From NCBI RefSeq assembly GCF_019351405.1, contig NZ_JAHWZX010000003.1:1-64000 (forward strand): DNA of 64,000 nt. The letters are read 5' to 3'. The notes beneath the pieces are model-generated. The model worked only from the letters and a program-made list of their open reading frames with translations, had not been told where the DNA came from and searched no databases. Numbering within the stretch: position 1 is the stretch's first letter; each line of letters opens with the position of its first letter. The DNA is from Stakelama flava. Its GTDB lineage: Bacteria; Pseudomonadota; Alphaproteobacteria; Sphingomonadales; Sphingomonadaceae. Shown one piece after another: positions 1 through 64,000 of this stretch. Both the position numbers and the translations under genes were made by a program.

Positions 1-225
1 GGCTGTAGTCCGATACCGCGCCAACAACACCACGCCCCCAAAAAGACCGAAGATGCCCGCCATCAGGAGTTGATCCGCTGGTCCGTTCAGGAGGTCCGGC
101 GCATCGCCGTCAAACTCGCTCAACGCCGGATCGAGCCTGCCTGCATCATCGCCTGGTCATGCTGAAGGCGAGCTCATCAAGCCGCAGCAAAACGGGCTCA
201 CCTCAAAACCAAATTGCAACTGTAA
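1..225 (+). pseudogene. 3' remnant of a transposase, truncated by the window edge and with an in-frame stop
   Basis: Reading from base 1 gives a basic C-terminal transposase-like sequence containing the segments RQQHHAPKKTEDARHQ and LIRWSVQEVRRIAVKLAQRR. A TGA at 163-165 interrupts it, but the same frame continues past the stop as RRAHQAAAKRAHLKTKLQL to a TAA at 223-225. The context around the stop (WS-C-stop-RRAHQ) suggests a TGG to TGA change in an originally longer protein. The 5' part lies outside the window. The sequence resembles tails of IS-encoded transposases, but I cannot assign the IS family and no terminal inverted repeat was identified. It fits the mobile-element context of the adjacent integrase. 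Confidence 0.45.
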
Positions 226-435
226 TGATAGAAGGGAGCGCCGACCAAACCCGCCGTCAGGGAGAGGCCACTCGAACGACGCCGCCGCGTTAGCGGCGTC
301 CACGTGAACGCCACGCGATCGTTACCGTGAGGCCGAGACCTGCGCGCAGCCGGGGTTCGGCGGCGACGTGAAACGAGCCGTATAGCGCGGTCGCGCGTCA
401 GCGCGAGGCGCAGTGAATCACCCTTGCGATCCCGA

Positions 436-702
436 TCAGGCCTCCGCTCTGCCCAATTTCGCAATAGCCTGAGCAACGCCCGGACCCGCAATCCAGCGCG
501 CCCTTTCGAGATGTGACCGCCAGCAGCGCTGGCAATCTTGCTGTTTTGGATCCAGTTGCATTAGTGTTGCGGCCGCTTTTGCCCAATCCACCCCGGCTGC
601 GTCGGCATCTAGCAGAGCGGCATAGAGCGCTAGATGGACGCGGTCGTATTCGGTTGCTGCACCTCTTGGCGCAGATCGCTGCAGGGGAATTTGCGGCGGC
701 AT
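436..702 (-). CDS. Small conserved hypothetical protein of the integrated element
   Basis: An 88-residue ORF with the internal segment YDRVHLALYAALLDADAAG followed by DWAKAAATLMQLD and a later SHLERARWI. This resembles small proteins of about 90 residues often seen on sphingomonad integrative elements, with weak similarity to DUF2285-type sequences; no function is assigned. The ATG at 702 is preferred over the upstream TTG at 717 because a GGAG lies at suitable distance before the ATG. It is divergent from the XRE remnant. A perfect palindrome at 737-752 lies in the shared upstream region and could control both. Confidence 0.55.
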   Translation of the reverse strand: MPPQIPLQRSAPRGAATEYDRVHLALYAALLDADAAGVDWAKAAATLMQLDPKQQDCQRCWRSHLERARWIAGPGVAQAIAKLGRAEA

Positions 703-736
703 GCATTCGGTCTCCAAGTGGCCGACTATAACGAAT

Positions 737-766
737 AGGAACGATCGTTCCTAGAAGGATCGTTCC
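737..766. promoter_or_regulatory. Palindromic operator candidate between two divergent genes
   Basis: AGGAACGATCGTTCCT at 737-752 is a perfect 16-bp palindrome. Its half GATCGTTCC (743-751) is repeated directly at 758-766, 15 bp further on. It sits between the start of the minus-strand small gene (702) and the start of the XRE remnant (788), where an autoregulatory repressor would bind. That it binds the XRE protein is inference. Confidence 0.4.
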
Positions 767-787
767 GGTCCGCTGACCATCGTCTTG

Positions 788-913
788 ATGGAACTGAAGG
801 ATGTCTTGGCAATGAATCTCCGCCTGCTTCGGCAGGAAAGAGAAATTACGCAGGAGGAGCTGGCTGATCGGACCGGCCTCAGCTCGCGCTACGTCGACTC
901 AATCGAGCGCGCC
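788..913 (+). pseudogene. XRE-family HTH regulator, C-terminally truncated
   Basis: The first about 42 codons give a good XRE (Cro/C1-type) helix-turn-helix: MELKDVLAMNLRLLRQEREI then TQEELADRTGLSSRYVDSIERA. Family resemblance ends at about base 913, where the sequence becomes antisense to the integrase tail. The frame stays open to 1093, but the residues after about 913 do not look like an XRE domain. ATG at 788 is preceded in frame by TTG at 785; no clear ribosome-binding site is seen. The missing half of the fold implies a recombination junction near 913-930, so the product is probably inactive or a short dominant-negative form. Confidence 0.6.
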
Positions 914-2144
914 AGGCCCGCGATCTTTTTGCCGCCTGAAAATCTGGCCGCAGCACCGTTCCGCCATCACGTAACTGATCGAGATAGTCGGACCAGCGTT
1001 GCATCATCGCCACGCGCTCGTCCCAGTATTCGCCACGCGCATAGGCGCGGCGGACCTGATTGGTGTCAACATGCGCGAGCTGTCGTTCGATAGCGTCGGG
1101 GTTCCACTCGCCCATTTCGTTGAGCAGCGTCGCTGCCATCGCCCGGAACCCGTGTGCGGTCATCTGATCGGTCGTGTAGCCGAGCTTGCGCAAACCCTGA
1201 TTGACGGCATTCTCCGACATCGCCTTGCGCGGCTTGCCGAGGCACGGAAACAGGTACTTCCACCAGTGCGTGTGCTCGTGAAGCTCCTTGAGCATCGCGA
1301 TCACCTGCCGTGACAGCGGCACCCGGTGCGGGCGCCGCATCTTCATCCGCTCGGCCGGAATGAACCAGATCGCTTCGTCGAAATCGATGTCGGTCCATTC
1401 CGCCTGCCGCAGCTCGCCGGGGCGCAACAGCACATGGGGTGAGAGCCGCATGGCCATGACCGTTACCTTATGCCCGCTATAGCCGTCGATCGCCCTCAGC
1501 AGCGTGCCAACCTCGGATGGTCGCGTGATGGCCGCGAAATGCTTGACCTTCGGCACGGCGATCGCGCCGCGAAGATCGGCAGCGACATCCTTGTCGCAGC
1601 GGACGGTCGCCACGCCGTAGCGGAACACACGGCTCAGGACGCTGCGCATGCGGCGTGCGCTCTCATAGGCGCCCGTCGCCTCGATCTTGCGGAGAACGGC
1701 AAGCACCTCATGCGGCGTGATCTGCGCGATCGGGATAGTGCCGATCAACGGATAGGCTTTGCCAAGCAACCAGCGGATCTTATCGACGGTCACGGGCGCG
1801 AGACCGCCCCGTTCGCATTTGACGAGCCATTCCTTGGCGACCGCCTCGAAGGTGTTGGCAGCGGCGTACTTTGCGGCGATCCGTGCACGCTTTTTCTCCA
1901 GCGCCGGATCGATCCCGTCAGCGATCTTCTTCTTCGCTTCGTCACGCCGCACACGAGCGTCGGCGAGGCTTATCGTTGGCCAGCCGCCGAGGTGAAGGGT
2001 CTTCTGCTTGTCCAAGAATCGATATTTGAAGCGCCAGAGCTTCGAGCCGTTAGGTTGTATCTGGAGATGGAGGCCCTGAGAGTCGCTCAGGGTCCAAGCC
2101 TTCTCCCTCGGCTTGGCGGCATTGATCTGGATGTAGGTCAGCAT
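879..2144 (-). CDS. P4-type tyrosine recombinase (integrase)
   Basis: 421 residues with the P4-integrase layout: an N-terminal arm-binding domain (DUF4102-like, about residues 5-85, with GLHLQIQPNGSKLWRFKYR), a core-binding region (about 95-190) and a C-terminal catalytic domain. Catalytic residues are visible: Arg241 in LLRPGELRQAEW, His331/Arg334 in HGFR, His358 in LAHV and the likely nucleophile Tyr368 in RRAYARGEY. The ATG at 2144 is preceded by GGGAA; an upstream ATG at 2198 gives an N-terminus unlike the family. It reads away from tRNA-Leu, 177 bp from its 3' end, the standard layout for elements that integrate into tRNA genes. The last about 12 residues are encoded by the antisense of the XRE gene, so the native C-terminus may have been replaced. 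Confidence 0.9.
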   Translation of the reverse strand: MLTYIQINAAKPREKAWTLSDSQGLHLQIQPNGSKLWRFKYRFLDKQKTLHLGGWPTISLADARVRRDEAKKKIADGIDPALEKKRARIAAKYAAANTFEAVAKEWLVKCERGGLAPVTVDKIRWLLGKAYPLIGTIPIAQITPHEVLAVLRKIEATGAYESARRMRSVLSRVFRYGVATVRCDKDVAADLRGAIAVPKVKHFAAITRPSEVGTLLRAIDGYSGHKVTVMAMRLSPHVLLRPGELRQAEWTDIDFDEAIWFIPAERMKMRRPHRVPLSRQVIAMLKELHEHTHWWKYLFPCLGKPRKAMSENAVNQGLRKLGYTTDQMTAHGFRAMAATLLNEMGEWNPDAIERQLAHVDTNQVRRAYARGEYWDERVAMMQRWSDYLDQLRDGGTVLRPDFQAAKRSRAWRARLSRRSAS

Positions 2145-2320
2145 GGTCGTTTTCCCAGCAAAGCCGGGTCGATCCGAGAGCCCCAAAAAGAGCAACATTT
2201 GTGGCTGCTGCTGGTGCTCTTAGCCGGATTTCGCCGGACGGTGTCTGGCGATTCTCGGTCAAGAAATGCTGTGAAACCAGCCGCTTACTGTATGCTGCTG
2301 GACGTTTCCAGAGCCAGTAG

Positions 2321-2345
2321 TGGTGCCCAGAAGAGGACTCGAACC
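2321..2345 (-). other. Probable attachment site at the 3' end of tRNA-Leu
   Basis: P4-type integrases commonly recombine into the 3' end of tRNA genes and leave it intact. Here the integrase lies just beyond the CCA end of tRNA-Leu. This marks the right boundary of an element extending left beyond base 1. No second copy of the tRNA 3' end was found between 1 and 2320, so the partner site must lie outside the window. The exact core is inferred. Confidence 0.45.
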
Positions 2346-2407
2346 TCCACGGCCTTGCGACCGCCAGCACCTGAAGCTGGTGCGTCTACCAATTCCGCCA
2401 TCTGGGC
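2321..2407 (-). tRNA. tRNA-Leu (anticodon CAG), CCA encoded
   Basis: The minus strand folds as a class II tRNA. The acceptor stem GCCCAGA pairs with TCTGGGC, followed by encoded CCA (complement at 2321-2323). The anticodon stem CCAGC/GCTGG holds the loop TTCAGGT with anticodon CAG. A long variable arm (GGCGGTCGCAAGGCCGT) and the T-loop GGTTCGAGTCC are present. The gene is intact despite the adjacent integrase. Confidence 0.95.
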
Positions 2408-2426
2408 ACGCAACGGTAGGGGGCGC

Positions 2427-2455
2427 GAACTAGGGGAGGTGTCGGGGCTTGTCAA
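2427..2455 (-). promoter_or_regulatory. Sigma-70-type promoter of tRNA-Leu
   Basis: On the minus strand a perfect -35 TTGACA (complement at 2450-2455) is followed after 17 bp by TAGTTC (2427-2432). This puts the start of transcription a few bases before the tRNA 5' end at 2407. Confidence 0.6.
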
Positions 2456-2536
2456 TCGCCCCGTGCACTTTTCATGACGCGCTTGCCGTTTGGCTTCGCA
2501 ACGGGCATTTGCGGCAGTTGCGAAAGGAAGACGGTG

Positions 2537-3466
2537 ATGATGAAGAACAAGCTGGTCACGCTGTTCGGCGGTGGCGGCTTTCTGGGCCGCTATGTCGTAC
2601 AGGAATTGCTGCGCGCCGGTGCGCGCGTGCGCATCGCGCAGCGCGATCCGCGCGATGCCTGGTATCTGAAACCCCAGGGCGGCGTCGGGCAGACCCAGTT
2701 CGTTGCCGCCGACATCACCCGCCCCGACACGGTGAAGCGCGCGGTCGAAGGCGCCGACGCGGCGGTCAACCTTGTCGGTATCCTGTCGGGTAATTTCGAG
2801 AAGATCCATGTCGAGGGCGCGCGCAACGTGGCGCAGGCCGCGCGTGAGGCGGGTTGCACGTCAATGGTGCAGATATCCGCGATCGGCGCCGATGCCGATT
2901 CGCCGTCGGCCTATGGCCGGTCAAAGGCGCAGGGCGAAGCCGCGGTGAAGGAATCGTTTGGCGAGGCCACGATCCTGCGCCCGTCGATCGTCTTCGGGCG
3001 TGAGGACGATTTCGTGAACCGCTTCGCACAGATGGTCGCCAGTGCGCCGATCGTGCCGGTGGTCCGCGCCCGGACCCGGTTTCAGCCGATATATGTCGCT
3101 GATGTCGCGGCGGCGGTGCTGGCCGCCCTGGACGATCGCGAGGCGCATGGGGGCAAGGCCTATGCGCTCGGCGGACCTGACATCATCAGCATGGGTGAGC
3201 TGATCCACTGGATCGCCAAGACGATCGGGCGCGAACGGACCATTGTCGAACTGCCCGATTCGATCGGATCGATGCTGGCGTCGCTTCCTGGCACGCCGAT
3301 AACGAGCGATCAGTGGCGGATGCTTCAGCGGGACAATGTGGTCGGGGACCTGCCCGGCATTCGCGATCTGGGGGTCGATCCGACGCCGATGGCGACGATC
3401 GCGCCGGGCTGGCTGGTGCAATATCGGCGCAACGGACGATTCGGACGCCGGACCCAGGCGGCCTGA
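2537..3466 (+). CDS. NDUFA9-like NAD(P)-binding epimerase/reductase (atypical SDR)
   Basis: 309 residues with a Rossmann fold of the extended/atypical SDR type. The nucleotide-binding glycine motif GGGGFLGRY is at residues 11-19, then a DITRPDTVKRAVEGADAAVN segment, a YGRSKAQGE active-site-like motif and a substrate-binding C-terminus. In alphaproteobacteria this family is usually annotated as complex I NDUFA9-subunit-like protein; its enzymatic activity is not established from sequence. The ATG at 2537 (with another at 2540) follows AAAGGAAG at a good distance. Upstream in-frame codons overlap the tRNA promoter region and are unlikely starts. uppP follows 66 bp downstream on the same strand and may be co-transcribed. 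Confidence 0.85.
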   Translation: MMKNKLVTLFGGGGFLGRYVVQELLRAGARVRIAQRDPRDAWYLKPQGGVGQTQFVAADITRPDTVKRAVEGADAAVNLVGILSGNFEKIHVEGARNVAQAAREAGCTSMVQISAIGADADSPSAYGRSKAQGEAAVKESFGEATILRPSIVFGREDDFVNRFAQMVASAPIVPVVRARTRFQPIYVADVAAAVLAALDDREAHGGKAYALGGPDIISMGELIHWIAKTIGRERTIVELPDSIGSMLASLPGTPITSDQWRMLQRDNVVGDLPGIRDLGVDPTPMATIAPGWLVQYRRNGRFGRRTQAA

Positions 3467-3532
3467 AGCAATAATTAGGCGATACCAGCGTGCCGGCGAC
3501 AGGATGCCGGCGGCCGAGGACAGGAAAACTGC

Positions 3533-4345
3533 GTGACCGAACTTTTGACCATTCTCCTGCTCGGCATTGTCGAGGGGGTAACCGAATTCCTGCCGGTGTC
3601 CTCAACGGGGCACCTGATCCTTGCCGGCCGCCTGTTCGGATTTGGTGGCGAAGGGTCGGGCACGTTTGACATTGTGATCCAGGTGGGCGCTATTCTGGCT
3701 GTGGTGGTGCTGTACTGGCAGCGGTTCTGGCATGTGCTTGAAGGGCTGTTGCGCTGGGATCCGGGAGCGGTAGCCTTTACCCGCAATGTCGCGCTTGGCT
3801 TCCTGCCCTCCGCCGTGATCGGTATCTTTGTTTACAAGGGGGTGAAGACGCTGCTGACCAGTCCGACGCTCGGTCCCGTCGTGGTGTCGATCGCGCTGAT
3901 CGTGGGCGGTGTGATTATCCTGTTGGTCGAAAAGTTCGTAAAGCATCCGCCAGAAGGCAGTGTCGAGGCGATGACGTGGCGCACCGCACTCGGCATCGGT
4001 TTCGTCCAGTGCCTTGCGATGATTCCGGGGGTCAGCCGGTCGGGGGCGACCATCATGGGCGCGCTCGGGCTGGGCACCGACCGCAAGACGGCCGCGGAGT
4101 TCAGCTTCTTTCTGGCAGTGCCGACCATGCTTGCGGCATCCGGCTATGATCTGCTGAAAAGCCATGAGGGGCTGGGGCAGACCGGCTGGACCGCGATCGG
4201 CATCGGTTTTGTCGTTTCCTTCGTGGTGGCATTGCTGGTGATTCGATGGTTTCTGGGGATCGTTACCCGGCACGGCTTTGCGCCGTTTGCCTGGTACAGG
4301 ATTGCGGCGGGCACCATCGCGCTTATCCTACTTGCTGCGATATAG
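3533..4345 (+). CDS. uppP: Undecaprenyl-diphosphate phosphatase (BacA/UppP)
   Basis: 270-residue polytopic membrane protein that dephosphorylates undecaprenyl diphosphate to recycle the lipid carrier for peptidoglycan and polysaccharide synthesis; it also confers bacitracin tolerance. Both signature motifs are present: EGVTEFLPVSSTGH at residues 14-27 and PGVSRSGATI about 165-175, with about eight hydrophobic segments. Length is usual for the family. The start is GTG at 3533, preceded by AGGAAAA. The stop codon is inside the 3' inverted repeat described at 4335-4376. Confidence 0.95.
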   Translation: MTELLTILLLGIVEGVTEFLPVSSTGHLILAGRLFGFGGEGSGTFDIVIQVGAILAVVVLYWQRFWHVLEGLLRWDPGAVAFTRNVALGFLPSAVIGIFVYKGVKTLLTSPTLGPVVVSIALIVGGVIILLVEKFVKHPPEGSVEAMTWRTALGIGFVQCLAMIPGVSRSGATIMGALGLGTDRKTAAEFSFFLAVPTMLAASGYDLLKSHEGLGQTGWTAIGIGFVVSFVVALLVIRWFLGIVTRHGFAPFAWYRIAAGTIALILLAAI

Positions 4346-4376
4346 GTCCGGATCGGACCTTGAGGCTATATCGCAG
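4335..4376. terminator. Nested inverted repeat at the uppP stop codon (terminator-like)
   Basis: CTGCGATATAG (4335-4345) pairs perfectly with CTATATCGCAG (4366-4376). Inside it AGGTCCG (4344-4350) pairs with CGGACCT (4354-4360). Together they form a long two-part hairpin beginning within the last codons of uppP. No T-tract follows, so factor-independent termination is uncertain; it could instead protect the mRNA 3' end. Confidence 0.5.
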
Positions 4377-4442
4377 TAGTGGTCGGGCGCTCCGAAGCGC
4401 GGACGTAAAATTTATTTAGTAAGCATTACTGTCATAACCGAG

Positions 4443-4497
4443 CTTTTCCGCGTGACTCGGTGCGCATGGGACGGTATGTGCGCCCCATCCGGAAAAG
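4443..4497 (+). promoter_or_regulatory. Foldable leader just upstream of gltD
   Basis: CTTTTCCG (4443-4450) is complementary to CGGAAAAG (4490-4497), and ATGGG (4466-4470) to CCCAT (4484-4488). The 5' leader can therefore fold into a stem ending 12 bases before the gltD start. The AT-rich stretch at about 4407-4440 could hold the promoter. A regulatory role is inference; no NtrC or sigma-54 site was recognised. Confidence 0.3.
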
Positions 4498-4509
4498 ATG
4501 GGAAGCGCA

Positions 4510-5973
4510 ATGGCGGAAAATCCGATGCTGAAATTCGTGACCCGGGAGCAGGCTTATCCTGCCAAGCGCCCTGCCGACTCGCGCGCTTCGGATTTTCAGG
4601 AAATTTCCGAACGCTATGCGGTCGATTCTGCGGAAGATCAGGCAGCGCGTTGCTCGCAATGCGGTGTTCCCTATTGTTCGGTTCACTGCCCGCTGCACAA
4701 TCATATTCCCGACTGGTTGCGCCTGACCGCCGAAGGAAGGCTGCGCGAGGCGTATGAACTTTCGAACGCGACCTCCACCATGCCCGAAATCTGCGGCCGC
4801 ATCTGCCCGCAGGACCGGCTGTGCGAAGGCAATTGCGTCATCGAATTTTCGGGGCACGGCGCGGTCACCATCGGATCGGTCGAAAAATTCATCACCGACA
4901 CCGCCTGGGAAAAGGGCTGGGTGGAGCCTTTGGTGCCTGGGCCGGAACGCGGCCAGTCGGTCGGCGTCATCGGTGCGGGGCCGGCCGGGCTGACCGCGGC
5001 CGAATATATGCGCCGCTTCGGCTATGAGGTGCATGTGTATGACCGGCATGATCGCGCGGGCGGCCTGCTGACCTATGGCATCCCCGGCTTTAAGCTGGAA
5101 AAGGAAGTCGTGATGCGCCGCGTCCAGCGGCTGAAGGACGGCGGCATCACCTTTCACGAAAGTTTCGAGGTCGGCCGCGACGCCACGATGGGCGAACTGT
5201 GCGAACGGCACGACGCGCTGCTGGTTTCGACCGGCGTGTACAAAGCGCGCAATATCAAGGCGCCGGGTGTCGGCAGCCCCGGTGTGGTGGAAGCGCTCGA
5301 CTATCTGATCACGTCGAACCGCAACGGCTTCGGCGACGACGTTCCCGCCTATCGCGACGGCAGCCTGAACGCGAAGGACAAAAATGTCGTCGTTGTGGGC
5401 GGCGGCGACACCGCGATGGACTGTGTTCGCACGGCGATCCGGCAGGGGGCGAAATCGGTAAAGTGCCTGTATCGCCGTGACCGGGCCAACATGCCCGGAT
5501 CGCAGCGCGAAGTCGAAAATGCCGAAGATGAAGGCGTCGAATTCGTCTGGCTCTCCGGCCCCCAAGGGTTCGATTCCGCCGGTGTGGGCGAGCGGGTGTC
5601 GGCGGTGCGCGGCACGCGCATGCGGCTTGGCGCACCCGACGCCAGCGGGCGTCGTGCTCCCGAACCCGAACCGGACGGCGATTTCACGCTAGACGCCGAT
5701 CTGGTGGTGAAGGCGCTGGGGTTCGAGGCGGAGGACCTGCCCACGCTGTTTGGCGCGCCGGAGCTCGGTGTCACCCGCTGGGGCACGCTTCGCGTCGATC
5801 ACGCAACGATGATGACGAGCATGGAGGGCGTGTTCGCCGCGGGCGATATCGTTCGCGGGGCGAGCCTGGTCGTCTGGGCGATTCGCGACGGCCGCGATGT
5901 TGCAGACAAGATGCATGGCTGGCTGAAGCAAAAGGCGAAGGCGACGCGCAAGGCAGCGATGGAGACGGCATGA
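4510..5973 (+). CDS. gltD: Glutamate synthase (NADPH) small subunit
   Basis: 487 residues. GltD takes electrons from NADPH through FAD and passes them via iron-sulphur clusters to GltB for the reductive transfer of the glutamine amide to 2-oxoglutarate. The N-terminal cysteine motifs CSQCGVPYCSVHCP and CGRICPQDRLCEGNC are intact. An FAD-binding GVIGAGPAGLTAAEY follows, then a second Rossmann motif VVVVGGGDTAMDC for NADPH. ATG at 4510 is chosen because GGGAAGCG precedes it and MAENPMLKF matches the family start; ATG at 4498 is less likely. Its stop overlaps the next gene by ATGA, so translation is coupled. Confidence 0.95.
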   Translation: MAENPMLKFVTREQAYPAKRPADSRASDFQEISERYAVDSAEDQAARCSQCGVPYCSVHCPLHNHIPDWLRLTAEGRLREAYELSNATSTMPEICGRICPQDRLCEGNCVIEFSGHGAVTIGSVEKFITDTAWEKGWVEPLVPGPERGQSVGVIGAGPAGLTAAEYMRRFGYEVHVYDRHDRAGGLLTYGIPGFKLEKEVVMRRVQRLKDGGITFHESFEVGRDATMGELCERHDALLVSTGVYKARNIKAPGVGSPGVVEALDYLITSNRNGFGDDVPAYRDGSLNAKDKNVVVVGGGDTAMDCVRTAIRQGAKSVKCLYRRDRANMPGSQREVENAEDEGVEFVWLSGPQGFDSAGVGERVSAVRGTRMRLGAPDASGRRAPEPEPDGDFTLDADLVVKALGFEAEDLPTLFGAPELGVTRWGTLRVDHATMMTSMEGVFAAGDIVRGASLVVWAIRDGRDVADKMHGWLKQKAKATRKAAMETA

Positions 5974-6569
5974 AGACAATGAAAATTCTTTTGCCCTTAC
6001 TGGCGCTTCTGGCGCCGCTTCCGCTGCAGGCGCGGCCCGTCGCGCCGGTCGGTCAGACAGCGCCTTCCGACGTGAAGCCCGAGCGGCTTGCCGCCGCGAA
6101 AGCACTGATCGACGAATTGATGCCGCCGGATCGGCGCGATGCGATGATGGAGAGCATGCTGCGGCCCCTGATGGCCAATATTCAGAAGGGCATGCTCGAT
6201 AATCCTGAAATCGCCGGGCAATTGAAAACGGTGCCGCAGGCGCGGTCGATTATTGAAGAGTTCCTGCGAAACCAGACCGAAAGCACGATGACCTTGATTC
6301 GTCAGAACATGCCCGGGATGATCGATGCGATGGCGCATGCCTATGCGCGACGTTTTGACACCAAGCAGCTCGGCGAACTTCAACGTTTCTTCGCAACGCC
6401 GACGGGACGGGCATATGTGGAACAGTCCATGCAGATAATGGGCGATCCGGATGTCGCCGCCTGGCAGCGCGATCTGATGCAGCAGTCGATGAAGAAAACG
6501 CAGAAGGATGCGCAGGAACTGGCCGACAAGCTTGCGGCCGCCGCGCAGGACAAAGGCAACAGCCAGTGA
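5970..6569 (+). CDS. DUF2059 family exported protein inside the glt operon
   Basis: 199 residues with a signal peptide (MKTMKILLPLLALLAPLPLQ, cleavage near residue 21) and a mainly helical body. The C-terminal half (about residues 85-170: RNMPGMIDAMAHAYARRF-type helices, LGELQRFFATPTGRAYVEQS) fits DUF2059, a periplasmic family of unknown function. It overlaps gltD by ATGA and gltB by GTGA, so it is translationally coupled on both sides. Its role next to a cytoplasmic amidotransferase is not explained by known biology; it may simply share expression. The C-terminus is charged and coiled-coil-like. Confidence 0.8.
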   Translation: MKTMKILLPLLALLAPLPLQARPVAPVGQTAPSDVKPERLAAAKALIDELMPPDRRDAMMESMLRPLMANIQKGMLDNPEIAGQLKTVPQARSIIEEFLRNQTESTMTLIRQNMPGMIDAMAHAYARRFDTKQLGELQRFFATPTGRAYVEQSMQIMGDPDVAAWQRDLMQQSMKKTQKDAQELADKLAAAAQDKGNSQ

Positions 6570-9500
6570 ACGAAGCAGAACGCAACCGCCTTGCCCGTGA
6601 GGGCATGTACCGTCCCGAATTCGAAAGCGATGCGTGCGGCGTCGGGCTGGTCGCGGCGACGGACGGGCGTTCATCGCGCCGGGTCGTCGCGTCGGCGATC
6701 GATGCGTTGCGCGCGGTGTGGCACCGCGGCGCGGTGGACGCCGATGGCAAGACCGGCGACGGGGCCGGGCTGCATGTCGATCTGCCGCACCGTTTTTTCG
6801 ACGACGCGATCGACCAGTCGGGGCACAAGGTGCTGCCCAACCGGCTGGCGGTCGGGATGATCTTCCTGCCGCGCACCGATCTGGGCGCGCAGGAAAGCTG
6901 CCGCACCATCGTCGAAAGCGAACTGATCAACGCGGGCTACACCATCTATGGCTGGCGGCAGGTGCCGGTCGATGTGTCGGTGATCGGGCGCAAGGCGCAG
7001 GAGACCCGGCCCGAAATCGAACAGATCATGATCGCCGGGCCGATGCCGGAGGACATGGACGCGGCCGAGTTCGAAAAGGAATTGTACCTTGTCCGCCGCC
7101 GCATCGAACGCCGGGTGATCGAATCGCAGGTTCAGGGCTTTTACATCTGCTCGCTTTCCTGCCGGTCGATCATCTACAAGGGGCTGTTCCTCGCCGAGAG
7201 CCTGTCGGACTTCTATCCCGACCTGAACGACGACCGGTTCGAAAGCCGCGTGGCGATCTTTCACCAGCGTTATTCGACCAACACTTTCCCGCAATGGTGG
7301 CTGGCCCAGCCGTTCCGTTGCATCGCTCATAATGGCGAGATCAACACGATCCGCGGCAACCGGAACTGGATGAAGAGCCACGAGATCAAGATGGCGAGCC
7401 TCGCATTCGGCGAGCATTCGGAGGATATCAAGCCGGTGATCCCGGCGGGCGCGAGCGATACCGCCGCGCTGGACGCGGTGTTCGAGGCGATCTGCCGTTC
7501 GGGCAAGGACGCGCCGACCACCAAGCTAATGCTGATCCCGGAAGCCTGGGGCATGAACGACGACATGCCAAAGGCGCATCAGGCGCTGTATACCTATCTC
7601 GCCAGCGTCATGGAGCCGTGGGACGGTCCCGCCGCGCTCGCCATGACCGATGGCCGCTGGGCAGTCGCGGGGATGGACCGCAACGCGCTTCGTCCGCTGC
7701 GCTACACCCGCACCAATGACGGGCTGCTGATCGTCGGATCGGAAACCGGCATGGTCGTGGTGCCCGAGGCGCAGGTCGCCGAGAAGGGCCGGCTTGGACC
7801 GGGGCAGATGATCGCGGTCGATCTCGATCAGGGCGAAGTGTTCCACGATCGCGCGATCAAGGACCGGATCGCGGGCGAGCGCGATTATGGCGCGATGATC
7901 GACCAGTTCCTGACGGTGGAGGACCTGCCGCCCGCGCCGTCCTATGCCACGGTGCGGTTCGATCGCGCCGATCTGGTCCGTCGTCAGGTGGCGGCCGGGC
8001 AGACGCTTGAGGATATGGAGCTGATCCTCGCGCCGATGGTCGAAGGGGCCAAGGAAGCGATCGGATCGATGGGCGATGATACGCCGCTTGCCGTCATTTC
8101 GGACAAGCCGCGCCTGATCAGCCAGTTCTTCCGCCAGAATTTCAGCCAGGTGACGAACCCGCCGATCGACAGCTTGCGCGAACGGCATGTGATGAGCCTG
8201 AAGACCCGCTTCGGCAATCTGGCCAACATCCTTGAATCCGAAGCGCGGCCGGGCAAGGTGCTGGTGCTCGATTCGCCGGTGCTTACCGGTGCCGAATGGG
8301 TCAGGCTGAAGGCGCATTTCGAAGGCCAGGCGGCGGAAATCGATTGCACCTTTGATGCCGAGGGCGGCCCGGATGCGCTGCGCAGCGCGATCGTGCGCAT
8401 CCGCAACGCGGCCGAACAGGCGGTTCGCGAAGGGCGCAGCGAACTGTTCCTCACCGACGAACATATCGGCAGCGACCGGATCGCGATTCCCGGCGTTCTG
8501 GCGGCGGCGGCGGTCCATACGCACCTCGTCCGACGCGGGCTGCGATCTTACGCCAGCGTCAATGTCCGCACCGCCGAATGCCTCGACACCCATTATTATG
8601 CGGTGCTGATCGGTGTCGGCGCGACCACGGTGAACGCCTATCTTGCGGAAGCGGCGATCGTCGACCGGCACGAACGCGGCTTGTTCGGCGATCTTGCGCT
8701 TGAAGACTGTTTCGAACGCCATCGCACCGCGATCAACGACGGCCTGTTGAAGATCATGTCGAAGATGGGGATCGCGGTGATCTCCAGCTATCGTGGCGGG
8801 TATAATTTCGAAGCCGTCGGCCTCAGCCGGGCGATGGTCGACGAACTTTTCCCCGGTATGCCGGCAAAGATTTCGGGAGAAGGCTATGCCTCGCTCCACG
8901 TCAACGCCAGCGACCGGCACGCGCTTGCGTTCGACCAGACGGTCGTAAACCTGCCGATCGGCGGCTTCTATCGCCAGCGCGATGGCGGTGAGGCGCATGC
9001 CTATTCGGCACAGCTGATGCATCTGCTGCAAACCGCCGTCGGCACCGACAGCTATTCGAGCTATCTGCAATTTTCGCGCGGGGTGCGCGATCTGCCGCCC
9101 GTCTATCTGCGCGACCTGATGGAGTTCAACTATCCCGACGAAGGCGTGCCGATCGATCAGGTCGAAGCGATCACCGCCATCCGCAAGCGCTTCGTCACGC
9201 CGGGGATGAGCCTTGGCGCGTTGTCGCCCGAAGCGCATGAAACGCTGTCGATCGCGATGAACCGGATCGGCGCGAAGGCGGTGTCGGGCGAAGGCGGTGA
9301 GGACAAGAGCCGCTATCAGCCCTATGAAAATGGCGACAACGCCAATTCGGTGATCAAGCAGATCGCGAGCGGGCGCTTCGGCGTGACGGCCGAATATCTC
9401 AACGCCTGCGAAGAGATAGAGATCAAGGTGGCGCAGGGCGCGAAGCCGGGCGAGGGCGGTCAGCTCCCCGGGTTCAAGGTGACCGAATTCATCGCCAAGC

Positions 9501-11080
9501 TGCGCCACGCGACGCCCGGCGTGATGCTGATTTCGCCGCCGCCGCACCATGACATCTATTCGATCGAGGATCTGGCGCAGCTCATCTATGACCTGAAGCA
9601 GATCAATCCAAAGGCGCGGGTCTGCGTGAAGCTGGTGTCCAGCGCGGGTATCGGCACGGTGGCGGCCGGCGTTGCGAAGGCGCATGCCGATGTCATCCTG
9701 ATTTCGGGCAATACCGGCGGTACGGGCGCAAGTCCGCAGACCAGCATTAAATATGCCGGAACGCCATGGGAAATGGGCCTTTCCGAGGTCAATCAGACGC
9801 TTACGCTCAACCATTTGCGCGGGCGGGTGCGGCTGCGCACCGATGGCGGGCTGAAGACGGGGCGCGACATCGTGATCGCGGCGATCCTGGGGGCCGAGGA
9901 GTTCGGCATCGGTACGCTAAGCCTGGTGGCGATGGGCTGCATCATGGTGCGGCAATGCCATTCGAACACCTGCCCCGTGGGCGTGTGCGTTCAGGATGAG
10001 CGGCTGCGCGCCAAATTCACCGGCACGCCCGAAAAGGTCATCAACCTGATGACCTTCATCGCCGAAGAGGTTCGCGAGATTCTCGCCCGGCTTGGGTGCC
10101 GGACGTTGGACGAAGTGGTCGGGCGCACCGAATTGCTGCGTCAGGTCAGCCGCGGCGCCGAACATCTCGACGATCTCGACCTCAACCCGATTCTCGCCAA
10201 GGTCGATGCCGAAGAGGGCGAGCGGCGCTTCTCGCTCAACACCTTCCGCAACGAAGTGCCCGACAGCCTGGATGCGCAGATGATCGCCGATGCCGCGATG
10301 GTGTTCGATCGCGGCGAAAAGATGCAGCTTACCTATACGGTGCGAAACACGCATCGCGCGGTGGGCACACGCCTTTCCAGCGAGATCACCCGCAAGTTCG
10401 GCATGGATAAGCTGGCCGACAACCATGTTCATGTCCGCCTGCGCGGATCGGCGGGCCAGTCGCTGGGCGCGTTCCTGTGCAAGGGCATTACGCTGGAGGT
10501 GTTCGGCGACGCCAATGACTATGTCGGCAAGGGGCTGTCGGGCGGGACGATCGTGGTGCGGCCGATGGTATCGAGCCCGCTGGTGTCGAACGAAAACACC
10601 ATCATCGGCAATACCGTGCTGTACGGCGCGACCGCCGGACGGCTGTATGCCGCCGGACATGCGGGCGAACGCTTCGCGGTGCGCAATTCGGGCGCGCATG
10701 TCGTGGTCGAGGGCTGCGGCGCGAACGGATGCGAATATATGACGGGCGGCTATGCCGTTGTGCTGGGCGCTGTCGGCGCCAATTTCGGCGCGGGCATGAC
10801 CGGCGGCATGGCGTTCGTCTATGACGCGGACGGTGCGTTTGAACGGCGCGCCAACGGCGCATCGATCACGTGGCGGCGACTATCTTCGTTGCACTGGGAA
10901 TCGGTGCTGAAGAATCTGGTTGCCGATCATGCCCGCGCTACCGACAGCAAATGGTCGAACGGGCTGTTGGAGGATTGGGACCGGATCCGGAACAATTTCT
11001 GGCAGGTGGTGCCCAGGGAAATGCTGGACCGCCTCGACCATCCGCTCGACGATGCTGAAGAAATTGTGGCGGCGGAATGA
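6566..11080 (+). CDS. gltB: Glutamate synthase (NADPH) large subunit
   Basis: 1504 residues. The class II glutaminase domain starts at Cys24 (DACGVGLVAATDG), the N-terminal nucleophile exposed after removal of a 23-residue propeptide. A central domain and an FMN-binding synthase domain (GEGGEDKSRY, SGNTGGTGASPQTSIKYAG) follow. The 3Fe-4S cysteine motif CHSNTCPVGVC is around residues 1130-1145, and a C-terminal beta-helix GXGXG domain ends the protein. It transfers ammonia from glutamine through an internal tunnel to 2-oxoglutarate using electrons from GltD. The start is GTG at 6566, overlapping the previous stop; an ATG at 6605 would still keep Cys24. Length is normal and no catalytic residue is missing. 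Confidence 0.95.
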   Translation: MNEAERNRLAREGMYRPEFESDACGVGLVAATDGRSSRRVVASAIDALRAVWHRGAVDADGKTGDGAGLHVDLPHRFFDDAIDQSGHKVLPNRLAVGMIFLPRTDLGAQESCRTIVESELINAGYTIYGWRQVPVDVSVIGRKAQETRPEIEQIMIAGPMPEDMDAAEFEKELYLVRRRIERRVIESQVQGFYICSLSCRSIIYKGLFLAESLSDFYPDLNDDRFESRVAIFHQRYSTNTFPQWWLAQPFRCIAHNGEINTIRGNRNWMKSHEIKMASLAFGEHSEDIKPVIPAGASDTAALDAVFEAICRSGKDAPTTKLMLIPEAWGMNDDMPKAHQALYTYLASVMEPWDGPAALAMTDGRWAVAGMDRNALRPLRYTRTNDGLLIVGSETGMVVVPEAQVAEKGRLGPGQMIAVDLDQGEVFHDRAIKDRIAGERDYGAMIDQFLTVEDLPPAPSYATVRFDRADLVRRQVAAGQTLEDMELILAPMVEGAKEAIGSMGDDTPLAVISDKPRLISQFFRQNFSQVTNPPIDSLRERHVMSLKTRFGNLANILESEARPGKVLVLDSPVLTGAEWVRLKAHFEGQAAEIDCTFDAEGGPDALRSAIVRIRNAAEQAVREGRSELFLTDEHIGSDRIAIPGVLAAAAVHTHLVRRGLRSYASVNVRTAECLDTHYYAVLIGVGATTVNAYLAEAAIVDRHERGLFGDLALEDCFERHRTAINDGLLKIMSKMGIAVISSYRGGYNFEAVGLSRAMVDELFPGMPAKISGEGYASLHVNASDRHALAFDQTVVNLPIGGFYRQRDGGEAHAYSAQLMHLLQTAVGTDSYSSYLQFSRGVRDLPPVYLRDLMEFNYPDEGVPIDQVEAITAIRKRFVTPGMSLGALSPEAHETLSIAMNRIGAKAVSGEGGEDKSRYQPYENGDNANSVIKQIASGRFGVTAEYLNACEEIEIKVAQGAKPGEGGQLPGFKVTEFIAKLRHATPGVMLISPPPHHDIYSIEDLAQLIYDLKQINPKARVCVKLVSSAGIGTVAAGVAKAHADVILISGNTGGTGASPQTSIKYAGTPWEMGLSEVNQTLTLNHLRGRVRLRTDGGLKTGRDIVIAAILGAEEFGIGTLSLVAMGCIMVRQCHSNTCPVGVCVQDERLRAKFTGTPEKVINLMTFIAEEVREILARLGCRTLDEVVGRTELLRQVSRGAEHLDDLDLNPILAKVDAEEGERRFSLNTFRNEVPDSLDAQMIADAAMVFDRGEKMQLTYTVRNTHRAVGTRLSSEITRKFGMDKLADNHVHVRLRGSAGQSLGAFLCKGITLEVFGDANDYVGKGLSGGTIVVRPMVSSPLVSNENTIIGNTVLYGATAGRLYAAGHAGERFAVRNSGAHVVVEGCGANGCEYMTGGYAVVLGAVGANFGAGMTGGMAFVYDADGAFERRANGASITWRRLSSLHWESVLKNLVADHARATDSKWSNGLLEDWDRIRNNFWQVVPREMLDRLDHPLDDAEEIVAAE

Positions 11081-11088
11081 TGCGAAGC

Positions 11089-11121
11089 GGGGTGGAAGTG
11101 GGCAGGAGCGCCTTCCACCCC
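11089..11121 (+). terminator. Hairpin after gltB
   Basis: GGGGTGGAAG (11089-11098) pairs perfectly with CTTCCACCCC (11112-11121) around a 13-base loop, starting just after the gltB stop. It is GC-rich without a following T-run, so it may attenuate rather than fully end transcription before the next gene. Confidence 0.55.
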
Positions 11122-11150
11122 GGCCGCTTGGCGGCTAAGAGCGGCTGACG

Positions 11151-11828
11151 ATGTGGCTGCTTTATCAATTTCCGCTCTGCCCCTTTTCCCGCAAGGTTCG
11201 CCTGCTGCTCGGCGAAAAGGGCGTTCCTTACGAACCGGTGCGCGAATCGCCATGGGAACGGCGCGACGAATTTCTCGACATGAATCCGGCGGGTCAGACG
11301 CCGGTGATGGTCCATTCGGACCGGGGGCCGCTGCGCCCGCTGATCGATTCGATGGCAATCTGCGAATATTTCGAGGAAACAGTCGAAAAGTCCGCGATGA
11401 TCAGCGGAACGGCGGCAGACCGTGCGGAAATCCGCCGCCTAGTCACGTGGTTCGACACCCATTTCTATCGCGACATCACCGGGCCGCTATTGTTCGAACG
11501 AATGGAAAAGCGGCTCGTCCACAAAATGGCGCCCGATTCGAAATTCCTGCGTGAAGCGATGAAGGCGGTGGTCGCGCATCTCGATTATATCGACTATCTG
11601 CTCGACAATCGTTCCTGGCTGGCCGGCTCGACGATGAGCCTTGCCGATCTGGCGGCGGCGGCGCAGATTTCGGTCGCGGATTATCTGGGCGGCATCGACT
11701 GGAAGAGCCACGAACAGGCCAAGCGCTGGTATATCGGCATGAAGAGCCGCCCCAGTTTTCGCCCGCTGTTGGCCGAGCGGATGGAAATAATCAGCCCGCC
11801 GGGCGATTACGAGAAACTGGACCTGTAA
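11151..11828 (+). CDS. fzlA: FzlA-like FtsZ-associated glutathione S-transferase family protein
   Basis: 225 residues with a thioredoxin-like N-terminal GST domain (about 1-80; YQFPLCPFSRKVRLLLGEK, then NPAGQTPVM) and a helical C-terminal domain (about 95-205; WLAGSTMSLADLAAAAQIS). The tail FRPLLAERMEIISPPGDYEK matches the conserved ending of Caulobacter FzlA, which binds FtsZ and links the Z-ring to cell-wall synthesis rather than acting as a detoxifying enzyme. The assignment is from recalled family features, not a search. It lies 70 bp after gltB and 21 bp before the YbhB gene. Confidence 0.75.
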   Translation: MWLLYQFPLCPFSRKVRLLLGEKGVPYEPVRESPWERRDEFLDMNPAGQTPVMVHSDRGPLRPLIDSMAICEYFEETVEKSAMISGTAADRAEIRRLVTWFDTHFYRDITGPLLFERMEKRLVHKMAPDSKFLREAMKAVVAHLDYIDYLLDNRSWLAGSTMSLADLAAAAQISVADYLGGIDWKSHEQAKRWYIGMKSRPSFRPLLAERMEIISPPGDYEKLDL

Positions 11829-11849
11829 CCGCGCACCGGGAGTATCGCT

Positions 11850-12473
11850 ATGCTCGAACATGTTCCCCGCTGGCTGGGCCAGGCGATGAAGGGGCTTCGG
11901 GCGGGCGCGGACAAGCTGTCCATCGCTCGGCCCGAACTCGGCAGTTTCGAGGCGGTCCGGCTGGCCAGCCCCGCGTTCGCCAATGGTGCGCGCCTGCCTG
12001 AACGATTTACGCAGGATGGCGAGGGCGTGTCGCCGCCGCTGTTCTGGACCGGTGTGCCGGACGGCACGGCGCGTATCGCGCTGATCGTCGAGGATGCCGA
12101 CGCGCCCGCGCCCAGGCCGCTGGTCCATGCGGTGGTGTGGGACCTGCCGGGTGTCGATGGCGAGCTGAAGGAGGGTGAAATCCGCGCCGATGGCGAAGGC
12201 GTCCATGGCGATGTCGGACGCAACAGCTATTTCGGCGAAGGCTGGCTGCCGCCCGACCCGCCGACCGGGCACGGCGTCCACACTTATGCTTTTCAGATTT
12301 TCGCACTTGATGACGGACCTGATACCGGAACGAATCCCGGCCGGTCCGGCATTTTAAAAGCGATGGCCGGGCATGTGCTGGCGGCGGGGCTGCTCACCGG
12401 CACCTATTCGCGCGGCGAACGCGCACCCGCGGGAACGGTAAAGGCTGCAAATGCCGGACTGGCGCGAAGCTGA
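11850..12473 (+). CDS. YbhB/YbcL (PEBP/Raf kinase inhibitor-like) family protein
   Basis: 207 residues matching the bacterial phosphatidylethanolamine-binding-protein fold: FANGARLPERFTQDGEGVSP, then a DADAPAPRPLVHAVVWDLPG segment with the ligand-site Asp-x-Asp-x-Pro-type sequence, and a PPTGHGVHTYAFQIFALD segment ending the pocket. The native ligand of bacterial members is unknown. About 40 residues at the N-terminus precede the conserved domain. ATG at 11850 follows GGGAG. It probably forms a short transcription unit with the fzlA-like gene; it faces the frameshifted SDR tail by tail. Confidence 0.85.
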   Translation: MLEHVPRWLGQAMKGLRAGADKLSIARPELGSFEAVRLASPAFANGARLPERFTQDGEGVSPPLFWTGVPDGTARIALIVEDADAPAPRPLVHAVVWDLPGVDGELKEGEIRADGEGVHGDVGRNSYFGEGWLPPDPPTGHGVHTYAFQIFALDDGPDTGTNPGRSGILKAMAGHVLAAGLLTGTYSRGERAPAGTVKAANAGLARS

Positions 12474-12494
12474 AATCGCGCCGCTCACTCGGCG

Positions 12495-13351
12495 TCAGGC
12501 ATTCACCACCACGCCGCCATTCGGGTGAAGCACCTGTCCGGCCATATAGCTTGAATCCTCGCAGGCGAGGAACAGGAAAGCCGGCGCGACTTCGTTGGGT
12601 TGGCCGGGGCGGCCGATCGGCGTGCTTTCGCCAAAATGCTTCAGCTTTTCTTTCGTCGCACCGCCCGAGGGATTGAGCGGGGTCCAGATCGGCCCGGGCG
12701 CGACGGCGTTAACCCGAATGCCGTCCTTGATCAGATTCTGCGACAGGCTGCGCGTAAACGCGGTGATCGCGCCCTTGGTCGAGGAATAATCGAGCAATTC
12801 GGGCGAACCCTTGTACATGGTGACCGAAGTGCAATTGACGATCGCCGAACCCTTTTTCAGGTGCGGCCGCACGCCTGAACCAGGAAGAACATCGAATAGA
12901 TGTTCGTCTGAAACGTGCGGCGAAGCTGTTTCTCAGTAATGTCGGTGATCTCAGGGTCGGGATGCTGTTCGCCGGCATTGTTCACCAATATATCGATCCG
13001 GCCGAATTCGCCCAGCGTCCTTTCGACGACCGATTTGCAGAAATCCTCTTCGCCCAGATCGCCGCGAAGCGTGATCGCATTGCGCCCTTCGCCCCGGACG
13101 ATCTCGGCGGTCTTTTCGGCATCGGCATCCTCGCACAAATATACGATGGCGATATCCGCGCCTTCACGGGCATATAGCGCGGCAACCGCGCGGCCAATGC
13201 CGCTGTCGGCGCCGGTGACGATCGCCACCTTGTCCGCCAGCCTGCCCGAACCGGGATAGCGCGGTTCCCATTGCGGTTTGGGATCGAGCGTCCGCTCTTC
13301 GCCGGGAAGGCCGTCCTCGTGAATCTGGTCGATGGTGTCGGGGTCGCTCAT
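12495..13351 (-). pseudogene. SDR-family oxidoreductase interrupted by a frameshift
   Basis: The N-terminal part (13351 down to about 12875) has KVAIVTGADSGIGRAVAALY, NNAGEQHPDPEI and the segment FFLVQA. The C-terminal part (about 12872 to 12495) continues in another frame with PHLKKGSAIVNCTS, the catalytic YSSTKGA and the end GGVVVNA. The two halves join at about 12860-12876; the span of 857 bases is not a multiple of three. Together they resemble the about 285-residue SDRs related to general-stress or glucose-dehydrogenase-like proteins. ATG at 13351 is preceded by GAGGAG. It is either a real inactivating indel or a sequencing error. It lies downstream of two small membrane-peptide genes on the same strand. 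Confidence 0.8.
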
Positions 13352-13402
13352 CGTCATTCTCCTCGCGCGGAGCGGTTTGATGCGATCCAATCGCGCGAGG
13401 CG

Positions 13403-13419
13403 GGGGCGGGTTCCGCCCC
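13403..13419 (-). terminator. GC-rich hairpin between small ORF and SDR
   Basis: GGGGCGG (13403-13409) and CCGCCCC (13413-13419) form a perfect 7-bp stem with a 3-base loop. A second short repeat, CCCGTT/AACGGG, follows at 13417-13433. No T-tract follows on the minus strand, so this is at most a weak terminator or an mRNA processing hairpin. Confidence 0.35.
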
Positions 13420-13463
13420 GTTTTGCGAACGGGTTGTTCGCGGGCGGCTCGGGGGTAGGGCCG

Positions 13464-13556
13464 TCAGATCAGCCCCTGCCCCTGGGTTGCACTGGCCAGC
13501 ACCATGACGGCGGTCAACGTGAACGAAACGGCACCGATCATGAACGAACGAAGCAT
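13464..13556 (-). CDS. Small 30-residue single-pass membrane peptide
   Basis: ATG at 13556 follows AAAGGAA at a good distance. The product begins MLRSFMIGAVSFTLTAVMVL and ends ATQGQGLI, with one hydrophobic segment of about 18 residues. It is too short for standard gene callers. Its partner at 13593-13703 has the same architecture and a strong ribosome-binding site, which supports both being real. The product is a membrane-inserted peptide or cleaved signal-like peptide of unknown function. Confidence 0.5.
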   Translation of the reverse strand: MLRSFMIGAVSFTLTAVMVLASATQGQGLI

Positions 13557-13592
13557 GGCAAATTCCTTTGGTAAAAATCGCGTGAATGCGGT

Positions 13593-13703
13593 TCAGGCGA
13601 TCGGAAGGACCGGGGTGGCGGCGGCAACGAGAAGCGCGGTCATGGCGAACGCGCCGACAAAAGCGGTGACGTTGCGCTGAAAGGTTGCGAACTGCGTGGT
13701 CAT
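13593..13703 (-). CDS. Small 36-residue single-pass membrane peptide
   Basis: ATG at 13703 is preceded by AGGGAG at ideal spacing. The product begins MTTQFATFQRNVTAFVGAFA, continues with a hydrophobic stretch (MTALLVAAAT) and ends PVLPIA. A longer in-frame reading to 13874 has no plausible start and a non-coding look. It precedes a second peptide gene 36 bp downstream. The unknown function could be membrane-associated; it sits between a diguanylate cyclase gene and an SDR of the stress-protein type. Confidence 0.6.
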   Translation of the reverse strand: MTTQFATFQRNVTAFVGAFAMTALLVAAATPVLPIA

Positions 13704-13839
13704 GATAAACTCCCTGTGGTTTCGGCATTGTTCGGGACCATCCCGACGCCGATGCTTGAGCGATTGCAGGGAGCGTGCCAAACGGCTCGGTCTATATAAA
13801 TCAGCAGGTTGCAGAAAATTGCGAGCAGCACAGCGTGAG

Positions 13840-13880
13840 ATATGCCATGCAAATATGGCAATATACGCCATCACATGGCG
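13840..13880 (-). promoter_or_regulatory. Inverted-repeat cluster upstream of the small peptide genes
   Basis: ATATGCCAT (13840-13848) faces ATGGCAATAT (13855-13864) across six bases. CGCCAT-CAC-ATGGCG (13866-13880) is a perfect palindrome that overlaps the GGDEF stop codon. ATGGC therefore occurs four times in 41 bases. An AT-rich TATATA (about 13792-13798) lies between this cluster and the start at 13703 and could be a -10 element. An operator role is inference. Confidence 0.3.
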
Positions 13881-14899
13881 TTTATTTCACTTACTACGCG
13901 GTTACGCCCGTCCGATTTTGCGCGATAGAGTAGCCGGTCGGCGCGCTGATAGATGCCGGCCCAGTCCTCCCCCGGCGCGGCGCGCGCCAGCCCTGCGGAA
14001 AAGGAGATGATGCCGAGTGGCTGGTCGTTTTCGCGCAACCGATAGCGTTTGGCGGCGACAGCATTGCGGGCGCTGTTCAGGATCGCGAACGCGTCCCCGG
14101 CATCCGGCCCGGTGAACATCACTGCGAATTCTTCCCCGCCATAGCGGGCGACAAGGTGTCCGGGGCATTGTTCGGTCAGCGTCATGGCGATTGCTTTCAG
14201 AACGCGATCTCCCACCGCATGGCCAAAGCGATCATTGACCGCCTTGAAATAATCGATGTCGCATATGGCCACCCACGGCGCTTCCCCCGCAGCGATCCGC
14301 GCATCATAGGCATCTTCCATCGCCCGGCGGTTGGGAAGGCGGGTAAGCGGGTCGTGACGGGCGTCGTTTCGCGCTTCCTCCAGCTTGGATCGAAGCTCGC
14401 TCGCCTCCCGCGTCGCCTTTTCAAGCTGCGTTTCGGCCTGCTGCACCCGTTCCAGCATGCCCGCGGTGATCCGCACGATCGCTTCCAGTTCAATCGGCGC
14501 GGTGTCGCTTTGCGTGTCGCGCAGCGCCGCGGCGCTGGCTTTCAAATCGCGCCCGAAGCCAGCGGTTTCGACGCGGATCGCCTGCATCATATGTTCGAAG
14601 CCCTCGACCTGTCCCCGGGTCTGCGCGATCAGGCCCTGGGGCGCTTGCCGATTCACTTCGGCATCGATGTTTGCGCCGAGCGATTCGACGTCACGCGGGT
14701 TCAACCGCCCGCCGCCTTTGGTCAGCGCGTCGACGGCGCGGGCGAGCGGGCCTTCGGGATTGACCAAGATGTGGAAGGCGAGGGCGTAATTGGTCGGGCT
14801 GGGTTCCATCAGATGATGGAGAAGAAAATCGCCGATCCGGCGAAACAGCCGATCGTCGACGCGCGATCCCGCCGGATTGTCAGATGCTGCCGCGAACAT
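13871..14899 (-). CDS. GGDEF-domain diguanylate cyclase
   Basis: 342 residues. An N-terminal helical region (about 1-140) of unknown sensing role is followed by a coiled coil (about 145-185, VQQAETQLEKATREASELRS) and a C-terminal GGDEF domain with DPLTRLPNRRAMEDAY and the active-site GGEEF near residue 255. The active-site motif is intact, so cyclic-di-GMP synthesis is expected; no EAL domain and no transmembrane segment are seen. An RxxD inhibitory site is not clearly present. ATG at 14899 is the first in frame. It transcribes toward the small-peptide genes. Confidence 0.9.
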   Translation of the reverse strand: MFAAASDNPAGSRVDDRLFRRIGDFLLHHLMEPSPTNYALAFHILVNPEGPLARAVDALTKGGGRLNPRDVESLGANIDAEVNRQAPQGLIAQTRGQVEGFEHMMQAIRVETAGFGRDLKASAAALRDTQSDTAPIELEAIVRITAGMLERVQQAETQLEKATREASELRSKLEEARNDARHDPLTRLPNRRAMEDAYDARIAAGEAPWVAICDIDYFKAVNDRFGHAVGDRVLKAIAMTLTEQCPGHLVARYGGEEFAVMFTGPDAGDAFAILNSARNAVAAKRYRLRENDQPLGIISFSAGLARAAPGEDWAGIYQRADRLLYRAKSDGRNRVVSEINAM

Positions 14900-14980
14900 C
14901 CCCTTGCCTACCCCCTTTGCAAGACATTTGCGGAGGGCGCTATCGCAAAACTGCTAATATCGGATGATGATCGGTTTCAC

Positions 14981-14990
14981 TTTACGTAAA
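14981..14990. promoter_or_regulatory. Short palindrome upstream of the GGDEF gene
   Basis: TTTACGTAAA is a perfect 10-bp palindrome about 80 bp before the GGDEF start, in the 131-bp spacer between it and the peroxiredoxin gene. The spacer is otherwise featureless. It could be a regulator site but may be chance. Confidence 0.2.
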
Positions 14991-15030
14991 CGATAACCGG
15001 TGCTGGCGTTGCCGGCTTCGGTCGCGTCGA

Positions 15031-15570
15031 TCATCGCCCGAGTTTTTCCACCGCGGCAAGCGTGTTGGCGATATGCGCCGCCGGCTGCATCGCGGTATAG
15101 CGATAGGCGATCCGTCCATCGCGCGCGATCACATAGCTGGTGCGGTTGGTGTAGCCTGTGTTTTTCGCATTCTCGCCGGTCAGCGCAACGTCATAGGCTT
15201 TTACGATGGCGGGTGTTGCCGCGGCGACCGGGAATTTGCCCGAACAATGTTTGGCCGAAAATTCGATCAGCCGGTCGGTATTGCCCGCCGTCATCCCGAT
15301 GACGGTTGCGCCCGCCGCATGAAACCTGTCGATCGACTGCGCGAACGCCGCTGCTTCCGCATTGCAGCCCGACGTGAACGCCGCGGGGAAGAAATACAGC
15401 ACCACCGGCCCCTTTTTCAGCGCGCGCGACAGCGTGATGGTAATCGGTTTGCCCGCCATCGCCCCTTTGGCGGTGAAGTCGGGCGCCCTCGCGCCCTGCT
15501 CGAGCGCGGCCGATGCAGGCACGGCCATCGCCACGCCGATAATGGCCGGGACCAGGAAAAAGGGGCGCAT
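15031..15570 (-). CDS. Exported peroxiredoxin (AhpC/TSA, PrxQ-like)
   Basis: 179 residues with a signal peptide (MRPFFLVPAIIGVAMAVPAS, cleavage near residue 21) and a peroxiredoxin fold. The peroxidatic motif PxxxTxxC is intact as PAAFTSGC with Cys69, and Cys109 in FSAKHCSG could resolve it, as in BCP/PrxQ enzymes. It should reduce peroxides in the periplasm with an unidentified thiol donor. It lies between the GGDEF gene and pldA on the same strand, 35 bp after pldA ends, so it may be co-transcribed with the phospholipase. Confidence 0.85.
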   Translation of the reverse strand: MRPFFLVPAIIGVAMAVPASAALEQGARAPDFTAKGAMAGKPITITLSRALKKGPVVLYFFPAAFTSGCNAEAAAFAQSIDRFHAAGATVIGMTAGNTDRLIEFSAKHCSGKFPVAAATPAIVKAYDVALTGENAKNTGYTNRTSYVIARDGRIAYRYTAMQPAAHIANTLAAVEKLGR

Positions 15571-15605
15571 GCGGGCTGTCCTTTCATTTGCAGGCCGGGC
15601 ACGGA

Positions 15606-16676
15606 TCAGCGGGTAAAGGATATGCCAATCCGGGCATGGCTGTCGCTGCGATCATAGTCCTCAAGTGACTCGCCATAGCCGCTATATAGCTGGCCGAACA
15701 TATATATGCCGATCGAATCGTCGATCCGGGTAAGCGGATAGGAAACGAACAGTTCGCCCGCCGCTTTGCCGGTTCCCGGATTGCCGGTCAGGTGTCCGGC
15801 GAATTTGATGCCGTCTTCCTGTCCCACCGCCAGGCGCAGCCCGGTATAGCCCAGATAGCGTTTTATCGATCCGCGCGGATGCTTGGTCGAATAATAAAGC
15901 CATGCTTCGGGCGCGACTTCGGCATACCAGTCGTGCCCAATATCGAACCGCTTCGCGGCGCGAACGAAGAAGCGGTTGATGTCGACCGATGTCGCCGGAC
16001 CGCCGCCGTTCGAATCATGGTGATAGCCCGCCGCAATCCGCACCGTATCTTCGGGCGCGATTTCGTAATAGATTTCGGGGCTGTATGTCGTGCTGCGGAA
16101 CGGCGCGGACTTGCGGTCGATCGCCCAGAACATGGTCTGGGTATAGCCAAAGCGTAAGCCGTCGAGCACGCCCGCGCCTTCGAACGGGCGCACCGCGAAG
16201 CTGAATTGAAGTTTCGCGCCGGCATCGCCCGCCCCCGCGACACCGTAAACCGGATCGTGCGGTTCGAGCCGCGACAGCAGCCCGTCATGATGTCCGGTCG
16301 CGCTCATCACGCCGCTCTCCCGGTCGGGCGGCGGCGGTGCGGATGCAACTGCGGGCGGCGGGGTCGCCGGTCCGGCAAGCGTATAGCGCACGCGGACGAA
16401 ACCGCGCGCCGCGACGCCGGACGGCAAGGCATCGGGCGCGTGGAGCGTCAGCGTTTCGCCGTTCGCCGCGGTGACGGACAGTTCGTCGGGAAGGGTCATC
16501 GTCTCATCCGCGTCGCCTTCGTTGACCACAAAAACATCCACGCCGCCACGAGCCGCTTGCGCACTTGCGGGTTGTTCGGGAACGATCCGGGTCTGCGCGA
16601 ACGCGGTCAGCGGCGCGGCGGAAAGAAGCGTGACCAGCATGGCGGAAAGCCGTGGACGGGACGTGGGGCGATGCAT
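15606..16676 (-). CDS. pldA: Outer-membrane phospholipase A
   Basis: 356 residues. After a signal peptide (to about residue 28, ending LTAFAQ) comes an about 90-residue non-barrel segment with a proline-rich linker (PATPPPAVASAPPPP). The PldA barrel follows. The catalytic motif is visible as YHHDSNG, with His220 and Ser222 matching His142/Ser144 of E. coli OMPLA, and YSGYGESLEDYDRSD near the end matches the calcium-dependent loop. The last residue is Arg after a phenylalanine-rich strand (IGISFTR). It hydrolyses outer-membrane phospholipids. The N-terminal extension is longer than in E. coli. Confidence 0.88.
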   Translation of the reverse strand: MHRPTSRPRLSAMLVTLLSAAPLTAFAQTRIVPEQPASAQAARGGVDVFVVNEGDADETMTLPDELSVTAANGETLTLHAPDALPSGVAARGFVRVRYTLAGPATPPPAVASAPPPPDRESGVMSATGHHDGLLSRLEPHDPVYGVAGAGDAGAKLQFSFAVRPFEGAGVLDGLRFGYTQTMFWAIDRKSAPFRSTTYSPEIYYEIAPEDTVRIAAGYHHDSNGGGPATSVDINRFFVRAAKRFDIGHDWYAEVAPEAWLYYSTKHPRGSIKRYLGYTGLRLAVGQEDGIKFAGHLTGNPGTGKAAGELFVSYPLTRIDDSIGIYMFGQLYSGYGESLEDYDRSDSHARIGISFTR

Positions 16677-16745
16677 GGCGATGCCGACTCCGAATTGCGT
16701 TTTTGCTGCCTAGCGGGCCGCGCGTCCAATCGCTAGGCAGTGCGC

Positions 16746-17528
16746 ATGGGTTTCAAAGCTTCCGACATCGCGCTCGCCGGGCGTCTGGCCGACGCGGCGC
16801 GCGCCGCCATTCGTCCCTATTACCGCGCCGAACACGGGCTGGAGATGAAAGGCGACGATTCGCCTGTCACGCTGGCCGACAAGGCGGCCGAAGCGGCGAT
16901 GCGCGCGCTGATCGTCGCCGAATGCCCGATGGATTCGATTGTCGGCGAGGAGGAGGATGCGCGCGAAGGGAGCAGCGGGCGCACCTGGGTGCTCGATCCA
17001 ATCGACGGAACGCGGGCCTTCATCGCGGGGCGGCCCATTTTCGGCACGCTGATCGCGCTGCTCGACAATGGCTGGCCGGTGCTTGGCGTGATCGACCAGC
17101 CGATCATCGGCGAACGCTGGATCGGCGCGACCGGACGCCCGACCGTGCTGAACGGGAAGCCGGCGACGACCCGGCGGTGCAGAGATATCAGCCACGCTTT
17201 GCTCGCCACCACATCGCCCGCGCTGTTCGACGACGACCAGCTTCACGCGTTCGAACATCTCGATGCGAAGGTGCGCAGCACCGTTCTGGGCGGCGACTGC
17301 TATAATTACGGATGCCTGGCTTCGGGTCATCTCGACATTGTCGTCGAGGCGCAGTTGAAGCTGCACGATTTCGCCGCGCTGATCCCGGTCGTCGAAGGTG
17401 CGGGGGGGCGGATGTGTGACTGGCATGGCGATCCGCTGCACGCCGACAGCGTGGGAGAGGTCGTTGCGGTGGGCGATCCGGCGCGGATCGACGATATATT
17501 GGAGGCGCTGGCCTGTCGGGGGGCTTAG
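16746..17528 (+). CDS. hisN: Histidinol-phosphatase, inositol-monophosphatase family
   Basis: 260 residues with the magnesium-dependent IMPase signatures: GEEED (metal-binding Glu), DPIDGTRAFIAG (Asp-x-Ile-Asp-Gly-Thr) and LKLHDFAALIPVVEGAGG near the C-terminus. The last resembles HisN-type histidinol-phosphatases rather than inositol phosphatases, suggesting the penultimate step of histidine synthesis. No other his gene is in the window. ATG at 16746 gives MGFKASDIALAGRLADAAR; the GTG six bases upstream is less likely. It is divergent from pldA (69 bp apart). Confidence 0.8.
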   Translation: MGFKASDIALAGRLADAARAAIRPYYRAEHGLEMKGDDSPVTLADKAAEAAMRALIVAECPMDSIVGEEEDAREGSSGRTWVLDPIDGTRAFIAGRPIFGTLIALLDNGWPVLGVIDQPIIGERWIGATGRPTVLNGKPATTRRCRDISHALLATTSPALFDDDQLHAFEHLDAKVRSTVLGGDCYNYGCLASGHLDIVVEAQLKLHDFAALIPVVEGAGGRMCDWHGDPLHADSVGEVVAVGDPARIDDILEALACRGA

Positions 17529-17557
17529 CGTTGCGAATAACTGCGCGTGCTGGATAT

Positions 17558-17896
17558 TCAGTGCCTTTGCCGGGTGGGGGCGTGAAAGTCGGGCGGTTTA
17601 TCGGCCACCCAGTCGAGAAAACGCGCCATCGCCGGATCGGCGCGGACGGCATCCATCCCGGCATGGCTTGTCGCCAGTTCCGCATTGCTGAGCGTCCCGT
17701 GGATCGCACGGTGGCAGATCGGATGCACAGGCACGGTTTCGCGACCGCCCCGGCTTTTCGGCACGACATGGTGATATTCAATACGAAGGCCCAACACCCG
17801 ACCGCAAAGTGCGCAACGTTCGGACGATGCAGGCTGGTCCTGCATGCGCCGCAGTCCTTCCACGGCGGCCAGTTTGCGGCGGACGCGGCCGCTCAT
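17558..17896 (-). CDS. HNH endonuclease-domain protein
   Basis: 112 residues. Zinc-binding cysteines in CALCGR, the HNH core YHHVVPKSRGGRETVPVHPICHRAIH, and a helical C-terminus are present. Small stand-alone HNH proteins of this kind are nucleases or nucleic-acid-binding proteins of uncertain target. ATG at 17896 is chosen over GTG at 17911; neither has a clear ribosome-binding site. It is convergent with hisN, with 29 bp between stops, and not obviously linked to a mobile element. Confidence 0.75.
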   Translation of the reverse strand: MSGRVRRKLAAVEGLRRMQDQPASSERCALCGRVLGLRIEYHHVVPKSRGGRETVPVHPICHRAIHGTLSNAELATSHAGMDAVRADPAMARFLDWVADKPPDFHAPTRQRH

Positions 17897-17963
17897 CGAT
17901 AACGTCGACACAGCGCCTGAACGAAGCCGACGCGCGATGCGCCGACTTCGATGCGCTTAGCCG

Positions 17964-19013
17964 TCACTTGTCCTTCATCGCTTCGATCAGGCGCTTGACC
18001 TCTTGCGAACGGCCGCGCGGAAGCACCAATATGTCATTGCCGCTCGCCACCACGATCAGGTCGGTTACGCCCAGCACCGCGATACGCGGGCCGTCCGAAT
18101 GGACGAGGCTGCCCGCCGTATCCAGCGCGACGACGTCGCCGCGGCATACATTGGCGTTGGTGTCGCATTCGCTGATCGCGTGAAGCGCATCCCAACTGCC
18201 GACATCGTTCCACCCCATGCTGACGGGAACCACCGCCACCTGCTCGGCGCGCTCCATCACCGCATAGTCGATCGAATCGGACGGCGAACGTTCGAACGCG
18301 GCGGCGTCGGGCATGATTCGCACACCGTCGCGCCGCGCGGCGGCCATGGCGGACCGGGCGGCGCTCAGCATATCGGGCGCATAGCGTTGCAGTTCCTCCA
18401 GATAGCGATCGGCGCGAAACAGGAAGATGCCGCCGTTCCACACATGGTCCCCGCTACGCACCATGGCTTCGGCCTTTTCGCGTGGCGGTTTTTCGACAAA
18501 GCGCTCGACTCGCGAAACGCCCGGCGCGACCTGGCTGCCGGCCTTGATATAACCATAGCCGGTTTCGGGACCGGTCGGGGTAATACCGAACGTGGCCAGC
18601 CAGCCGTCGCGAACCAGCGGCAATGCCGTCGCGATCGCCTTGTGAAATGCCGCCTCGTCGACGATCACATGGTCGGACGGCATCACCAGCAACGGAGTCG
18701 CGCCACCGCCCGCCGCCAGCGCGGCGAGCGCGATGGCGGGCGCGGTGTTGCGCGCCGCCGGTTCGAGGATGATCGATCCGGGGCTGCACCCCGCTTCGGC
18801 GAGCTGCGCCTCCACCATATCGGCGTGCGCCGCGCTGGCCACGACGATCGGCGCGCCATAGTCCGCGCCACACGTTCGCCGCGCCGTCACCTGAAGCATG
18901 GTGCTGTCTTCGGTCAGCGCCAGCATCTGTTTGGGCCGTTCGCCCCGCGACATCGGCCAAAGTCGCGTGCCAGCGCCGCCGGACAGGATGACGGGCGTGA
19001 TGGTTTCGGTCAT
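17964..19013 (-). CDS. manC: Mannose-1-phosphate guanylyltransferase
   Basis: 349 residues of the single-domain GMP type. It has the nucleotidyltransferase signature VILSGGAGTRLWPMSR, the FVEKP motif in VERFVEKPPREKAE, and GYGYIKAG. The C-terminal phosphomannose-isomerase domain found in bifunctional enzymes is absent. It makes GDP-mannose for surface polysaccharides. ATG at 19013 is preceded by GGGAAAG; a 54-base upstream extension gives an atypical start. It is divergent from the sugar transferase at 19169, consistent with an exopolysaccharide role. Confidence 0.9.
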   Translation of the reverse strand: MTETITPVILSGGAGTRLWPMSRGERPKQMLALTEDSTMLQVTARRTCGADYGAPIVVASAAHADMVEAQLAEAGCSPGSIILEPAARNTAPAIALAALAAGGGATPLLVMPSDHVIVDEAAFHKAIATALPLVRDGWLATFGITPTGPETGYGYIKAGSQVAPGVSRVERFVEKPPREKAEAMVRSGDHVWNGGIFLFRADRYLEELQRYAPDMLSAARSAMAAARRDGVRIMPDAAAFERSPSDSIDYAVMERAEQVAVVPVSMGWNDVGSWDALHAISECDTNANVCRGDVVALDTAGSLVHSDGPRIAVLGVTDLIVVASGNDILVLPRGRSQEVKRLIEAMKDK

Positions 19014-19168
19014 TGAGCAGTCTTTCCCTCGCATGATGGCACGGCGCTGACCCTTATCAACCGACAAGCGCCCTGCGCAGTGCCCGCGTTCAGTTTTTAT
19101 TTGCCAATTTCTGCCACATGCTTGCCGGTGTCGGTAATATTTACACCGAAAGGCCGCCGCGGCGTGTT

Positions 19169-20557
19169 ATGATCAGGCTGTTCAAACATTATGTGCCGAA
19201 CGCCGTGCTGCTGCTCGGCCTGCTCGACATCGTCTTCCTCCTCGCCGCCGCCGAGGCGGGGTGGGTTATGCGCGCACATCAGATCGGCATGACGGTGGGA
19301 CCGCTGAACGCCCGTATGCCGCAGCTAGCCAGTTTCGCGCTGTGTATGGAACTGGCGATGATCGCGGTGGGAGTCTATGGATCGGACGCCCTGCAATCGC
19401 TGCGCTTCGCCACGGCGCGTCTGATCGTCGCGATATCGCTGGGCACGATTTTCCTGTCGGTCATGTATTTCCTGATTCCCGCGATCGCTTTCTGGCGATC
19501 GAACCTGCTGTACGCGATGCTGCTGGGCGTCGCGCTGCTGGTGGTGCTTCGCATCTTGCTGGGCAAGACGCTGGGCAGTCAGGCGTTCAAACGGCGCGTG
19601 GTGGTGCTGGGCGCTGGCGCTCGCGCGGCGCGGATCAAGGCGCTGGCCCGGATGCCCGGTTCGGGATTCGCGGTTGTCGGTTATGTATCGATGAGCGAAG
19701 CCAACCGGGTCATTCCCGAAGCGATCGCGCGCGATGCGATCTACAACCTTGCCGACCATGTCGTACTCCTGAACGCCAGCGAAGTGGTGCTCGCGCTGGA
19801 GGAACGACGCAACGCGCTGCCGCTGAAAGACCTGTTGCGGGTCAAGACAACGGGGGTGCATGTCAATGAAATCTCGACCTTCCTCGAACGCGAAACGGGC
19901 CGGGTCGATCTCGACAGCGTCAATCCGAGCTGGCTGATCTTCTCCGACGGATTTTCATCGGGGCGGATGCTTTCCGCCATGTCGAAGCGTCTGTTCGACG
20001 TCATCGCCAGCATCTGCCTTCTGATAGTCACGCTGCCGATCATCCTTGTCGCGGCGCTGATCGTAAAGGCCGATAGTCGCGGCCCCGCTTTCTATCGCCA
20101 GCGGCGTGTCGGATTATATTCGGTCGGTTTCGACATCATCAAACTGCGTTCGATGAGCATCGACGCCGAAGTCGCGGGCAATGCGGTATGGGCCGAAAAG
20201 GACGATCCGCGCATAACGCGCGTGGGCCGGATCATCCGCAAGCTCAGGATCGACGAACTGCCCCAGTGCTGGAGCGTGCTGAAGGGGGAGATGAGCTTTG
20301 TCGGCCCGCGTCCCGAACGGCCGCAATTCGTCGACGATCTTGAAACCAAGCTGCCCTATTATGCCGAACGGCACATGGTGAAGCCGGGCATCACCGGCTG
20401 GGCGCAGATCAACTATCCCTACGGCGCATCGATCGAGGATGCGCGCCAGAAGCTCGAATATGATCTTTACTACGCAAAGAATTATTCGCCCTTTCTCGAC
20501 CTGCTGATCCTGCTTCAGACGATCCGGGTGATCCTGTGGCCCGAGGGCGCGCGGTGA
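19169..20557 (+). CDS. EpsB-type polyprenyl sugar-1-phosphate transferase
   Basis: 462 residues. An N-terminal membrane portion with four hydrophobic segments (about 12-125) starts MIRLFKHYVPNAVLLLGLLD, typical of the EpsB subfamily linked to PEP-CTERM/exosortase loci. A CoA-binding-like domain (about 140-210) follows, then the C-terminal bacterial sugar transferase domain with KRLFDVIASICLLIVTLPII, the DELPQ segment and SFVGPRPERPQFV. It should transfer the first sugar phosphate to undecaprenyl phosphate. GTG at 20554 of the next gene overlaps its stop. ATG at 19169 fits the family; an upstream in-frame ATG at 19118 is less likely. Confidence 0.88.
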   Translation: MIRLFKHYVPNAVLLLGLLDIVFLLAAAEAGWVMRAHQIGMTVGPLNARMPQLASFALCMELAMIAVGVYGSDALQSLRFATARLIVAISLGTIFLSVMYFLIPAIAFWRSNLLYAMLLGVALLVVLRILLGKTLGSQAFKRRVVVLGAGARAARIKALARMPGSGFAVVGYVSMSEANRVIPEAIARDAIYNLADHVVLLNASEVVLALEERRNALPLKDLLRVKTTGVHVNEISTFLERETGRVDLDSVNPSWLIFSDGFSSGRMLSAMSKRLFDVIASICLLIVTLPIILVAALIVKADSRGPAFYRQRRVGLYSVGFDIIKLRSMSIDAEVAGNAVWAEKDDPRITRVGRIIRKLRIDELPQCWSVLKGEMSFVGPRPERPQFVDDLETKLPYYAERHMVKPGITGWAQINYPYGASIEDARQKLEYDLYYAKNYSPFLDLLILLQTIRVILWPEGAR

Positions 20558-22599
20558 GCGCCGAACTGATCCTGGTGAGCCATTCGCTCGCCGCGCTGCT
20601 GTTCGCGATGCTCGCCCTGTGGTCGGCGCGCGCGCAAGCTGCGGGCTGGCCGCGCATGCCCTTTGCGGTTGGCTTCGGCGCCACTGCGCTATGGGCGCTT
20701 GCGATCGCGGGAATCGGGCAGAATCAGGCGCCCGGCCAGATCGGAGAGGGCGTGCGAAACCTTGCCTGGCTGATCGCGCTCTATTGCTTCCATCGCGGCA
20801 ATGAGCGGCGGCGTGCGCCCTTGGCGCTGCCGTTGGTATACGGAGTGGTCGCGGCGGTGATCGTCGCCGAATGCGGATTGTATCTCGCCGCCGATTCGGG
20901 GCGCGCCGCCTTTCCCGCGGCGCAGGTCGTGAGCATCGCGCTGCTGCTTCGCATGATCGCCGGGCTTGCTTCGCTGGTTCTGCTTCGCGCCGCGCATGAA
21001 GCAGCATCCACCGCCGGACGCGGCATGCTGCTCGCGCTGGCGGGGATGTGGGTCGCCGACTGCGTGGTGTTCGCCTATGCCTATCTTGGCGCGACATGGC
21101 CCGACGGGCTGGCGGTGCTTCGCGGCGTGGTCGCTGTGGCATCCGCCGGTATCTTCGCGCTTTCGATGTACCGGCAAAACGGCTGGGTGGTGCAGCTTTC
21201 GCGCACCGTCGCGTACCAATCGCTATCGCTTGTCGCGATTGGCGCCTATTTCGTCGTCATCGCGGTCGCGATCAGCGCCATCGCGGCGATTGGCGGCGAT
21301 CATGCGCGCATGTGGCAGACGGCGTTCATCTTCGGCTGTACCACGGCGATGCTGACGCTTGTCTCTTCCTCCTGGCTTCGCGCCTGGATCAAGGTGAAGC
21401 TCGCCAAGCACCTGTTCCGGCATCGCTACGATTATCGCGCCGAATGGATGCGTTTTACTGAGACGCTGGGCAAGGCGGGCGGCGATGTCGCGCTCGATGC
21501 GCGGCTGGTGAAGGCGCTTGCCGATCTGGTCGATTCGCCCGCCGGCATATTGCTGGTGCCCGAAGGCGAGGGGGTGCGCTGCGAAGGCGCATGGAACTGG
21601 GACGGCGCCGATTTCTCCGCGACCGGCGGGGGGGCTGCGCTGATCGATCATCTGACGCAAACGCGCCGCATCGTCGAACTCGATAGCGTGCGCGGCGGCG
21701 GCGATCCGCTTATTCCCGAAGCGGTGCCGGGGCCGATACTCGCGTCGCGTGAGGCATGGGCGATCATCCCGCTGATCCATTTCGACCAATTGGCAGGCGC
21801 GATCCTGCTTGCGCGGCCGCCGCTCGAACGCGCGCTCGACTGGGAGGATTTCGACCTGTTGAAGGTCGCCGGACGTCAGGCGGCAAGCTATCTTGCCGAA
21901 GCGCGCGCGACCGCCGCGCTGATGGAGGCGCAGCGGTTCGACGAATTCAACCGTCGCTTCGCCTTCATCCTGCACGATATCAAGAATCTGGTGAGCCAGA
22001 TGAGCCTGGTCGCGCGCAATGCCGACCGGCATGGCGACAATCCCGAATTCCGCATCGACATGATTGCCACGGTGAAGGAATCGGCCAACCGGATGAACGA
22101 CCTGATCCAGCGTCTTTCGCAACGCCCCGTGCGCGCCGATCCGGTCAGTGGCGTCGATGTCGGGACCATTGCCGCCACGGTCGCGCGCGGCATCGAATCG
22201 CATCATCCGGTGCGGGTTGCCGGGGAGCAGGGTCTGGTGGCAAGGGCCGATCCGGTCGCGCTCAAACAGATGCTTTACCATCTGGTCCGCAACGCCGCCG
22301 ACGCCAGCGCTGCCGACGATCCGGTTCGAATCGATCTGGCGCGAAGTGGCCAACAGGTGGTCATCGACATCATCGATCGCGGTTGCGGGATGAGCGCGGC
22401 ATTCATCCGCGATTCGCTTTTCAAACCCTTTATTTCGACGAAGCCCGGCGGCTTCGGCATTGGCGCGTATGAGGCGCGCCAGCTCGCACTGGCGATGGGC
22501 GGTTCGCTCGACGTCACGAGCCGGGAGGGCGAGGGCACGCGCTTTCGGATCGAACTGGCGGCGAGCAGCGCCGAAGCGTTGGTGGAGCAGGCAGCATGA
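20554..22599 (+). CDS. prsK: PrsK-type membrane histidine kinase
   Basis: 681 residues. Eight or so N-terminal hydrophobic segments (to about residue 280) are followed by a GAF-like region (about 310-440), the phosphoacceptor helix in FAFILHDIKNLVSQMSLVAR and a GHKL ATPase domain (LVRNAADASA, DRGCGMS, GGFGIGAYEARQLA). This layout matches PrsK, the kinase paired with PrsR at PEP-CTERM/exosortase loci. The GTG at 20554 overlaps the previous TGA; it ends at ATGA with prsR. What signal it senses is unknown. Confidence 0.88.
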   Translation: MSAELILVSHSLAALLFAMLALWSARAQAAGWPRMPFAVGFGATALWALAIAGIGQNQAPGQIGEGVRNLAWLIALYCFHRGNERRRAPLALPLVYGVVAAVIVAECGLYLAADSGRAAFPAAQVVSIALLLRMIAGLASLVLLRAAHEAASTAGRGMLLALAGMWVADCVVFAYAYLGATWPDGLAVLRGVVAVASAGIFALSMYRQNGWVVQLSRTVAYQSLSLVAIGAYFVVIAVAISAIAAIGGDHARMWQTAFIFGCTTAMLTLVSSSWLRAWIKVKLAKHLFRHRYDYRAEWMRFTETLGKAGGDVALDARLVKALADLVDSPAGILLVPEGEGVRCEGAWNWDGADFSATGGGAALIDHLTQTRRIVELDSVRGGGDPLIPEAVPGPILASREAWAIIPLIHFDQLAGAILLARPPLERALDWEDFDLLKVAGRQAASYLAEARATAALMEAQRFDEFNRRFAFILHDIKNLVSQMSLVARNADRHGDNPEFRIDMIATVKESANRMNDLIQRLSQRPVRADPVSGVDVGTIAATVARGIESHHPVRVAGEQGLVARADPVALKQMLYHLVRNAADASAADDPVRIDLARSGQQVVIDIIDRGCGMSAAFIRDSLFKPFISTKPGGFGIGAYEARQLALAMGGSLDVTSREGEGTRFRIELAASSAEALVEQAA

Positions 22600-23945
22600 A
22601 CATCCCCCGCAAATTGTTGATCGTAGAGGATGATACAGGTCTGCAGCGCCAGCTTCGCTGGGCCTATGACGGGTATGACATTCTGGTCGCCGCCGATCGC
22701 GAAAGCGCGCTCACCCAGCTTCGCGCCGAAGAGCCGCAGGTGGTGACGCTCGACCTTGGCCTGCCGCCCGATCCCGACGGGGTGAAGGAAGGCTTCGCTG
22801 CGCTGGAGGATATCCGCCGGCTTGCCCCCGACACGAAAGTGATCGTGGCGACCGGTCATGGCGAGCGCGACAGCGCGTTGCGCGCGATCGCGCAAGGCGC
22901 GTGGGATTTCTATCAGAAGCCGATCGACATCGACGCGCTGGGCGTCATCGTCGAACGCGCTTTTCACGTCCACGCGATAGAGGCGGAAAACCGTCGGCTG
23001 GCGGCGCGTGCCGGGATCGAAAATCCGCTGGGCGGCATCGTCACGGCGTCGCCCGAAATGCTGAAGGTGACACGCATGATCGAACGCGTGGCGGGCGCCG
23101 ATGTCTCGGTTCTGCTGCTGGGCGCGAGCGGGACCGGCAAGGAAGTGCTCGCACGCGGGCTTTACGAAGCGAGTGGCCGGATCGGCGGCTTCGTTGCGAT
23201 CAATTGCGCCGCGATTCCCGAAACGCTGCTCGAAAGCGAATTGTTCGGTCATGAGAAGGGCGCCTTTACCGGCGCGGTGAAAACCACACCGGGCAAGATC
23301 GAAATGGCGCATGGCGGCACGCTGTTCCTCGACGAGATTGGCGATGTGCCCCTGCCGCTTCAGGTGAAGCTGCTGCGCTTTCTTCAGGAGCGGGTGGTCG
23401 AACGCATCGGTGGGCGAAAGCCGATTGCGGTAGACACGCGGATCGTGTGCGCCACGCATCAGGATATCGACGCGATGGTCGCCGAGGGAAGTTTTCGCGA
23501 AGACCTGTATTACCGGCTGGCGGAGATCGTGGTGACCATCCCATCGCTTGCCGAACGGCCGGGCGATTCGGTGTTGCTCGCCCGCCATTTCCTTCGCCAT
23601 CATGCCGACCGGATGCGCCGCCCGGTGACCGGCTTTACCGCCGACGCGCTTGCCGCGATCGACGGCTGGGGGTGGCCGGGCAATGTCCGCGAACTCGAAA
23701 ACCGGGTGAAGCGCGCGGTCATCATGGCTGATGGTAAACAGGTGACGGCAGCCGATCTGGACCTGTCCGATGATGCGCAGGACGATCCGATCAACCTGAA
23801 AGCGGTGCGCGAGGCGGCCGATCGCAAGGCGATACGCCACGCCCTTTCGCGCGCGCACGGCAATATCTCCGGCACGGCGCGCCTGCTGGGGATCAGCCGG
23901 CCGACGCTTTATGACCTGATGAAAAATTATGACCTGCAACCCTGA
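22596..23945 (+). CDS. prsR: PrsR-type sigma-54-dependent response regulator
   Basis: 449 residues. A receiver domain has the acidic pocket EDD at 11-13 and phosphoacceptor Asp53 in LDLGLPP. A sigma-54-interacting AAA+ domain (about 140-375) has Walker A GASGTGKE, the GAFTGA loop (EKGAFTGAVK) and FLDEIGD Walker B. A Fis-type HTH (ARLLGISRPTLYDLM) ends the protein. It should activate sigma-54 promoters when phosphorylated by PrsK. The AAA+ and GAFTGA motifs are intact. Its own target promoters were not found in this window. Confidence 0.9.
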   Translation: MNIPRKLLIVEDDTGLQRQLRWAYDGYDILVAADRESALTQLRAEEPQVVTLDLGLPPDPDGVKEGFAALEDIRRLAPDTKVIVATGHGERDSALRAIAQGAWDFYQKPIDIDALGVIVERAFHVHAIEAENRRLAARAGIENPLGGIVTASPEMLKVTRMIERVAGADVSVLLLGASGTGKEVLARGLYEASGRIGGFVAINCAAIPETLLESELFGHEKGAFTGAVKTTPGKIEMAHGGTLFLDEIGDVPLPLQVKLLRFLQERVVERIGGRKPIAVDTRIVCATHQDIDAMVAEGSFREDLYYRLAEIVVTIPSLAERPGDSVLLARHFLRHHADRMRRPVTGFTADALAAIDGWGWPGNVRELENRVKRAVIMADGKQVTAADLDLSDDAQDDPINLKAVREAADRKAIRHALSRAHGNISGTARLLGISRPTLYDLMKNYDLQP

Positions 23946-25998
23946 GCGCGTGGGGAAGACCCGCCGATCCTTCGTCGCGCTGACGCTGTTGTCGATTCTC
24001 GCGTTGCTGTTCGTGCTCGCGGGCAATGGCGGCGTTGCGCGCGCCGAAACGGGCGAAGCGCGCATGGCGCTCGCGCGGTCGCTGGCGCTGCTGAAAAAAG
24101 GCGATTCGACCGGCGCACGATCGCAGGCGATGAAGGCGGTCAAGGCCGCCGATGGCTGGGGGCTGGCGCATGGCGTGCTGGCGCGCGCGCAACTCGATCT
24201 GGGTGACGGCATCGCGGCCGAAGCGGAACTCGATCGCGCGGTTGCGGCGGGGCTGGATCGGGCGCGTGTGCAGCAACTCTATGCCGACGCCTATCTGTTG
24301 CAGGGCGACCCGGCGCGCGCGCTTGCCACGCTGGAAAAGGCCGATTCGCGCTATGCGCGCTACACCCTGGCCGTTCGCGGCAGGGCGCTTCAGGCGCAGG
24401 GCGACCTTGCGGGCGCGCGGGCAGCGTTCGAAGACGCCGTGGTACGCTATCCGGCGAGCAGCGATGCGTGGCAGGCGCTGGCGCAATTCCGCTTCGACAT
24501 CGGCGACATGGTCGGCGCGATCAATGCTGCAGGCGAAGCGCTGTCGCGCAATCCGGACAATATCGACGCATTGATTCTGCGCGGGCAGCTGGTGCGCCAG
24601 CAATATGGCCTTACCGCCGCGCTGCCATGGTTTGAAAGCGCGCTCGCGCACGACCAGTGGCGGTTCGACGCGCTGATCGAATATGCCGCCACACTGGGCG
24701 ATGTCGGCCGGACGCGCGATATGCTGGCGGCGGTGCGCAAGGCGATGCTGGTCCGCCCCGGCGCGCCGCAGGGATATTATCTGCAATCGGTGCTCGCCGC
24801 GCGGGCGGGCGATTACGATGTCGCGCGATCGGTGTTGGCGCGTGCGGGCGATGCGCTGTCCCGGATGCCCGGCGCGATGCTGCTGAGTGGTTCGCTCGAT
24901 CTTCAGCAGGGCGACTATGCGCAGGCCGTAACCAGCCTGAACGACCTTGTTACGGTTCAGCCGATGAACCTCACCGCACGCAAGCTGCTCGCGCTTGCCT
25001 TTCTTCGATCGGGCGACACGGCGAGCGCGCGTCGGGTGCTGACGCCCATGGTCGCGCGGGCCGATGCCGATTCCTATACGCTCGCCCTTGCGGCGCGCGC
25101 GTATGAACGCGATGGGGATCGGGCGACGGCGGCGCGCTTCCTCGACCGGGCGGCGTTGCCTGCGGTTGCCGGATCGACCAGCTTCACCGCTGATGACGAC
25201 CTGAAGCTGCTGGATATCGACGCCGCGAACGCGCCCGATGCGCCGGGTGCCGTTGTGCCGCTGATCCGCGGCATGCTGCAAGCCGGGCAAAGCGCGCAGG
25301 CGCTCGCCCGCGCGCAAAAAATGGCCGCCGACAATCCAGGCGCGCCCGAAGCGCGGCTGATGATTGGCGATGTGCTGGCCGCGACCGGAAAGTGGGACGA
25401 TGCCGCCGCCGCCTATCGCGACGCCGCTTCGGTGCGGTTCGACGAAGCGACGATGCTGCGCATGGTCGATGCGCTCGACCGGGACGGGCATCGCGATCGG
25501 GCGCAACAGGTGCTCGCGCTGTTCCTGCAGCAAAATCCCGCCAATGTCGCCGCGCTTCGCCTTGCCGGCCACTGGCAGATCGCGGCGGGCGATTTCGCCG
25601 CGGCGGTCGTGACGCTGGAAGGGTTGCGGTTTCGGCTCGGCGATCGCGACGCAGCGCTGCTCGCCGAACTGGCGGTCGCGCATTCGGGGCTGGGGGAGGA
25701 CGACATGGCGATGCAATATGGCGCCGCCGCCTATGCGCTTGCGCCCGGCAATCCGGCGGTCGCCGACGCCTATGGCTGGAGCGCGTTTCAGGCAGGCTTT
25801 CAGACGGCTGCGCTTCAGCTCCTTGGCAAGGCGGTTGCGCTCGCGCCCGATCATTCCGGGCTTCGCTGGCACTATGCCCAGGCGCTTGCCGCGGGTGGCG
25901 ACAAGGCGGCGGCGGCGCGCAATACGAAGGCGGCGCTCGGCGATCCCGGTTTTGCTGATCGCGACGCGGCGAAGGATTTGCTCGCCCGCCTCGTTTGA
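23929..25998 (+). CDS. TPR-repeat protein of the PrsK/PrsR cluster
   Basis: 689 residues: an N-terminal hydrophobic export signal (RRSFVALTLLSILALLFVLA, about residues 12-31, cleaved near ARA), then an array of tetratricopeptide repeats with many ALA/AGD helices across residues 45-680. TPR proteins (PrsT-like) accompany PrsK/PrsR in exopolysaccharide loci and are thought to sit in the periplasm and bind secretion partners. This one lacks a lipobox and is shorter than the about 900-residue PrsT. Its start overlaps prsR by 17 bases, so coupling is likely. The exact subfamily is uncertain. Confidence 0.75.
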   Translation: MTCNPERVGKTRRSFVALTLLSILALLFVLAGNGGVARAETGEARMALARSLALLKKGDSTGARSQAMKAVKAADGWGLAHGVLARAQLDLGDGIAAEAELDRAVAAGLDRARVQQLYADAYLLQGDPARALATLEKADSRYARYTLAVRGRALQAQGDLAGARAAFEDAVVRYPASSDAWQALAQFRFDIGDMVGAINAAGEALSRNPDNIDALILRGQLVRQQYGLTAALPWFESALAHDQWRFDALIEYAATLGDVGRTRDMLAAVRKAMLVRPGAPQGYYLQSVLAARAGDYDVARSVLARAGDALSRMPGAMLLSGSLDLQQGDYAQAVTSLNDLVTVQPMNLTARKLLALAFLRSGDTASARRVLTPMVARADADSYTLALAARAYERDGDRATAARFLDRAALPAVAGSTSFTADDDLKLLDIDAANAPDAPGAVVPLIRGMLQAGQSAQALARAQKMAADNPGAPEARLMIGDVLAATGKWDDAAAAYRDAASVRFDEATMLRMVDALDRDGHRDRAQQVLALFLQQNPANVAALRLAGHWQIAAGDFAAAVVTLEGLRFRLGDRDAALLAELAVAHSGLGEDDMAMQYGAAAYALAPGNPAVADAYGWSAFQAGFQTAALQLLGKAVALAPDHSGLRWHYAQALAAGGDKAAAARNTKAALGDPGFADRDAAKDLLARLV

Positions 25999-26029
25999 GA
26001 AGCGCTGCGCCCCCGCTATAGCGCGTCCC

Positions 26030-26836
26030 ATGACCGATCCGATGACCCGCATCGCCGAAGCGCTCGAACGGCTGGCGCCGCCGCCGCCCGAAGCGGCGGA
26101 CCCGCAAGCGCATCCCGCCTATCTGTGGCATGGCGAAGCGCTGGTCGCGGCGCGATCCTTCCGCCCCTTGCCACTCGACCTGCTGCGCGGCGTAGATGGC
26201 CAGCGCGATGTGCTGCGCGCAAATCTGGACCGGCTGGCGCATCGACACGCGGCGCAGGATGCGTTGTTATGGGGCGCGCGGGGGACCGGCAAATCGGCGC
26301 TGGTCAAAAGCGTTGTCGGTGCGCTGCAGGCACAGGGCCGCTCGATCGCGCTGGTCGAGGTGGTGGCACCGCTCGCGACCTTGCCCGCGCTGTTTTCCAC
26401 GCTGGCCGGTGTCGATCGCGCCTTTGCGGTATTCGTCGACGATCTCGGCTTTGAAGCGGCAAGCGAAGGGCGCGCGCTGCGTTCGATGCTGGAGGGCGGA
26501 GCCGACGCACGACCCGACAATGCGCGGCTGATCGTAACGGCGAACCGGCGGCATCTGCTGCCCCGCGACCTTGCCGAACAGGAAAGCGCGATCAATCCGC
26601 GCGATTCGATCGACGACAATCTGGCGCTCGCGGACCGGTTCGGGCTTAGCCTTGGGTTCCATGTCGTCGATCAGGATGCGTATCTGGCGATCGTACGCGG
26701 ATATGTGCAGGCGCACGACCTTCCCTTCGATGCCGACGACGCATTGCAATGGGCGACGCGGCGCGGCAGCCGGTCGGGCCGGGTGGCCTGGCAATATGTC
26801 GTCGACCTGGCCGGACGCGCCGGCAAGCCACTCTGA
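26030..26836 (+). CDS. DUF815-family AAA ATPase
   Basis: 268 residues with the DUF815 layout: HPAYLWHGEAL-type N-terminus, Walker A in LLWGARGTGKSALVKSVVGA, a segment with VFVDDLGFE resembling Walker B, and sensor region LIVTANRRHLLPRDL. The molecular role of this bacterial family is unknown. Start ATG at 26030 is about 30 bp after the TPR gene. It is followed 112 bp downstream by a sensor kinase gene on the same strand. No DNA-binding domain is seen. Confidence 0.8.
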   Translation: MTDPMTRIAEALERLAPPPPEAADPQAHPAYLWHGEALVAARSFRPLPLDLLRGVDGQRDVLRANLDRLAHRHAAQDALLWGARGTGKSALVKSVVGALQAQGRSIALVEVVAPLATLPALFSTLAGVDRAFAVFVDDLGFEAASEGRALRSMLEGGADARPDNARLIVTANRRHLLPRDLAEQESAINPRDSIDDNLALADRFGLSLGFHVVDQDAYLAIVRGYVQAHDLPFDADDALQWATRRGSRSGRVAWQYVVDLAGRAGKPL

Positions 26837-26948
26837 TCGAACCGAAAAAGCAACGCTTTGGCGCAATCGGACCAGTATCCGCCGCGTGGGGGCGATATGG
26901 TGCGCAATCGCGCTTGACTTGAAGGCGAAGGCCCAGCCACATCCGATT

Positions 26949-27962
26949 GTGGAGAATCTGGGGGAGCTGGACCTGTCCGAACGGCTGCGGCCGTTCATGC
27001 CGCGCTGGGTGGCGCAACTGGGCATCGGACTTGCTTGTGCGGCGATCGCTGCGCTTGTTCGCATGCTTCTTGACGCGGTGGTCCCCGGCGGCGCCGTTTT
27101 CGCGCTGATCTTTCCTGCCGCGATGCTGGCGACGTTCTTCGCACGCTGGCAGGCGGGCGCGGTGGCCGGTTTGGTGCTGATCCTCTACACTTGGTTCTTT
27201 CTGTACCCGGTGCGCAGTTCGTTTCGCTTTGCTGAAGCTGCCGGATCGCTCAGCGTTGCGTCGGTGGCGATTTCGGTAATCATCACGGTCGCCATCGCCG
27301 AACTGTTCCGCGCGGCGGCGCGACGCGCCACGCGCGAGCGCGACCGCCAGATCGCCGAGCGCGACCTGTTCCTTGCCGAATTCGATCATCGCGTGAAGAA
27401 TAATTTCGCCGTGGTTGCCAGCCTGCTCGACATGCAGCGTCGCCGCGCGCGCGAACCTGCGACGGCCGATGCGCTGGGCGCGGCGCTCAACCGGGTGGAC
27501 AGCATCGCTCGCGCACATCGTCATCTGTATCGCGGCGACAGCGGGCCGACAGCGGTCGATATGGCGACCTATCTGGGCGAACTGTGCGATGCGCTGTCAA
27601 AGGCGCAGATGCTGTATGGCGCGGTCCATCTTGAATGTCACAGCGATACGATCCGCATGCCGCGCGATCGCGCCGTGTCGATCGGGCTGATCGTCAACGA
27701 ACTCGTCACCAACGCATCGAAACACGCTTTTTCAGGGCGCGCCAGCGGAACGATCGAGGTTTCGCTGCGCAGCGAGGGGGCGGGCTATGTGCTGACGGTC
27801 GCGGACGACGGCATCGGCATGCCTACCGGCCCCGTGCGCACGCGCGCCGATGGCGGGTTGGGACAAAAGCTGATCGAGGCGTTTGCGCGCCAAGCACGCG
27901 CGACGATGACGATGCAATCAGGCGCGAACGGCACCAAGGCGGTTTTTCACCTCGACCCGTGA
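26949..27962 (+). CDS. HisKA_2 sensor histidine kinase with DUF4118 membrane domain
   Basis: About 337 residues. The N-terminal DUF4118-like region has four hydrophobic segments (about 15-115), then a HisKA_2 dimerisation helix with phosphoacceptor His in EFDHRVKNNFAVVASLLDMQ and an ATPase domain (GLIVNELVTNASKHAF, DDGIGMP). DUF4118 is the KdpD-like four-helix membrane domain. The start is uncertain: GTG at 26949 gives ENLGELDLSERLRPFMP, TTG at 26919 or ATG at 26997 are alternatives, and none has a good ribosome-binding site. No cognate response regulator is adjacent, so it is an orphan in this window. Confidence 0.75.
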   Translation: MENLGELDLSERLRPFMPRWVAQLGIGLACAAIAALVRMLLDAVVPGGAVFALIFPAAMLATFFARWQAGAVAGLVLILYTWFFLYPVRSSFRFAEAAGSLSVASVAISVIITVAIAELFRAAARRATRERDRQIAERDLFLAEFDHRVKNNFAVVASLLDMQRRRAREPATADALGAALNRVDSIARAHRHLYRGDSGPTAVDMATYLGELCDALSKAQMLYGAVHLECHSDTIRMPRDRAVSIGLIVNELVTNASKHAFSGRASGTIEVSLRSEGAGYVLTVADDGIGMPTGPVRTRADGGLGQKLIEAFARQARATMTMQSGANGTKAVFHLDP

Positions 27963-27970
27963 TCGTTTGC

Positions 27971-29755
<1,785 letters not shown>

Positions 29756-29862
29756 GGCGGGTGGAGGTAGGCGGAGCATGGCCGCTGCGCAAGCGGTGTG
29801 CTTGCATTCCCCTAACTGCGTCATTCACAGGCTGTTCAACGCGGGCAAGCTATGCCAACCCG

Positions 29863-30168
29863 ATGCGAATGGTCGTCATCGCCCTTATGGCCGCCTGCGT
29901 GGTGTTCACAGGCCAGGCCCCCGCCGACGCGCAGTCGCGTCACAGCGACCAGAATGCGGCGCGTGAGGCGCGGCAGGCCGGGCGAATCCTTCCGTTGCGT
30001 GAAATTCAGCGCCGCGTCCTGCCGCAAATGCCGGACGCGCAATATCTGGGCTTCGACTTCGAACCGCCCACCGCCACCTATACGTTGAAGTTCCTGCGCG
30101 AAGGCGCGGTGATCTGGGTGGATGTCGACGGCCGGTCGGGCCATATTCTGCGCCGAACCGGCGGATGA
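29863..30168 (+). CDS. Exported PepSY-domain protein
   Basis: 101 residues with a signal peptide (MRMVVIALMAACVVFTGQAP, cleavage near residue 24-26) and a single PepSY-like domain: ILPLREIQRRVLPQMPDAQY and TYTLKFLREGAVIWVDVDGR. PepSY proteins often inhibit peptidases or modulate two-component sensors. It is 34 bp upstream of an OmpR/PhoP-type response regulator on the same strand, which fits the common PepSY-response regulator-kinase arrangement. ATG at 29863 is followed by another at 29869. Confidence 0.8.
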   Translation: MRMVVIALMAACVVFTGQAPADAQSRHSDQNAAREARQAGRILPLREIQRRVLPQMPDAQYLGFDFEPPTATYTLKFLREGAVIWVDVDGRSGHILRRTGG

Positions 30169-30202
30169 ACCACCGGTTCGGGCACAAGCACAGGGAAAGC
30201 AT

Positions 30203-30880
30203 ATGCGCGTTCTGATCGTCGAGGACGAACCCAATCTTCGTCAGCAGCTCCAGTCGACGCTGGAAGGGGCGGGCTATGCCGTCGATGCCGCCGCCGATGG
30301 CGAGGAAGGGCATTTTCTGGGTTCCACCGAAAGCTATGATGCAATCGTGCTCGACCTCGGCCTGCCCGAAATCGACGGGCTGACCGTGCTAGACCGCTGG
30401 CGCAAGGAGGGCAAGACAATGCCGGTGCTGGTGCTTACCGCGCGCGACAGCTGGTCGGACAAGGTTGCGGGGCTGGACGCCGGCGCCGACGATTATGTCG
30501 CCAAACCGTTCCAGACCGAGGAACTGATCGCCCGGCTGCGCGCGCTGATCCGCCGCGCCAGCGGCAATGCCTCGGCGGAGCTGACCGCGGGCGACATCCG
30601 CCTCGACACCCGGTCGGGCAAGGTGACCAAGGGCGGCGAGCCGGTGAAGCTGACCGCGCAGGAATACAAGCTGCTTTCCTATCTGCTCCATCACAAGGGC
30701 AAGGTGGTCAGCCGCACCGAACTGATCGAACATATCTATGACCAGGATTTCGATCGCGATTCGAACACGATCGAAGTGTTCGTGACCCGCATCCGCAAGA
30801 AACTGGGCGCCGATACGATCACCACCATTCGCGGGCTGGGCTACAGCCTGGACGAAGAGGGAGAGGCGGCGGCGCAGTAA
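30203..30880 (+). CDS. OmpR/PhoP-family response regulator
   Basis: 225 residues: receiver domain with acidic residues EDE at 8-10 and phosphoacceptor Asp51 in VLDLGLPEIDGL, Lys in the YVAKPF segment, and a winged-helix DNA-binding domain (about 128-220; LTAQEYKLLSYLLHHKGKVV, IEVFVTRIRKKLG, IRGLGYSL). ATG at 30203 follows AGGGAA. The sensor kinase gene begins about 38 bp after its stop. Regulated genes are not identifiable from the sequence. Confidence 0.9.
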   Translation: MRVLIVEDEPNLRQQLQSTLEGAGYAVDAAADGEEGHFLGSTESYDAIVLDLGLPEIDGLTVLDRWRKEGKTMPVLVLTARDSWSDKVAGLDAGADDYVAKPFQTEELIARLRALIRRASGNASAELTAGDIRLDTRSGKVTKGGEPVKLTAQEYKLLSYLLHHKGKVVSRTELIEHIYDQDFDRDSNTIEVFVTRIRKKLGADTITTIRGLGYSLDEEGEAAAQ

Positions 30881-30917
30881 CGTTTCGCCCACCGACGCCC
30901 TGACTTCGCGCCCCGCC

Positions 30918-32297
30918 TTGGCCGCCGACCCCGCCCCCAGCCCGGCACCGCGCCCGCATGTGCGGATCACCGGTTCGCTCAGCCGCCGGATGATCTTCGT
31001 CGCGGCGGCGTGGATCATGCTGCTGCTCGCCGGTGGCGGCTTCGCGCTCGATCGGGTGCTGACCAGCGCGGTGACCAAGAATTTCGACGACCAGCTCGAA
31101 TATCTGCTCAATTCGATGATGGTTTCGGCGGAGATCGGTCCCGATGGGGAGGTGATGTTCAACCGCCCGCTGGGGGATCAGCGGTTCCTTGAACCCTATT
31201 CGGGGCTGTATTGGCAGGTGTCGGGTCAGGGCTATGAACCCTTTCCCTCGCGCTCTTTATGGGATCGCCTGCTAAAGACCGACCGGGCGCATCAGGACAT
31301 GCGCGTCCACGCCTATGACAGTAACCAGTTTGCCGACCAGAAATTGCGCGTGGTCGAGCGCGATCTCAAACTGCCCGGTTCGGAAGTTCTGTGGCGGTTT
31401 CAGGTGGCGCAGGATCGCGAAACGCTCGATGCGCAGATCGCGGCGATGCGCCGGACCATTGTGCGCAGCTTCCTGCTGCTGGGGCTTGGCCTGATCTTCA
31501 TGGCGACGTTGCAGACCTGGTACGGGCTGATCCCATTGCGCAAGCTGAGGATCGCGATCGCACGGCTTCGCGCCGGCGAACTGACCCGGATCGAGGGCGA
31601 CATGCCCGGCGAAGTCGCGCCGATGGTGGAGGAATTGAACGCGCTGGTGGCGCATAACGATCGCCAGGCGGAAGAGGCGCGGCGCCATGCGGGCAACCTT
31701 GCCCATGCGCTGAAGACGCCGCTTACCGTCATCATGAATGCCGCCAGCGCGCAGTCGGGCGAATTGTCCGAAACCGTGGTCCGCGAAGCGCGCACGATGC
31801 GGCGGCAGGTCGATCATCACCTTGCGCGCGCGCGCGCCGTCGGGCGACGCGGGTCGTCGCACAGCCGCTGCGACATCGGTGCGGCGGTCGATGCGGTGGA
31901 GCGCGCGGTGTCACGGCTCTATCCGCATGTCCGTATCGACGCGGACGCGAGCGAAGGCCTGATCGGGCATATCGAACGGCAGGACCTTGAGGAAATTCTT
32001 GGCAATCTGGTCGAGAACGCAGCCAAATACGGCGGCGGCAGCGTCTTCGTGACGGCGCGCGCCGATTCGGGCTTTGTCGAGATTCTGGTCGAGGATGACG
32101 GACCCGGTATCGCCGAAGCGGATCGCCAGCGCCTGTTCGAACGCGGCGTCCGGTTGGATACCGGCAAGCCGGGGACCGGGCTGGGTCTCGCCATCGTCCG
32201 CGACGTGGCAGAGATTTACGAAGGTTCGGCAAGCCTGGAAGAGAGCGAGGATCTGGGCGGTCTGCTGGTCCGCCTGCGCCTGCCCGCGGCGGGCTGA
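30918..32297 (+). CDS. PhoQ-like sensor histidine kinase
   Basis: About 459 residues: a transmembrane segment near 28-50, a periplasmic region of about 120 residues, a second transmembrane segment near 178-200, a HAMP-like linker, the H-box AGNLAHALKTPLTVIMNAAS near residue 260, and the ATPase domain (VENAAKYGGG, DDGPGI, GTGLGLAIV). The 5' end has no ATG in frame: TTG at 30918 and GTG at 30960 are the candidates and the start is uncertain. It is the partner of the upstream regulator. Downstream are two small overlapping ORFs. Confidence 0.85.
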   Translation: MAADPAPSPAPRPHVRITGSLSRRMIFVAAAWIMLLLAGGGFALDRVLTSAVTKNFDDQLEYLLNSMMVSAEIGPDGEVMFNRPLGDQRFLEPYSGLYWQVSGQGYEPFPSRSLWDRLLKTDRAHQDMRVHAYDSNQFADQKLRVVERDLKLPGSEVLWRFQVAQDRETLDAQIAAMRRTIVRSFLLLGLGLIFMATLQTWYGLIPLRKLRIAIARLRAGELTRIEGDMPGEVAPMVEELNALVAHNDRQAEEARRHAGNLAHALKTPLTVIMNAASAQSGELSETVVREARTMRRQVDHHLARARAVGRRGSSHSRCDIGAAVDAVERAVSRLYPHVRIDADASEGLIGHIERQDLEEILGNLVENAAKYGGGSVFVTARADSGFVEILVEDDGPGIAEADRQRLFERGVRLDTGKPGTGLGLAIVRDVAEIYEGSASLEESEDLGGLLVRLRLPAAG

Positions 32298-32388
32298 ACG
32301 CTTTTCACTCGCGGCTTTGAGCCGACATTTGCGCGAAACATGCGCTGGTCAAAGGCTCGTTCGGCAGGGGGGAGCAGGAGACCGAATC

Positions 32389-32568
32389 ATGCCCCCATTT
32401 TTCGACCTTCCTTCCCTGTCGCGGCGCGCCGAACAGGAAGCGATCATGGCGATCGCCTCTCCCTGTTCGGCCGCCGCTGACGCGCATGACAGCATATGTC
32501 GAAGCTATTGCGCCCTGTTTCGCAGCGCGATGCGCGCGCCCGCCGATCCGGTGGACGCGATCGCATGA
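32389..32568 (+). CDS. Small 59-residue protein after the two-component genes
   Basis: ATG at 32389 is preceded by CAGGAG. The product starts MPPFFDLPSLSRRAEQEAIM and contains three cysteines. It has no membrane segment and no recognised domain, but sphingomonad genomes often carry small proteins of this look. Its stop codon overlaps the ATG of the next ORF (ATGA at 32565-32568), so translation of the two is coupled. It lies 91 bp after the kinase gene; whether it shares its transcript is unknown. Confidence 0.5.
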   Translation: MPPFFDLPSLSRRAEQEAIMAIASPCSAAADAHDSICRSYCALFRSAMRAPADPVDAIA

Positions 32569-32648
32569 AGCCGCCACGCGACCTGAAAATCGGGCTGCTT
32601 TCCTTTTGCGCCATCTGCGTCGCGATGCTGATCGTGCACGCGCTGTGA
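32565..32648 (+). CDS. Tiny 27-residue single-pass membrane peptide
   Basis: Starting at the ATGA overlap with the 59-residue ORF, it reads MKPPRDLKIG followed by a hydrophobic stretch (LLSFCAICVAMLIVHAL). A basic N-terminus and one membrane segment make it look like a small inner-membrane peptide. The coupling supports translation. Some such peptides regulate sensor kinases (MgrB-like), but that is only an analogy. It is convergent with the LLM oxidoreductase. Confidence 0.4.
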   Translation: MKPPRDLKIGLLSFCAICVAMLIVHAL

Positions 32649-32661
32649 CGACATTCTTCTA

Positions 32662-33654
32662 TTATCTGTCGAGCGCCGCCATTGCCTCGGCGGCGATGGC
32701 GAAAGAGCGTTTGCGCTTTTCGGGATCGTGAATGCCGCCGGTCAGCATCAGTTCGTCGGCCCCGGTGCGCTCGATAAAAGCGGCGAGCCCGCGAGTTACG
32801 GTATCGCGCGAACCGATCGCTGAACATTCAAGTACCTGATCCAGAATGGCATTTCCCTGCGCGCCCAGTGTGGCGCGATAGTTTTCGACTGGGCGGGGAA
32901 GCGGCATGGGGCGGCCGGTGCGGATCGCGACAAAGGCCTGTTGCTGCGAACTGGCGAGATAGTCGGCCTCTTCATCGGTATCGGCGGCGATGACGTTGAA
33001 ACCCAGCATCACATGCGGTTTGTCCAGCTGCGCCGATGGTTTGAAGTCGCGCCGATACAGCGCGATCGCCTGATCGAGTGCGGCAGGCGCGAAATGCGAG
33101 GCGAAGGCATAAGGAAGGCCAAGCGCCGCGGCGAGCTGCGCGCCGAACAGGCTGGACCCCAATATCCAGATCGGAACATTCGCGCCCGCGCCGGGAACCG
33201 CGCTGATGCCCGTTTGCCCGTCATCGGCGAAATAGCTTTGCAGTTCCATCACGTCGCGCGGAAACGCCTGCGGATCGCTTTCCAGCGTCCGGCGAAGCGC
33301 GCGGGACACCTTCTGGTCCGATCCCGGTGCCCGGCCAAGCCCAAGATCGATCCGGCCGGGATAAAGCGCATCGAGCGTGCCGAACTGTTCGGCGATCACC
33401 AGCGGCGAATGATTGGGCAGCATGATGCCGCCTGCGCCGACGCGAATGCTGCTGGTCCGTCCGGCGACATGGCCGATTACGACCGAGGTTGCGGCGCTGG
33501 CGATTCCAGGCATGCCGTGATGTTCCGCCACCCAATAGCGGGTATAGCCGCTTGCCTCCGCCTGGCGGGCAAGGTCGGCGGCGTTGGCAAGGGCGCTCGC
33601 CGCATCGCCGCCTTCGACGATGGGGACGAGGTCGAGCATGGAATAGGCAGTCAT
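32662..33654 (-). CDS. LLM-class flavin-dependent oxidoreductase
   Basis: 330 residues of the bacterial luciferase-like TIM-barrel family: an N-terminal YSMLDLVPI strand, [49 protein letters not shown] and a C-terminal region. The AEHHG and [11 protein letters not shown] segments are typical of the MsnO8-like subgroup. It probably uses reduced FMN supplied by a separate reductase; its substrate is unknown. It sits 48 bp after the subtilase gene on the same strand but shows no functional tie to it. Confidence 0.85.
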
Positions 33655-33702
33655 GCGCGTTCAGATGGTGGCGAGATGGCCCGCCTTCCAGTGCGCCGCC
33701 GG

Positions 33703-36051
33703 TCAGAAGTCCACCGAGAAGCGCAGCGCCATCCCGTAATCATCGGGAAGCGTTGCGATATTTCCAGGATCGCGGCGGTAGAAGAAATTGCTGGAAACGG
33801 TGCCGCCGATCCATGGCCGAGTATAGCCAAGCTCGGCGTTGACCTCCCGCCCGCGCGGGGCGAGGTTCAGCCGCTGGGTGCGAAACGCATCGACGCTTTC
33901 GCTGTCATAATCCCAGTTCGCGGGCAGGGTGAGGTCGATTCCCCCCGATGATACGCGCAGCGGCTGGCTGAGGCGCAGTGCGATCCGGTCGCCGCGGGTC
34001 CAGGCATCGCGCCTGCCGATATCGACCGCAAAGCCGCTGGTGCGGATCGTGCCGTCGCCGGCGATCGCGGCGTTCAGGTGCGCGCGGGTCCAGCCACGTC
34101 GCATGCTTGCGCCCGCTGACCAGCCTTCGCCCAGATCGGCACGGGCGGAGAGATCGGCGAACCAGCTTGTCGCGCTTGCCCCGCCCAGCGACCCTTCGAA
34201 ATGCGCGCCGAGCACGGTGTCGCTTTCGTCTAGGCGGGTGATCGCGGCGCTTGCGCGTACCGGCCCGACCGCACGGTCGATCGCCAGCGTAGTGCGGTTA
34301 TAGTCATAGCGGTCCCATCGCCCGCGCGCGGCTTCGATCGCTTCGTTCGCGCGGTCCAGCGCCGAACCGCGCTCCGCGGCCGCCGTCACGCCCCATTCGC
34401 CGAAAACCTGACGAATTGCAGCGGCGGCATCGATATCGGCGGCAAAACCAGCCACGCGCGTCGGATCGTCGGCGATCAGGAAGGCGGGTTGCGCCTGCCC
34501 GGCAAGACCGGCGGCAAGCGCCGTCCCGCTTTGCGATGTGGCGATGGCGAAGGACAGGTGCTTGCCCAGCTGCGTACTGACGCTGGCGGCGATGCCGCGC
34601 GCGGCGCGCATGTCGCTTTGCGCAAGGCCCAGTGGTTCATAGCCGCTGTTCGACATGCCCGGCGCGATCGTCACCGCAATGCCGGTGGCTCCGGCATCCA
34701 CGCCGAGCGTACGCCGCCCGGCACCCAATGCGGCGGCAAGCATGGTTTGCGGTCCCGAATTGCGGATCGTGCCCGCAAGGTCGAGCGTATAGGCGCGATC
34801 GTATCGGTCGAGCGCCACCGTCTCCAGCGCGCCGGTCGCCGCATCGCCCATCGGCGCGGAAAGCGTCGCATTTACGTCCATCGACGCCACCGCATCGGTG
34901 CCCGCGACCGACATGGTTCCCTGCGGCTGGAATGCCTCTGTCAGGTCGAGGACGCCGTTGCCGTATACGCTGTCGACGCCGCTCTCCCCGGCATCGCGCG
35001 CGGTGCGAAAAAGCAGGTCGACGATCTGCTTGCCGGTCAGATTGGGGAAGGCCTGGGCGAGAAGCGCGATTGCGCCCGAAATCTGCGGCGCGGAAAAGGA
35101 GGTTCCCGCCCATCGATAGGTGGTGCCGTCAAGCCCGGGGGCGAGCACGCCTTCGCCCACGGCGGTCAGATAATGCGCTGCGCTTGCCCCCGCCCGATTG
35201 CTGAAGCTGGAAATGGTGTCGGATGAATTGACCGAACCGGCGATGATGATCAGTCCGTTGGACAGCGACGGATCAAGCGCCGGATCGGTAAAGCCGTTCG
35301 GATTGGCCTCGCCGTCATTGCCCGCGCTCATCACCAGAATGATTCCGGCCGCGGTGGCATCGGCGATCGCCTGTTTCATCCGCGCGCCGGGCGCATCGCC
35401 GCCAAGCGACAGGTTGACCACGCGCGCACCCGCCGCGCGCGCAGCGTCGAGCCCCTTCGCGATATTGCTGTCGAGGAACGAGCAGTCGCCGCCATCGTCA
35501 TCGCTTTCCGCGGCGCAGCTGGCGGGGGTGTCCGCGCGCACCACGAGCAGCGAAGCATCGAACGCCACGCCCTGGCCCGGCAGCGTCTGGCCATCGCGCC
35601 CGCCGGCAAGCGTGAATGCGACCGCAGTGCCATGGCCGTCTTCATCCTCGATCGTCGATCCGCCCGCCACGTTCAGCGAAGCGGAAAGCACCCGGTTGCC
35701 GAACTGCGCGCTGTCGGTGTCGATGCCGGTGTCGATGACCCCTGCGATAACGCCGCTTCCCGTCGCTCCCGCCTGATACGCGGCGAGCGCGTTCATCGAG
35801 ACGGGGCCGGCCGAGCCGCGATATTCGGCGGTGTCGTAATTGGTGGCGGGCGGCGTCGGGGTCGGAGTCGGGGGGGTCGGAGTCGGGCTGGGCGAAGGCG
35901 TCGGGACAGGCGCGCTGCTCGCGGGCGGCGGGGTGGTCGATACGCCGCCACCACCACCGCCCCCGCTGCACGCGGCAGTGGCAAGCGCGATGGCCAGTGC
36001 GCCCGTGCGCTGAAGCAATATGGTCGCTTGTCGGGTCATCCTGTCGGTCAT
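33703..36051 (-). CDS. S8 (subtilisin-like) serine protease with lipobox and C-terminal autotransporter-like barrel
   Basis: 782 residues. A signal with a lipobox-like TAAC at residues 25-28, then GGGGGGG and a proline/threonine repeat linker (TPSPSPTPTPPTPTPTPP, about 50-68). The subtilase domain has the complete triad: Asp107 (VIDTGID), His140 (EDGHGTAV) and Ser318 (GTSFSAPQ), with oxyanion Asn245. The rest (about 370-782) is repetitive and ends in the phenylalanine-terminal strand ALRFSVDF, as in autotransporter beta-barrels. It is probably a surface or secreted protease. ATG at 36051 follows AGGGGGA. The promoter lies in the 134-bp gap to the divergent nucleotidase gene. Confidence 0.85.
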   Translation of the reverse strand: MTDRMTRQATILLQRTGALAIALATAACSGGGGGGGVSTTPPPASSAPVPTPSPSPTPTPPTPTPTPPATNYDTAEYRGSAGPVSMNALAAYQAGATGSGVIAGVIDTGIDTDSAQFGNRVLSASLNVAGGSTIEDEDGHGTAVAFTLAGGRDGQTLPGQGVAFDASLLVVRADTPASCAAESDDDGGDCSFLDSNIAKGLDAARAAGARVVNLSLGGDAPGARMKQAIADATAAGIILVMSAGNDGEANPNGFTDPALDPSLSNGLIIIAGSVNSSDTISSFSNRAGASAAHYLTAVGEGVLAPGLDGTTYRWAGTSFSAPQISGAIALLAQAFPNLTGKQIVDLLFRTARDAGESGVDSVYGNGVLDLTEAFQPQGTMSVAGTDAVASMDVNATLSAPMGDAATGALETVALDRYDRAYTLDLAGTIRNSGPQTMLAAALGAGRRTLGVDAGATGIAVTIAPGMSNSGYEPLGLAQSDMRAARGIAASVSTQLGKHLSFAIATSQSGTALAAGLAGQAQPAFLIADDPTRVAGFAADIDAAAAIRQVFGEWGVTAAAERGSALDRANEAIEAARGRWDRYDYNRTTLAIDRAVGPVRASAAITRLDESDTVLGAHFEGSLGGASATSWFADLSARADLGEGWSAGASMRRGWTRAHLNAAIAGDGTIRTSGFAVDIGRRDAWTRGDRIALRLSQPLRVSSGGIDLTLPANWDYDSESVDAFRTQRLNLAPRGREVNAELGYTRPWIGGTVSSNFFYRRDPGNIATLPDDYGMALRFSVDF

Positions 36052-36185
36052 TATAGGCCGTCCCCCTGTCTGCGGTTCGCGGCCAGCATAGTTTTTAAGC
36101 TATTGAATTGGTCTTAATGGACTTTTCGTACGCGCATATGTCGGCCATTGCCGGGCGCGCGATCGCCGCCTAGAGCGCATGTCGC

Positions 36186-36848
36186 ATGATCGACCGCCTG
36201 GCCCATATCGACACCTGGATCTTCGATCTGGACAACACGCTGTATCCGGCAAGCGCGAACCTGTTCGCCCGGATCGACGCGCGAATGACCGATTATGTCG
36301 CCCGGTTGCTGGGCTGCGATCGGGACGAAGCATTTCGTGTGCAGAAGGAATATTTTCATGCGCATGGCGCGACGCTGTTCGGCCTGATGGCCGATCACGG
36401 CGTCGATCCGCACGATTTCCTTGAGTATGTTCATGACGTCGAAATGGACGTGCTCGAACATGACGCGCCGCTCGCCGCTGCTATCGCGAAGCTGCCGGGA
36501 AGGAAGCTGGTCTTCACCAATGGCGATGCCCCTTATGCGCGGCGCGTGCTCGACCGGCTGGGGCTTGGCGAAACATTCGAGGCGATCCACGACATTCATG
36601 CGACCGGCTATCGTCCCAAGCCCGATCCGTCGGGGTATCGCGGCTTTTGCGACGCCTATGCGGTCAGGCCGGAAACCGCGCTGTTCGCGGAGGATATGGC
36701 GCGCAACCTGAAACCGGCAAAGGCGATCGGCATGGCGACCGTGTGGGTGGACAACGGGTCCGAACAGGGCGTGGAGGCCGAACGCGATTTCATCGATTTC
36801 ACGACCGGCGATCTGCGCCGATGGCTCGAAGCGATTCAGGAGGCATAA
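36186..36848 (+). CDS. HAD-family pyrimidine 5'-nucleotidase
   Basis: 220 residues of the HAD superfamily subclass IA. Motif I is FDLDNTL with nucleophile Asp14 and Asp16. Motif II is FTNGD. Conserved Lys (in GYRPKPDP) and the motif III/IV acidic residue region (FAEDMARNL) are present. Members hydrolyse pyrimidine nucleoside monophosphates. It is directly upstream of dapD: the nucleotidase stop and the dapD TTG are adjacent, and an AGGAGG lies in the overlap region, so they form an operon, a common order in sphingomonads. Confidence 0.85.
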   Translation: MIDRLAHIDTWIFDLDNTLYPASANLFARIDARMTDYVARLLGCDRDEAFRVQKEYFHAHGATLFGLMADHGVDPHDFLEYVHDVEMDVLEHDAPLAAAIAKLPGRKLVFTNGDAPYARRVLDRLGLGETFEAIHDIHATGYRPKPDPSGYRGFCDAYAVRPETALFAEDMARNLKPAKAIGMATVWVDNGSEQGVEAERDFIDFTTGDLRRWLEAIQEA

Positions 36849-37673
36849 TTGAGCGAGCAACTGCAAGCGATCATCGATGCGGGCTGGGAAGACCGCGCGT
36901 CGATCGGGCTGGGTACCAAGGGCGAAATCCGTGATGCGGTGGATGCGGCGCTGACCCTGCTCGACACCGGGCGCGCACGCGTCGCCGCGCCAGACGGCGC
37001 GGACGGCTGGCAGGTGAACCAATGGCTGAAAAAGGCGGTGCTGCTGTCGTTCCGGCTCAACGACAATGTCGAAATGAGCGGTCCGGGCGGTACAAGCTGG
37101 TTCGACAAGGTGCCATCCAAATTCGAAGGCTGGGGCACCGACCGGTTCCGCGAAGCGGGGTTCCGCGCGGTGCCCGGCGCAATCGTCCGGCGCGGATCAT
37201 TCGTCGGCGAGGGCGCGGTGCTGATGCCCAGTTTCGTCAATATCGGCGCCCATGTCGGTGAAGGCACGATGGTCGACACCTGGGCCACGGTGGGCAGCTG
37301 CGCGCAAATCGGCCGGAATGTCCATCTGTCGGGCGGTGCCGGCATTGGCGGCGTGCTCGAACCGCTTCAGGCCGATCCCGTCATCATCGGCGATGGCGCG
37401 TTTATCGGTGCGCGATCCGAAGTGGCGGAGGGTGTTCGCGTGGGCGAAGGCGCGGTGCTTTCGATGGGCGTGTATCTGGGAAAATCGACCAAGATCATCG
37501 ACCGCGAGACCGGCGAGGTCACCCGCGGCGAAGTGCCGCCGTTCGCCGTCGTCGTTCCCGGTTCGACCGGCGGTGGCGAGGGCAGGCCCGCGCTGTATTG
37601 CGCCGTCATCATCAAGAAGGTGGATGAGGGCACCCGCGCCAAAACCAGCATCAACGAACTGCTGCGCGACTGA
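36849..37673 (+). CDS. dapD: 2,3,4,5-tetrahydropyridine-2,6-dicarboxylate N-succinyltransferase
   Basis: 274 residues. It transfers succinyl from succinyl-CoA to tetrahydrodipicolinate in the succinylase branch of lysine and meso-diaminopimelate synthesis. The N-terminal helical domain is followed by a left-handed beta-helix made of hexapeptide repeats (about 100-235: [40 protein letters not shown]). The start codon is TTG at 36849, chosen because AGGAGG lies at 36838-36843, five bases upstream, and no in-frame ATG fits. Length matches family members. Confidence 0.95.
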
Positions 37674-37684
37674 CCGCAGGCGTC

Positions 37685-37708
37685 GCGCGGGCGGCAGGCG
37701 GCCCGCGC
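37685..37708 (+). terminator. GC-rich hairpin after dapD
   Basis: GCGCGGGC (37685-37692) pairs perfectly with GCCCGCGC (37701-37708) over an 8-base loop, 11 bases after the dapD stop. No T-tract follows, so it could be a weak or Rho-assisted terminator. Confidence 0.45.
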
Positions 37709-37786
37709 ATCCCCGGACCGACAGTTCGGACGGCGACCGCCTTTGGCCGCGCCATCCTATAAAACTATCGGTCCAGGGGAGCAAAG

Positions 37787-40195
37787 ATGACCGATATGAC
37801 GATCCTGCCGCATGCCTTGCCCGACGCGCTGGATGCGCATGGCGGCGCGAAAATCCTTTCGCTCGACTGTTTCGACACCTTGTTGTGGCGCGATTGTCAC
37901 GCGCCGCAGGATCTGTTTCACCTGCTCCCCGGCCTCACCCGGCAACAGCGCATCTGGGCGGAACAGCATGCCCGCCGATCGGCGATCCTGCGCCATGGGC
38001 GAAACGAAGCGACGATCGAGGAAATCTACGCGCACGCCTTCCCCAATGCGGATGATGGCGCGCGCGCGGCGGGCGTTCGCGCCGAGATCGATATCGAGGC
38101 ACGCCATTGTTTCGCCTTCGCCCCCACGGTGGCGCTCATGCGCAAGGCGAAGGCGGCAGGGATGAAGGTGGTGATCGTCAGCGACACCTATTTCAGCGCA
38201 AGCCAGCTTCGCGACCTGATCGCACGCGCGGCCGGCGAGGCGGTGACCGACCTGATCGACCGTATCTTCGCTTCGTCCGAGCATGGCAGGTCGAAGGGAG
38301 AAGGGCTGCTCGGCATCATGCTGAAAGCGATGAAGAGCAAGCCCGGACGCGTGCTGCACATCGGCGATAACCCCAATGCCGACCTGAAAGCGGCCCAGAC
38401 GCTGGGCATCCCGGCGCTTCATCTTGTCCAGTTTTCGCCCGCAACGGTGCAGCGGCTTCGCCTGGAAGCGGCATCGGGCGGCATCGTCGAATCTGGGCGC
38501 GCGCCGTTCCAGCCGCACCGCGCGACGCTGGCCGCGGGCGAACCCGCGATCGACGATCCCGCGGCGGCGCTGGGCTATTCGGTGCTTGGCCCGGTGTTCG
38601 CGCCCTTCGCCCGCTGGGTAAAGGCGGAAGGAGAGACGCTGGCGCAGCGCGGCGGGCGCGTTCATCCTCTTTTCCTGATGCGCGACGGGCATTTGCCGCA
38701 CCGCGTGTTCGATACGCTTTTCCCCGATACGCAAAGCCATGCGATCGAGATGAGCCGCTTCACCGCCATCGCGGCGAGCCTCGACAGCGAAGCGCGGATA
38801 CGCCGCCATGTCGAGGCAGAGATCGGCAACGGCACCCCCGCCGAGCTGATGAAGCAGTTGCTGTTCACCGAAGCCGAAATTGGCGAGGCGGAAGCTGGTT
38901 TGCCGTCCGGTGCGAAGCCGGTGCGCGCCCTCCATCGCCTTGTCCTGTCGCGAGAGCGGATCGCGACCACGATCGCGCGCGCGCGCGCCTTTGGCGACCG
39001 CTTGGAGGCGTATCTTCGCCGCGAAGTCGATCTTGCGCCCGGCGACACGCTGATGCTGATCGACCTTGGCTATAACGGCACGGTGCAGAATCAGGTGGAG
39101 CCGGTGCTGCGCGAACGGCTTGGCGTCGATGTGGCGGGCCGGTATCTGGTGCTGCGCGAACAGGATGCCAGCGGTCTCGACAAGGCGGGGCTGATCGATG
39201 GATCGACGCATGACGCCGATATGCTCGAATCGCTTGCCGCCAATGTCGCGGTGCTCGAACAGCTATGCACCGTCTCGCAAGGATCGGTGATCGATTATGA
39301 CGATGACGGCGAACCCGTCCGCCGCGCGGCGAGCATCAAGGGACGCCAGAGCGATACGCGCGAGGCGGCGCAGCGCGGGTGCCTCGACTATGCGCGGTGC
39401 GATCGCGACGCGGTGCTGCGCACTGACGACAGCGGTTGCAGCGCGCTCGAACGACGCGCCGCCGCTGCGGTTCTGGCGCGGCTGATGTTCCTGCCGCAGT
39501 CCGAGGAACTCGCCGTGCTCGAACGGTTCGAACATGACGTCAATCTGGGCGGCGACGATGTCGTCAGGCTGTTCGACCGGGATGTCGCGGCGAGCGGGCT
39601 GAAGGAACAGGGGCTGTTCTATCTGAAGGATGCGGATCGCATGTATCTGCCTGCCGAGCTTCGCGGGCACGGGCTGCCGCTCAATCTGACGCTGTTCGCG
39701 CAGCGGCGCTTCGGGCTTGATCTGCGTCAGGCGGATTTCTGCGACAGCGGCGTGGATGTGCCGCTGCTACTCGCCGATGGGCGCGACGTCACCCAGTCGA
39801 GCGTTCGCGCAAAGCCGACGCATGACGGCCATTTCGTCGCCACCGTGCCAGTGGGCGCTGGGCAGTTCGCAGTCGGCCTGCAATTCGGCAAGGCATATGA
39901 ATGGCTTCAGATCGTGTCGGCGCGCTTTCTGCCGGTCGAATATTTCGACAGCGGACGCGACGCAGGGCCGGCAAAGCCGGTCGATGCGGTGCCCACGCTG
40001 GAAGGCATGACCCAGGTCGCGCCCTATCTGTTCAGTTGCGAGGCGGAGGGCTTCCTGATGGTTCCGCCGGTCGCAGAGATCGTCGGAGGGTCGCCAATGG
40101 TGCTGTGCGTTGCGTTCCGCCCGCTGGTCGAGCGGGAATGCGCGCCAGTGCCGGTCGAGCAGGCAACGCATATATTGGCTACTGAGCGCCGCTAA
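37787..40195 (+). CDS. Large multi-domain HAD-family protein of unknown function
   Basis: 802 residues. The first 230 form a HAD hydrolase core: SLDCFDTLLWRD with nucleophile Asp27, motif II VVIVSDTYFS, a conserved Lys region EHGRSKGEG, and motif III/IV HIGDNPNADLKAA. The remaining about 570 residues contain a region with VHPLFLMRDGHLPHRVF, an LMLIDLGYNGTVQ segment and no recognised domain. Similar large HAD proteins (COG5610-like) occur near polysaccharide genes. The reaction is not known. ATG at 37787 follows GGGGAGC. It is flanked by dapD and the minus-strand CoA-binding gene. Confidence 0.65.
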   Translation: MTDMTILPHALPDALDAHGGAKILSLDCFDTLLWRDCHAPQDLFHLLPGLTRQQRIWAEQHARRSAILRHGRNEATIEEIYAHAFPNADDGARAAGVRAEIDIEARHCFAFAPTVALMRKAKAAGMKVVIVSDTYFSASQLRDLIARAAGEAVTDLIDRIFASSEHGRSKGEGLLGIMLKAMKSKPGRVLHIGDNPNADLKAAQTLGIPALHLVQFSPATVQRLRLEAASGGIVESGRAPFQPHRATLAAGEPAIDDPAAALGYSVLGPVFAPFARWVKAEGETLAQRGGRVHPLFLMRDGHLPHRVFDTLFPDTQSHAIEMSRFTAIAASLDSEARIRRHVEAEIGNGTPAELMKQLLFTEAEIGEAEAGLPSGAKPVRALHRLVLSRERIATTIARARAFGDRLEAYLRREVDLAPGDTLMLIDLGYNGTVQNQVEPVLRERLGVDVAGRYLVLREQDASGLDKAGLIDGSTHDADMLESLAANVAVLEQLCTVSQGSVIDYDDDGEPVRRAASIKGRQSDTREAAQRGCLDYARCDRDAVLRTDDSGCSALERRAAAAVLARLMFLPQSEELAVLERFEHDVNLGGDDVVRLFDRDVAASGLKEQGLFYLKDADRMYLPAELRGHGLPLNLTLFAQRRFGLDLRQADFCDSGVDVPLLLADGRDVTQSSVRAKPTHDGHFVATVPVGAGQFAVGLQFGKAYEWLQIVSARFLPVEYFDSGRDAGPAKPVDAVPTLEGMTQVAPYLFSCEAEGFLMVPPVAEIVGGSPMVLCVAFRPLVERECAPVPVEQATHILATERR

Positions 40196-40213
40196 TCCGG
40201 CTGCCCCGGCGGT

Positions 40214-40639
40214 TCAGGCGACGGCGGCGATGCCCAGCCGCGCAATCTCTATCTTGGGGCAGCGGTCCATGACGACTTTAAGGCCCGCCGCCTCGGCGCG
40301 TGCGGCGGCGGCTTCGTTGATGACGCCAAGCTGCATCCACACCGATTTCGCGCCATGGGCGATCGCCTGGTCGACCGCTTCGCCGGCGGCGTCCGAATTG
40401 CGGAAAATATCGACCATATCCACATTTTCGACCTGATCGAGTTCGCGAAACACGAATTCGCCATGGATATGTTCGCCGGTGATCGACGGGTTGATCGGAA
40501 TTACGCGATAGCCGTATCCCTGAAGAAATTTCATCACGCCGTTCGATGCCCGGTCGGGCCGGTCGGACGCACCGATCATGGCGATGGTGCGCGTTTCTTC
40601 CAGCAGCGTCCTGATATCCTCGTCGCGGGTCAGCGGCAT
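40214..40639 (-). CDS. CoA-binding (YccU/YneT-like) protein
   Basis: 141 residues of the succinyl-CoA synthetase-type CoA-binding fold: TIAMIGASDRPDRASNGVMK nucleotide motif, RVIPINP segment, and a C-terminal MDRCPKIE. Small proteins of this family bind CoA, but their role is unknown. ATG at 40639 follows AAGG; it lies 5 bases after the Mrp gene stop on the same strand, so the two are co-transcribed. Confidence 0.85.
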   Translation of the reverse strand: MPLTRDEDIRTLLEETRTIAMIGASDRPDRASNGVMKFLQGYGYRVIPINPSITGEHIHGEFVFRELDQVENVDMVDIFRNSDAAGEAVDQAIAHGAKSVWMQLGVINEAAAARAEAAGLKVVMDRCPKIEIARLGIAAVA

Positions 40640-40644
40640 ATCCC

Positions 40645-41610
40645 TTATCCTTTCAGCGTGCCCAGCCAGTCGGCGACCTTTTCGCCTATTTTTCCGAACG
40701 CCCGCGCCTGCGGCCCGTTCCCGCTTGCCGGTGGCGTGCCCGCGTCCGACTGGGTGCGAATCGCGATGTCGAGGGGAATGCGGCCAAGAAAAGGGACACC
40801 CATTTCCTGCGCCGCCGCTTCGGCACCGCCGCGTCCGAACGGATCGGATATCGCGCCGCATTCGGGACAGGCATAGCCCGCCATATTCTCGACAATGCCG
40901 ATGATCGGGACATCGGTCTTCGCGAACAGGTCGATCGCACGGCGCGCATCGATCAGCGCAAGGTCCTGCGGCGTGCACACGATCACCGCACCGGCAGGCT
41001 TGTGCTTTTGCACCATGGTGAGCTGAACGTCGCCGGTGCCCGGCGGCAGGTCGAGGACAAGCGTATCGATCTCGCCCCAGTCGGCGTCGATCAACTGGCC
41101 GAGCGCGCCTCCGGCCATCGGCCCGCGCCAGGCGAGCGCCTTGCCCGGATCGACGAGCTGGCCCATCGACAGCAGCGGCACGTCATAGGCGGTGGGCACC
41201 GGGATCAACGTCTTGTCGCGCGCTTGCGGCCGGGTGCCCGCCACGCCCATCAGCACCGGTTGCGAAGGTCCATAGATATCGGCATCGACCAGCCCGGTCG
41301 CACGGCCGCCCTTTGCCAGCGCGACCGCCAGATTCGCCGATACGGTCGATTTGCCCACGCCGCCCTTGCCGCTGGCGACCGCGATCAGCTTTCGCCGCAC
41401 CCGGCTCTGGGTGCGCGCGATGCGCACTTCGGCCACCCCGGCCACGGCGGCAGCCGCCGAGCGGACATCTTGTTCCAGCGCGTCGCGCGTGGCTTCGGGC
41501 AGGCCGGTCACATCGAGAATGATATCGACGCGCCCTTCCTTGGCCCGCGTGCTCGCCCGACCCGCCGCCACGGGGGCGAGCGCGGCGTCCAGATGCTTGG
41601 TATCGATCAT
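40645..41610 (-). CDS. mrp: Mrp/NBP35-family iron-sulphur cluster carrier ATPase
   Basis: 321 residues: a small N-terminal MIP18-like part, then a P-loop of the deviant Walker A type GKGGVGKSTVSANLAVALA, switch regions DADIYGPSQP and DLPPGTGDVQLT, and the cysteine pair CPECGA that binds a transferable Fe-S cluster. It assembles or transfers 4Fe-4S clusters. ATG at 41610 begins MIDTKHLDAAL; an alternative in-frame ATG at 41646 is unlikely. It is divergent from hflK (71 bp). Confidence 0.92.
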   Translation of the reverse strand: MIDTKHLDAALAPVAAGRASTRAKEGRVDIILDVTGLPEATRDALEQDVRSAAAAVAGVAEVRIARTQSRVRRKLIAVASGKGGVGKSTVSANLAVALAKGGRATGLVDADIYGPSQPVLMGVAGTRPQARDKTLIPVPTAYDVPLLSMGQLVDPGKALAWRGPMAGGALGQLIDADWGEIDTLVLDLPPGTGDVQLTMVQKHKPAGAVIVCTPQDLALIDARRAIDLFAKTDVPIIGIVENMAGYACPECGAISDPFGRGGAEAAAQEMGVPFLGRIPLDIAIRTQSDAGTPPASGNGPQARAFGKIGEKVADWLGTLKG

Positions 41611-41681
41611 GCCGGGCCAGATAGGAGGAAATCGCATTCTCGCCACTATAAATCGGCGCGCATCTGCCTATAAAGGCATGC

Positions 41682-42797
41682 ATGGCCTATTGGACGGGGT
41701 GGATGACGCGCATCGGCGCGATCCTGAAGAGCGACAGCAAGGGTCCCTGGGGAAACGGGGGCAATGGTGACGGCGGCGAATCCGGCGGCAACGGGGGCGG
41801 TCCGCGCAATCCGTGGCAATTCCCGCCGGAGGGGCGCAGGCGCGGCGGCGGCAGCGTCACCTCGCTTGACGACTTCCTGAAACGCGCGCGGCGCGGCGGC
41901 GGCGGTCCCGGCGATACCGGCGGCGGCGGCGGATTTCAGGCGCCGGGCGGGCGCGGAATCTGGCTGATCGGGATCGGGCTGATCCTGCTCGTCTGGCTGG
42001 TTTTCACCAGCTTTCACGTCATCGGTCCGCAGCAGCGCGGCGTGGTGACCATGTTCGGCAATTATTCGCGCACGCTCAGCCCCGGCATCCAGCCCACGCT
42101 GCCCGCCCCGATCAATTCGGTCCAGAAGGTCGATGTCGAAAAGATTCGCGAAGACAGCTTCCCGCAGGGCGGTGGCGAGAATCTGGTGCTCACGGGCGAT
42201 CAGAATATCGTCGATCTGAGCTATCAGGTCCGCTGGAACGTTTCCAATCCGCAGAATTTCGTGTTTCAGATTCGTAATCCCGAAGACACGGTGCGCGCCG
42301 TGGCGGAAAGCGCCATGCGCGAGGTGCTGGCCGAAGTGACGCTGGATGAGGCGATCGGTGCCGGCCGTTCGGAGATTGAGGGCCGTGTCGCGCAGCGCAT
42401 GCAGCAATTGCTGAACGAATATCAGGCCGGCGTCGCCATTCAGGGCGTGGCGATCAAGAATTCGTCGCCCCCCAGCGAAGTGGACGAAGCGTTCAAGAAG
42501 GTGACCGCGGCGCAGCAGGATGCACAGGCAAACATCAATCAGGCGCGCGCCTATGCCCAGCAGATTCTCGCCGGTGCGCAGGGCGAGGCGGCCGAGTTCG
42601 ACAAGATATACGCCCAGTACAAGCTGGCCCCCGATGTGACCCGGCGGCGGCTTTATTATGAAACGATGGAGAAGGTTCTGGCGAAGTCCGACAAGACGAT
42701 CGTCGAACCCAAGGGCGTTGTTCCCTATCTCCCGATGGCGCAGGGCGGGAAAGCCAATACCGCCCCCGCGACCCAGGCGCAGGGAGACGGCCAATGA
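41682..42797 (+). CDS. hflK: FtsH protease modulator HflK
   Basis: 371 residues. The N-terminus is rich in glycine (PWGNGGNGDGGESGG), followed by one transmembrane segment (about 90-110, WLIGIGLILLVWLVFTSFHV) and a stomatin/prohibitin domain with an extended coiled coil (about 230-300). HflK pairs with HflC to form a large cage around FtsH and modulates membrane protein turnover. ATG at 41682 follows AAAGG. The stop overlaps the hflC start by ATGA. Confidence 0.92.
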   Translation: MAYWTGWMTRIGAILKSDSKGPWGNGGNGDGGESGGNGGGPRNPWQFPPEGRRRGGGSVTSLDDFLKRARRGGGGPGDTGGGGGFQAPGGRGIWLIGIGLILLVWLVFTSFHVIGPQQRGVVTMFGNYSRTLSPGIQPTLPAPINSVQKVDVEKIREDSFPQGGGENLVLTGDQNIVDLSYQVRWNVSNPQNFVFQIRNPEDTVRAVAESAMREVLAEVTLDEAIGAGRSEIEGRVAQRMQQLLNEYQAGVAIQGVAIKNSSPPSEVDEAFKKVTAAQQDAQANINQARAYAQQILAGAQGEAAEFDKIYAQYKLAPDVTRRRLYYETMEKVLAKSDKTIVEPKGVVPYLPMAQGGKANTAPATQAQGDGQ

Positions 42798-43651
42798 ACC
42801 GAGGTTTCTGGCGTAATCCGATGACCCTTGCCGTCGCGGCGCTGGTCGTCGTGATCATCCTGCTCAACACCTTCACGATCGTCCCCGAATACCGGCAGGC
42901 GGTGGTGTTCCGTTTCCAGCAGCCGATCAAGACGGTGAACCGCTGGAAGCCCAATACGCCGCTGGGACGCAGCGGTGCGGGCGTGATCGCCAAAATTCCG
43001 TTCGTCGATCGCGTGGTATGGGTGGACAAGCGAGTCCTCGACCTCGAACTCGACAATCAGCCGGTGCTCTCGACCGACCAGCTCCGGCTGGAAGTCGACG
43101 CGTTCGCGCGGTTTCGAATCACCGATCCGCTGCGCATGGTCGTGACCGCCGGTTCGGAAGACGCGGTGCGAACCGCGCTTTCACCGCTCCTTGGTTCGGC
43201 GCTTCGCAACGAACTGGGCAAGCGCGAATTCGCGGCACTGCTCAGCCCCGAACGCGGCCAGGTGATGGAAAATATCCAGGTCGGACTGAACCGGGTCGCC
43301 AGGCAATATGGCGTCCAGATCGTCGATGTGCGGATCAAGCATGCCGATCTGCCGTCAGGAAGTCCGCTCGACAGCGCGTTCCAGCGGATGCGCACCGCGC
43401 GTGAGCAGGAGGCGCTGACGATTCGCGCGCAGGGGCTGAAAACGGCACAGATCATTCGCGCCGATGCCGATGCGCAGGCGGCGAAAATCTATGCCGACAG
43501 TTTCGGAAAAGACCCGAAATTCTATGACTTCTGGCGTGCGATGCAGTCCTATCGCCATACCTTCGGCGTGGACGGCACGAACCCGGAAGGCAAATCGACG
43601 ATCATCCTTTCCCCTGATAATGAGTATCTGAAAGAATTCATGGGGCAGTAA
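42794..43651 (+). CDS. hflC: FtsH protease modulator HflC
   Basis: 285 residues: an N-terminal transmembrane segment (about 10-30, MTLAVAALVVVIILLNTFTI) and an SPFH domain, including FQQPIKTVNRWKPNTPLG and a coiled-coil region. It forms hetero-oligomers with HflK. The start overlaps hflK by ATGA. degP follows 97 bp downstream on the same strand, so the three genes may form one unit concerned with envelope proteolysis. Confidence 0.92.
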   Translation: MNRGFWRNPMTLAVAALVVVIILLNTFTIVPEYRQAVVFRFQQPIKTVNRWKPNTPLGRSGAGVIAKIPFVDRVVWVDKRVLDLELDNQPVLSTDQLRLEVDAFARFRITDPLRMVVTAGSEDAVRTALSPLLGSALRNELGKREFAALLSPERGQVMENIQVGLNRVARQYGVQIVDVRIKHADLPSGSPLDSAFQRMRTAREQEALTIRAQGLKTAQIIRADADAQAAKIYADSFGKDPKFYDFWRAMQSYRHTFGVDGTNPEGKSTIILSPDNEYLKEFMGQ

Positions 43652-43747
43652 GGCGCTGTCGTTTCGTTCATATTCAATCGAGGTTCAGCATTTTTGCGGC
43701 ATAGGGCGGCATCAATGCTCCCCATGTAACTGAGAGGACCGATATCC

Positions 43748-45268
43748 GTGCGCTACGCTTACGCGATCACCACCGCACTTCTCCTCGGCGGCGCTGCCGC
43801 GTCCATGACGCTTCAGCAGCCCGCGGGCGCCCAGACGGCGCAGAATGACGACAGCAATATGGCGCAGGTCGCGCCTCGCAACGGCGCGCCCTCCAGCTTC
43901 GCCGACATGGTAGAAAAGCTGCAGCCCGCCGTGGTGAACATCTCTACCACGCAAAAGGTGAAGGTGCAGGCCAACCCGTTCGCAGGCACGCCGTTCGAAC
44001 AGTTTTTCGGTCAGCAGGGCGGGGGCGGGCGTCCGATCACGCGCGAAGCCGAATCGCTCGGATCGGGCTTCCTGATCTCGCCCGATGGCTATGTCGTCAC
44101 CAATAACCATGTCATCGCGGCGGGAAGCGCCAACGCGGTCGTTCAGACGATCACCGTGACGCTGACCAATGGCAAGGAATACAAGGCGAAGCTGATCGGA
44201 AACGATCAGGCGTCCGACCTTGCGGTGCTGAAGATCGAGGGCAACAACCTGCCCTTCGTGAAGTTCGGCAATTCCGATTCGGCGCGGGTGGGCGACTGGA
44301 TCATCGCGATCGGTCAGCCCTTCGGCATCGGCTCTTCGGTCACCGCCGGTATCATCTCCGCTGTGCACCGCGTCACCGGTGGTGGCCCCTATGACCGCTT
44401 CATTCAGACCGATGCCGCGATCAATCGCGGCAATTCGGGCGGCCCGATGTTCGACATGCAGGGCAATGTGATCGGCATCAATTCGCAGATTCTCTCGCCG
44501 TCGGGCGGCAATGTCGGAATCGGTTTCGCGATTCCCGCGACCGAGGCGAAGCCGATCGTCGACACGCTGATGAAGGGCGGCACCGTCAAGCGCGGCTATC
44601 TGGGCGTCCAGATTCAGCCGATGACCGACGATATCTACGATGCGCTTGGCGTCGAAAAGGGCAAGGGCGAACTGCTCGCCGCCGTCGAACCGGGCGGCGC
44701 CGCCGCCAAGGCGGGCATGAAGCAGGGCGACCTGGTCCTGAAGGTCGATGGCAAGGACGTCACCCCCGACCAGTCGCTCAGCTATCTGGTCGCCAATGTG
44801 AAGCCGGGCCAGACGGTTCCGTTCGAACTGCTTCGCGACGGCAAGCATATGACGGTGCGCGCGACGCTGGATCAGCGGCCGCCCGAGGACGAGCTGACCC
44901 CGCTCAATCAGGACGATGACAGCGGCATTCCTCAGGGTCCCGATTCGCAGGCCGAAAGCCCGACCGCGTCGCTGGGCATCAGCGTGACCCAGCTGACCCC
45001 GCGCATTGCGCGCCAGCTTGGTGTTTCGGCCGATACCAAGGCGGTTGTCGTCCTGGGCGCCGACCCTTCGAGCGACGCGGCGCAAAAGGGCCTTAGCCGC
45101 GGTGACCTGATCTATTCGGCCAATCGTCAGCCGGTCACGTCTGCCGAGGAACTCGGCCGCGTAGTGGCGCAGGCCAAGGTCGCAGGGCGTAGCCAGGTGC
45201 TGCTGTACGTGCGGCACGATACGGTCAGCCGCTACATCGCGATCGGCATCGATAACGACGACGAATAA
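43748..45268 (+). CDS. degP: DegP/HtrA-family periplasmic serine protease
   Basis: 506 residues. A signal peptide (to about residue 30, ending GAQ), then a trypsin-like domain with catalytic His (NNHVIAAGSA), Asp (ASDLAVLKI) and Ser (RGNSGGPMFD), followed by two PDZ domains (YLGVQIQPMTDD region about 285-370; LGISVTQLTPR region about 410-500). It refolds or degrades misfolded periplasmic proteins. The start is GTG at 43748, after GAGAGGA; no ATG in frame fits better. It is followed by a strong bidirectional terminator. Confidence 0.92.
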   Translation: MRYAYAITTALLLGGAAASMTLQQPAGAQTAQNDDSNMAQVAPRNGAPSSFADMVEKLQPAVVNISTTQKVKVQANPFAGTPFEQFFGQQGGGGRPITREAESLGSGFLISPDGYVVTNNHVIAAGSANAVVQTITVTLTNGKEYKAKLIGNDQASDLAVLKIEGNNLPFVKFGNSDSARVGDWIIAIGQPFGIGSSVTAGIISAVHRVTGGGPYDRFIQTDAAINRGNSGGPMFDMQGNVIGINSQILSPSGGNVGIGFAIPATEAKPIVDTLMKGGTVKRGYLGVQIQPMTDDIYDALGVEKGKGELLAAVEPGGAAAKAGMKQGDLVLKVDGKDVTPDQSLSYLVANVKPGQTVPFELLRDGKHMTVRATLDQRPPEDELTPLNQDDDSGIPQGPDSQAESPTASLGISVTQLTPRIARQLGVSADTKAVVVLGADPSSDAAQKGLSRGDLIYSANRQPVTSAEELGRVVAQAKVAGRSQVLLYVRHDTVSRYIAIGIDNDDE

Positions 45269-45295
45269 GAAGCGTTTTTTCAGCGCTTCGCATCG

Positions 45296-45333
45296 AAAAA
45301 CTCCCGTCCGGATGACCGGGCGGGAGTTTTTTT
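45296..45333. terminator. Bidirectional rho-independent terminator shared by degP and dinB
   Basis: AAAAACTCCCG (45296-45306) is perfectly complementary to CGGGAGTTTTT (45321-45331). T-runs follow the stem on the plus strand and A-runs precede it, so it works in both directions. Its right edge overlaps the dinB stop codon. A smaller hairpin (GAAGCG/CGCTTC) lies just upstream. Confidence 0.9.
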
Positions 45334-46420
45334 ACAGCGGCAAGCCGGGTTGAACCTCTGCTTCCCCCTCGCCGGGACGGAAGATTCCCGACAGCGTCAG
45401 TCCGAGCAGACGGATGCCGAGCCGGGTAGGCAGGAACTGGTCGAGAAGCTGTTCGCCGATCGCCAGAAAGGTCGCGCTGCCGTCCACTTCCTGCGCGAAG
45501 CTGATCGCGCGGGTGCGGGTGGTGAAATCGGCGAAACGGATTTTCAGCGTCACCGTGCGTCCGCGCGTATCGCTGCGTTCGACCCGTTCCCATGCCGCGT
45601 CCGCCACCCGTGCCAATGCGTCGCGCAGCGCCGCACGGTCGCGCAAATCCTCTCCGAACGTGCGCTCGGCACCCACCGACTTTCGCGGCCGGTCCGGACG
45701 CACGGGCCGGTGGTCCTCCCCCCGCGCCGCGCCATACAGATAGTCCGCGCTTGAACGGAAATGGGCTTTCAGAAAATCCAGGCTCTTGCCCGCAAGGTCC
45801 GCGCCGGTACGGATGCCCAGCCGCTCCATCTTCGTCGCGGTCACCGGCCCGACGCCATGGAAGCGTCGGATCGGCAGCGTGGCGACGAAAGCAGCGCCCT
45901 TTGCGGGCGGAATGATGCACATGCCATCGGGCTTGTTCTGGTCGGACGCCAGCTTCGCGATGAACTTGTTGTACGACACCCCGGCCGAAGCGGTGAGGTG
46001 CGTTTCTTCGCGGATGCGGGCACGGATCTGCTGCGCGATCGCGCTTGCCGAACCAAGGCTGTGCCGGTCCTCCGTCACGTCCAGATACGCTTCGTCGAGC
46101 GAGAGCGGTTCGATCAGGTCGGTATAGTCAGCGAAGATATCGCGAATCTGCTGCGACACCGCGCGATAGACGTCGAAGCGCGAGGAAACGAAGATCAGGC
46201 CGGGACAGCGGCGCTGTGCGGTGACCGACGGCATCGCCGACTTCACCCCGTATTTGCGCGCTTCGTAACTCGCCGCCGCCACCACGCCGCGCGCCTTTGC
46301 GCTGCCCACCGCCACCGGGCGCCCGCGAAGCGCGGGATTGTCGCGTTGTTCGACGCTGGCGAAAAACGCATCCATATCGACATGGATGATTTTGCGGATG
46401 GGGGGCGGATCGTCGGCCAT
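45332..46420 (-). CDS. dinB: DNA polymerase IV
   Basis: 362 residues of the Y-family. The palm motifs are present: KIIHVDMDAFFASVEQ with catalytic Asp, SLDEAYLDVTED with the Asp/Glu pair, and a helix-hairpin-helix and little-finger region. It synthesises across lesions during the SOS response. ATG at 46420 (MADDPPPIRK) is preferred over 46441. A perfect SOS box at 46456-46470 lies 36 bp upstream, so LexA control is expected. It ends inside the shared terminator with degP. Confidence 0.95.
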   Translation of the reverse strand: MADDPPPIRKIIHVDMDAFFASVEQRDNPALRGRPVAVGSAKARGVVAAASYEARKYGVKSAMPSVTAQRRCPGLIFVSSRFDVYRAVSQQIRDIFADYTDLIEPLSLDEAYLDVTEDRHSLGSASAIAQQIRARIREETHLTASAGVSYNKFIAKLASDQNKPDGMCIIPPAKGAAFVATLPIRRFHGVGPVTATKMERLGIRTGADLAGKSLDFLKAHFRSSADYLYGAARGEDHRPVRPDRPRKSVGAERTFGEDLRDRAALRDALARVADAAWERVERSDTRGRTVTLKIRFADFTTRTRAISFAQEVDGSATFLAIGEQLLDQFLPTRLGIRLLGLTLSGIFRPGEGEAEVQPGLPL

Positions 46421-46455
46421 GCTGCTATATGTTTCCGCCATAGCGCGGCTAGCGC

Positions 46456-46470
46456 GAACATGCCATGAAC
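46456..46470. promoter_or_regulatory. SOS box (LexA site) between dinB and the OPT gene
   Basis: GAAC (46456-46459), seven bases and GAAC (46467-46470) read as GTTC-N7-GTTC on the other strand, the alphaproteobacterial LexA consensus. The site is 36 bp before the dinB start and 36 bp before the OPT-transporter start, so it could affect both divergent genes. Confidence 0.7.
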
Positions 46471-46505
46471 GCCTGCAGGATTGCGGCAGTAAAGCGGGGA
46501 ACGGG

Positions 46506-48476
46506 ATGAGCGACACGAAGCGGGCCGGGACGGCCAGCGGATCACCGGCGGAACTGACGCTACGCGGTATCTTGCTGGGCGGGGTCATCACGCTGCTGTT
46601 CACCGCCGCCAATGTCTATCTGGGGCTGAAGGTCGGGCTGACCTTCGCCACGTCGATCCCCGCCGCCGTCATTTCGATGGCGATCCTGCGCGGGTTCAAG
46701 GATTCGACCATCTGGGAAAACAATATCGTCCAGACGGTGGCGAGCGCCGCCGGAACGCTCGCCGCGATCATCTTCGTGCTCCCCGGCCTCGTCATGATCG
46801 GCTGGTGGCAGGGCTTTCCCTATTGGACGACCGCGGCGATCACGGGCACCGGCGGCATATTGGGGGTGCTGTTCTCGGTGCCGCTTCGCCGCGCGCTCGT
46901 CGTCGATACCGACCTTCCCTATCCCGAAGGCAAGGCGGCGGCAGAGGTGCTGAAAGTCGGGTCCGAATCGCGTGAGGGCGCTGCGGAAAGCGCCAAGGGA
47001 TTGTCGGTGCTGCTGTGGAACGGGCTTGCCAGCGCCGGCTATGCGATATTGACGCAAACGCGGCTGTTCGCAGGCGAAGCGGCGACCTGGTTCCGCGTCG
47101 GTGGCGGCGCGACGGGGGGTGGATTCACGCTATCCTTCGCGCTGCTGGGCGTAGGCCATCTGGTCGGTATTTCGGTTGGCCTCGCCATGTTCGTCGGCGT
47201 GATCGTCAGTTCGGGTATCCTGCTTCCCATCCTCACTGCACAGAACCCGCTTCCCGGCGGTCCCGAAGCCTGGGCGGGGCAGATTTTCGGCGACGATGTC
47301 CGCTTTTTCGGCGCAGGGGTTATCGGCGTCGCCGCGATCTGGACGCTGCTTCGGATCGCAGGGCCGGTAATCGGCGGGGTGCGCTCCGCGATGGCAGCAA
47401 GCCGCGCGCGCCATGCGGGCGAAGCGCTGTCGGTCGAGGAGCGTGATCTGCCGATCGCGATCGTGGGCGCGGGGTCGCTTGTCATGCTGCTGGCGATCGG
47501 GTGGCTGCTCTATTCGGTGATCGCGTCGGGACCGCTTGCCGGGTCGGAGGTGTCGCTGATCGCGGGCGCAGTCATTTTCGTGGGCGTCATCGGCCTGCTG
47601 ATCGCGGCGGTTACCGGTTATATGGCGGGGCTGATCGGCGCATCAAATTCGCCGGTTTCGGGAATCGGCATCCTGTCGGTGGTTGCCGCCGCGCTGATGC
47701 TCGCCGGGATGTTCGGCCGTGACACTGGCCCCGACACCACCGCCGCGCTGGTCGCCTATGCGCTGATCGTCACAGGCGTGGTGTTCGGCGTTGCGACGAT
47801 TTCGAACGATAATCTTCAGGATCTGAAGACCGGGCAACTGGTTGGCGCGACGCCATGGAAGCAGCAGGTGGCGCTGGTGATCGGGGTGGTGTTCGGTTCG
47901 ATCATCATCCCGCCCGTGCTCGACCTGCTCAACACCGCGTTCGGGTTTGCAGGCGCACCGGGGGCGGGGCCGAATGCGCTGCCCGCCCCGCAGGCCGCGC
48001 TGATTTCGGCACTGGCCAAGGGCGTGCTGGGCGGCGACCTCAACTGGGCGATGATCGGCTGGGGCGCGGTCGCAGGCGTGATCTTCGTGATGCTGGACGA
48101 AGTGCTTGGCGCGGCGGGGCGGATGCGCCTGCCGCCGCTCGCGGTTGGGATCGGCGTGTACCTACCGATGTCGCTGATGCTGCCGGTATCAACCGGCGCG
48201 CTGATCGGCTGGTTCTACGATCGCTGGGCGGAGAAGCGGCGCGACAGCGAATTCGCGCTTCGCATGGGCGTGCTCACCGCGACCGGCATGATCGTTGGCG
48301 AAAGCCTGTGGGGCGTGGTGTTTGCCGGGATTGTAGCGGGGTCGGGTAGCAGCGGCGCGATGGCGCTGGCGGGCGATGGCTTCCAAACCCCCGCGCTGCT
48401 GCTCGGCGTCCTGCTTTTCGCGGGCCTTCTCGCCTTCCTCTACCGCCGCACCCGGCGATTGGTGGTGAGCGACTGA
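46506..48476 (+). CDS. OPT-family oligopeptide transporter
   Basis: 656 residues with about 15 hydrophobic segments. Signature segments of the bacterial OPT branch are present, such as TAANVYLGLKVGLTFATSIP near the N-terminus, SIWENN-type STIWENNIVQTVASAAGT, and FGVATISNDNLQDLKTGQLV. OPT proteins move peptides or metal-ligand complexes into the cytoplasm; the substrate is not predictable. ATG at 46506 follows GGGGAAC. A CACCCTTCGACAAGCTCAGG-type repeat follows about 40 bp after the stop. Confidence 0.88.
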   Translation: MSDTKRAGTASGSPAELTLRGILLGGVITLLFTAANVYLGLKVGLTFATSIPAAVISMAILRGFKDSTIWENNIVQTVASAAGTLAAIIFVLPGLVMIGWWQGFPYWTTAAITGTGGILGVLFSVPLRRALVVDTDLPYPEGKAAAEVLKVGSESREGAAESAKGLSVLLWNGLASAGYAILTQTRLFAGEAATWFRVGGGATGGGFTLSFALLGVGHLVGISVGLAMFVGVIVSSGILLPILTAQNPLPGGPEAWAGQIFGDDVRFFGAGVIGVAAIWTLLRIAGPVIGGVRSAMAASRARHAGEALSVEERDLPIAIVGAGSLVMLLAIGWLLYSVIASGPLAGSEVSLIAGAVIFVGVIGLLIAAVTGYMAGLIGASNSPVSGIGILSVVAAALMLAGMFGRDTGPDTTAALVAYALIVTGVVFGVATISNDNLQDLKTGQLVGATPWKQQVALVIGVVFGSIIIPPVLDLLNTAFGFAGAPGAGPNALPAPQAALISALAKGVLGGDLNWAMIGWGAVAGVIFVMLDEVLGAAGRMRLPPLAVGIGVYLPMSLMLPVSTGALIGWFYDRWAEKRRDSEFALRMGVLTATGMIVGESLWGVVFAGIVAGSGSSGAMALAGDGFQTPALLLGVLLFAGLLAFLYRRTRRLVVSD

Positions 48477-48512
48477 GCCACCGTTGTTCTCTCTTGTTGT
48501 CAGAAAGAAAGA

Positions 48513-48541
48513 CCACCCTTCGACAAGCTCAGGGTGAACGG
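48513..48541. repeat. Short palindromic intergenic repeat (CACCCT...AGGGTG)
   Basis: CACCCT (48514-48519) and AGGGTG (48531-48536) flank TCGACAAGCTC. Sequences of the form CCCTTCGACAAGCTCAGGG are dispersed in many proteobacterial genomes. It sits between the stops of the OPT and queF genes, a typical location for such elements, where it can also act as an mRNA hairpin. Confidence 0.55.
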
Positions 48542-48564
48542 GGGTAAGAAATGACAGTGTCGGC

Positions 48565-49011
48565 TTACCCCCGCCCGCGATATCCCGGCACGCCCTGATC
48601 GGGCAGCCATAGCCCCTCGGGCGGCGGGCCGCTCTGCCAGAACACGTCGATCGGGATGCCGCCGCGCGGATACCAATACCCGCCGATGCGCAGCCAGTGC
48701 GGCGCCATTTCGGAGAACAGCCGCTCACCGATGCCGACCGTGCAATCCTCGTGAAATGCCGCATGGTTGCGGAATGCGCCGAGGAACAGCTTGAGCGACT
48801 TCGATTCGACGATCGTTTCCTTCGGCGCGTAATCGATCACCAGATGCGCGAAATCGGGCTGTCCCGTCACCGGGCAGAGCGAGGTGAATTCGGGCGCGGT
48901 GAAGCGCACCAGATACGGCTTTCCGGTGCGCGGATTGGGAACATAATCGAGCTCCGCCGCTTCGGGAGAGGCGGGTAGCGGGCTTTCCTTGCCAAGATGC
49001 TTGGGTGTCAT
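48565..49011 (-). CDS. queF: NADPH-dependent 7-cyano-7-deazaguanine reductase QueF (unimodular)
   Basis: 148 residues, the short form of QueF, which reduces preQ0 to preQ1 in queuosine synthesis using NADPH. The active-site Cys46 is in [13 protein letters not shown] with Asp53, and the binding Glu lies in [12 protein letters not shown]. The tunnelling-fold length fits the unimodular subfamily. ATG at 49011 is preferred to the longer reading to 49059, which overlaps the photolyase start. It is divergent from the photolyase with 38 bp between the starts. Confidence 0.92.
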
Positions 49012-49049
49012 GTCCCGCGATGTAGGGATGAAAGGCGGCCAAGGGAATA

Positions 49050-50597
49050 ATGACGACAACGCTCATCCCCATTCTTGGCGACCAGCTTACCCCTGATATC
49101 TCCTCGCTCGACGGCGCTGACCCCGATACCAGCGTCGTGCTGATGATGGAGGTTGCGGACGAAACGACGTATGTCAGTCATCACAAGGCGAAGATCGCGT
49201 TCATCCTGTCCGCCATGCGCCACCATGCCGCGCGGCTTCGCCAACTCGGCTGGACGGTCGAATATGTGAAGCTCGACGATCCCGACAATTCGGGCAGCTT
49301 CACCGGCGAAGTCGCGCGCGCGGTGGAACGCCATTCACCGGACCGCATCGTCGTGACGGAAGCCGGCGAATGGCGGGTCGCCGCAATGCTCGACCAATGG
49401 GAAACGCGGTTCGAGGCGGAGGTGGAGATACGGCCCGACACCCGCTTCATCGCCACCCATGCCGATTTCGACGACTGGGCAGAGGGGCGCAGTCAGCTTC
49501 GCATGGAATATTTCTACCGCGAGATGCGGCGCAAGACCGGGCTGCTGATGGATGGCGACAAGCCTGAAGGCGACAAATGGAATTATGACAAGGCGAACCG
49601 CAAGCCGCCGCCGGGCGGCACGCTCGACATGCCGCGCCCGATCGAGTTCCAGCCAGATGACGTGACGCGTGAGGTGATAGACATGGTCGCGAAACGTTTC
49701 GCCGACCATCCCGGAAGCCTCGATTCCTTCCATTTCGCGGTCACGCATGAAGAGGCGATGCGCGCCAAACGTCAGTTTCTCGATCACGCGCTGCCGTGTT
49801 TCGGCGACTATCAGGATGCGATGCTGACCGGCGAACCGTTTCTGTGGCACTCGATCCTGTCGCCCTATATCAACTGCGGCCTGCTCGATCCGCTCGACCT
49901 GTGCCGCGACGTTGCCGAGCGATATGCCGACGGCAAGGTGCCGCTCAATTCAGCCGAAGGGTTCATCCGACAGATCATCGGATGGCGTGAATATGTGCGC
50001 GGCATCTATTGGCGCGAAGGCCCCGATTATGTGGCCCGCAACTTCCTGAACGCGAAGCGCGACCTGCCCGGTGTCTATTGGACCGGCGACACCGACATGC
50101 ACTGCCTGTCCCAGGCGATCGGCCAGACGCTCGATCACGCCTATGCCCACCATATCCAGCGGCTGATGATCACCGGCAATTTCGCGCTGCTGATCGGTGC
50201 GGACCCCAAACAGGTGCATGAATGGTATCTGGAAGTGTATGCCGACGCCTATGAATGGGTCGAGCTTCCCAACACGCTGGGCATGACGCAGTTTGGCGAT
50301 GGCGGGCTTCTCGCATCCAAACCCTATGCGTCGTCGGGCAGCTATATCGACCGGATGTCGGACTATTGCACGCACTGCCGCTATGACGTGAAGCAGCGCA
50401 CGGGCGAGGATGCCTGCCCGTTCAACGCGCTGTACTGGGATTTCCTTGCGCGCAACGAGGACAAGCTGGGCGACAATCGTCGCCTTTCCATGCCCTATCG
50501 CAGCTGGGAAAAAATGGATGCCGACACGAAACGCAGCTTGCGGGCTTCGGCGCGCGCGTTTCTCGACCGGCTCGACGGCGCGTCCGGCGCAGATTAG
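49050..50597 (+). CDS. FeS-type bacterial photolyase/cryptochrome (PhrB-like)
   Basis: 515 residues of the FeS-BCP branch. Four cysteines that would bind a 4Fe-4S cluster are at 352 (DMHCLSQ), 440 and 443 (DYCTHCRYD) and 456 (EDACPFN). They sit two residues on from the numbering of the characterised Agrobacterium PhrB, from memory. The N-terminal part is the Rossmann-like antenna-binding domain and the C-terminal half binds FAD ([52 protein letters not shown]). Members repair 6-4 photoproducts. ATG at 49050 follows AAGGGAA. Confidence 0.92.
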
Positions 50598-50652
50598 AAC
50601 TGTTCCCGACTGCGGCGGGGCGAACGGGTTTCACAGCATGGAGGAAGCGGTC

Positions 50653-51492
50653 ATGGAATCACTTGTGTCGCCGCAATGGCTTGCGGACGAAACGGGCGCA
50701 GCGGATCTGCGCATCGTCGATGCCAGCTGGTTCCTGCCCGATATGGGCCGCGATGCGCGCGCTGAATATGAGCGGCGGCATATTCCCGGTGCGGTGTTCC
50801 TGAACCTTGCCGATGTCAGCGACAGCGAAAGCAGCCTGCCGATGATGCTGTCGTCCGCCGATATGTTCGCGGATCGCATGAGCGCGCTTGGGCTGGGCGA
50901 TGGCTGCCGGATCGTGGTCTATGACAATTCGCCCTTGCATACTGCGGCGCGCGCATGGTGGATGCTTCGCCTGTACGGCGCGCAGCGGGTCGCGATCCTC
51001 GACGGTGGCCTTGCCCGATGGGAGGCGGAGGGCCGCCCGCTGGAAAGCGGAGCCGATACCCTGCCGCCGCGCCGCTTCGCCGGGGCGAGGGACGATCGCG
51101 GCGTTCGCGATCTGGCCGCGATGAAAGCCAATCTTTCCAGCGGGGCGGAGCAAGTGGTCGATGCCCGCTCGCCCGCGCGGTTTGCCGGAGCCGAAGCGGA
51201 AAGCCGCCCCGGCGTCGAACCGGGTCACATACCGGGCGCGAAAAATGTCTATTACGCCGATCTGTTCCGCGAAGACGGCACATGGAAGCGCGGCGCGGAC
51301 CTGCGCCAGGCGTTTGAAGATGCGGGGGTGGAAATTGATCGGCCGGTCGTCACCACCTGCGGTTCGGGCGTGACGGCGGCGGTGCTGCTTTTCGGCCTGC
51401 ACCTGCTTGGCAACGAAGCGGCGCTGTACGATGGAAGCTGGACCGAATGGGGTGCGGACCCCGACACGCCCAAACAGACGGGGATCATGTGA
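50653..51492 (+). CDS. sseA: 3-mercaptopyruvate sulfurtransferase (SseA-like)
   Basis: 279 residues: two rhodanese domains in tandem. The N-terminal one has AEYERRHIPGAVFLNL; the C-terminal one ends with the catalytic Cys236 in CGSGVTAAVLLFGL, the loop of MST-type enzymes. It moves sulphur from 3-mercaptopyruvate to thiols or cyanide. ATG at 50653 follows GAGGAAG and is preferred to ATG at 50638. The stop overlaps metC by GTGA. Confidence 0.9.
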   Translation: MESLVSPQWLADETGAADLRIVDASWFLPDMGRDARAEYERRHIPGAVFLNLADVSDSESSLPMMLSSADMFADRMSALGLGDGCRIVVYDNSPLHTAARAWWMLRLYGAQRVAILDGGLARWEAEGRPLESGADTLPPRRFAGARDDRGVRDLAAMKANLSSGAEQVVDARSPARFAGAEAESRPGVEPGHIPGAKNVYYADLFREDGTWKRGADLRQAFEDAGVEIDRPVVTTCGSGVTAAVLLFGLHLLGNEAALYDGSWTEWGADPDTPKQTGIM

Positions 51493-52688
51493 GCAGCGAA
51501 CACGCGAAGAATATCGAAACGGCGACGCGGCTGGTAACGGCGGGGCGGCGCAAGGAATGGACGCAGGGTATCGTCAATCCGCCGGTCTGGCGCGCATCGA
51601 CGATCCTGTACGACAGCGTCGCCGATATGCGTGCCAACGCCGCGCGCGACACCCATCATCGCCTGTTCTACGGCCGGCGCGGAACGCCCACCCAATGGGC
51701 GCTTGCCGACGCGCTGACCGAGCTGGAACCCGGCGCGGAGGCGACGTTCCTGTATCCCAGCGGCGTTGCGGCGATTTCAGCGGCGCTGCTGTCGGTGCTG
51801 TCGCCCGGCGACGAATTGCTGCTTCCCGACAGCGTGTATGATCCCACCCGCGGCTTCGCGACCGGCATGCTGAAGCGGTTCGGGATCGAAACGCGTTTCT
51901 ACGACCCGCTGATCGGGGCGGGCATCGCCGATATGATCGGGGAAAATACCCGCGCCATCTTTATGGAAAGCCCGGGCAGCCTGACGTTCGAGGTGCAGGA
52001 CATTCCAGCGATCGTCGCGGCCGCGAAGGCGCGGGGGATCGTGACGCTGCTCGACAATACCTGGGCGACGCCGCTTTATTTTCCGGCGATCGAAAAGGGC
52101 ATCGACCTGACCATCCTTGCCTGCACCAAATATGTCGTGGGCCATTCCGACGCGATGCTGGGTTCGGTGACGACGACCGCGCAATATTGGCACCAGCTTC
52201 GTTCGACCAGCTTCGCGCTGGGGCAGGTGGTGAGCGCCGACGACGCCTATCTCGGCTCGCGCGGGTTGCGCACCATGGGGGTGCGGCTCGCGCATCACGG
52301 CAAAAGCGCGCTGGAAATCGCCCAATGGCTGAAAACCCGGCCGGAGGTTGCGCGCGTCCTTCACCCCGCGCTCGACGATTGTCCGGGAAGCGATATCTTC
52401 CATCGCGATTTCAAGGGCGCGTCGGGGCTGTTCGCGTTCGTGCTGAACGGCGGCGACGATGCCGGGCGGGTGGCGTTGCTCGACGGGCTGGAATTGTTCG
52501 GAATGGGATATAGCTGGGGCGGTTTCGAAAGCCTTGCCACGCCAATGGATCCCGACCGCATCCGCACCGCCACGACATGGCAGGCCGAAGGGCCGGCGAT
52601 CCGGCTGCAGATCGGGCTGGAGGACACCGGCGATCTGATCGCGGACCTTGCCGCCGGGCTGGACCGGTTCGCGGCGGCCGGCGGATGA
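51489..52688 (+). CDS. metC: Cystathionine beta-lyase
   Basis: 399 residues of the gamma-family PLP enzymes. The PLP-binding lysine is Lys214 in ILACTKYVVGHSDAMLGSV. Substrate-binding loops include LYPSGVAAISAALL and DNTWATPLYF. It splits cystathionine into homocysteine, pyruvate and ammonia in methionine synthesis. The start is GTG at 51489, overlapping the sseA stop; an in-frame ATG at 51447 lies inside sseA. Its end overlaps mscS by ATGA. Both metC and sseA handle sulphur amino acids, which explains the order. Confidence 0.92.
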   Translation: MSSEHAKNIETATRLVTAGRRKEWTQGIVNPPVWRASTILYDSVADMRANAARDTHHRLFYGRRGTPTQWALADALTELEPGAEATFLYPSGVAAISAALLSVLSPGDELLLPDSVYDPTRGFATGMLKRFGIETRFYDPLIGAGIADMIGENTRAIFMESPGSLTFEVQDIPAIVAAAKARGIVTLLDNTWATPLYFPAIEKGIDLTILACTKYVVGHSDAMLGSVTTTAQYWHQLRSTSFALGQVVSADDAYLGSRGLRTMGVRLAHHGKSALEIAQWLKTRPEVARVLHPALDDCPGSDIFHRDFKGASGLFAFVLNGGDDAGRVALLDGLELFGMGYSWGGFESLATPMDPDRIRTATTWQAEGPAIRLQIGLEDTGDLIADLAAGLDRFAAAGG

Positions 52689-53980
52689 CGCGCCAGGCGC
52701 TCGACTGGCTGGCGCAATACGGCATCACCCTGCCGCCGACGCCGTATCTGATCGAGGCAGGGGTCGCCTGCATCTTCGCGATCGCCGGACTGGTCGCCGG
52801 GTGGTATATCGGTCGCCGCTTCGGCCCGCGTCTCAGCGAATTCTGGAAGGAGCGCGTGGGCGGTGCCGAAGGGCTGGGCGACCGGATGGGCGTCATCCTT
52901 CGTCACGGGTCGGCGGCGCTGATCCTGTCGTTCGTTTCAGCACTCTGGCCCTGGCACCTGCTGGCGGCGACAGGCGTGGGACTGGCGCTGGGTGCGGCGA
53001 CGGCGCTGGTCGCGATAGAGGTGCTGCGCGGGCTCAGCCTGCCGCGCTGGGCGGCGTGGATCGTCGGCGCGGTGTTGTTCGTCGCGATCTTCTCCAACGC
53101 CATTGGCGGGCTGGAGGTCATTACCGCGGCGATGGAGCGGATCGGCTTCGCGGTCGGATCACGCCGCTTCACGCTGATGTCGCTGGTGACGATCATTCTG
53201 GTTTCGACACTGCTGTTCGCCGGTGTCCGTCTTGCCAACCGGGTCATCGGCCATTCGGTGCAACGGACGAAAGGGTTCGATCCGGCGCAAAAGCTGCTGG
53301 TGCAGAAATTGTCGGGCATCGCGGTACTGGTCGCAGCGTTCTTTATCGGCGTCGATTTCCTCGACATCGACCTCACTACCTTCGCGGTGTTTTCGGGCGG
53401 CCTCGGCCTCGCCATCGGTTTCGGGTTGCAGAAGACGGTGGGCAATCTGTTCGCCGGAATCATCCTGCTGATGGACCGTTCGATAAAGCCGGGCGACGTG
53501 ATCGTAGTGGGCGACAGCTTCGGCTGGGTGAACAAGATCGGCGTGCGCGCGGTCAGCGTCATCACCCGCGATGGCAAGGAGCATCTGATCCCGAACGAAA
53601 ACCTGATGACGCAGGAGGTGGAGAACTGGTCCTACTCCGATCGCAACGTGCGCGTGCGCATCCCGGTGGGGGTTTCGTATAACGCCGACCTTAAACTGGC
53701 GCAGGAACTGATGCTGAAAGCGGCGCAGGACAGTCCCCGCGTGCTGAAGACGCCGAAACCCAATGTGTGGCTGGCCGGCTATGGCGAAAGCTCGGTCGAT
53801 CATGAAATCCTCGCCTGGATCAACGATCCCGAAGGCGGGGTGGGCAATGTCCGTTCGGATGTTCTCAACCGGCTGTGGCATTTGTTCAAGGAAAACGGCA
53901 TTGAAATCCCGTTCCCGCAGCGCGACGTGCATGTGAAGAGCTGGGCGGACGCGGCGAAGCCGGGAATGGATCGCGCCTGA
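52685..53980 (+). CDS. MscS-family mechanosensitive ion channel
   Basis: 431 residues. Several transmembrane segments occupy about 20-190 and the pore-lining helix is in the stretch with VFSGGLGLAIGFGLQKTVGN. The cytoplasmic MscS beta-domain follows with GDVIVVGDSFGWVNKIGVRA, ending in a C-terminal cage. It releases osmolytes during hypo-osmotic shock. It overlaps the metC stop by ATGA, the third gene of an overlapping operon. A functional link of this channel with sulphur metabolism is not evident. Confidence 0.9.
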   Translation: MTRQALDWLAQYGITLPPTPYLIEAGVACIFAIAGLVAGWYIGRRFGPRLSEFWKERVGGAEGLGDRMGVILRHGSAALILSFVSALWPWHLLAATGVGLALGAATALVAIEVLRGLSLPRWAAWIVGAVLFVAIFSNAIGGLEVITAAMERIGFAVGSRRFTLMSLVTIILVSTLLFAGVRLANRVIGHSVQRTKGFDPAQKLLVQKLSGIAVLVAAFFIGVDFLDIDLTTFAVFSGGLGLAIGFGLQKTVGNLFAGIILLMDRSIKPGDVIVVGDSFGWVNKIGVRAVSVITRDGKEHLIPNENLMTQEVENWSYSDRNVRVRIPVGVSYNADLKLAQELMLKAAQDSPRVLKTPKPNVWLAGYGESSVDHEILAWINDPEGGVGNVRSDVLNRLWHLFKENGIEIPFPQRDVHVKSWADAAKPGMDRA

Positions 53981-54017
53981 CCTTTCCCCCGGCCAGATCG
54001 CGTCCTACATTGCCCGG

Positions 54018-55157
54018 GTGAATTCGCAGCCGATCACTGCCCGCATCGCCGAGGGCGTCCAGTCCGTCCCCGCCGCCGACTGGGACGCGTGCGCCGGGCC
54101 GGACAATCCGTTTTTGTCGCACGCCTTTCTTTCGATCCTTGAAAAATCGGGATCGGCGAACGCGCAAACCGGGTGGCAGCCGCTTCCGGTGATCGTCGAC
54201 GGACCGGATGGAAAGCCGGCGGGAATCGCGCCCGCCTATGCCAAGGGGCACAGCCAGGGCGAATATGTGTTCGACCATGCCTGGGCGGATGCATGGGAGC
54301 GGGCAGGCGGCGACTATTATCCCAAATTGCAGGTCGCGGTCCCCTTCACCCCGGTGCCGGGACCGCGCCTGTTGCTGCGCGAGCGCGATTCGGCACCCGC
54401 GCTGATCGCCGCGCTGGAGGCGGTGACCGATAATAACGGGCTATCCTCTGCGCATGCCACGTTTATCGCCCCCGATCAGGTCGGCGCGTTTCGAGATGCC
54501 GGCTGGCTGATCCGCCGTGGCAACCAGTTTCACTGGGCGAATGACGGCTATTCCTGCTTCGACGATTTCCTCGGCGCGCTCGCGAGCCGCAAGCGCAAGG
54601 CGATCCGCAAGGAACGTGCGCGCGCCGTAGAGGGGCTGACCATCCGGCATTTGACGGGCACGGCTATTACCGAGGCGCATTGGGACGCCTTCTGGCAATT
54701 CTATCAGGATACGGGCGCGCGCAAATGGGGGCGGCCCTATCTGACCCGGCCTTTCTTCTCGATGCTGGGCGAAGCGATGGCCGACAAGGTGCTGCTGCTC
54801 TTTGCCGAGCGCGACGGCGCGCCGATCGCGGGCGCGCTCAACCTGATCGGCGCCGACGCGCTATATGGCCGCTATTGGGGCTGTATTGAGGACGTGCCGT
54901 TCCTGCATTTCGAACTGTGCTATTATCAAGCGATCGATGCTGCGATCGAACGCGGGCTGGCGCGGGTTGAGGCGGGCGCGCAGGGGGAGCACAAGCTGGC
55001 GCGCGGCTATGTCCCGGTGCCCACCTGGTCGGCGCATTACATCCCCGACCCTGGCTTTCGCCGCGCGGTTGCCGACTATCTGGTTCGCGAGCGCGAGGCG
55101 GTCGAGCAGGAACAGGATTATCTGGGCGAACTAGCGCCCTTCAAACGTTCGGGCTGA
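54018..55157 (+). CDS. FemAB-like GNAT-fold acyltransferase (PF04339-like)
   Basis: 379 residues. Family features: PADWDACAGPDNPFLSHAFL at the N-terminus, DYYPKLQVAVPFTPVPGPRL, RKRKAIRKERARA, and a C-terminal GYVPVPTWSAHYIPDPGFR. The family looks like an aminoacyl or acyl transferase of unknown acceptor. The start is GTG at 54018. Its end overlaps the convergent membrane protein gene by 40 bases (55118-55157). Confidence 0.82.
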   Translation: MNSQPITARIAEGVQSVPAADWDACAGPDNPFLSHAFLSILEKSGSANAQTGWQPLPVIVDGPDGKPAGIAPAYAKGHSQGEYVFDHAWADAWERAGGDYYPKLQVAVPFTPVPGPRLLLRERDSAPALIAALEAVTDNNGLSSAHATFIAPDQVGAFRDAGWLIRRGNQFHWANDGYSCFDDFLGALASRKRKAIRKERARAVEGLTIRHLTGTAITEAHWDAFWQFYQDTGARKWGRPYLTRPFFSMLGEAMADKVLLLFAERDGAPIAGALNLIGADALYGRYWGCIEDVPFLHFELCYYQAIDAAIERGLARVEAGAQGEHKLARGYVPVPTWSAHYIPDPGFRRAVADYLVREREAVEQEQDYLGELAPFKRSG

Positions 55158-56866
55158 GGCGCGTCGCCGACAAGCATGGCAGCGCTCTTCACGCCGTCGC
55201 CGGGAAGCGGGTTGCCATATCCCGCCAGCATGCGCGCGATCCGGCGGCTGTGCCGGGCGCGGGCGAACATTTCGGGGCCATAGGGGCCAAGGTCCTTCAT
55301 CCGGATGCGCGGCGCTGCGGCGTCATGATCTACGCGGAACAGCGCGCTGGTGCCGCTGCGCCAAACCGGCGTCAGCCCCTGTTCCAGATGGTGGTCGTAT
55401 TTCGGCGGGTCGACGATCCACACATAATCGAACGCCGAGCGCGGGAAACCGGCCAGCGCGCCGGCGATCGGCCGCCACCATTCGCGCGGGCATTTGACGT
55501 CGCTGACGATCTGCGACGGATCGTGGCGATAGCCGCGTCCTTCGGGAAAGCGCACGGTGAGCAACTGACCGCCCTCCATCGACCATTGGTCGTTGGCGAA
55601 GGCGAGGCGGCGTTCCAGTGCGATGCCCGGCAGATGCTGAAGCCGCGTCATCTTCCATTCGTTATAGCAGGTTTCGCCGATAAAGGTGACGAGCCGCGCG
55701 CCCACCGGCACATGGTCGAGCGCGGCGAGATTGCGGTCATATGTCTTGTCGTAGAGGTAGAAGCTGGCCGTTGTCGCGGCCATGCGCACGCCGAAAAAGG
55801 CAAGGCCGATTGCCGCGATCACGCCCGCCCGGCGGATTGGAAGTCCGGGGCGCGGCCGGATCGCGATCAGCGCGATCATGAAGATGAACGGCACGAGCCG
55901 CATATCGGCATAGGCGGAGCCGAACACCACGCGCGGCAGCAGCAGATAGACCGCGAGCAGCAGCAGGGCCGAAAGCGTCAGGTTGCGCGAATATTGAATG
56001 TTGGGATCGCGAACGCCCTTGAACAATATCAGGTACAGCACCGCCAGACAGGCAAGATCGAACAGCTGCCAGCGGTCGCGAAAGACCTGGGTCACCCACA
56101 GCATCTTCGCGCGAAAATTGAACCAGTCAAAGGTCTGTCCCGAAACATGGCCGGTTCGCCACGCCACCATCAATATCGCCGGCGCGGCGAGCACCAGACA
56201 GTGAAGACCGGCGTAGATCGCAGCGAGAAGCCAGTTGTACCACGAGCCGCCCAGACGGTCGCGCTGGCGCACCAGTTCGCCCGAAAAGGCGAGCAGGCCA
56301 AGCAGTCCCCAGCCATAGGTGTGCGTTACCCATATAATGAAAGATAGCGGCACGAAGATCGCGGCGCGCAGGCCGATGCGTTCCAGCCGCCCAAGCCGCA
56401 GCCACAGCGCGAAGGCGTTGAGCGCCAGCGCCATGGCGAGCGCGAAATTGACAAAGCCGAAATGAAACGGGAAGCTGTAGACCAGCGGCAACGCGAACAG
56501 CGCGGTTGCGGGGATTTTTCCGTGCACCTCGCGCGCAATCCACAACAGGCCGATCGCGGTGAGCATCGGGATCGCGATGACGATCAGCTTTACTGCCGCT
56601 TCCAGCCCCAGCAGCGCGCCAAGCGGGATGATGAGCAGATCGATGCCGAGATTGCCGATCAGGCTCCAGTGAAAATCGTACCAGTCCTTGAGCCAGGGAA
56701 CGCTGCCATAGGCCTGTTGCACGCGATACCGGCCCATATGCCCCGGCAGGTCGACCAGCGGCGGAATATCGGGCCAGATCAGCGGCACAATGGCCAGCAG
56801 GGCCATGGCAAGCACAAACCAGCGCGTTTGCCACCAGAATTTTTGGTTCGATCGGTCGTCCTGCAT
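55118..56866 (-). CDS. Polytopic membrane protein, unknown function
   Basis: 582 residues with about 10-12 hydrophobic segments from residue 15 to about 410, and a soluble C-terminal part (about 410-582) with FIGETCYNEWKMTRLQHLPG and conserved tryptophans. It resembles polytopic glycosyltransferase- or mannosyltransferase-like proteins of surface polysaccharide clusters, but no catalytic motif is recognisable. ATG at 56866 is used. Its 3' end is antisense to the end of the acyltransferase gene. A function cannot be assigned. Confidence 0.7.
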   Translation of the reverse strand: MQDDRSNQKFWWQTRWFVLAMALLAIVPLIWPDIPPLVDLPGHMGRYRVQQAYGSVPWLKDWYDFHWSLIGNLGIDLLIIPLGALLGLEAAVKLIVIAIPMLTAIGLLWIAREVHGKIPATALFALPLVYSFPFHFGFVNFALAMALALNAFALWLRLGRLERIGLRAAIFVPLSFIIWVTHTYGWGLLGLLAFSGELVRQRDRLGGSWYNWLLAAIYAGLHCLVLAAPAILMVAWRTGHVSGQTFDWFNFRAKMLWVTQVFRDRWQLFDLACLAVLYLILFKGVRDPNIQYSRNLTLSALLLLAVYLLLPRVVFGSAYADMRLVPFIFMIALIAIRPRPGLPIRRAGVIAAIGLAFFGVRMAATTASFYLYDKTYDRNLAALDHVPVGARLVTFIGETCYNEWKMTRLQHLPGIALERRLAFANDQWSMEGGQLLTVRFPEGRGYRHDPSQIVSDVKCPREWWRPIAGALAGFPRSAFDYVWIVDPPKYDHHLEQGLTPVWRSGTSALFRVDHDAAAPRIRMKDLGPYGPEMFARARHSRRIARMLAGYGNPLPGDGVKSAAMLVGDAPQPERLKGASSPR

Positions 56867-56929
56867 CGAACCGCGTTTAGAATGGCGTTGCCGCAGCGCA
56901 CAAGTCGATAATGGCGAAGCGACCTGAAC

Positions 56930-57221
56930 TCAGGCGATGGCCGGTCGTAGCCCCTTTACGATGAAGACGGGACGTTCCATCCTGGTCGCGATCCTCCCCG
57001 CGACATGCCACAGACCGATCTCTGCGGCCTGCCGCTCGCCATCGCTTTGTGCATCGCGCTTTGCCCTGCGCGGCCATCAGGTCCTGGACGAGCGCGTCAC
57101 GGCGATCGGGCGAGAGCGCAGGATTGCTCATCCGCCACAACCGGCCACGCACGACGAAATAGCGTCCGTCGGGCGTGACCGGGTGGCCGCCGGCGGTGCC
57201 GGTCGGCGCGGTTTGCGGCAT
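56930..57221 (-). pseudogene. Small conserved protein broken by a single-base frameshift
   Basis: The first part (from 57221) reads PVTPDGRYFVVRGRLWRMSN and ends with DLMAAQ. After an apparent extra base near 57066-57073, the other frame continues as KRDAQSDGERQAAEIGLWHV and ends VFIVKGLRPAIA with a stop at 56930-56932. The span of 292 bases is one more than a multiple of three. It could be a true indel or an assembly error. It shares its start with the MipA stop (TGATG overlap), so it was co-translated with MipA. Confidence 0.65.
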
Positions 57222-58063
57222 CAGAAGGTGTAGGTAAGTCCGGCGCCTACCGTAAACTGATCGGCATCGCCGACGTCCGAAACGATCGGGCTGTCCTTAT
57301 ATTTGCCCAGCATGCGCGTGTAGAACACACCGCCACCAATGCCGAACCCGTGGAGCAGGTCGCCGCTGATGCTCTGTATACCGTACAGGCCGAACGAAGC
57401 GCTTTTGAACCCGCTGTCGCTAATGTCGTACGTGCGCAGGCCGCTCACCACCGAACCCTCCGGCGTCACCGAGAAATAGGTGCGGCCATAGCCCTTGCCC
57501 ACATAATCGGCTGAAGCCGACAGGCCGACCAGTGTTTGGCGCGAAAGCGGCGTGGTGTAGCTGATCTGCGGCGTGACAACATAGCTGTCATACGCCCCTG
57601 CGACATCGGCCACGACGGCGACGCGCGCCGAAAGCGTGTCGTAATCGCTCGTGATCACGCCGGTGCGCGAAATGCCGACGAACCCGCCCAGTTCATACGC
57701 GGTGTCGAGCTTGCCCAGTGCCGCAACCTGCGGATTGTCGATATCGCCGGTACGGTTCAGGCGAACGCCGGCGATCGGTCCGGCGCTGAAATTGGTGCCC
57801 GGTCCGGGCGCGTCGGGGACGAGGTCGACATAAAGTTGCGTGCCGCGCGACCAGAAATCAATCCCGCTGACCTTCCCGTTGACGAGCGCCGCCGGATTCC
57901 AGTTGTTGGTATCCGCGCCTTCATAATCGGGAACCGACGCAGCCCCGATCCCGACGGTCACCCGGTCGCCCGCAAGACTGTCCGCCGGATCGGCGGTTTG
58001 CGCGAGCGCCGGGTGAAGGGTCGCCGCGGCAAGTCCGGCAGCGCAGAAAAGACGAATCAGCAC
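57221..58063 (-). CDS. MipA/OmpV-family outer-membrane protein
   Basis: 280 residues. A signal peptide (to about residue 22, ending PALAQ) is followed by a beta-barrel with the MipA signatures DYEGADTNNWNPAALV, the IDFWSRGTQLYVDLVPD loop and the terminal strand GAGLTYTF. The family includes scaffold proteins that interact with peptidoglycan synthases. GTG at 58063 is preferred because GAAAGG precedes it; a longer reading to 58153 gives an atypical N-terminus. It sits within a minus-strand unit after DUF2141. Confidence 0.85.
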   Translation of the reverse strand: MLIRLFCAAGLAAATLHPALAQTADPADSLAGDRVTVGIGAASVPDYEGADTNNWNPAALVNGKVSGIDFWSRGTQLYVDLVPDAPGPGTNFSAGPIAGVRLNRTGDIDNPQVAALGKLDTAYELGGFVGISRTGVITSDYDTLSARVAVVADVAGAYDSYVVTPQISYTTPLSRQTLVGLSASADYVGKGYGRTYFSVTPEGSVVSGLRTYDISDSGFKSASFGLYGIQSISGDLLHGFGIGGGVFYTRMLGKYKDSPIVSDVGDADQFTVGAGLTYTF

Positions 58064-58149
58064 GAAATTAAACCTTTCGGTATGGAGATTGGCGGCCCAA
58101 CGCACCGGTGACATTTCGGGTCCCGCAATATCGCAGCAACATGGCGTTG

Positions 58150-58626
58150 TCACAGAATATATTGGATCTTTATGTCCTGATTTGCCGTATCCGCACCGAG
58201 CACGAACCGGACGGCGGCGAAACGCGGCGGGCCGAAATGCACCGCCGGATTGCGCGAAAATCCAAAGCCTTCGCGCGGAATGCCGGCAAAGGTATCGAGC
58301 CGCGAATTGCCGTTTTCGTCATGGATTACCGACACTGCATAGGTGCCGGGGGCGAGCGCGTCGAACCGGATGACGTGCTGCGCCGCGGGGACCGAGCGCC
58401 GGATCGCATTCGGATCATCCGCACAATCGGGGAAATGCGCGGCGCTTGCGGTCAGGCACAGCAGCACCTGTCCTTTTTGCGAACGAAGATTATCGATCCG
58501 AACCGTTAGCGGCGAAGGGGCGGACGGTGCCGCCGCGCCGGTCAGCGCCGCCACCACGATCAGCGCCACCCCCAGCCGCCGCAGAAACCGTTGGACCGGC
58601 CCGGCGCTGGAAACTTCCAAGGCCAT
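58150..58626 (-). CDS. DUF2141-domain exported protein
   Basis: 158 residues. A signal or transmembrane stretch (RRLGVALIVVAALTGAAAP) is followed by a DUF2141-like domain (RIDNLRSQKGQVLLCLTAS, FDALAPGTYAVSVIHDENGN, FGFSRNPAVHFGPPRF). Function unknown; members are exported and sit near carotenoid or lipid enzymes in sphingomonads. ATG at 58626 lies inside the 3' end of the desaturase, so the two genes overlap by 137 bp, unusually large. Its true start may lie slightly further in. Confidence 0.75.
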   Translation of the reverse strand: MALEVSSAGPVQRFLRRLGVALIVVAALTGAAAPSAPSPLTVRIDNLRSQKGQVLLCLTASAAHFPDCADDPNAIRRSVPAAQHVIRFDALAPGTYAVSVIHDENGNSRLDTFAGIPREGFGFSRNPAVHFGPPRFAAVRFVLGADTANQDIKIQYIL

Positions 58627-59326
58627 CGTCCGTGCGGCATAGGCGATCCCAGAACCGGAAATAGAGGCCATAATTGCATCCATAGCGTTCGTGATGGCGT
58701 TGATGGTGGCTGGCAGTGATTAGCCAGCGCCCCAATGGCCCGTCCCAGATGAACCGCGGGAAAACCTCCCACCCCATATGGTTGGTGACCCCCATAACCG
58801 TCATCACGGCAAGCACAAAGCCGAGCGCGCCGATATGGATCGGAAGGATGAAAACCAGCGCCGGGATGACGATCGCGCCGGTAAGCGCCTCGATCGGGTG
58901 AAAGCTCATCGCCGCCCATGCGGTCGGCGGGCGGCTGGCATGATGGACGGCGTGTGCGATGCGAAACCATCTGGGGACATGCATCCAGCGATGCGTCCAG
59001 TAGAACCAGGTGTCGTGCGCGAAGAGATAGGCGAAGACGCTGACGGGAATGTACCAGATCGGCATGGCGTGGATATCGGCATAGATCCGCGTCCAGCCGC
59101 GATTATGCCACCCCCATGCGACGATCCCGGCAGGCACGCCATAGATCGCGGCCGAATACAGGCTCCAGCGGATTTCGCGCAGCATCTGTTTGTCGAGCCC
59201 GGCATATAGCCCCGGATGCCTGATCCGCGTGGCAAGCGCGAACCCGCCGCTGGCGATCAGATAGCGCACGCCCACGATCAGCGTCATGGCGATGGCCGAG
59301 ACAAGAATGGCAAGCGCAATGGTCAC
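58490..59326 (-). CDS. Sterol desaturase/carotene-hydroxylase-family protein
   Basis: 278 residues of the fatty-acid-hydroxylase fold with about four membrane segments. The three histidine boxes that hold the di-iron site are present: HDTWFYWTHRWMH (His104, 112 and 116), HAVHHA (about 125-129) and HHQRHHERYG (about 207-216). Substrate (sterol, carotenoid or lipid) unknown. The usual C-terminus ends soon after FWDRLCRTDDGL; here about 40 further residues of low complexity continue to 58490, overlapping DUF2141, which suggests loss of the native stop by a frameshift. Confidence 0.8.
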   Translation of the reverse strand: MTIALAILVSAIAMTLIVGVRYLIASGGFALATRIRHPGLYAGLDKQMLREIRWSLYSAAIYGVPAGIVAWGWHNRGWTRIYADIHAMPIWYIPVSVFAYLFAHDTWFYWTHRWMHVPRWFRIAHAVHHASRPPTAWAAMSFHPIEALTGAIVIPALVFILPIHIGALGFVLAVMTVMGVTNHMGWEVFPRFIWDGPLGRWLITASHHQRHHERYGCNYGLYFRFWDRLCRTDDGLGSFQRRAGPTVSAAAGGGADRGGGADRRGGTVRPFAANGSDR

Positions 59327-59453
59327 GGTCCGGGTTTAGCGGATCGCGCGGGCGGTGGCGAGATGGGTTACGGGGCGGGTATAGGGGAGACGGTATCGTC
59401 AGGTATTGGCGATAGCCGGTTTCTTGTCTGCAAATAAAGCGGAGTTGCGGATA

Positions 59454-59915
59454 GTGATCAGCGAACCTTTGGCAATTTCGGTTCGAGCGGCGGGCAATAT
59501 GATGCGCGCTGCGCACGAACCGTGGTGGATTATCGCTGGTGCCGCGGTTGCGCTGCACGGGGCGGATGCGGGGCAAGTTTCGGATGTTGATGTCCTGTTA
59601 AGCGTTGGCGATGCCGAGCGCCTTTTCCCGACTTTCGGATTGGAGCTCCGGCGCGGACCAAGCCATGCGAATTTCCGATCGGGTATTTTCGGGACTTTTA
59701 CCGAGGCACCGCTCCAAATCGAATTTATGGCGAATTTTCGCTATCGCGTCGGCGGCAATTGGTTGCCGGCCAACCCGCGGACCCGGGAAGCCGTCGAATT
59801 TGGCGAGACAACTGTTTTCGTTCCCGGTTGTATAGAGTTGCAACAGATGCTGCGCGGCTTCGGCAGGCCGAAGGATATCGAACGCGCTGAACAACTCTCT
59901 GTGCTTCAGAGCTAA
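59454..59915 (+). CDS. Nucleotidyltransferase-fold small protein, possibly horizontally acquired
   Basis: 153 residues. The segment WWIIAGAAVALHGADAG followed by SDVDVLLSVGD carries a G[GS]-like helix and the DxD metal-binding motif of minimal nucleotidyltransferases, as in type IV toxin-antitoxin or AbiEii-like proteins. Start GTG at 59454 follows GGAG at 59441-59444. It appears AT-richer than flanking genes and is next to repeats, consistent with transfer. The partner of a toxin-antitoxin pair was not found adjacent. A functional call beyond the fold is not possible. Confidence 0.5.
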   Translation: MISEPLAISVRAAGNMMRAAHEPWWIIAGAAVALHGADAGQVSDVDVLLSVGDAERLFPTFGLELRRGPSHANFRSGIFGTFTEAPLQIEFMANFRYRVGGNWLPANPRTREAVEFGETTVFVPGCIELQQMLRGFGRPKDIERAEQLSVLQS

Positions 59916-59947
59916 ACCCTTCAGCTTTGCGGCGACCATGTTTAAAG

Positions 59948-59958
59948 CCCCCCCCCCC
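59948..59958. repeat. Run of 11 cytosines
   Basis: Eleven consecutive C residues lie in the spacer downstream of the nucleotidyltransferase gene. Such tracts slip during replication, so length may vary among isolates, and it can also be a sequencing-error site. It is outside any coding frame that I can support. Confidence 0.8.
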
Positions 59959-59969
59959 GGCAAGTCGTC

Positions 59970-59989
59970 ATCCCAGCGAAAGTTGGGAT
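59970..59989. repeat. Small inverted repeat with loop (ATCCCAGC/GTTGGGAT)
   Basis: ATCCCAGC (59970-59977) faces GTTGGGAT (59982-59989) with one mismatch over a GAAA loop. The form CCCAGCGAAAG.TGGGAT recurs as a dispersed intergenic element in many sphingomonad genomes. It lies in the same 304-bp spacer as the poly-C tract and the larger palindrome. Confidence 0.5.
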
Positions 59990-60050
59990 CGGCTTCCGTT
60001 GAACGAGACATCGAATATCAAATAGCCGCAAGTGTGACTCGCTCACTGTA

Positions 60051-60147
60051 TCGTCATCGCGAGGAGCGCAGCGGCGCGGCGATCCAGCAGTCATCGGCAT
60101 GATGCGCACATCTGCATCGTCGCGCCCTGCGGGGCTCGCAATGACGA
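60051..60147. repeat. REP-like palindromic element
   Basis: An arm beginning TCGTCATCGCGAGGAGCGCA at 60051-60082 is imperfectly inverted at 60117-60147 (TCGTCGCGCCCTGCGGGGCTC then GCAATGACGA read on the plus strand), giving a hairpin of about 30 base pairs. The sequence resembles the TCGTCATTGCGAGGAGCGCAG-type repeat found between genes of sphingomonads. The 59916-60219 spacer contains no gene, only these repeats. Confidence 0.6.
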
Positions 60148-60219
60148 TATTGCCATGGGTTCCGATGACGCGGGGCTGGGGCGACCGAAACGGTCGTCCT
60201 TTAACGCTGGGCCGCCCCG

Positions 60220-61719
60220 TCAGCGGTGGAACAGCGCCCTTGCGTCTGCCTTGAAGCTCGCGCCGCTGTCGGAGCGCGAATAGAACATATGGCCGCCGGG
60301 ATAGACGTCGAGCTTCACCCGGTCGGCCATGCCGAAATCGGGCATTTGATCGACGATCAGGCGCGATGCCATGAATGGGCAGGACAGATCGTCCCAGCCA
60401 TGCGCGATCATCACCGCCATGTTGGGATCGTTCGCAATCGCCTTGCGCAAATCCTGCACCGGGGTGTCGTCGGGCTTTCCCCGGTCCCATGCCTGATTCA
60501 CTTCATAGGACAGCGCGTGATAGCGCGCGGTCGTCTTCCACCCCACGGTGCGGGTGACGAAATCGACCATCGCGCTGGTCGTCGGCGCGATCAGCGCGTC
60601 GAGGATCGGATCGTTCGACTGGCGCTCGGCCGACCAGGGAAAGGGATCATAGGCGGTGACATTGCTGTCATAGACGCTGCCGATCTTTCCTTCGGCGCGG
60701 TGCACTTCGCGCAAATAGGTGCCGGCATCGACCCGCCCGCCCAGCTTCGCGACCAGATCGCGGTCAAGTCCGGTAAGTTCGGTCACATGATCGACCAGTC
60801 GGTTGACCGCCGCCGGGTCCGACCGCCCCTGAAGCAGATCGGTCGCGAACTGGCCGCGCGTATAGGCGACGACGTCCTGCATCGCCTGCGGGGTCAGCCG
60901 CCCTTGGCGTTCCATATGCGCCGCCGCCATCGAGGGCAGGTCGATCATCCAGGGAAGCGGCGAAAGCGCGGTCGACCCCGCGCCCGACGCCGGGTCGAGA
61001 TAGGGCGAGACGAGCACGATGCCGCTGACGCCAACGCCGATTTGCGACTGAAGCTCGTACGCGATGCGCGGCACGCGATACCCGCCATAGCTTTCGCCGA
61101 CCAGATATTTGGGCGAGCGCAGCCGCCCTTCCTTCACCAGCCAGTCGAACACCACCTTCGACAGATATTCGATGTCGGGATCGTTGGCATAGAAATGCTT
61201 CTTCGTTTCGTCGGGATCGACAAGGCTGCGCGAAAAGCCGGTTCCGACGGGATCGATGAACACCAGATCGGTGAAGTCGAGCCAGCTATTGGCATTGTCG
61301 GTGGTGACCGGCGAATCGGACGGCGCATTGCCCTGCGCGCCGAACTGAACGCGCTTCGGCCCGATCGCGCCCATGTTGAGATAGACCGACGAAGCGCCGG
61401 GGCCGCCGTTGAAGGCAAAGGTTACCGGCCGGTCCGTCCCGCCGCCGGGCACGGTATAGGCGGTATAGACGACCTGGCCGATCTCCTTGCCCTTGTCGTC
61501 GCGCACGGAAATGGTTCCGACCGTTGCCTTGTACCGGATGGTGCGGCCGCCGATATTTGCGCTCTGATCGATGCTTTTGTCGTCGGGCAGTGGGGGAAAC
61601 TTGCTGTCATCCTCGCTCTTCTTCTCGCTGGTCGTCGTGGTGACCTGCTTGTCCTGCGCGATGGCTGGCGTGGCGGCGAGTGCGATGGCGAACGCGGCGA
61701 ACAGCGGTTTCAGCTGCAA
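60220..61719 (-). CDS. Exported serine carboxypeptidase, peptidase family S10
   Basis: 499 residues with a signal peptide (LKPLFAAFAIALAATPAIAQ). The alpha/beta-hydrolase core shows the oxyanion region VTFAFNGGPGASSVYLNMGA, nucleophile Ser in VGESYGGYR, and the end HGWDDLSCPF/GGHMFY with Asp and His. Enzymes of this family remove C-terminal residues in the periplasm. Start is TTG at 61719, chosen because GGGGGAA is six bases upstream and the reading gives a clean signal peptide; extended readings overlap the next gene antisense. An acidic linker (EKKSEDDSKFPP) follows the signal. Confidence 0.85.
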   Translation of the reverse strand: MQLKPLFAAFAIALAATPAIAQDKQVTTTTSEKKSEDDSKFPPLPDDKSIDQSANIGGRTIRYKATVGTISVRDDKGKEIGQVVYTAYTVPGGGTDRPVTFAFNGGPGASSVYLNMGAIGPKRVQFGAQGNAPSDSPVTTDNANSWLDFTDLVFIDPVGTGFSRSLVDPDETKKHFYANDPDIEYLSKVVFDWLVKEGRLRSPKYLVGESYGGYRVPRIAYELQSQIGVGVSGIVLVSPYLDPASGAGSTALSPLPWMIDLPSMAAAHMERQGRLTPQAMQDVVAYTRGQFATDLLQGRSDPAAVNRLVDHVTELTGLDRDLVAKLGGRVDAGTYLREVHRAEGKIGSVYDSNVTAYDPFPWSAERQSNDPILDALIAPTTSAMVDFVTRTVGWKTTARYHALSYEVNQAWDRGKPDDTPVQDLRKAIANDPNMAVMIAHGWDDLSCPFMASRLIVDQMPDFGMADRVKLDVYPGGHMFYSRSDSGASFKADARALFHR

Positions 61720-61736
61720 GAATATTCCCCCGATGA

Positions 61737-62786
<1,050 letters not shown>

Positions 62787-62822
62787 CCGGAACCGCCGGG
62801 TGCATCCGGCGATTTTGTCCCC

Positions 62823-63845
62823 ATGACAGGCGAATCCGCGTGCCCGCCAGTGCTTTTCGGCGGACCTGACCGACCCGAACGTTTCCTTCGCGACACATTG
62901 GCGATGCTGGTGGACCAGGCTCCGGCCGGTTCCTCAATCGCGTGGGCGACCTATTATTTCCGCGATCTCGACCTTGCAGAGGCGTTGATCCGCGCATCGG
63001 ATCGCGGCGTCGATGTGCGGTTGGTGCTGGAAGGCGACACGCGAAGACCCCATGTCAATGACGCGGTGATCGCGCGGCTGGGCGCGCATGGCTTGAACGG
63101 CGGGCTGACGGTGCGCCGCCGGGGGCATGGGTTGGGCCATCTGCACGCCAAAATCTATGCTTTCAGTTCGCCCGGTGTTGCGCTGGTCGGATCGTTCAAC
63201 CCGTCGGGGAATGATCCTGAGGACCCGGAGGTAATCGCAGAGATCGGCGATCAGGATCGCGGCTATAACCTGCTATATCCCATTCGCGACAGGGCGGCGG
63301 TAAAAGCGCTGGGACGCCATGTCCGGCGGCTGGCATCGACGCGGCCGTCGCTGCTCGACCGCTTCCGGCGCGGGTTTCGCACGCCGGTCCTGTCGGGCAA
63401 TGTGGGGCTGTGGTTCTTTCCGCGCACCGATACGCTGCTGGTCGAGCACGACCTTGCCGGGGTTGGGCGCGGGGACGAGGTTCTGGCAGCGGTATCGCAT
63501 CTCAAATCCGGCACGTTCCTGTCTGCGCTGGAAGGCGCGGCGACGCGCGGAGCCGACGTGCATCTGTTGTTGAGCGCGACCGAACGGCGGGTTCCGCAAC
63601 GGGTTGTCGACCGGCTTGCCGCGCATGGCGTCGATGCCCGGCGGATCGGCGATGGCGGCGGGGTGCCGATGCACAACAAATTCACCGTGGTGCGCGGCGG
63701 CGAAGGGCCACATGCGTGGTTGGGAAGTTACAACCACAATCTGAAATCGCGCCTGCTGAACGATGAAATACTGGTGCGCACCGGCGAAGCTGCGGCGGTG
63801 GAAGCGCTGGCCGGGCGGTTTCATGCGATGCAGGCCGCCGCCTGA
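62823..63845 (+). CDS. Phospholipase D-like domain protein
   Basis: 340 residues with two PLD repeats. HKD-type motifs are HLHAKIYAFSSPGVALVGSF (His-x-Lys plus the following Asn) and MHNKFTVV...GSYNHNLK. The N-terminus has a first strand-helix part (SSIAWATYYFRDLDLAEALI). Bacterial members are phosphatidylserine/cardiolipin synthase-like or nucleases. No signal or membrane segment is seen. ATG at 62823 begins MTGESACPPVLFGGPDR; 36 bp after pip. Confidence 0.8.
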   Translation: MTGESACPPVLFGGPDRPERFLRDTLAMLVDQAPAGSSIAWATYYFRDLDLAEALIRASDRGVDVRLVLEGDTRRPHVNDAVIARLGAHGLNGGLTVRRRGHGLGHLHAKIYAFSSPGVALVGSFNPSGNDPEDPEVIAEIGDQDRGYNLLYPIRDRAAVKALGRHVRRLASTRPSLLDRFRRGFRTPVLSGNVGLWFFPRTDTLLVEHDLAGVGRGDEVLAAVSHLKSGTFLSALEGAATRGADVHLLLSATERRVPQRVVDRLAAHGVDARRIGDGGGVPMHNKFTVVRGGEGPHAWLGSYNHNLKSRLLNDEILVRTGEAAAVEALAGRFHAMQAAA

Positions 63846-64000
63846 AGAGTAAGGCGGGGTCGCCTGTAAAATGGCCGCGAAGCCACGGGACGTCGATCGC
63901 TTCGATATCCGCCGGCGAAATACTTGCCTGTGCGGAAGGCCTTTGCGCGAACTTGAGGAAGAGGGGCCGGTCGTACGCAAGGTCTACGCTCAGGTCCCCC
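63846..64000. other. Right edge, no confident gene
   Basis: The final 155 bases contain no supported start-to-stop gene. The minus strand stays open through this stretch in one frame with a plausible protein-like composition (segments such as DLSVDLAYDRPLFLKFAQ), so a gene continuing beyond the window could end here, but no stop fits and it overlaps the phospholipase gene antisense. Left unassigned. Confidence 0.3.

Follow-up and report, generated by a model that had tools for sequence, protein, structure and literature searches.

The gene pair considered here lies in a 64-kb stretch of DNA, referred to below as the window. Positions 45332 to 46420, on the minus strand, encode dinB (DNA polymerase IV, 362 aa; Pfam IMS, 3.4e-54; NCBIfam NF002677, 460.6 bits against a cut-off of 256), and positions 46506 to 48476, on the plus strand, encode an OPT-family oligopeptide transporter (656 aa; Pfam OPT, 1.3e-101; TIGR00733, 682.9 bits against a cut-off of 182.5); these family matches bear out the identities that an earlier note on this DNA had given to the two genes. 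The divergent gap between them measures 85 bp, and within it, on the minus strand at 46456-46470, lies GTTCATGGCATGTTC, the sole exact GTTC-N7-GTTC in the window and also its top 15-bp matrix score, at 14.6. The pattern search thus confirmed the perfect SOS box that the note had reported, together with its position midway between the two divergent starts: the box stands 35 bp from the start codon on either side, the figure of 36 given previously counting as far as the A of the ATG.

We favour a dinB start codon at 46420 (MADDPPPIRKIIHVDMDAFF, minus strand) and set aside an alternative in-frame ATG at 46441, because the stretch from 46441 to the favoured ATG has 21 bases in this genome and 20 in G193, the genome of the closest relative. 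The OPT gene is probably a single-gene unit, since the next gene, which is queF-like, lies on the opposite strand. No sigma-70-like promoter was recognised between 46300 and 46620. Near OPT, at 49050-50597, the window also holds a photolyase-related gene (PF04244), the frame of which overlaps the predicted start of the opposite-strand queF-like gene.

When the window was shuffled 100 times, GTTCN7GTTC occurred on average 1.53 times, with at least one match in 75 of the 100 shuffles, and a single match anywhere in the window is unremarkable. Given that 1.53 matches are expected per window, the box is meaningful only through its location; for one given 85-bp gap the chance expectation of an exact box is about 0.002 (1.53 x 85/64000). 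The whole genome contains GTTCN7GTTC 128 times and its reversed pattern 40 times; for GTTCN6TGTTC the corresponding counts are 24 and 4.

The genome has one LexA match, and a box stands 16 bp before the lexA start (locus L125). Boxes of the GTTCN6TGTTC form are found as well at recA, uvrA, uvrD, imuA (named by its position ahead of an imuB-like frame, not by a family match), a umuC-like gene, rmuC, an S24-peptidase gene and two radical-SAM genes. SOS-type neighbours were recognised beside 10 of the 24 sites, lexA included, where rmuC and the radical-SAM genes are presumed by us to be of SOS type; of the remaining 13, not counting the query, some have the look of chance matches, such as one within a long frame (L131). 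Our scoring matrix was trained on these ten sites, chosen from the 24 by their neighbour genes, and favours the GTTCN6TGTTC form. On this scale the 14.6 of the dinB box compares with 12.4-23.7 for the training sites (leave-one-out), and when two flanking bases per side are included the box scores 9.9, fifth in the window, against 6.1-27.2, exceeding one training site (uvrD, 6.1) and falling under nine of the ten. As a direct repeat of the form GTTC-N7-GTTC, in a genome with a LexA that has a box of its own, and with a score inside the SOS-type range, though at the low end, the dinB-OPT site is, judged by its sequence, a plausible LexA box.

Two other places in the genome deserve mention in their own right. 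At C4:11389-11403 (L128) a single LexA box separates uvrA from an MmeI-like restriction-methylation gene that is transcribed divergently from it, and SOS control of this restriction system is possible. An identical box, GTTCGCTATTTGTTC, is present at C10:338-352 and at C14:35136-35150 (L135 and L139), in a repeated stretch near contig ends that is perhaps a mobile element.

Strong dinB matches were found in 93 of 101 genus genomes, at 106 places, of which 105 were covered (the one left out, G148:C18, lies near a contig end). They form two groups, split by identity to the dinB protein of the window (at least 68% against at most 64%) and without a tree. Within -250 to +20 an exact box was present at 6 of 47 close orthologs, the window's own gene left out, and all six point toward dinB; four of them cluster at -43 to -45, not far from the -50 seen here, and the remaining two are at -125 and -5. 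The second group is richer in exact boxes, with 41 of 57 loci, again all directed toward dinB. By matrix score, a site of at least 12 within -120 to +20 was found at 11 of 50 close orthologs (own, G238 and G262 included), leaving 39 that have none, and at 39 of the 57 second-group loci. Control gene starts, set at the earliest ATG or GTG in long frames and not taken from annotated genes, reach 12 in 2 of 285 cases and 14.6 in 1 of 285. A further null, from random window pieces, contained the query itself, and its 99.9% mark was left unused. Fisher's test on the close orthologs (10 of 49, own excluded) returned p of about 1e-7, a value that is no true probability, the sequences being related. 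LexA-like boxes at the dinB genes of the genus are far above background, though patchy.

We also examined 80 dinB loci from named genomes. Seventeen have an exact box within -250 to +20, sixteen directed toward dinB and one (L009) opposite, and over the same interval none was found at the five Qipengyuania and six Erythrobacter dinB loci. No OPT gene lies near dinB in any of the 80, up to 4 kb a side.

Our best reading is that the box serves dinB as a LexA operator particular to this lineage, and that its place in the middle of the 85 bp between the divergent genes, where their promoters would lie, is fortuitous; we place at roughly 0.75 the probability that it belongs to dinB and that OPT shares the gap by neighbourhood. 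LexA control of dinB, which the earlier note had expected, appears likely, supported as it is by the genome's own regulon and by the excess of boxes before dinB in relatives. From what is generally known of LexA, the repressor would sit on the box in an undamaged cell and block the dinB promoter, and once DNA is damaged RecA would stimulate the cleavage of LexA, so that dinB would be released. The transporter is probably a mere neighbour of the dinB box, to judge from the sequence comparisons below, and any effect of LexA on OPT would be a lineage-specific side effect of the mid-gap position.

The earlier note had also described the box as shared with OPT, and SOS control of the transporter as possible. 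Were it a true joint operator, LexA bound at mid-gap would repress both dinB and OPT and the transporter would be SOS-induced, a proposal that overlaps in part with the best explanation and that we consider unlikely. With a gap of only 85 bp both promoters probably reach the box, and for this reason a LexA effect on OPT in this genome is possible; moreover, the box between uvrA and the MmeI-like gene likewise sits between divergent genes. Against this, the box is directed toward dinB, a direction found in every one of the 47 dinB loci of the genus with an exact box, and the OPT genes of relatives lend the proposal no support. OPT is present in 230 of 295 genus genomes and 13 of 99 family-sample genomes (own included in both counts), which leaves 241 other OPT genes (in 229 of 294 other genus genomes and 12 of 97 genomes of other genera). 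We compared 41 of these loci, namely the 29 closest of the genus and the 12 of other genera, and the box expected upstream of the orthologs of an SOS-regulon member was kept, in exact form within -250 to +20, at none of the 41. Only the window's own locus and that of G193 among the 42 reach a score of 10 within -120 to +20, the latter by virtue of the site at its dinB start. Nor was LexA control of an OPT gene recognised in the titles and abstract openings of the literature searched, where OPT combined with Sphingomonas and DNA damage likewise gave nothing plainly relevant.

dinB lies beside OPT in 4 of 30 genus OPT loci (own and the 29 closest), these being the window's own, G193, G238 and G262. 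The own dinB site scores 14.6 at -50. G193 has a one-mismatch site at -9 that scores 16.2 and overlaps the start codon, and G238 and G262 have an identical 15-mer at -18, scoring 15.9 in each, with one mismatch and in the opposite direction. The pair genomes thus hold three distinct LexA-like sites, all near dinB, with no common place and no fixed distance from OPT. Chance may account in part for the sites with one mismatch close to a start codon. At the gap-free homologous place in G193, 4 of the 8 fixed box bases differ and the exact box is not kept. Boxes are enriched at dinB over the control starts, if patchily, but the position is not kept in G193, G238 or G262; there the LexA-like site is found at other places beside dinB, which argues against joint control.

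What the closest OPT genes do have in common is another element. CATGSCATGA, or a near form with up to two mismatches, begins 46 to 62 bp before OPT in the five closest OPT genes; here it reads CATGCCATGA (46459-46468, plus strand) and lies within the LexA box, a coincidence that speaks for a joint operator. Among these five, exact LexA half-sites overlap the element only in this genome, and the element occurs also in G266, where no dinB was found within 1.5 kb. The form in G193 has two mismatches, and since two-mismatch matches are found in 4 of the other 37 OPT loci as well, we regard that sequence match as weak. A second stretch, TTTCCGCCATAGCGCG (46432-46447, plus strand), recurs unchanged in G193 and with partial likeness in G266, again with no dinB found beside its OPT, and is a candidate part of the OPT promoter region. 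When the 75 bp upstream of OPT were compared, the likeness of the own sequence to those of G193 and G266 beat 1000 of 1000 single-base shuffles; it was less clear for G238, matched by 45 of 1000 shuffles, and for G262, matched by 29. G262 and G266 showed no likeness to each other (266 of 1000 as good). Genome-wide the element has 9 sites and its reversed pattern none; with about 13 expected at equal base frequencies, by our own estimate, these counts decide nothing about a regulon.

The CATGSCATGA element may be part of the OPT promoter and may let LexA interfere there in this genome. It is conceivable, if doubtful, that a drifting dinB box has landed on the OPT promoter, such that LexA would repress both genes and the transporter would be SOS-induced, as a recent gain through operator turnover. 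Less probable still is that the 15-mer has no LexA role and that in this species the bases flanking CATGSCATGA make up the rest of two GAAC half-sites by accident: 3 of the 8 fixed box bases do lie inside the shared element, the five outer ones mostly differ elsewhere (two are kept in G193, one each in G266 and G262, none in G238) and the score with flanks is modest, but only about 0.002 such boxes are expected in the gap, and this one lies upstream of dinB, in the usual direction, at nearly the place where four other orthologs have theirs.

A separate lead came from mraZ, the head of a division and cell-wall cluster. LexA-like boxes lie upstream of it in this genome (C12:61028-61042; L136:1501-1515) and in loci L264-L293; 10 of 30 genus loci, the 30 being drawn from 61 listed matches and considered without a length-matched control, score at least 12 within -350 to +20. 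Nine of these boxes are at -222 to -249 and the own one at -191, all in one common direction, and TCCCCGG-like repeats follow the box in several loci. No Rfam family was found in five mraZ loci. According to PMC3998124, Bacillus subtilis LexA binds in vitro at a gut-microbiome mraZ homolog, and the link between LexA and mraZ is therefore not wholly new. The recurrent mraZ box may nonetheless be a better lead than the dinB-OPT box.

That dinB should have a LexA box in front of it is to be expected, and the site is ordinary in kind. The comparison suggests that the LexA boxes of dinB turn over within one genus yet stay near dinB, and that a box can lie halfway between divergent genes without acting on both of them. 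A response of OPT, should there be one, would make a clean example of recruitment to the SOS regulon through the operator of a neighbouring gene.

LexA controls dinB in other alphaproteobacteria. For the Sphingomonadales the library searched gave no paper on dinB with LexA. In PMC7739468 the sole alphaproteobacterial line is an entry in the reference list, and PMC6473078 describes Dinoroseobacter LexA sites predicted with a matrix built from alphaproteobacterial sites. The closest known counterpart is the box of the Caulobacter SOS regulon, for which PMC12700426 gives GTTCN7GTTC as the LexA motif, with half-sites and spacing identical to those seen here; the word dinB is absent from the main text of that paper. 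The site in the window differs from that box in being predicted, in lying midway between dinB and an unrelated transporter and in its low-end score. As with the alphaproteobacterial LexA box, it is upstream of a translesion polymerase, and the motif is found also at the lexA, recA, uvrA and imuA of this genome. Within the genome its nearest likeness is the box between uvrA and the MmeI-like gene, where one box again lies between two divergent genes; that box, however, stands 8 bp away from the start predicted for uvrA, whereas the dinB-OPT box is equidistant from both starts.
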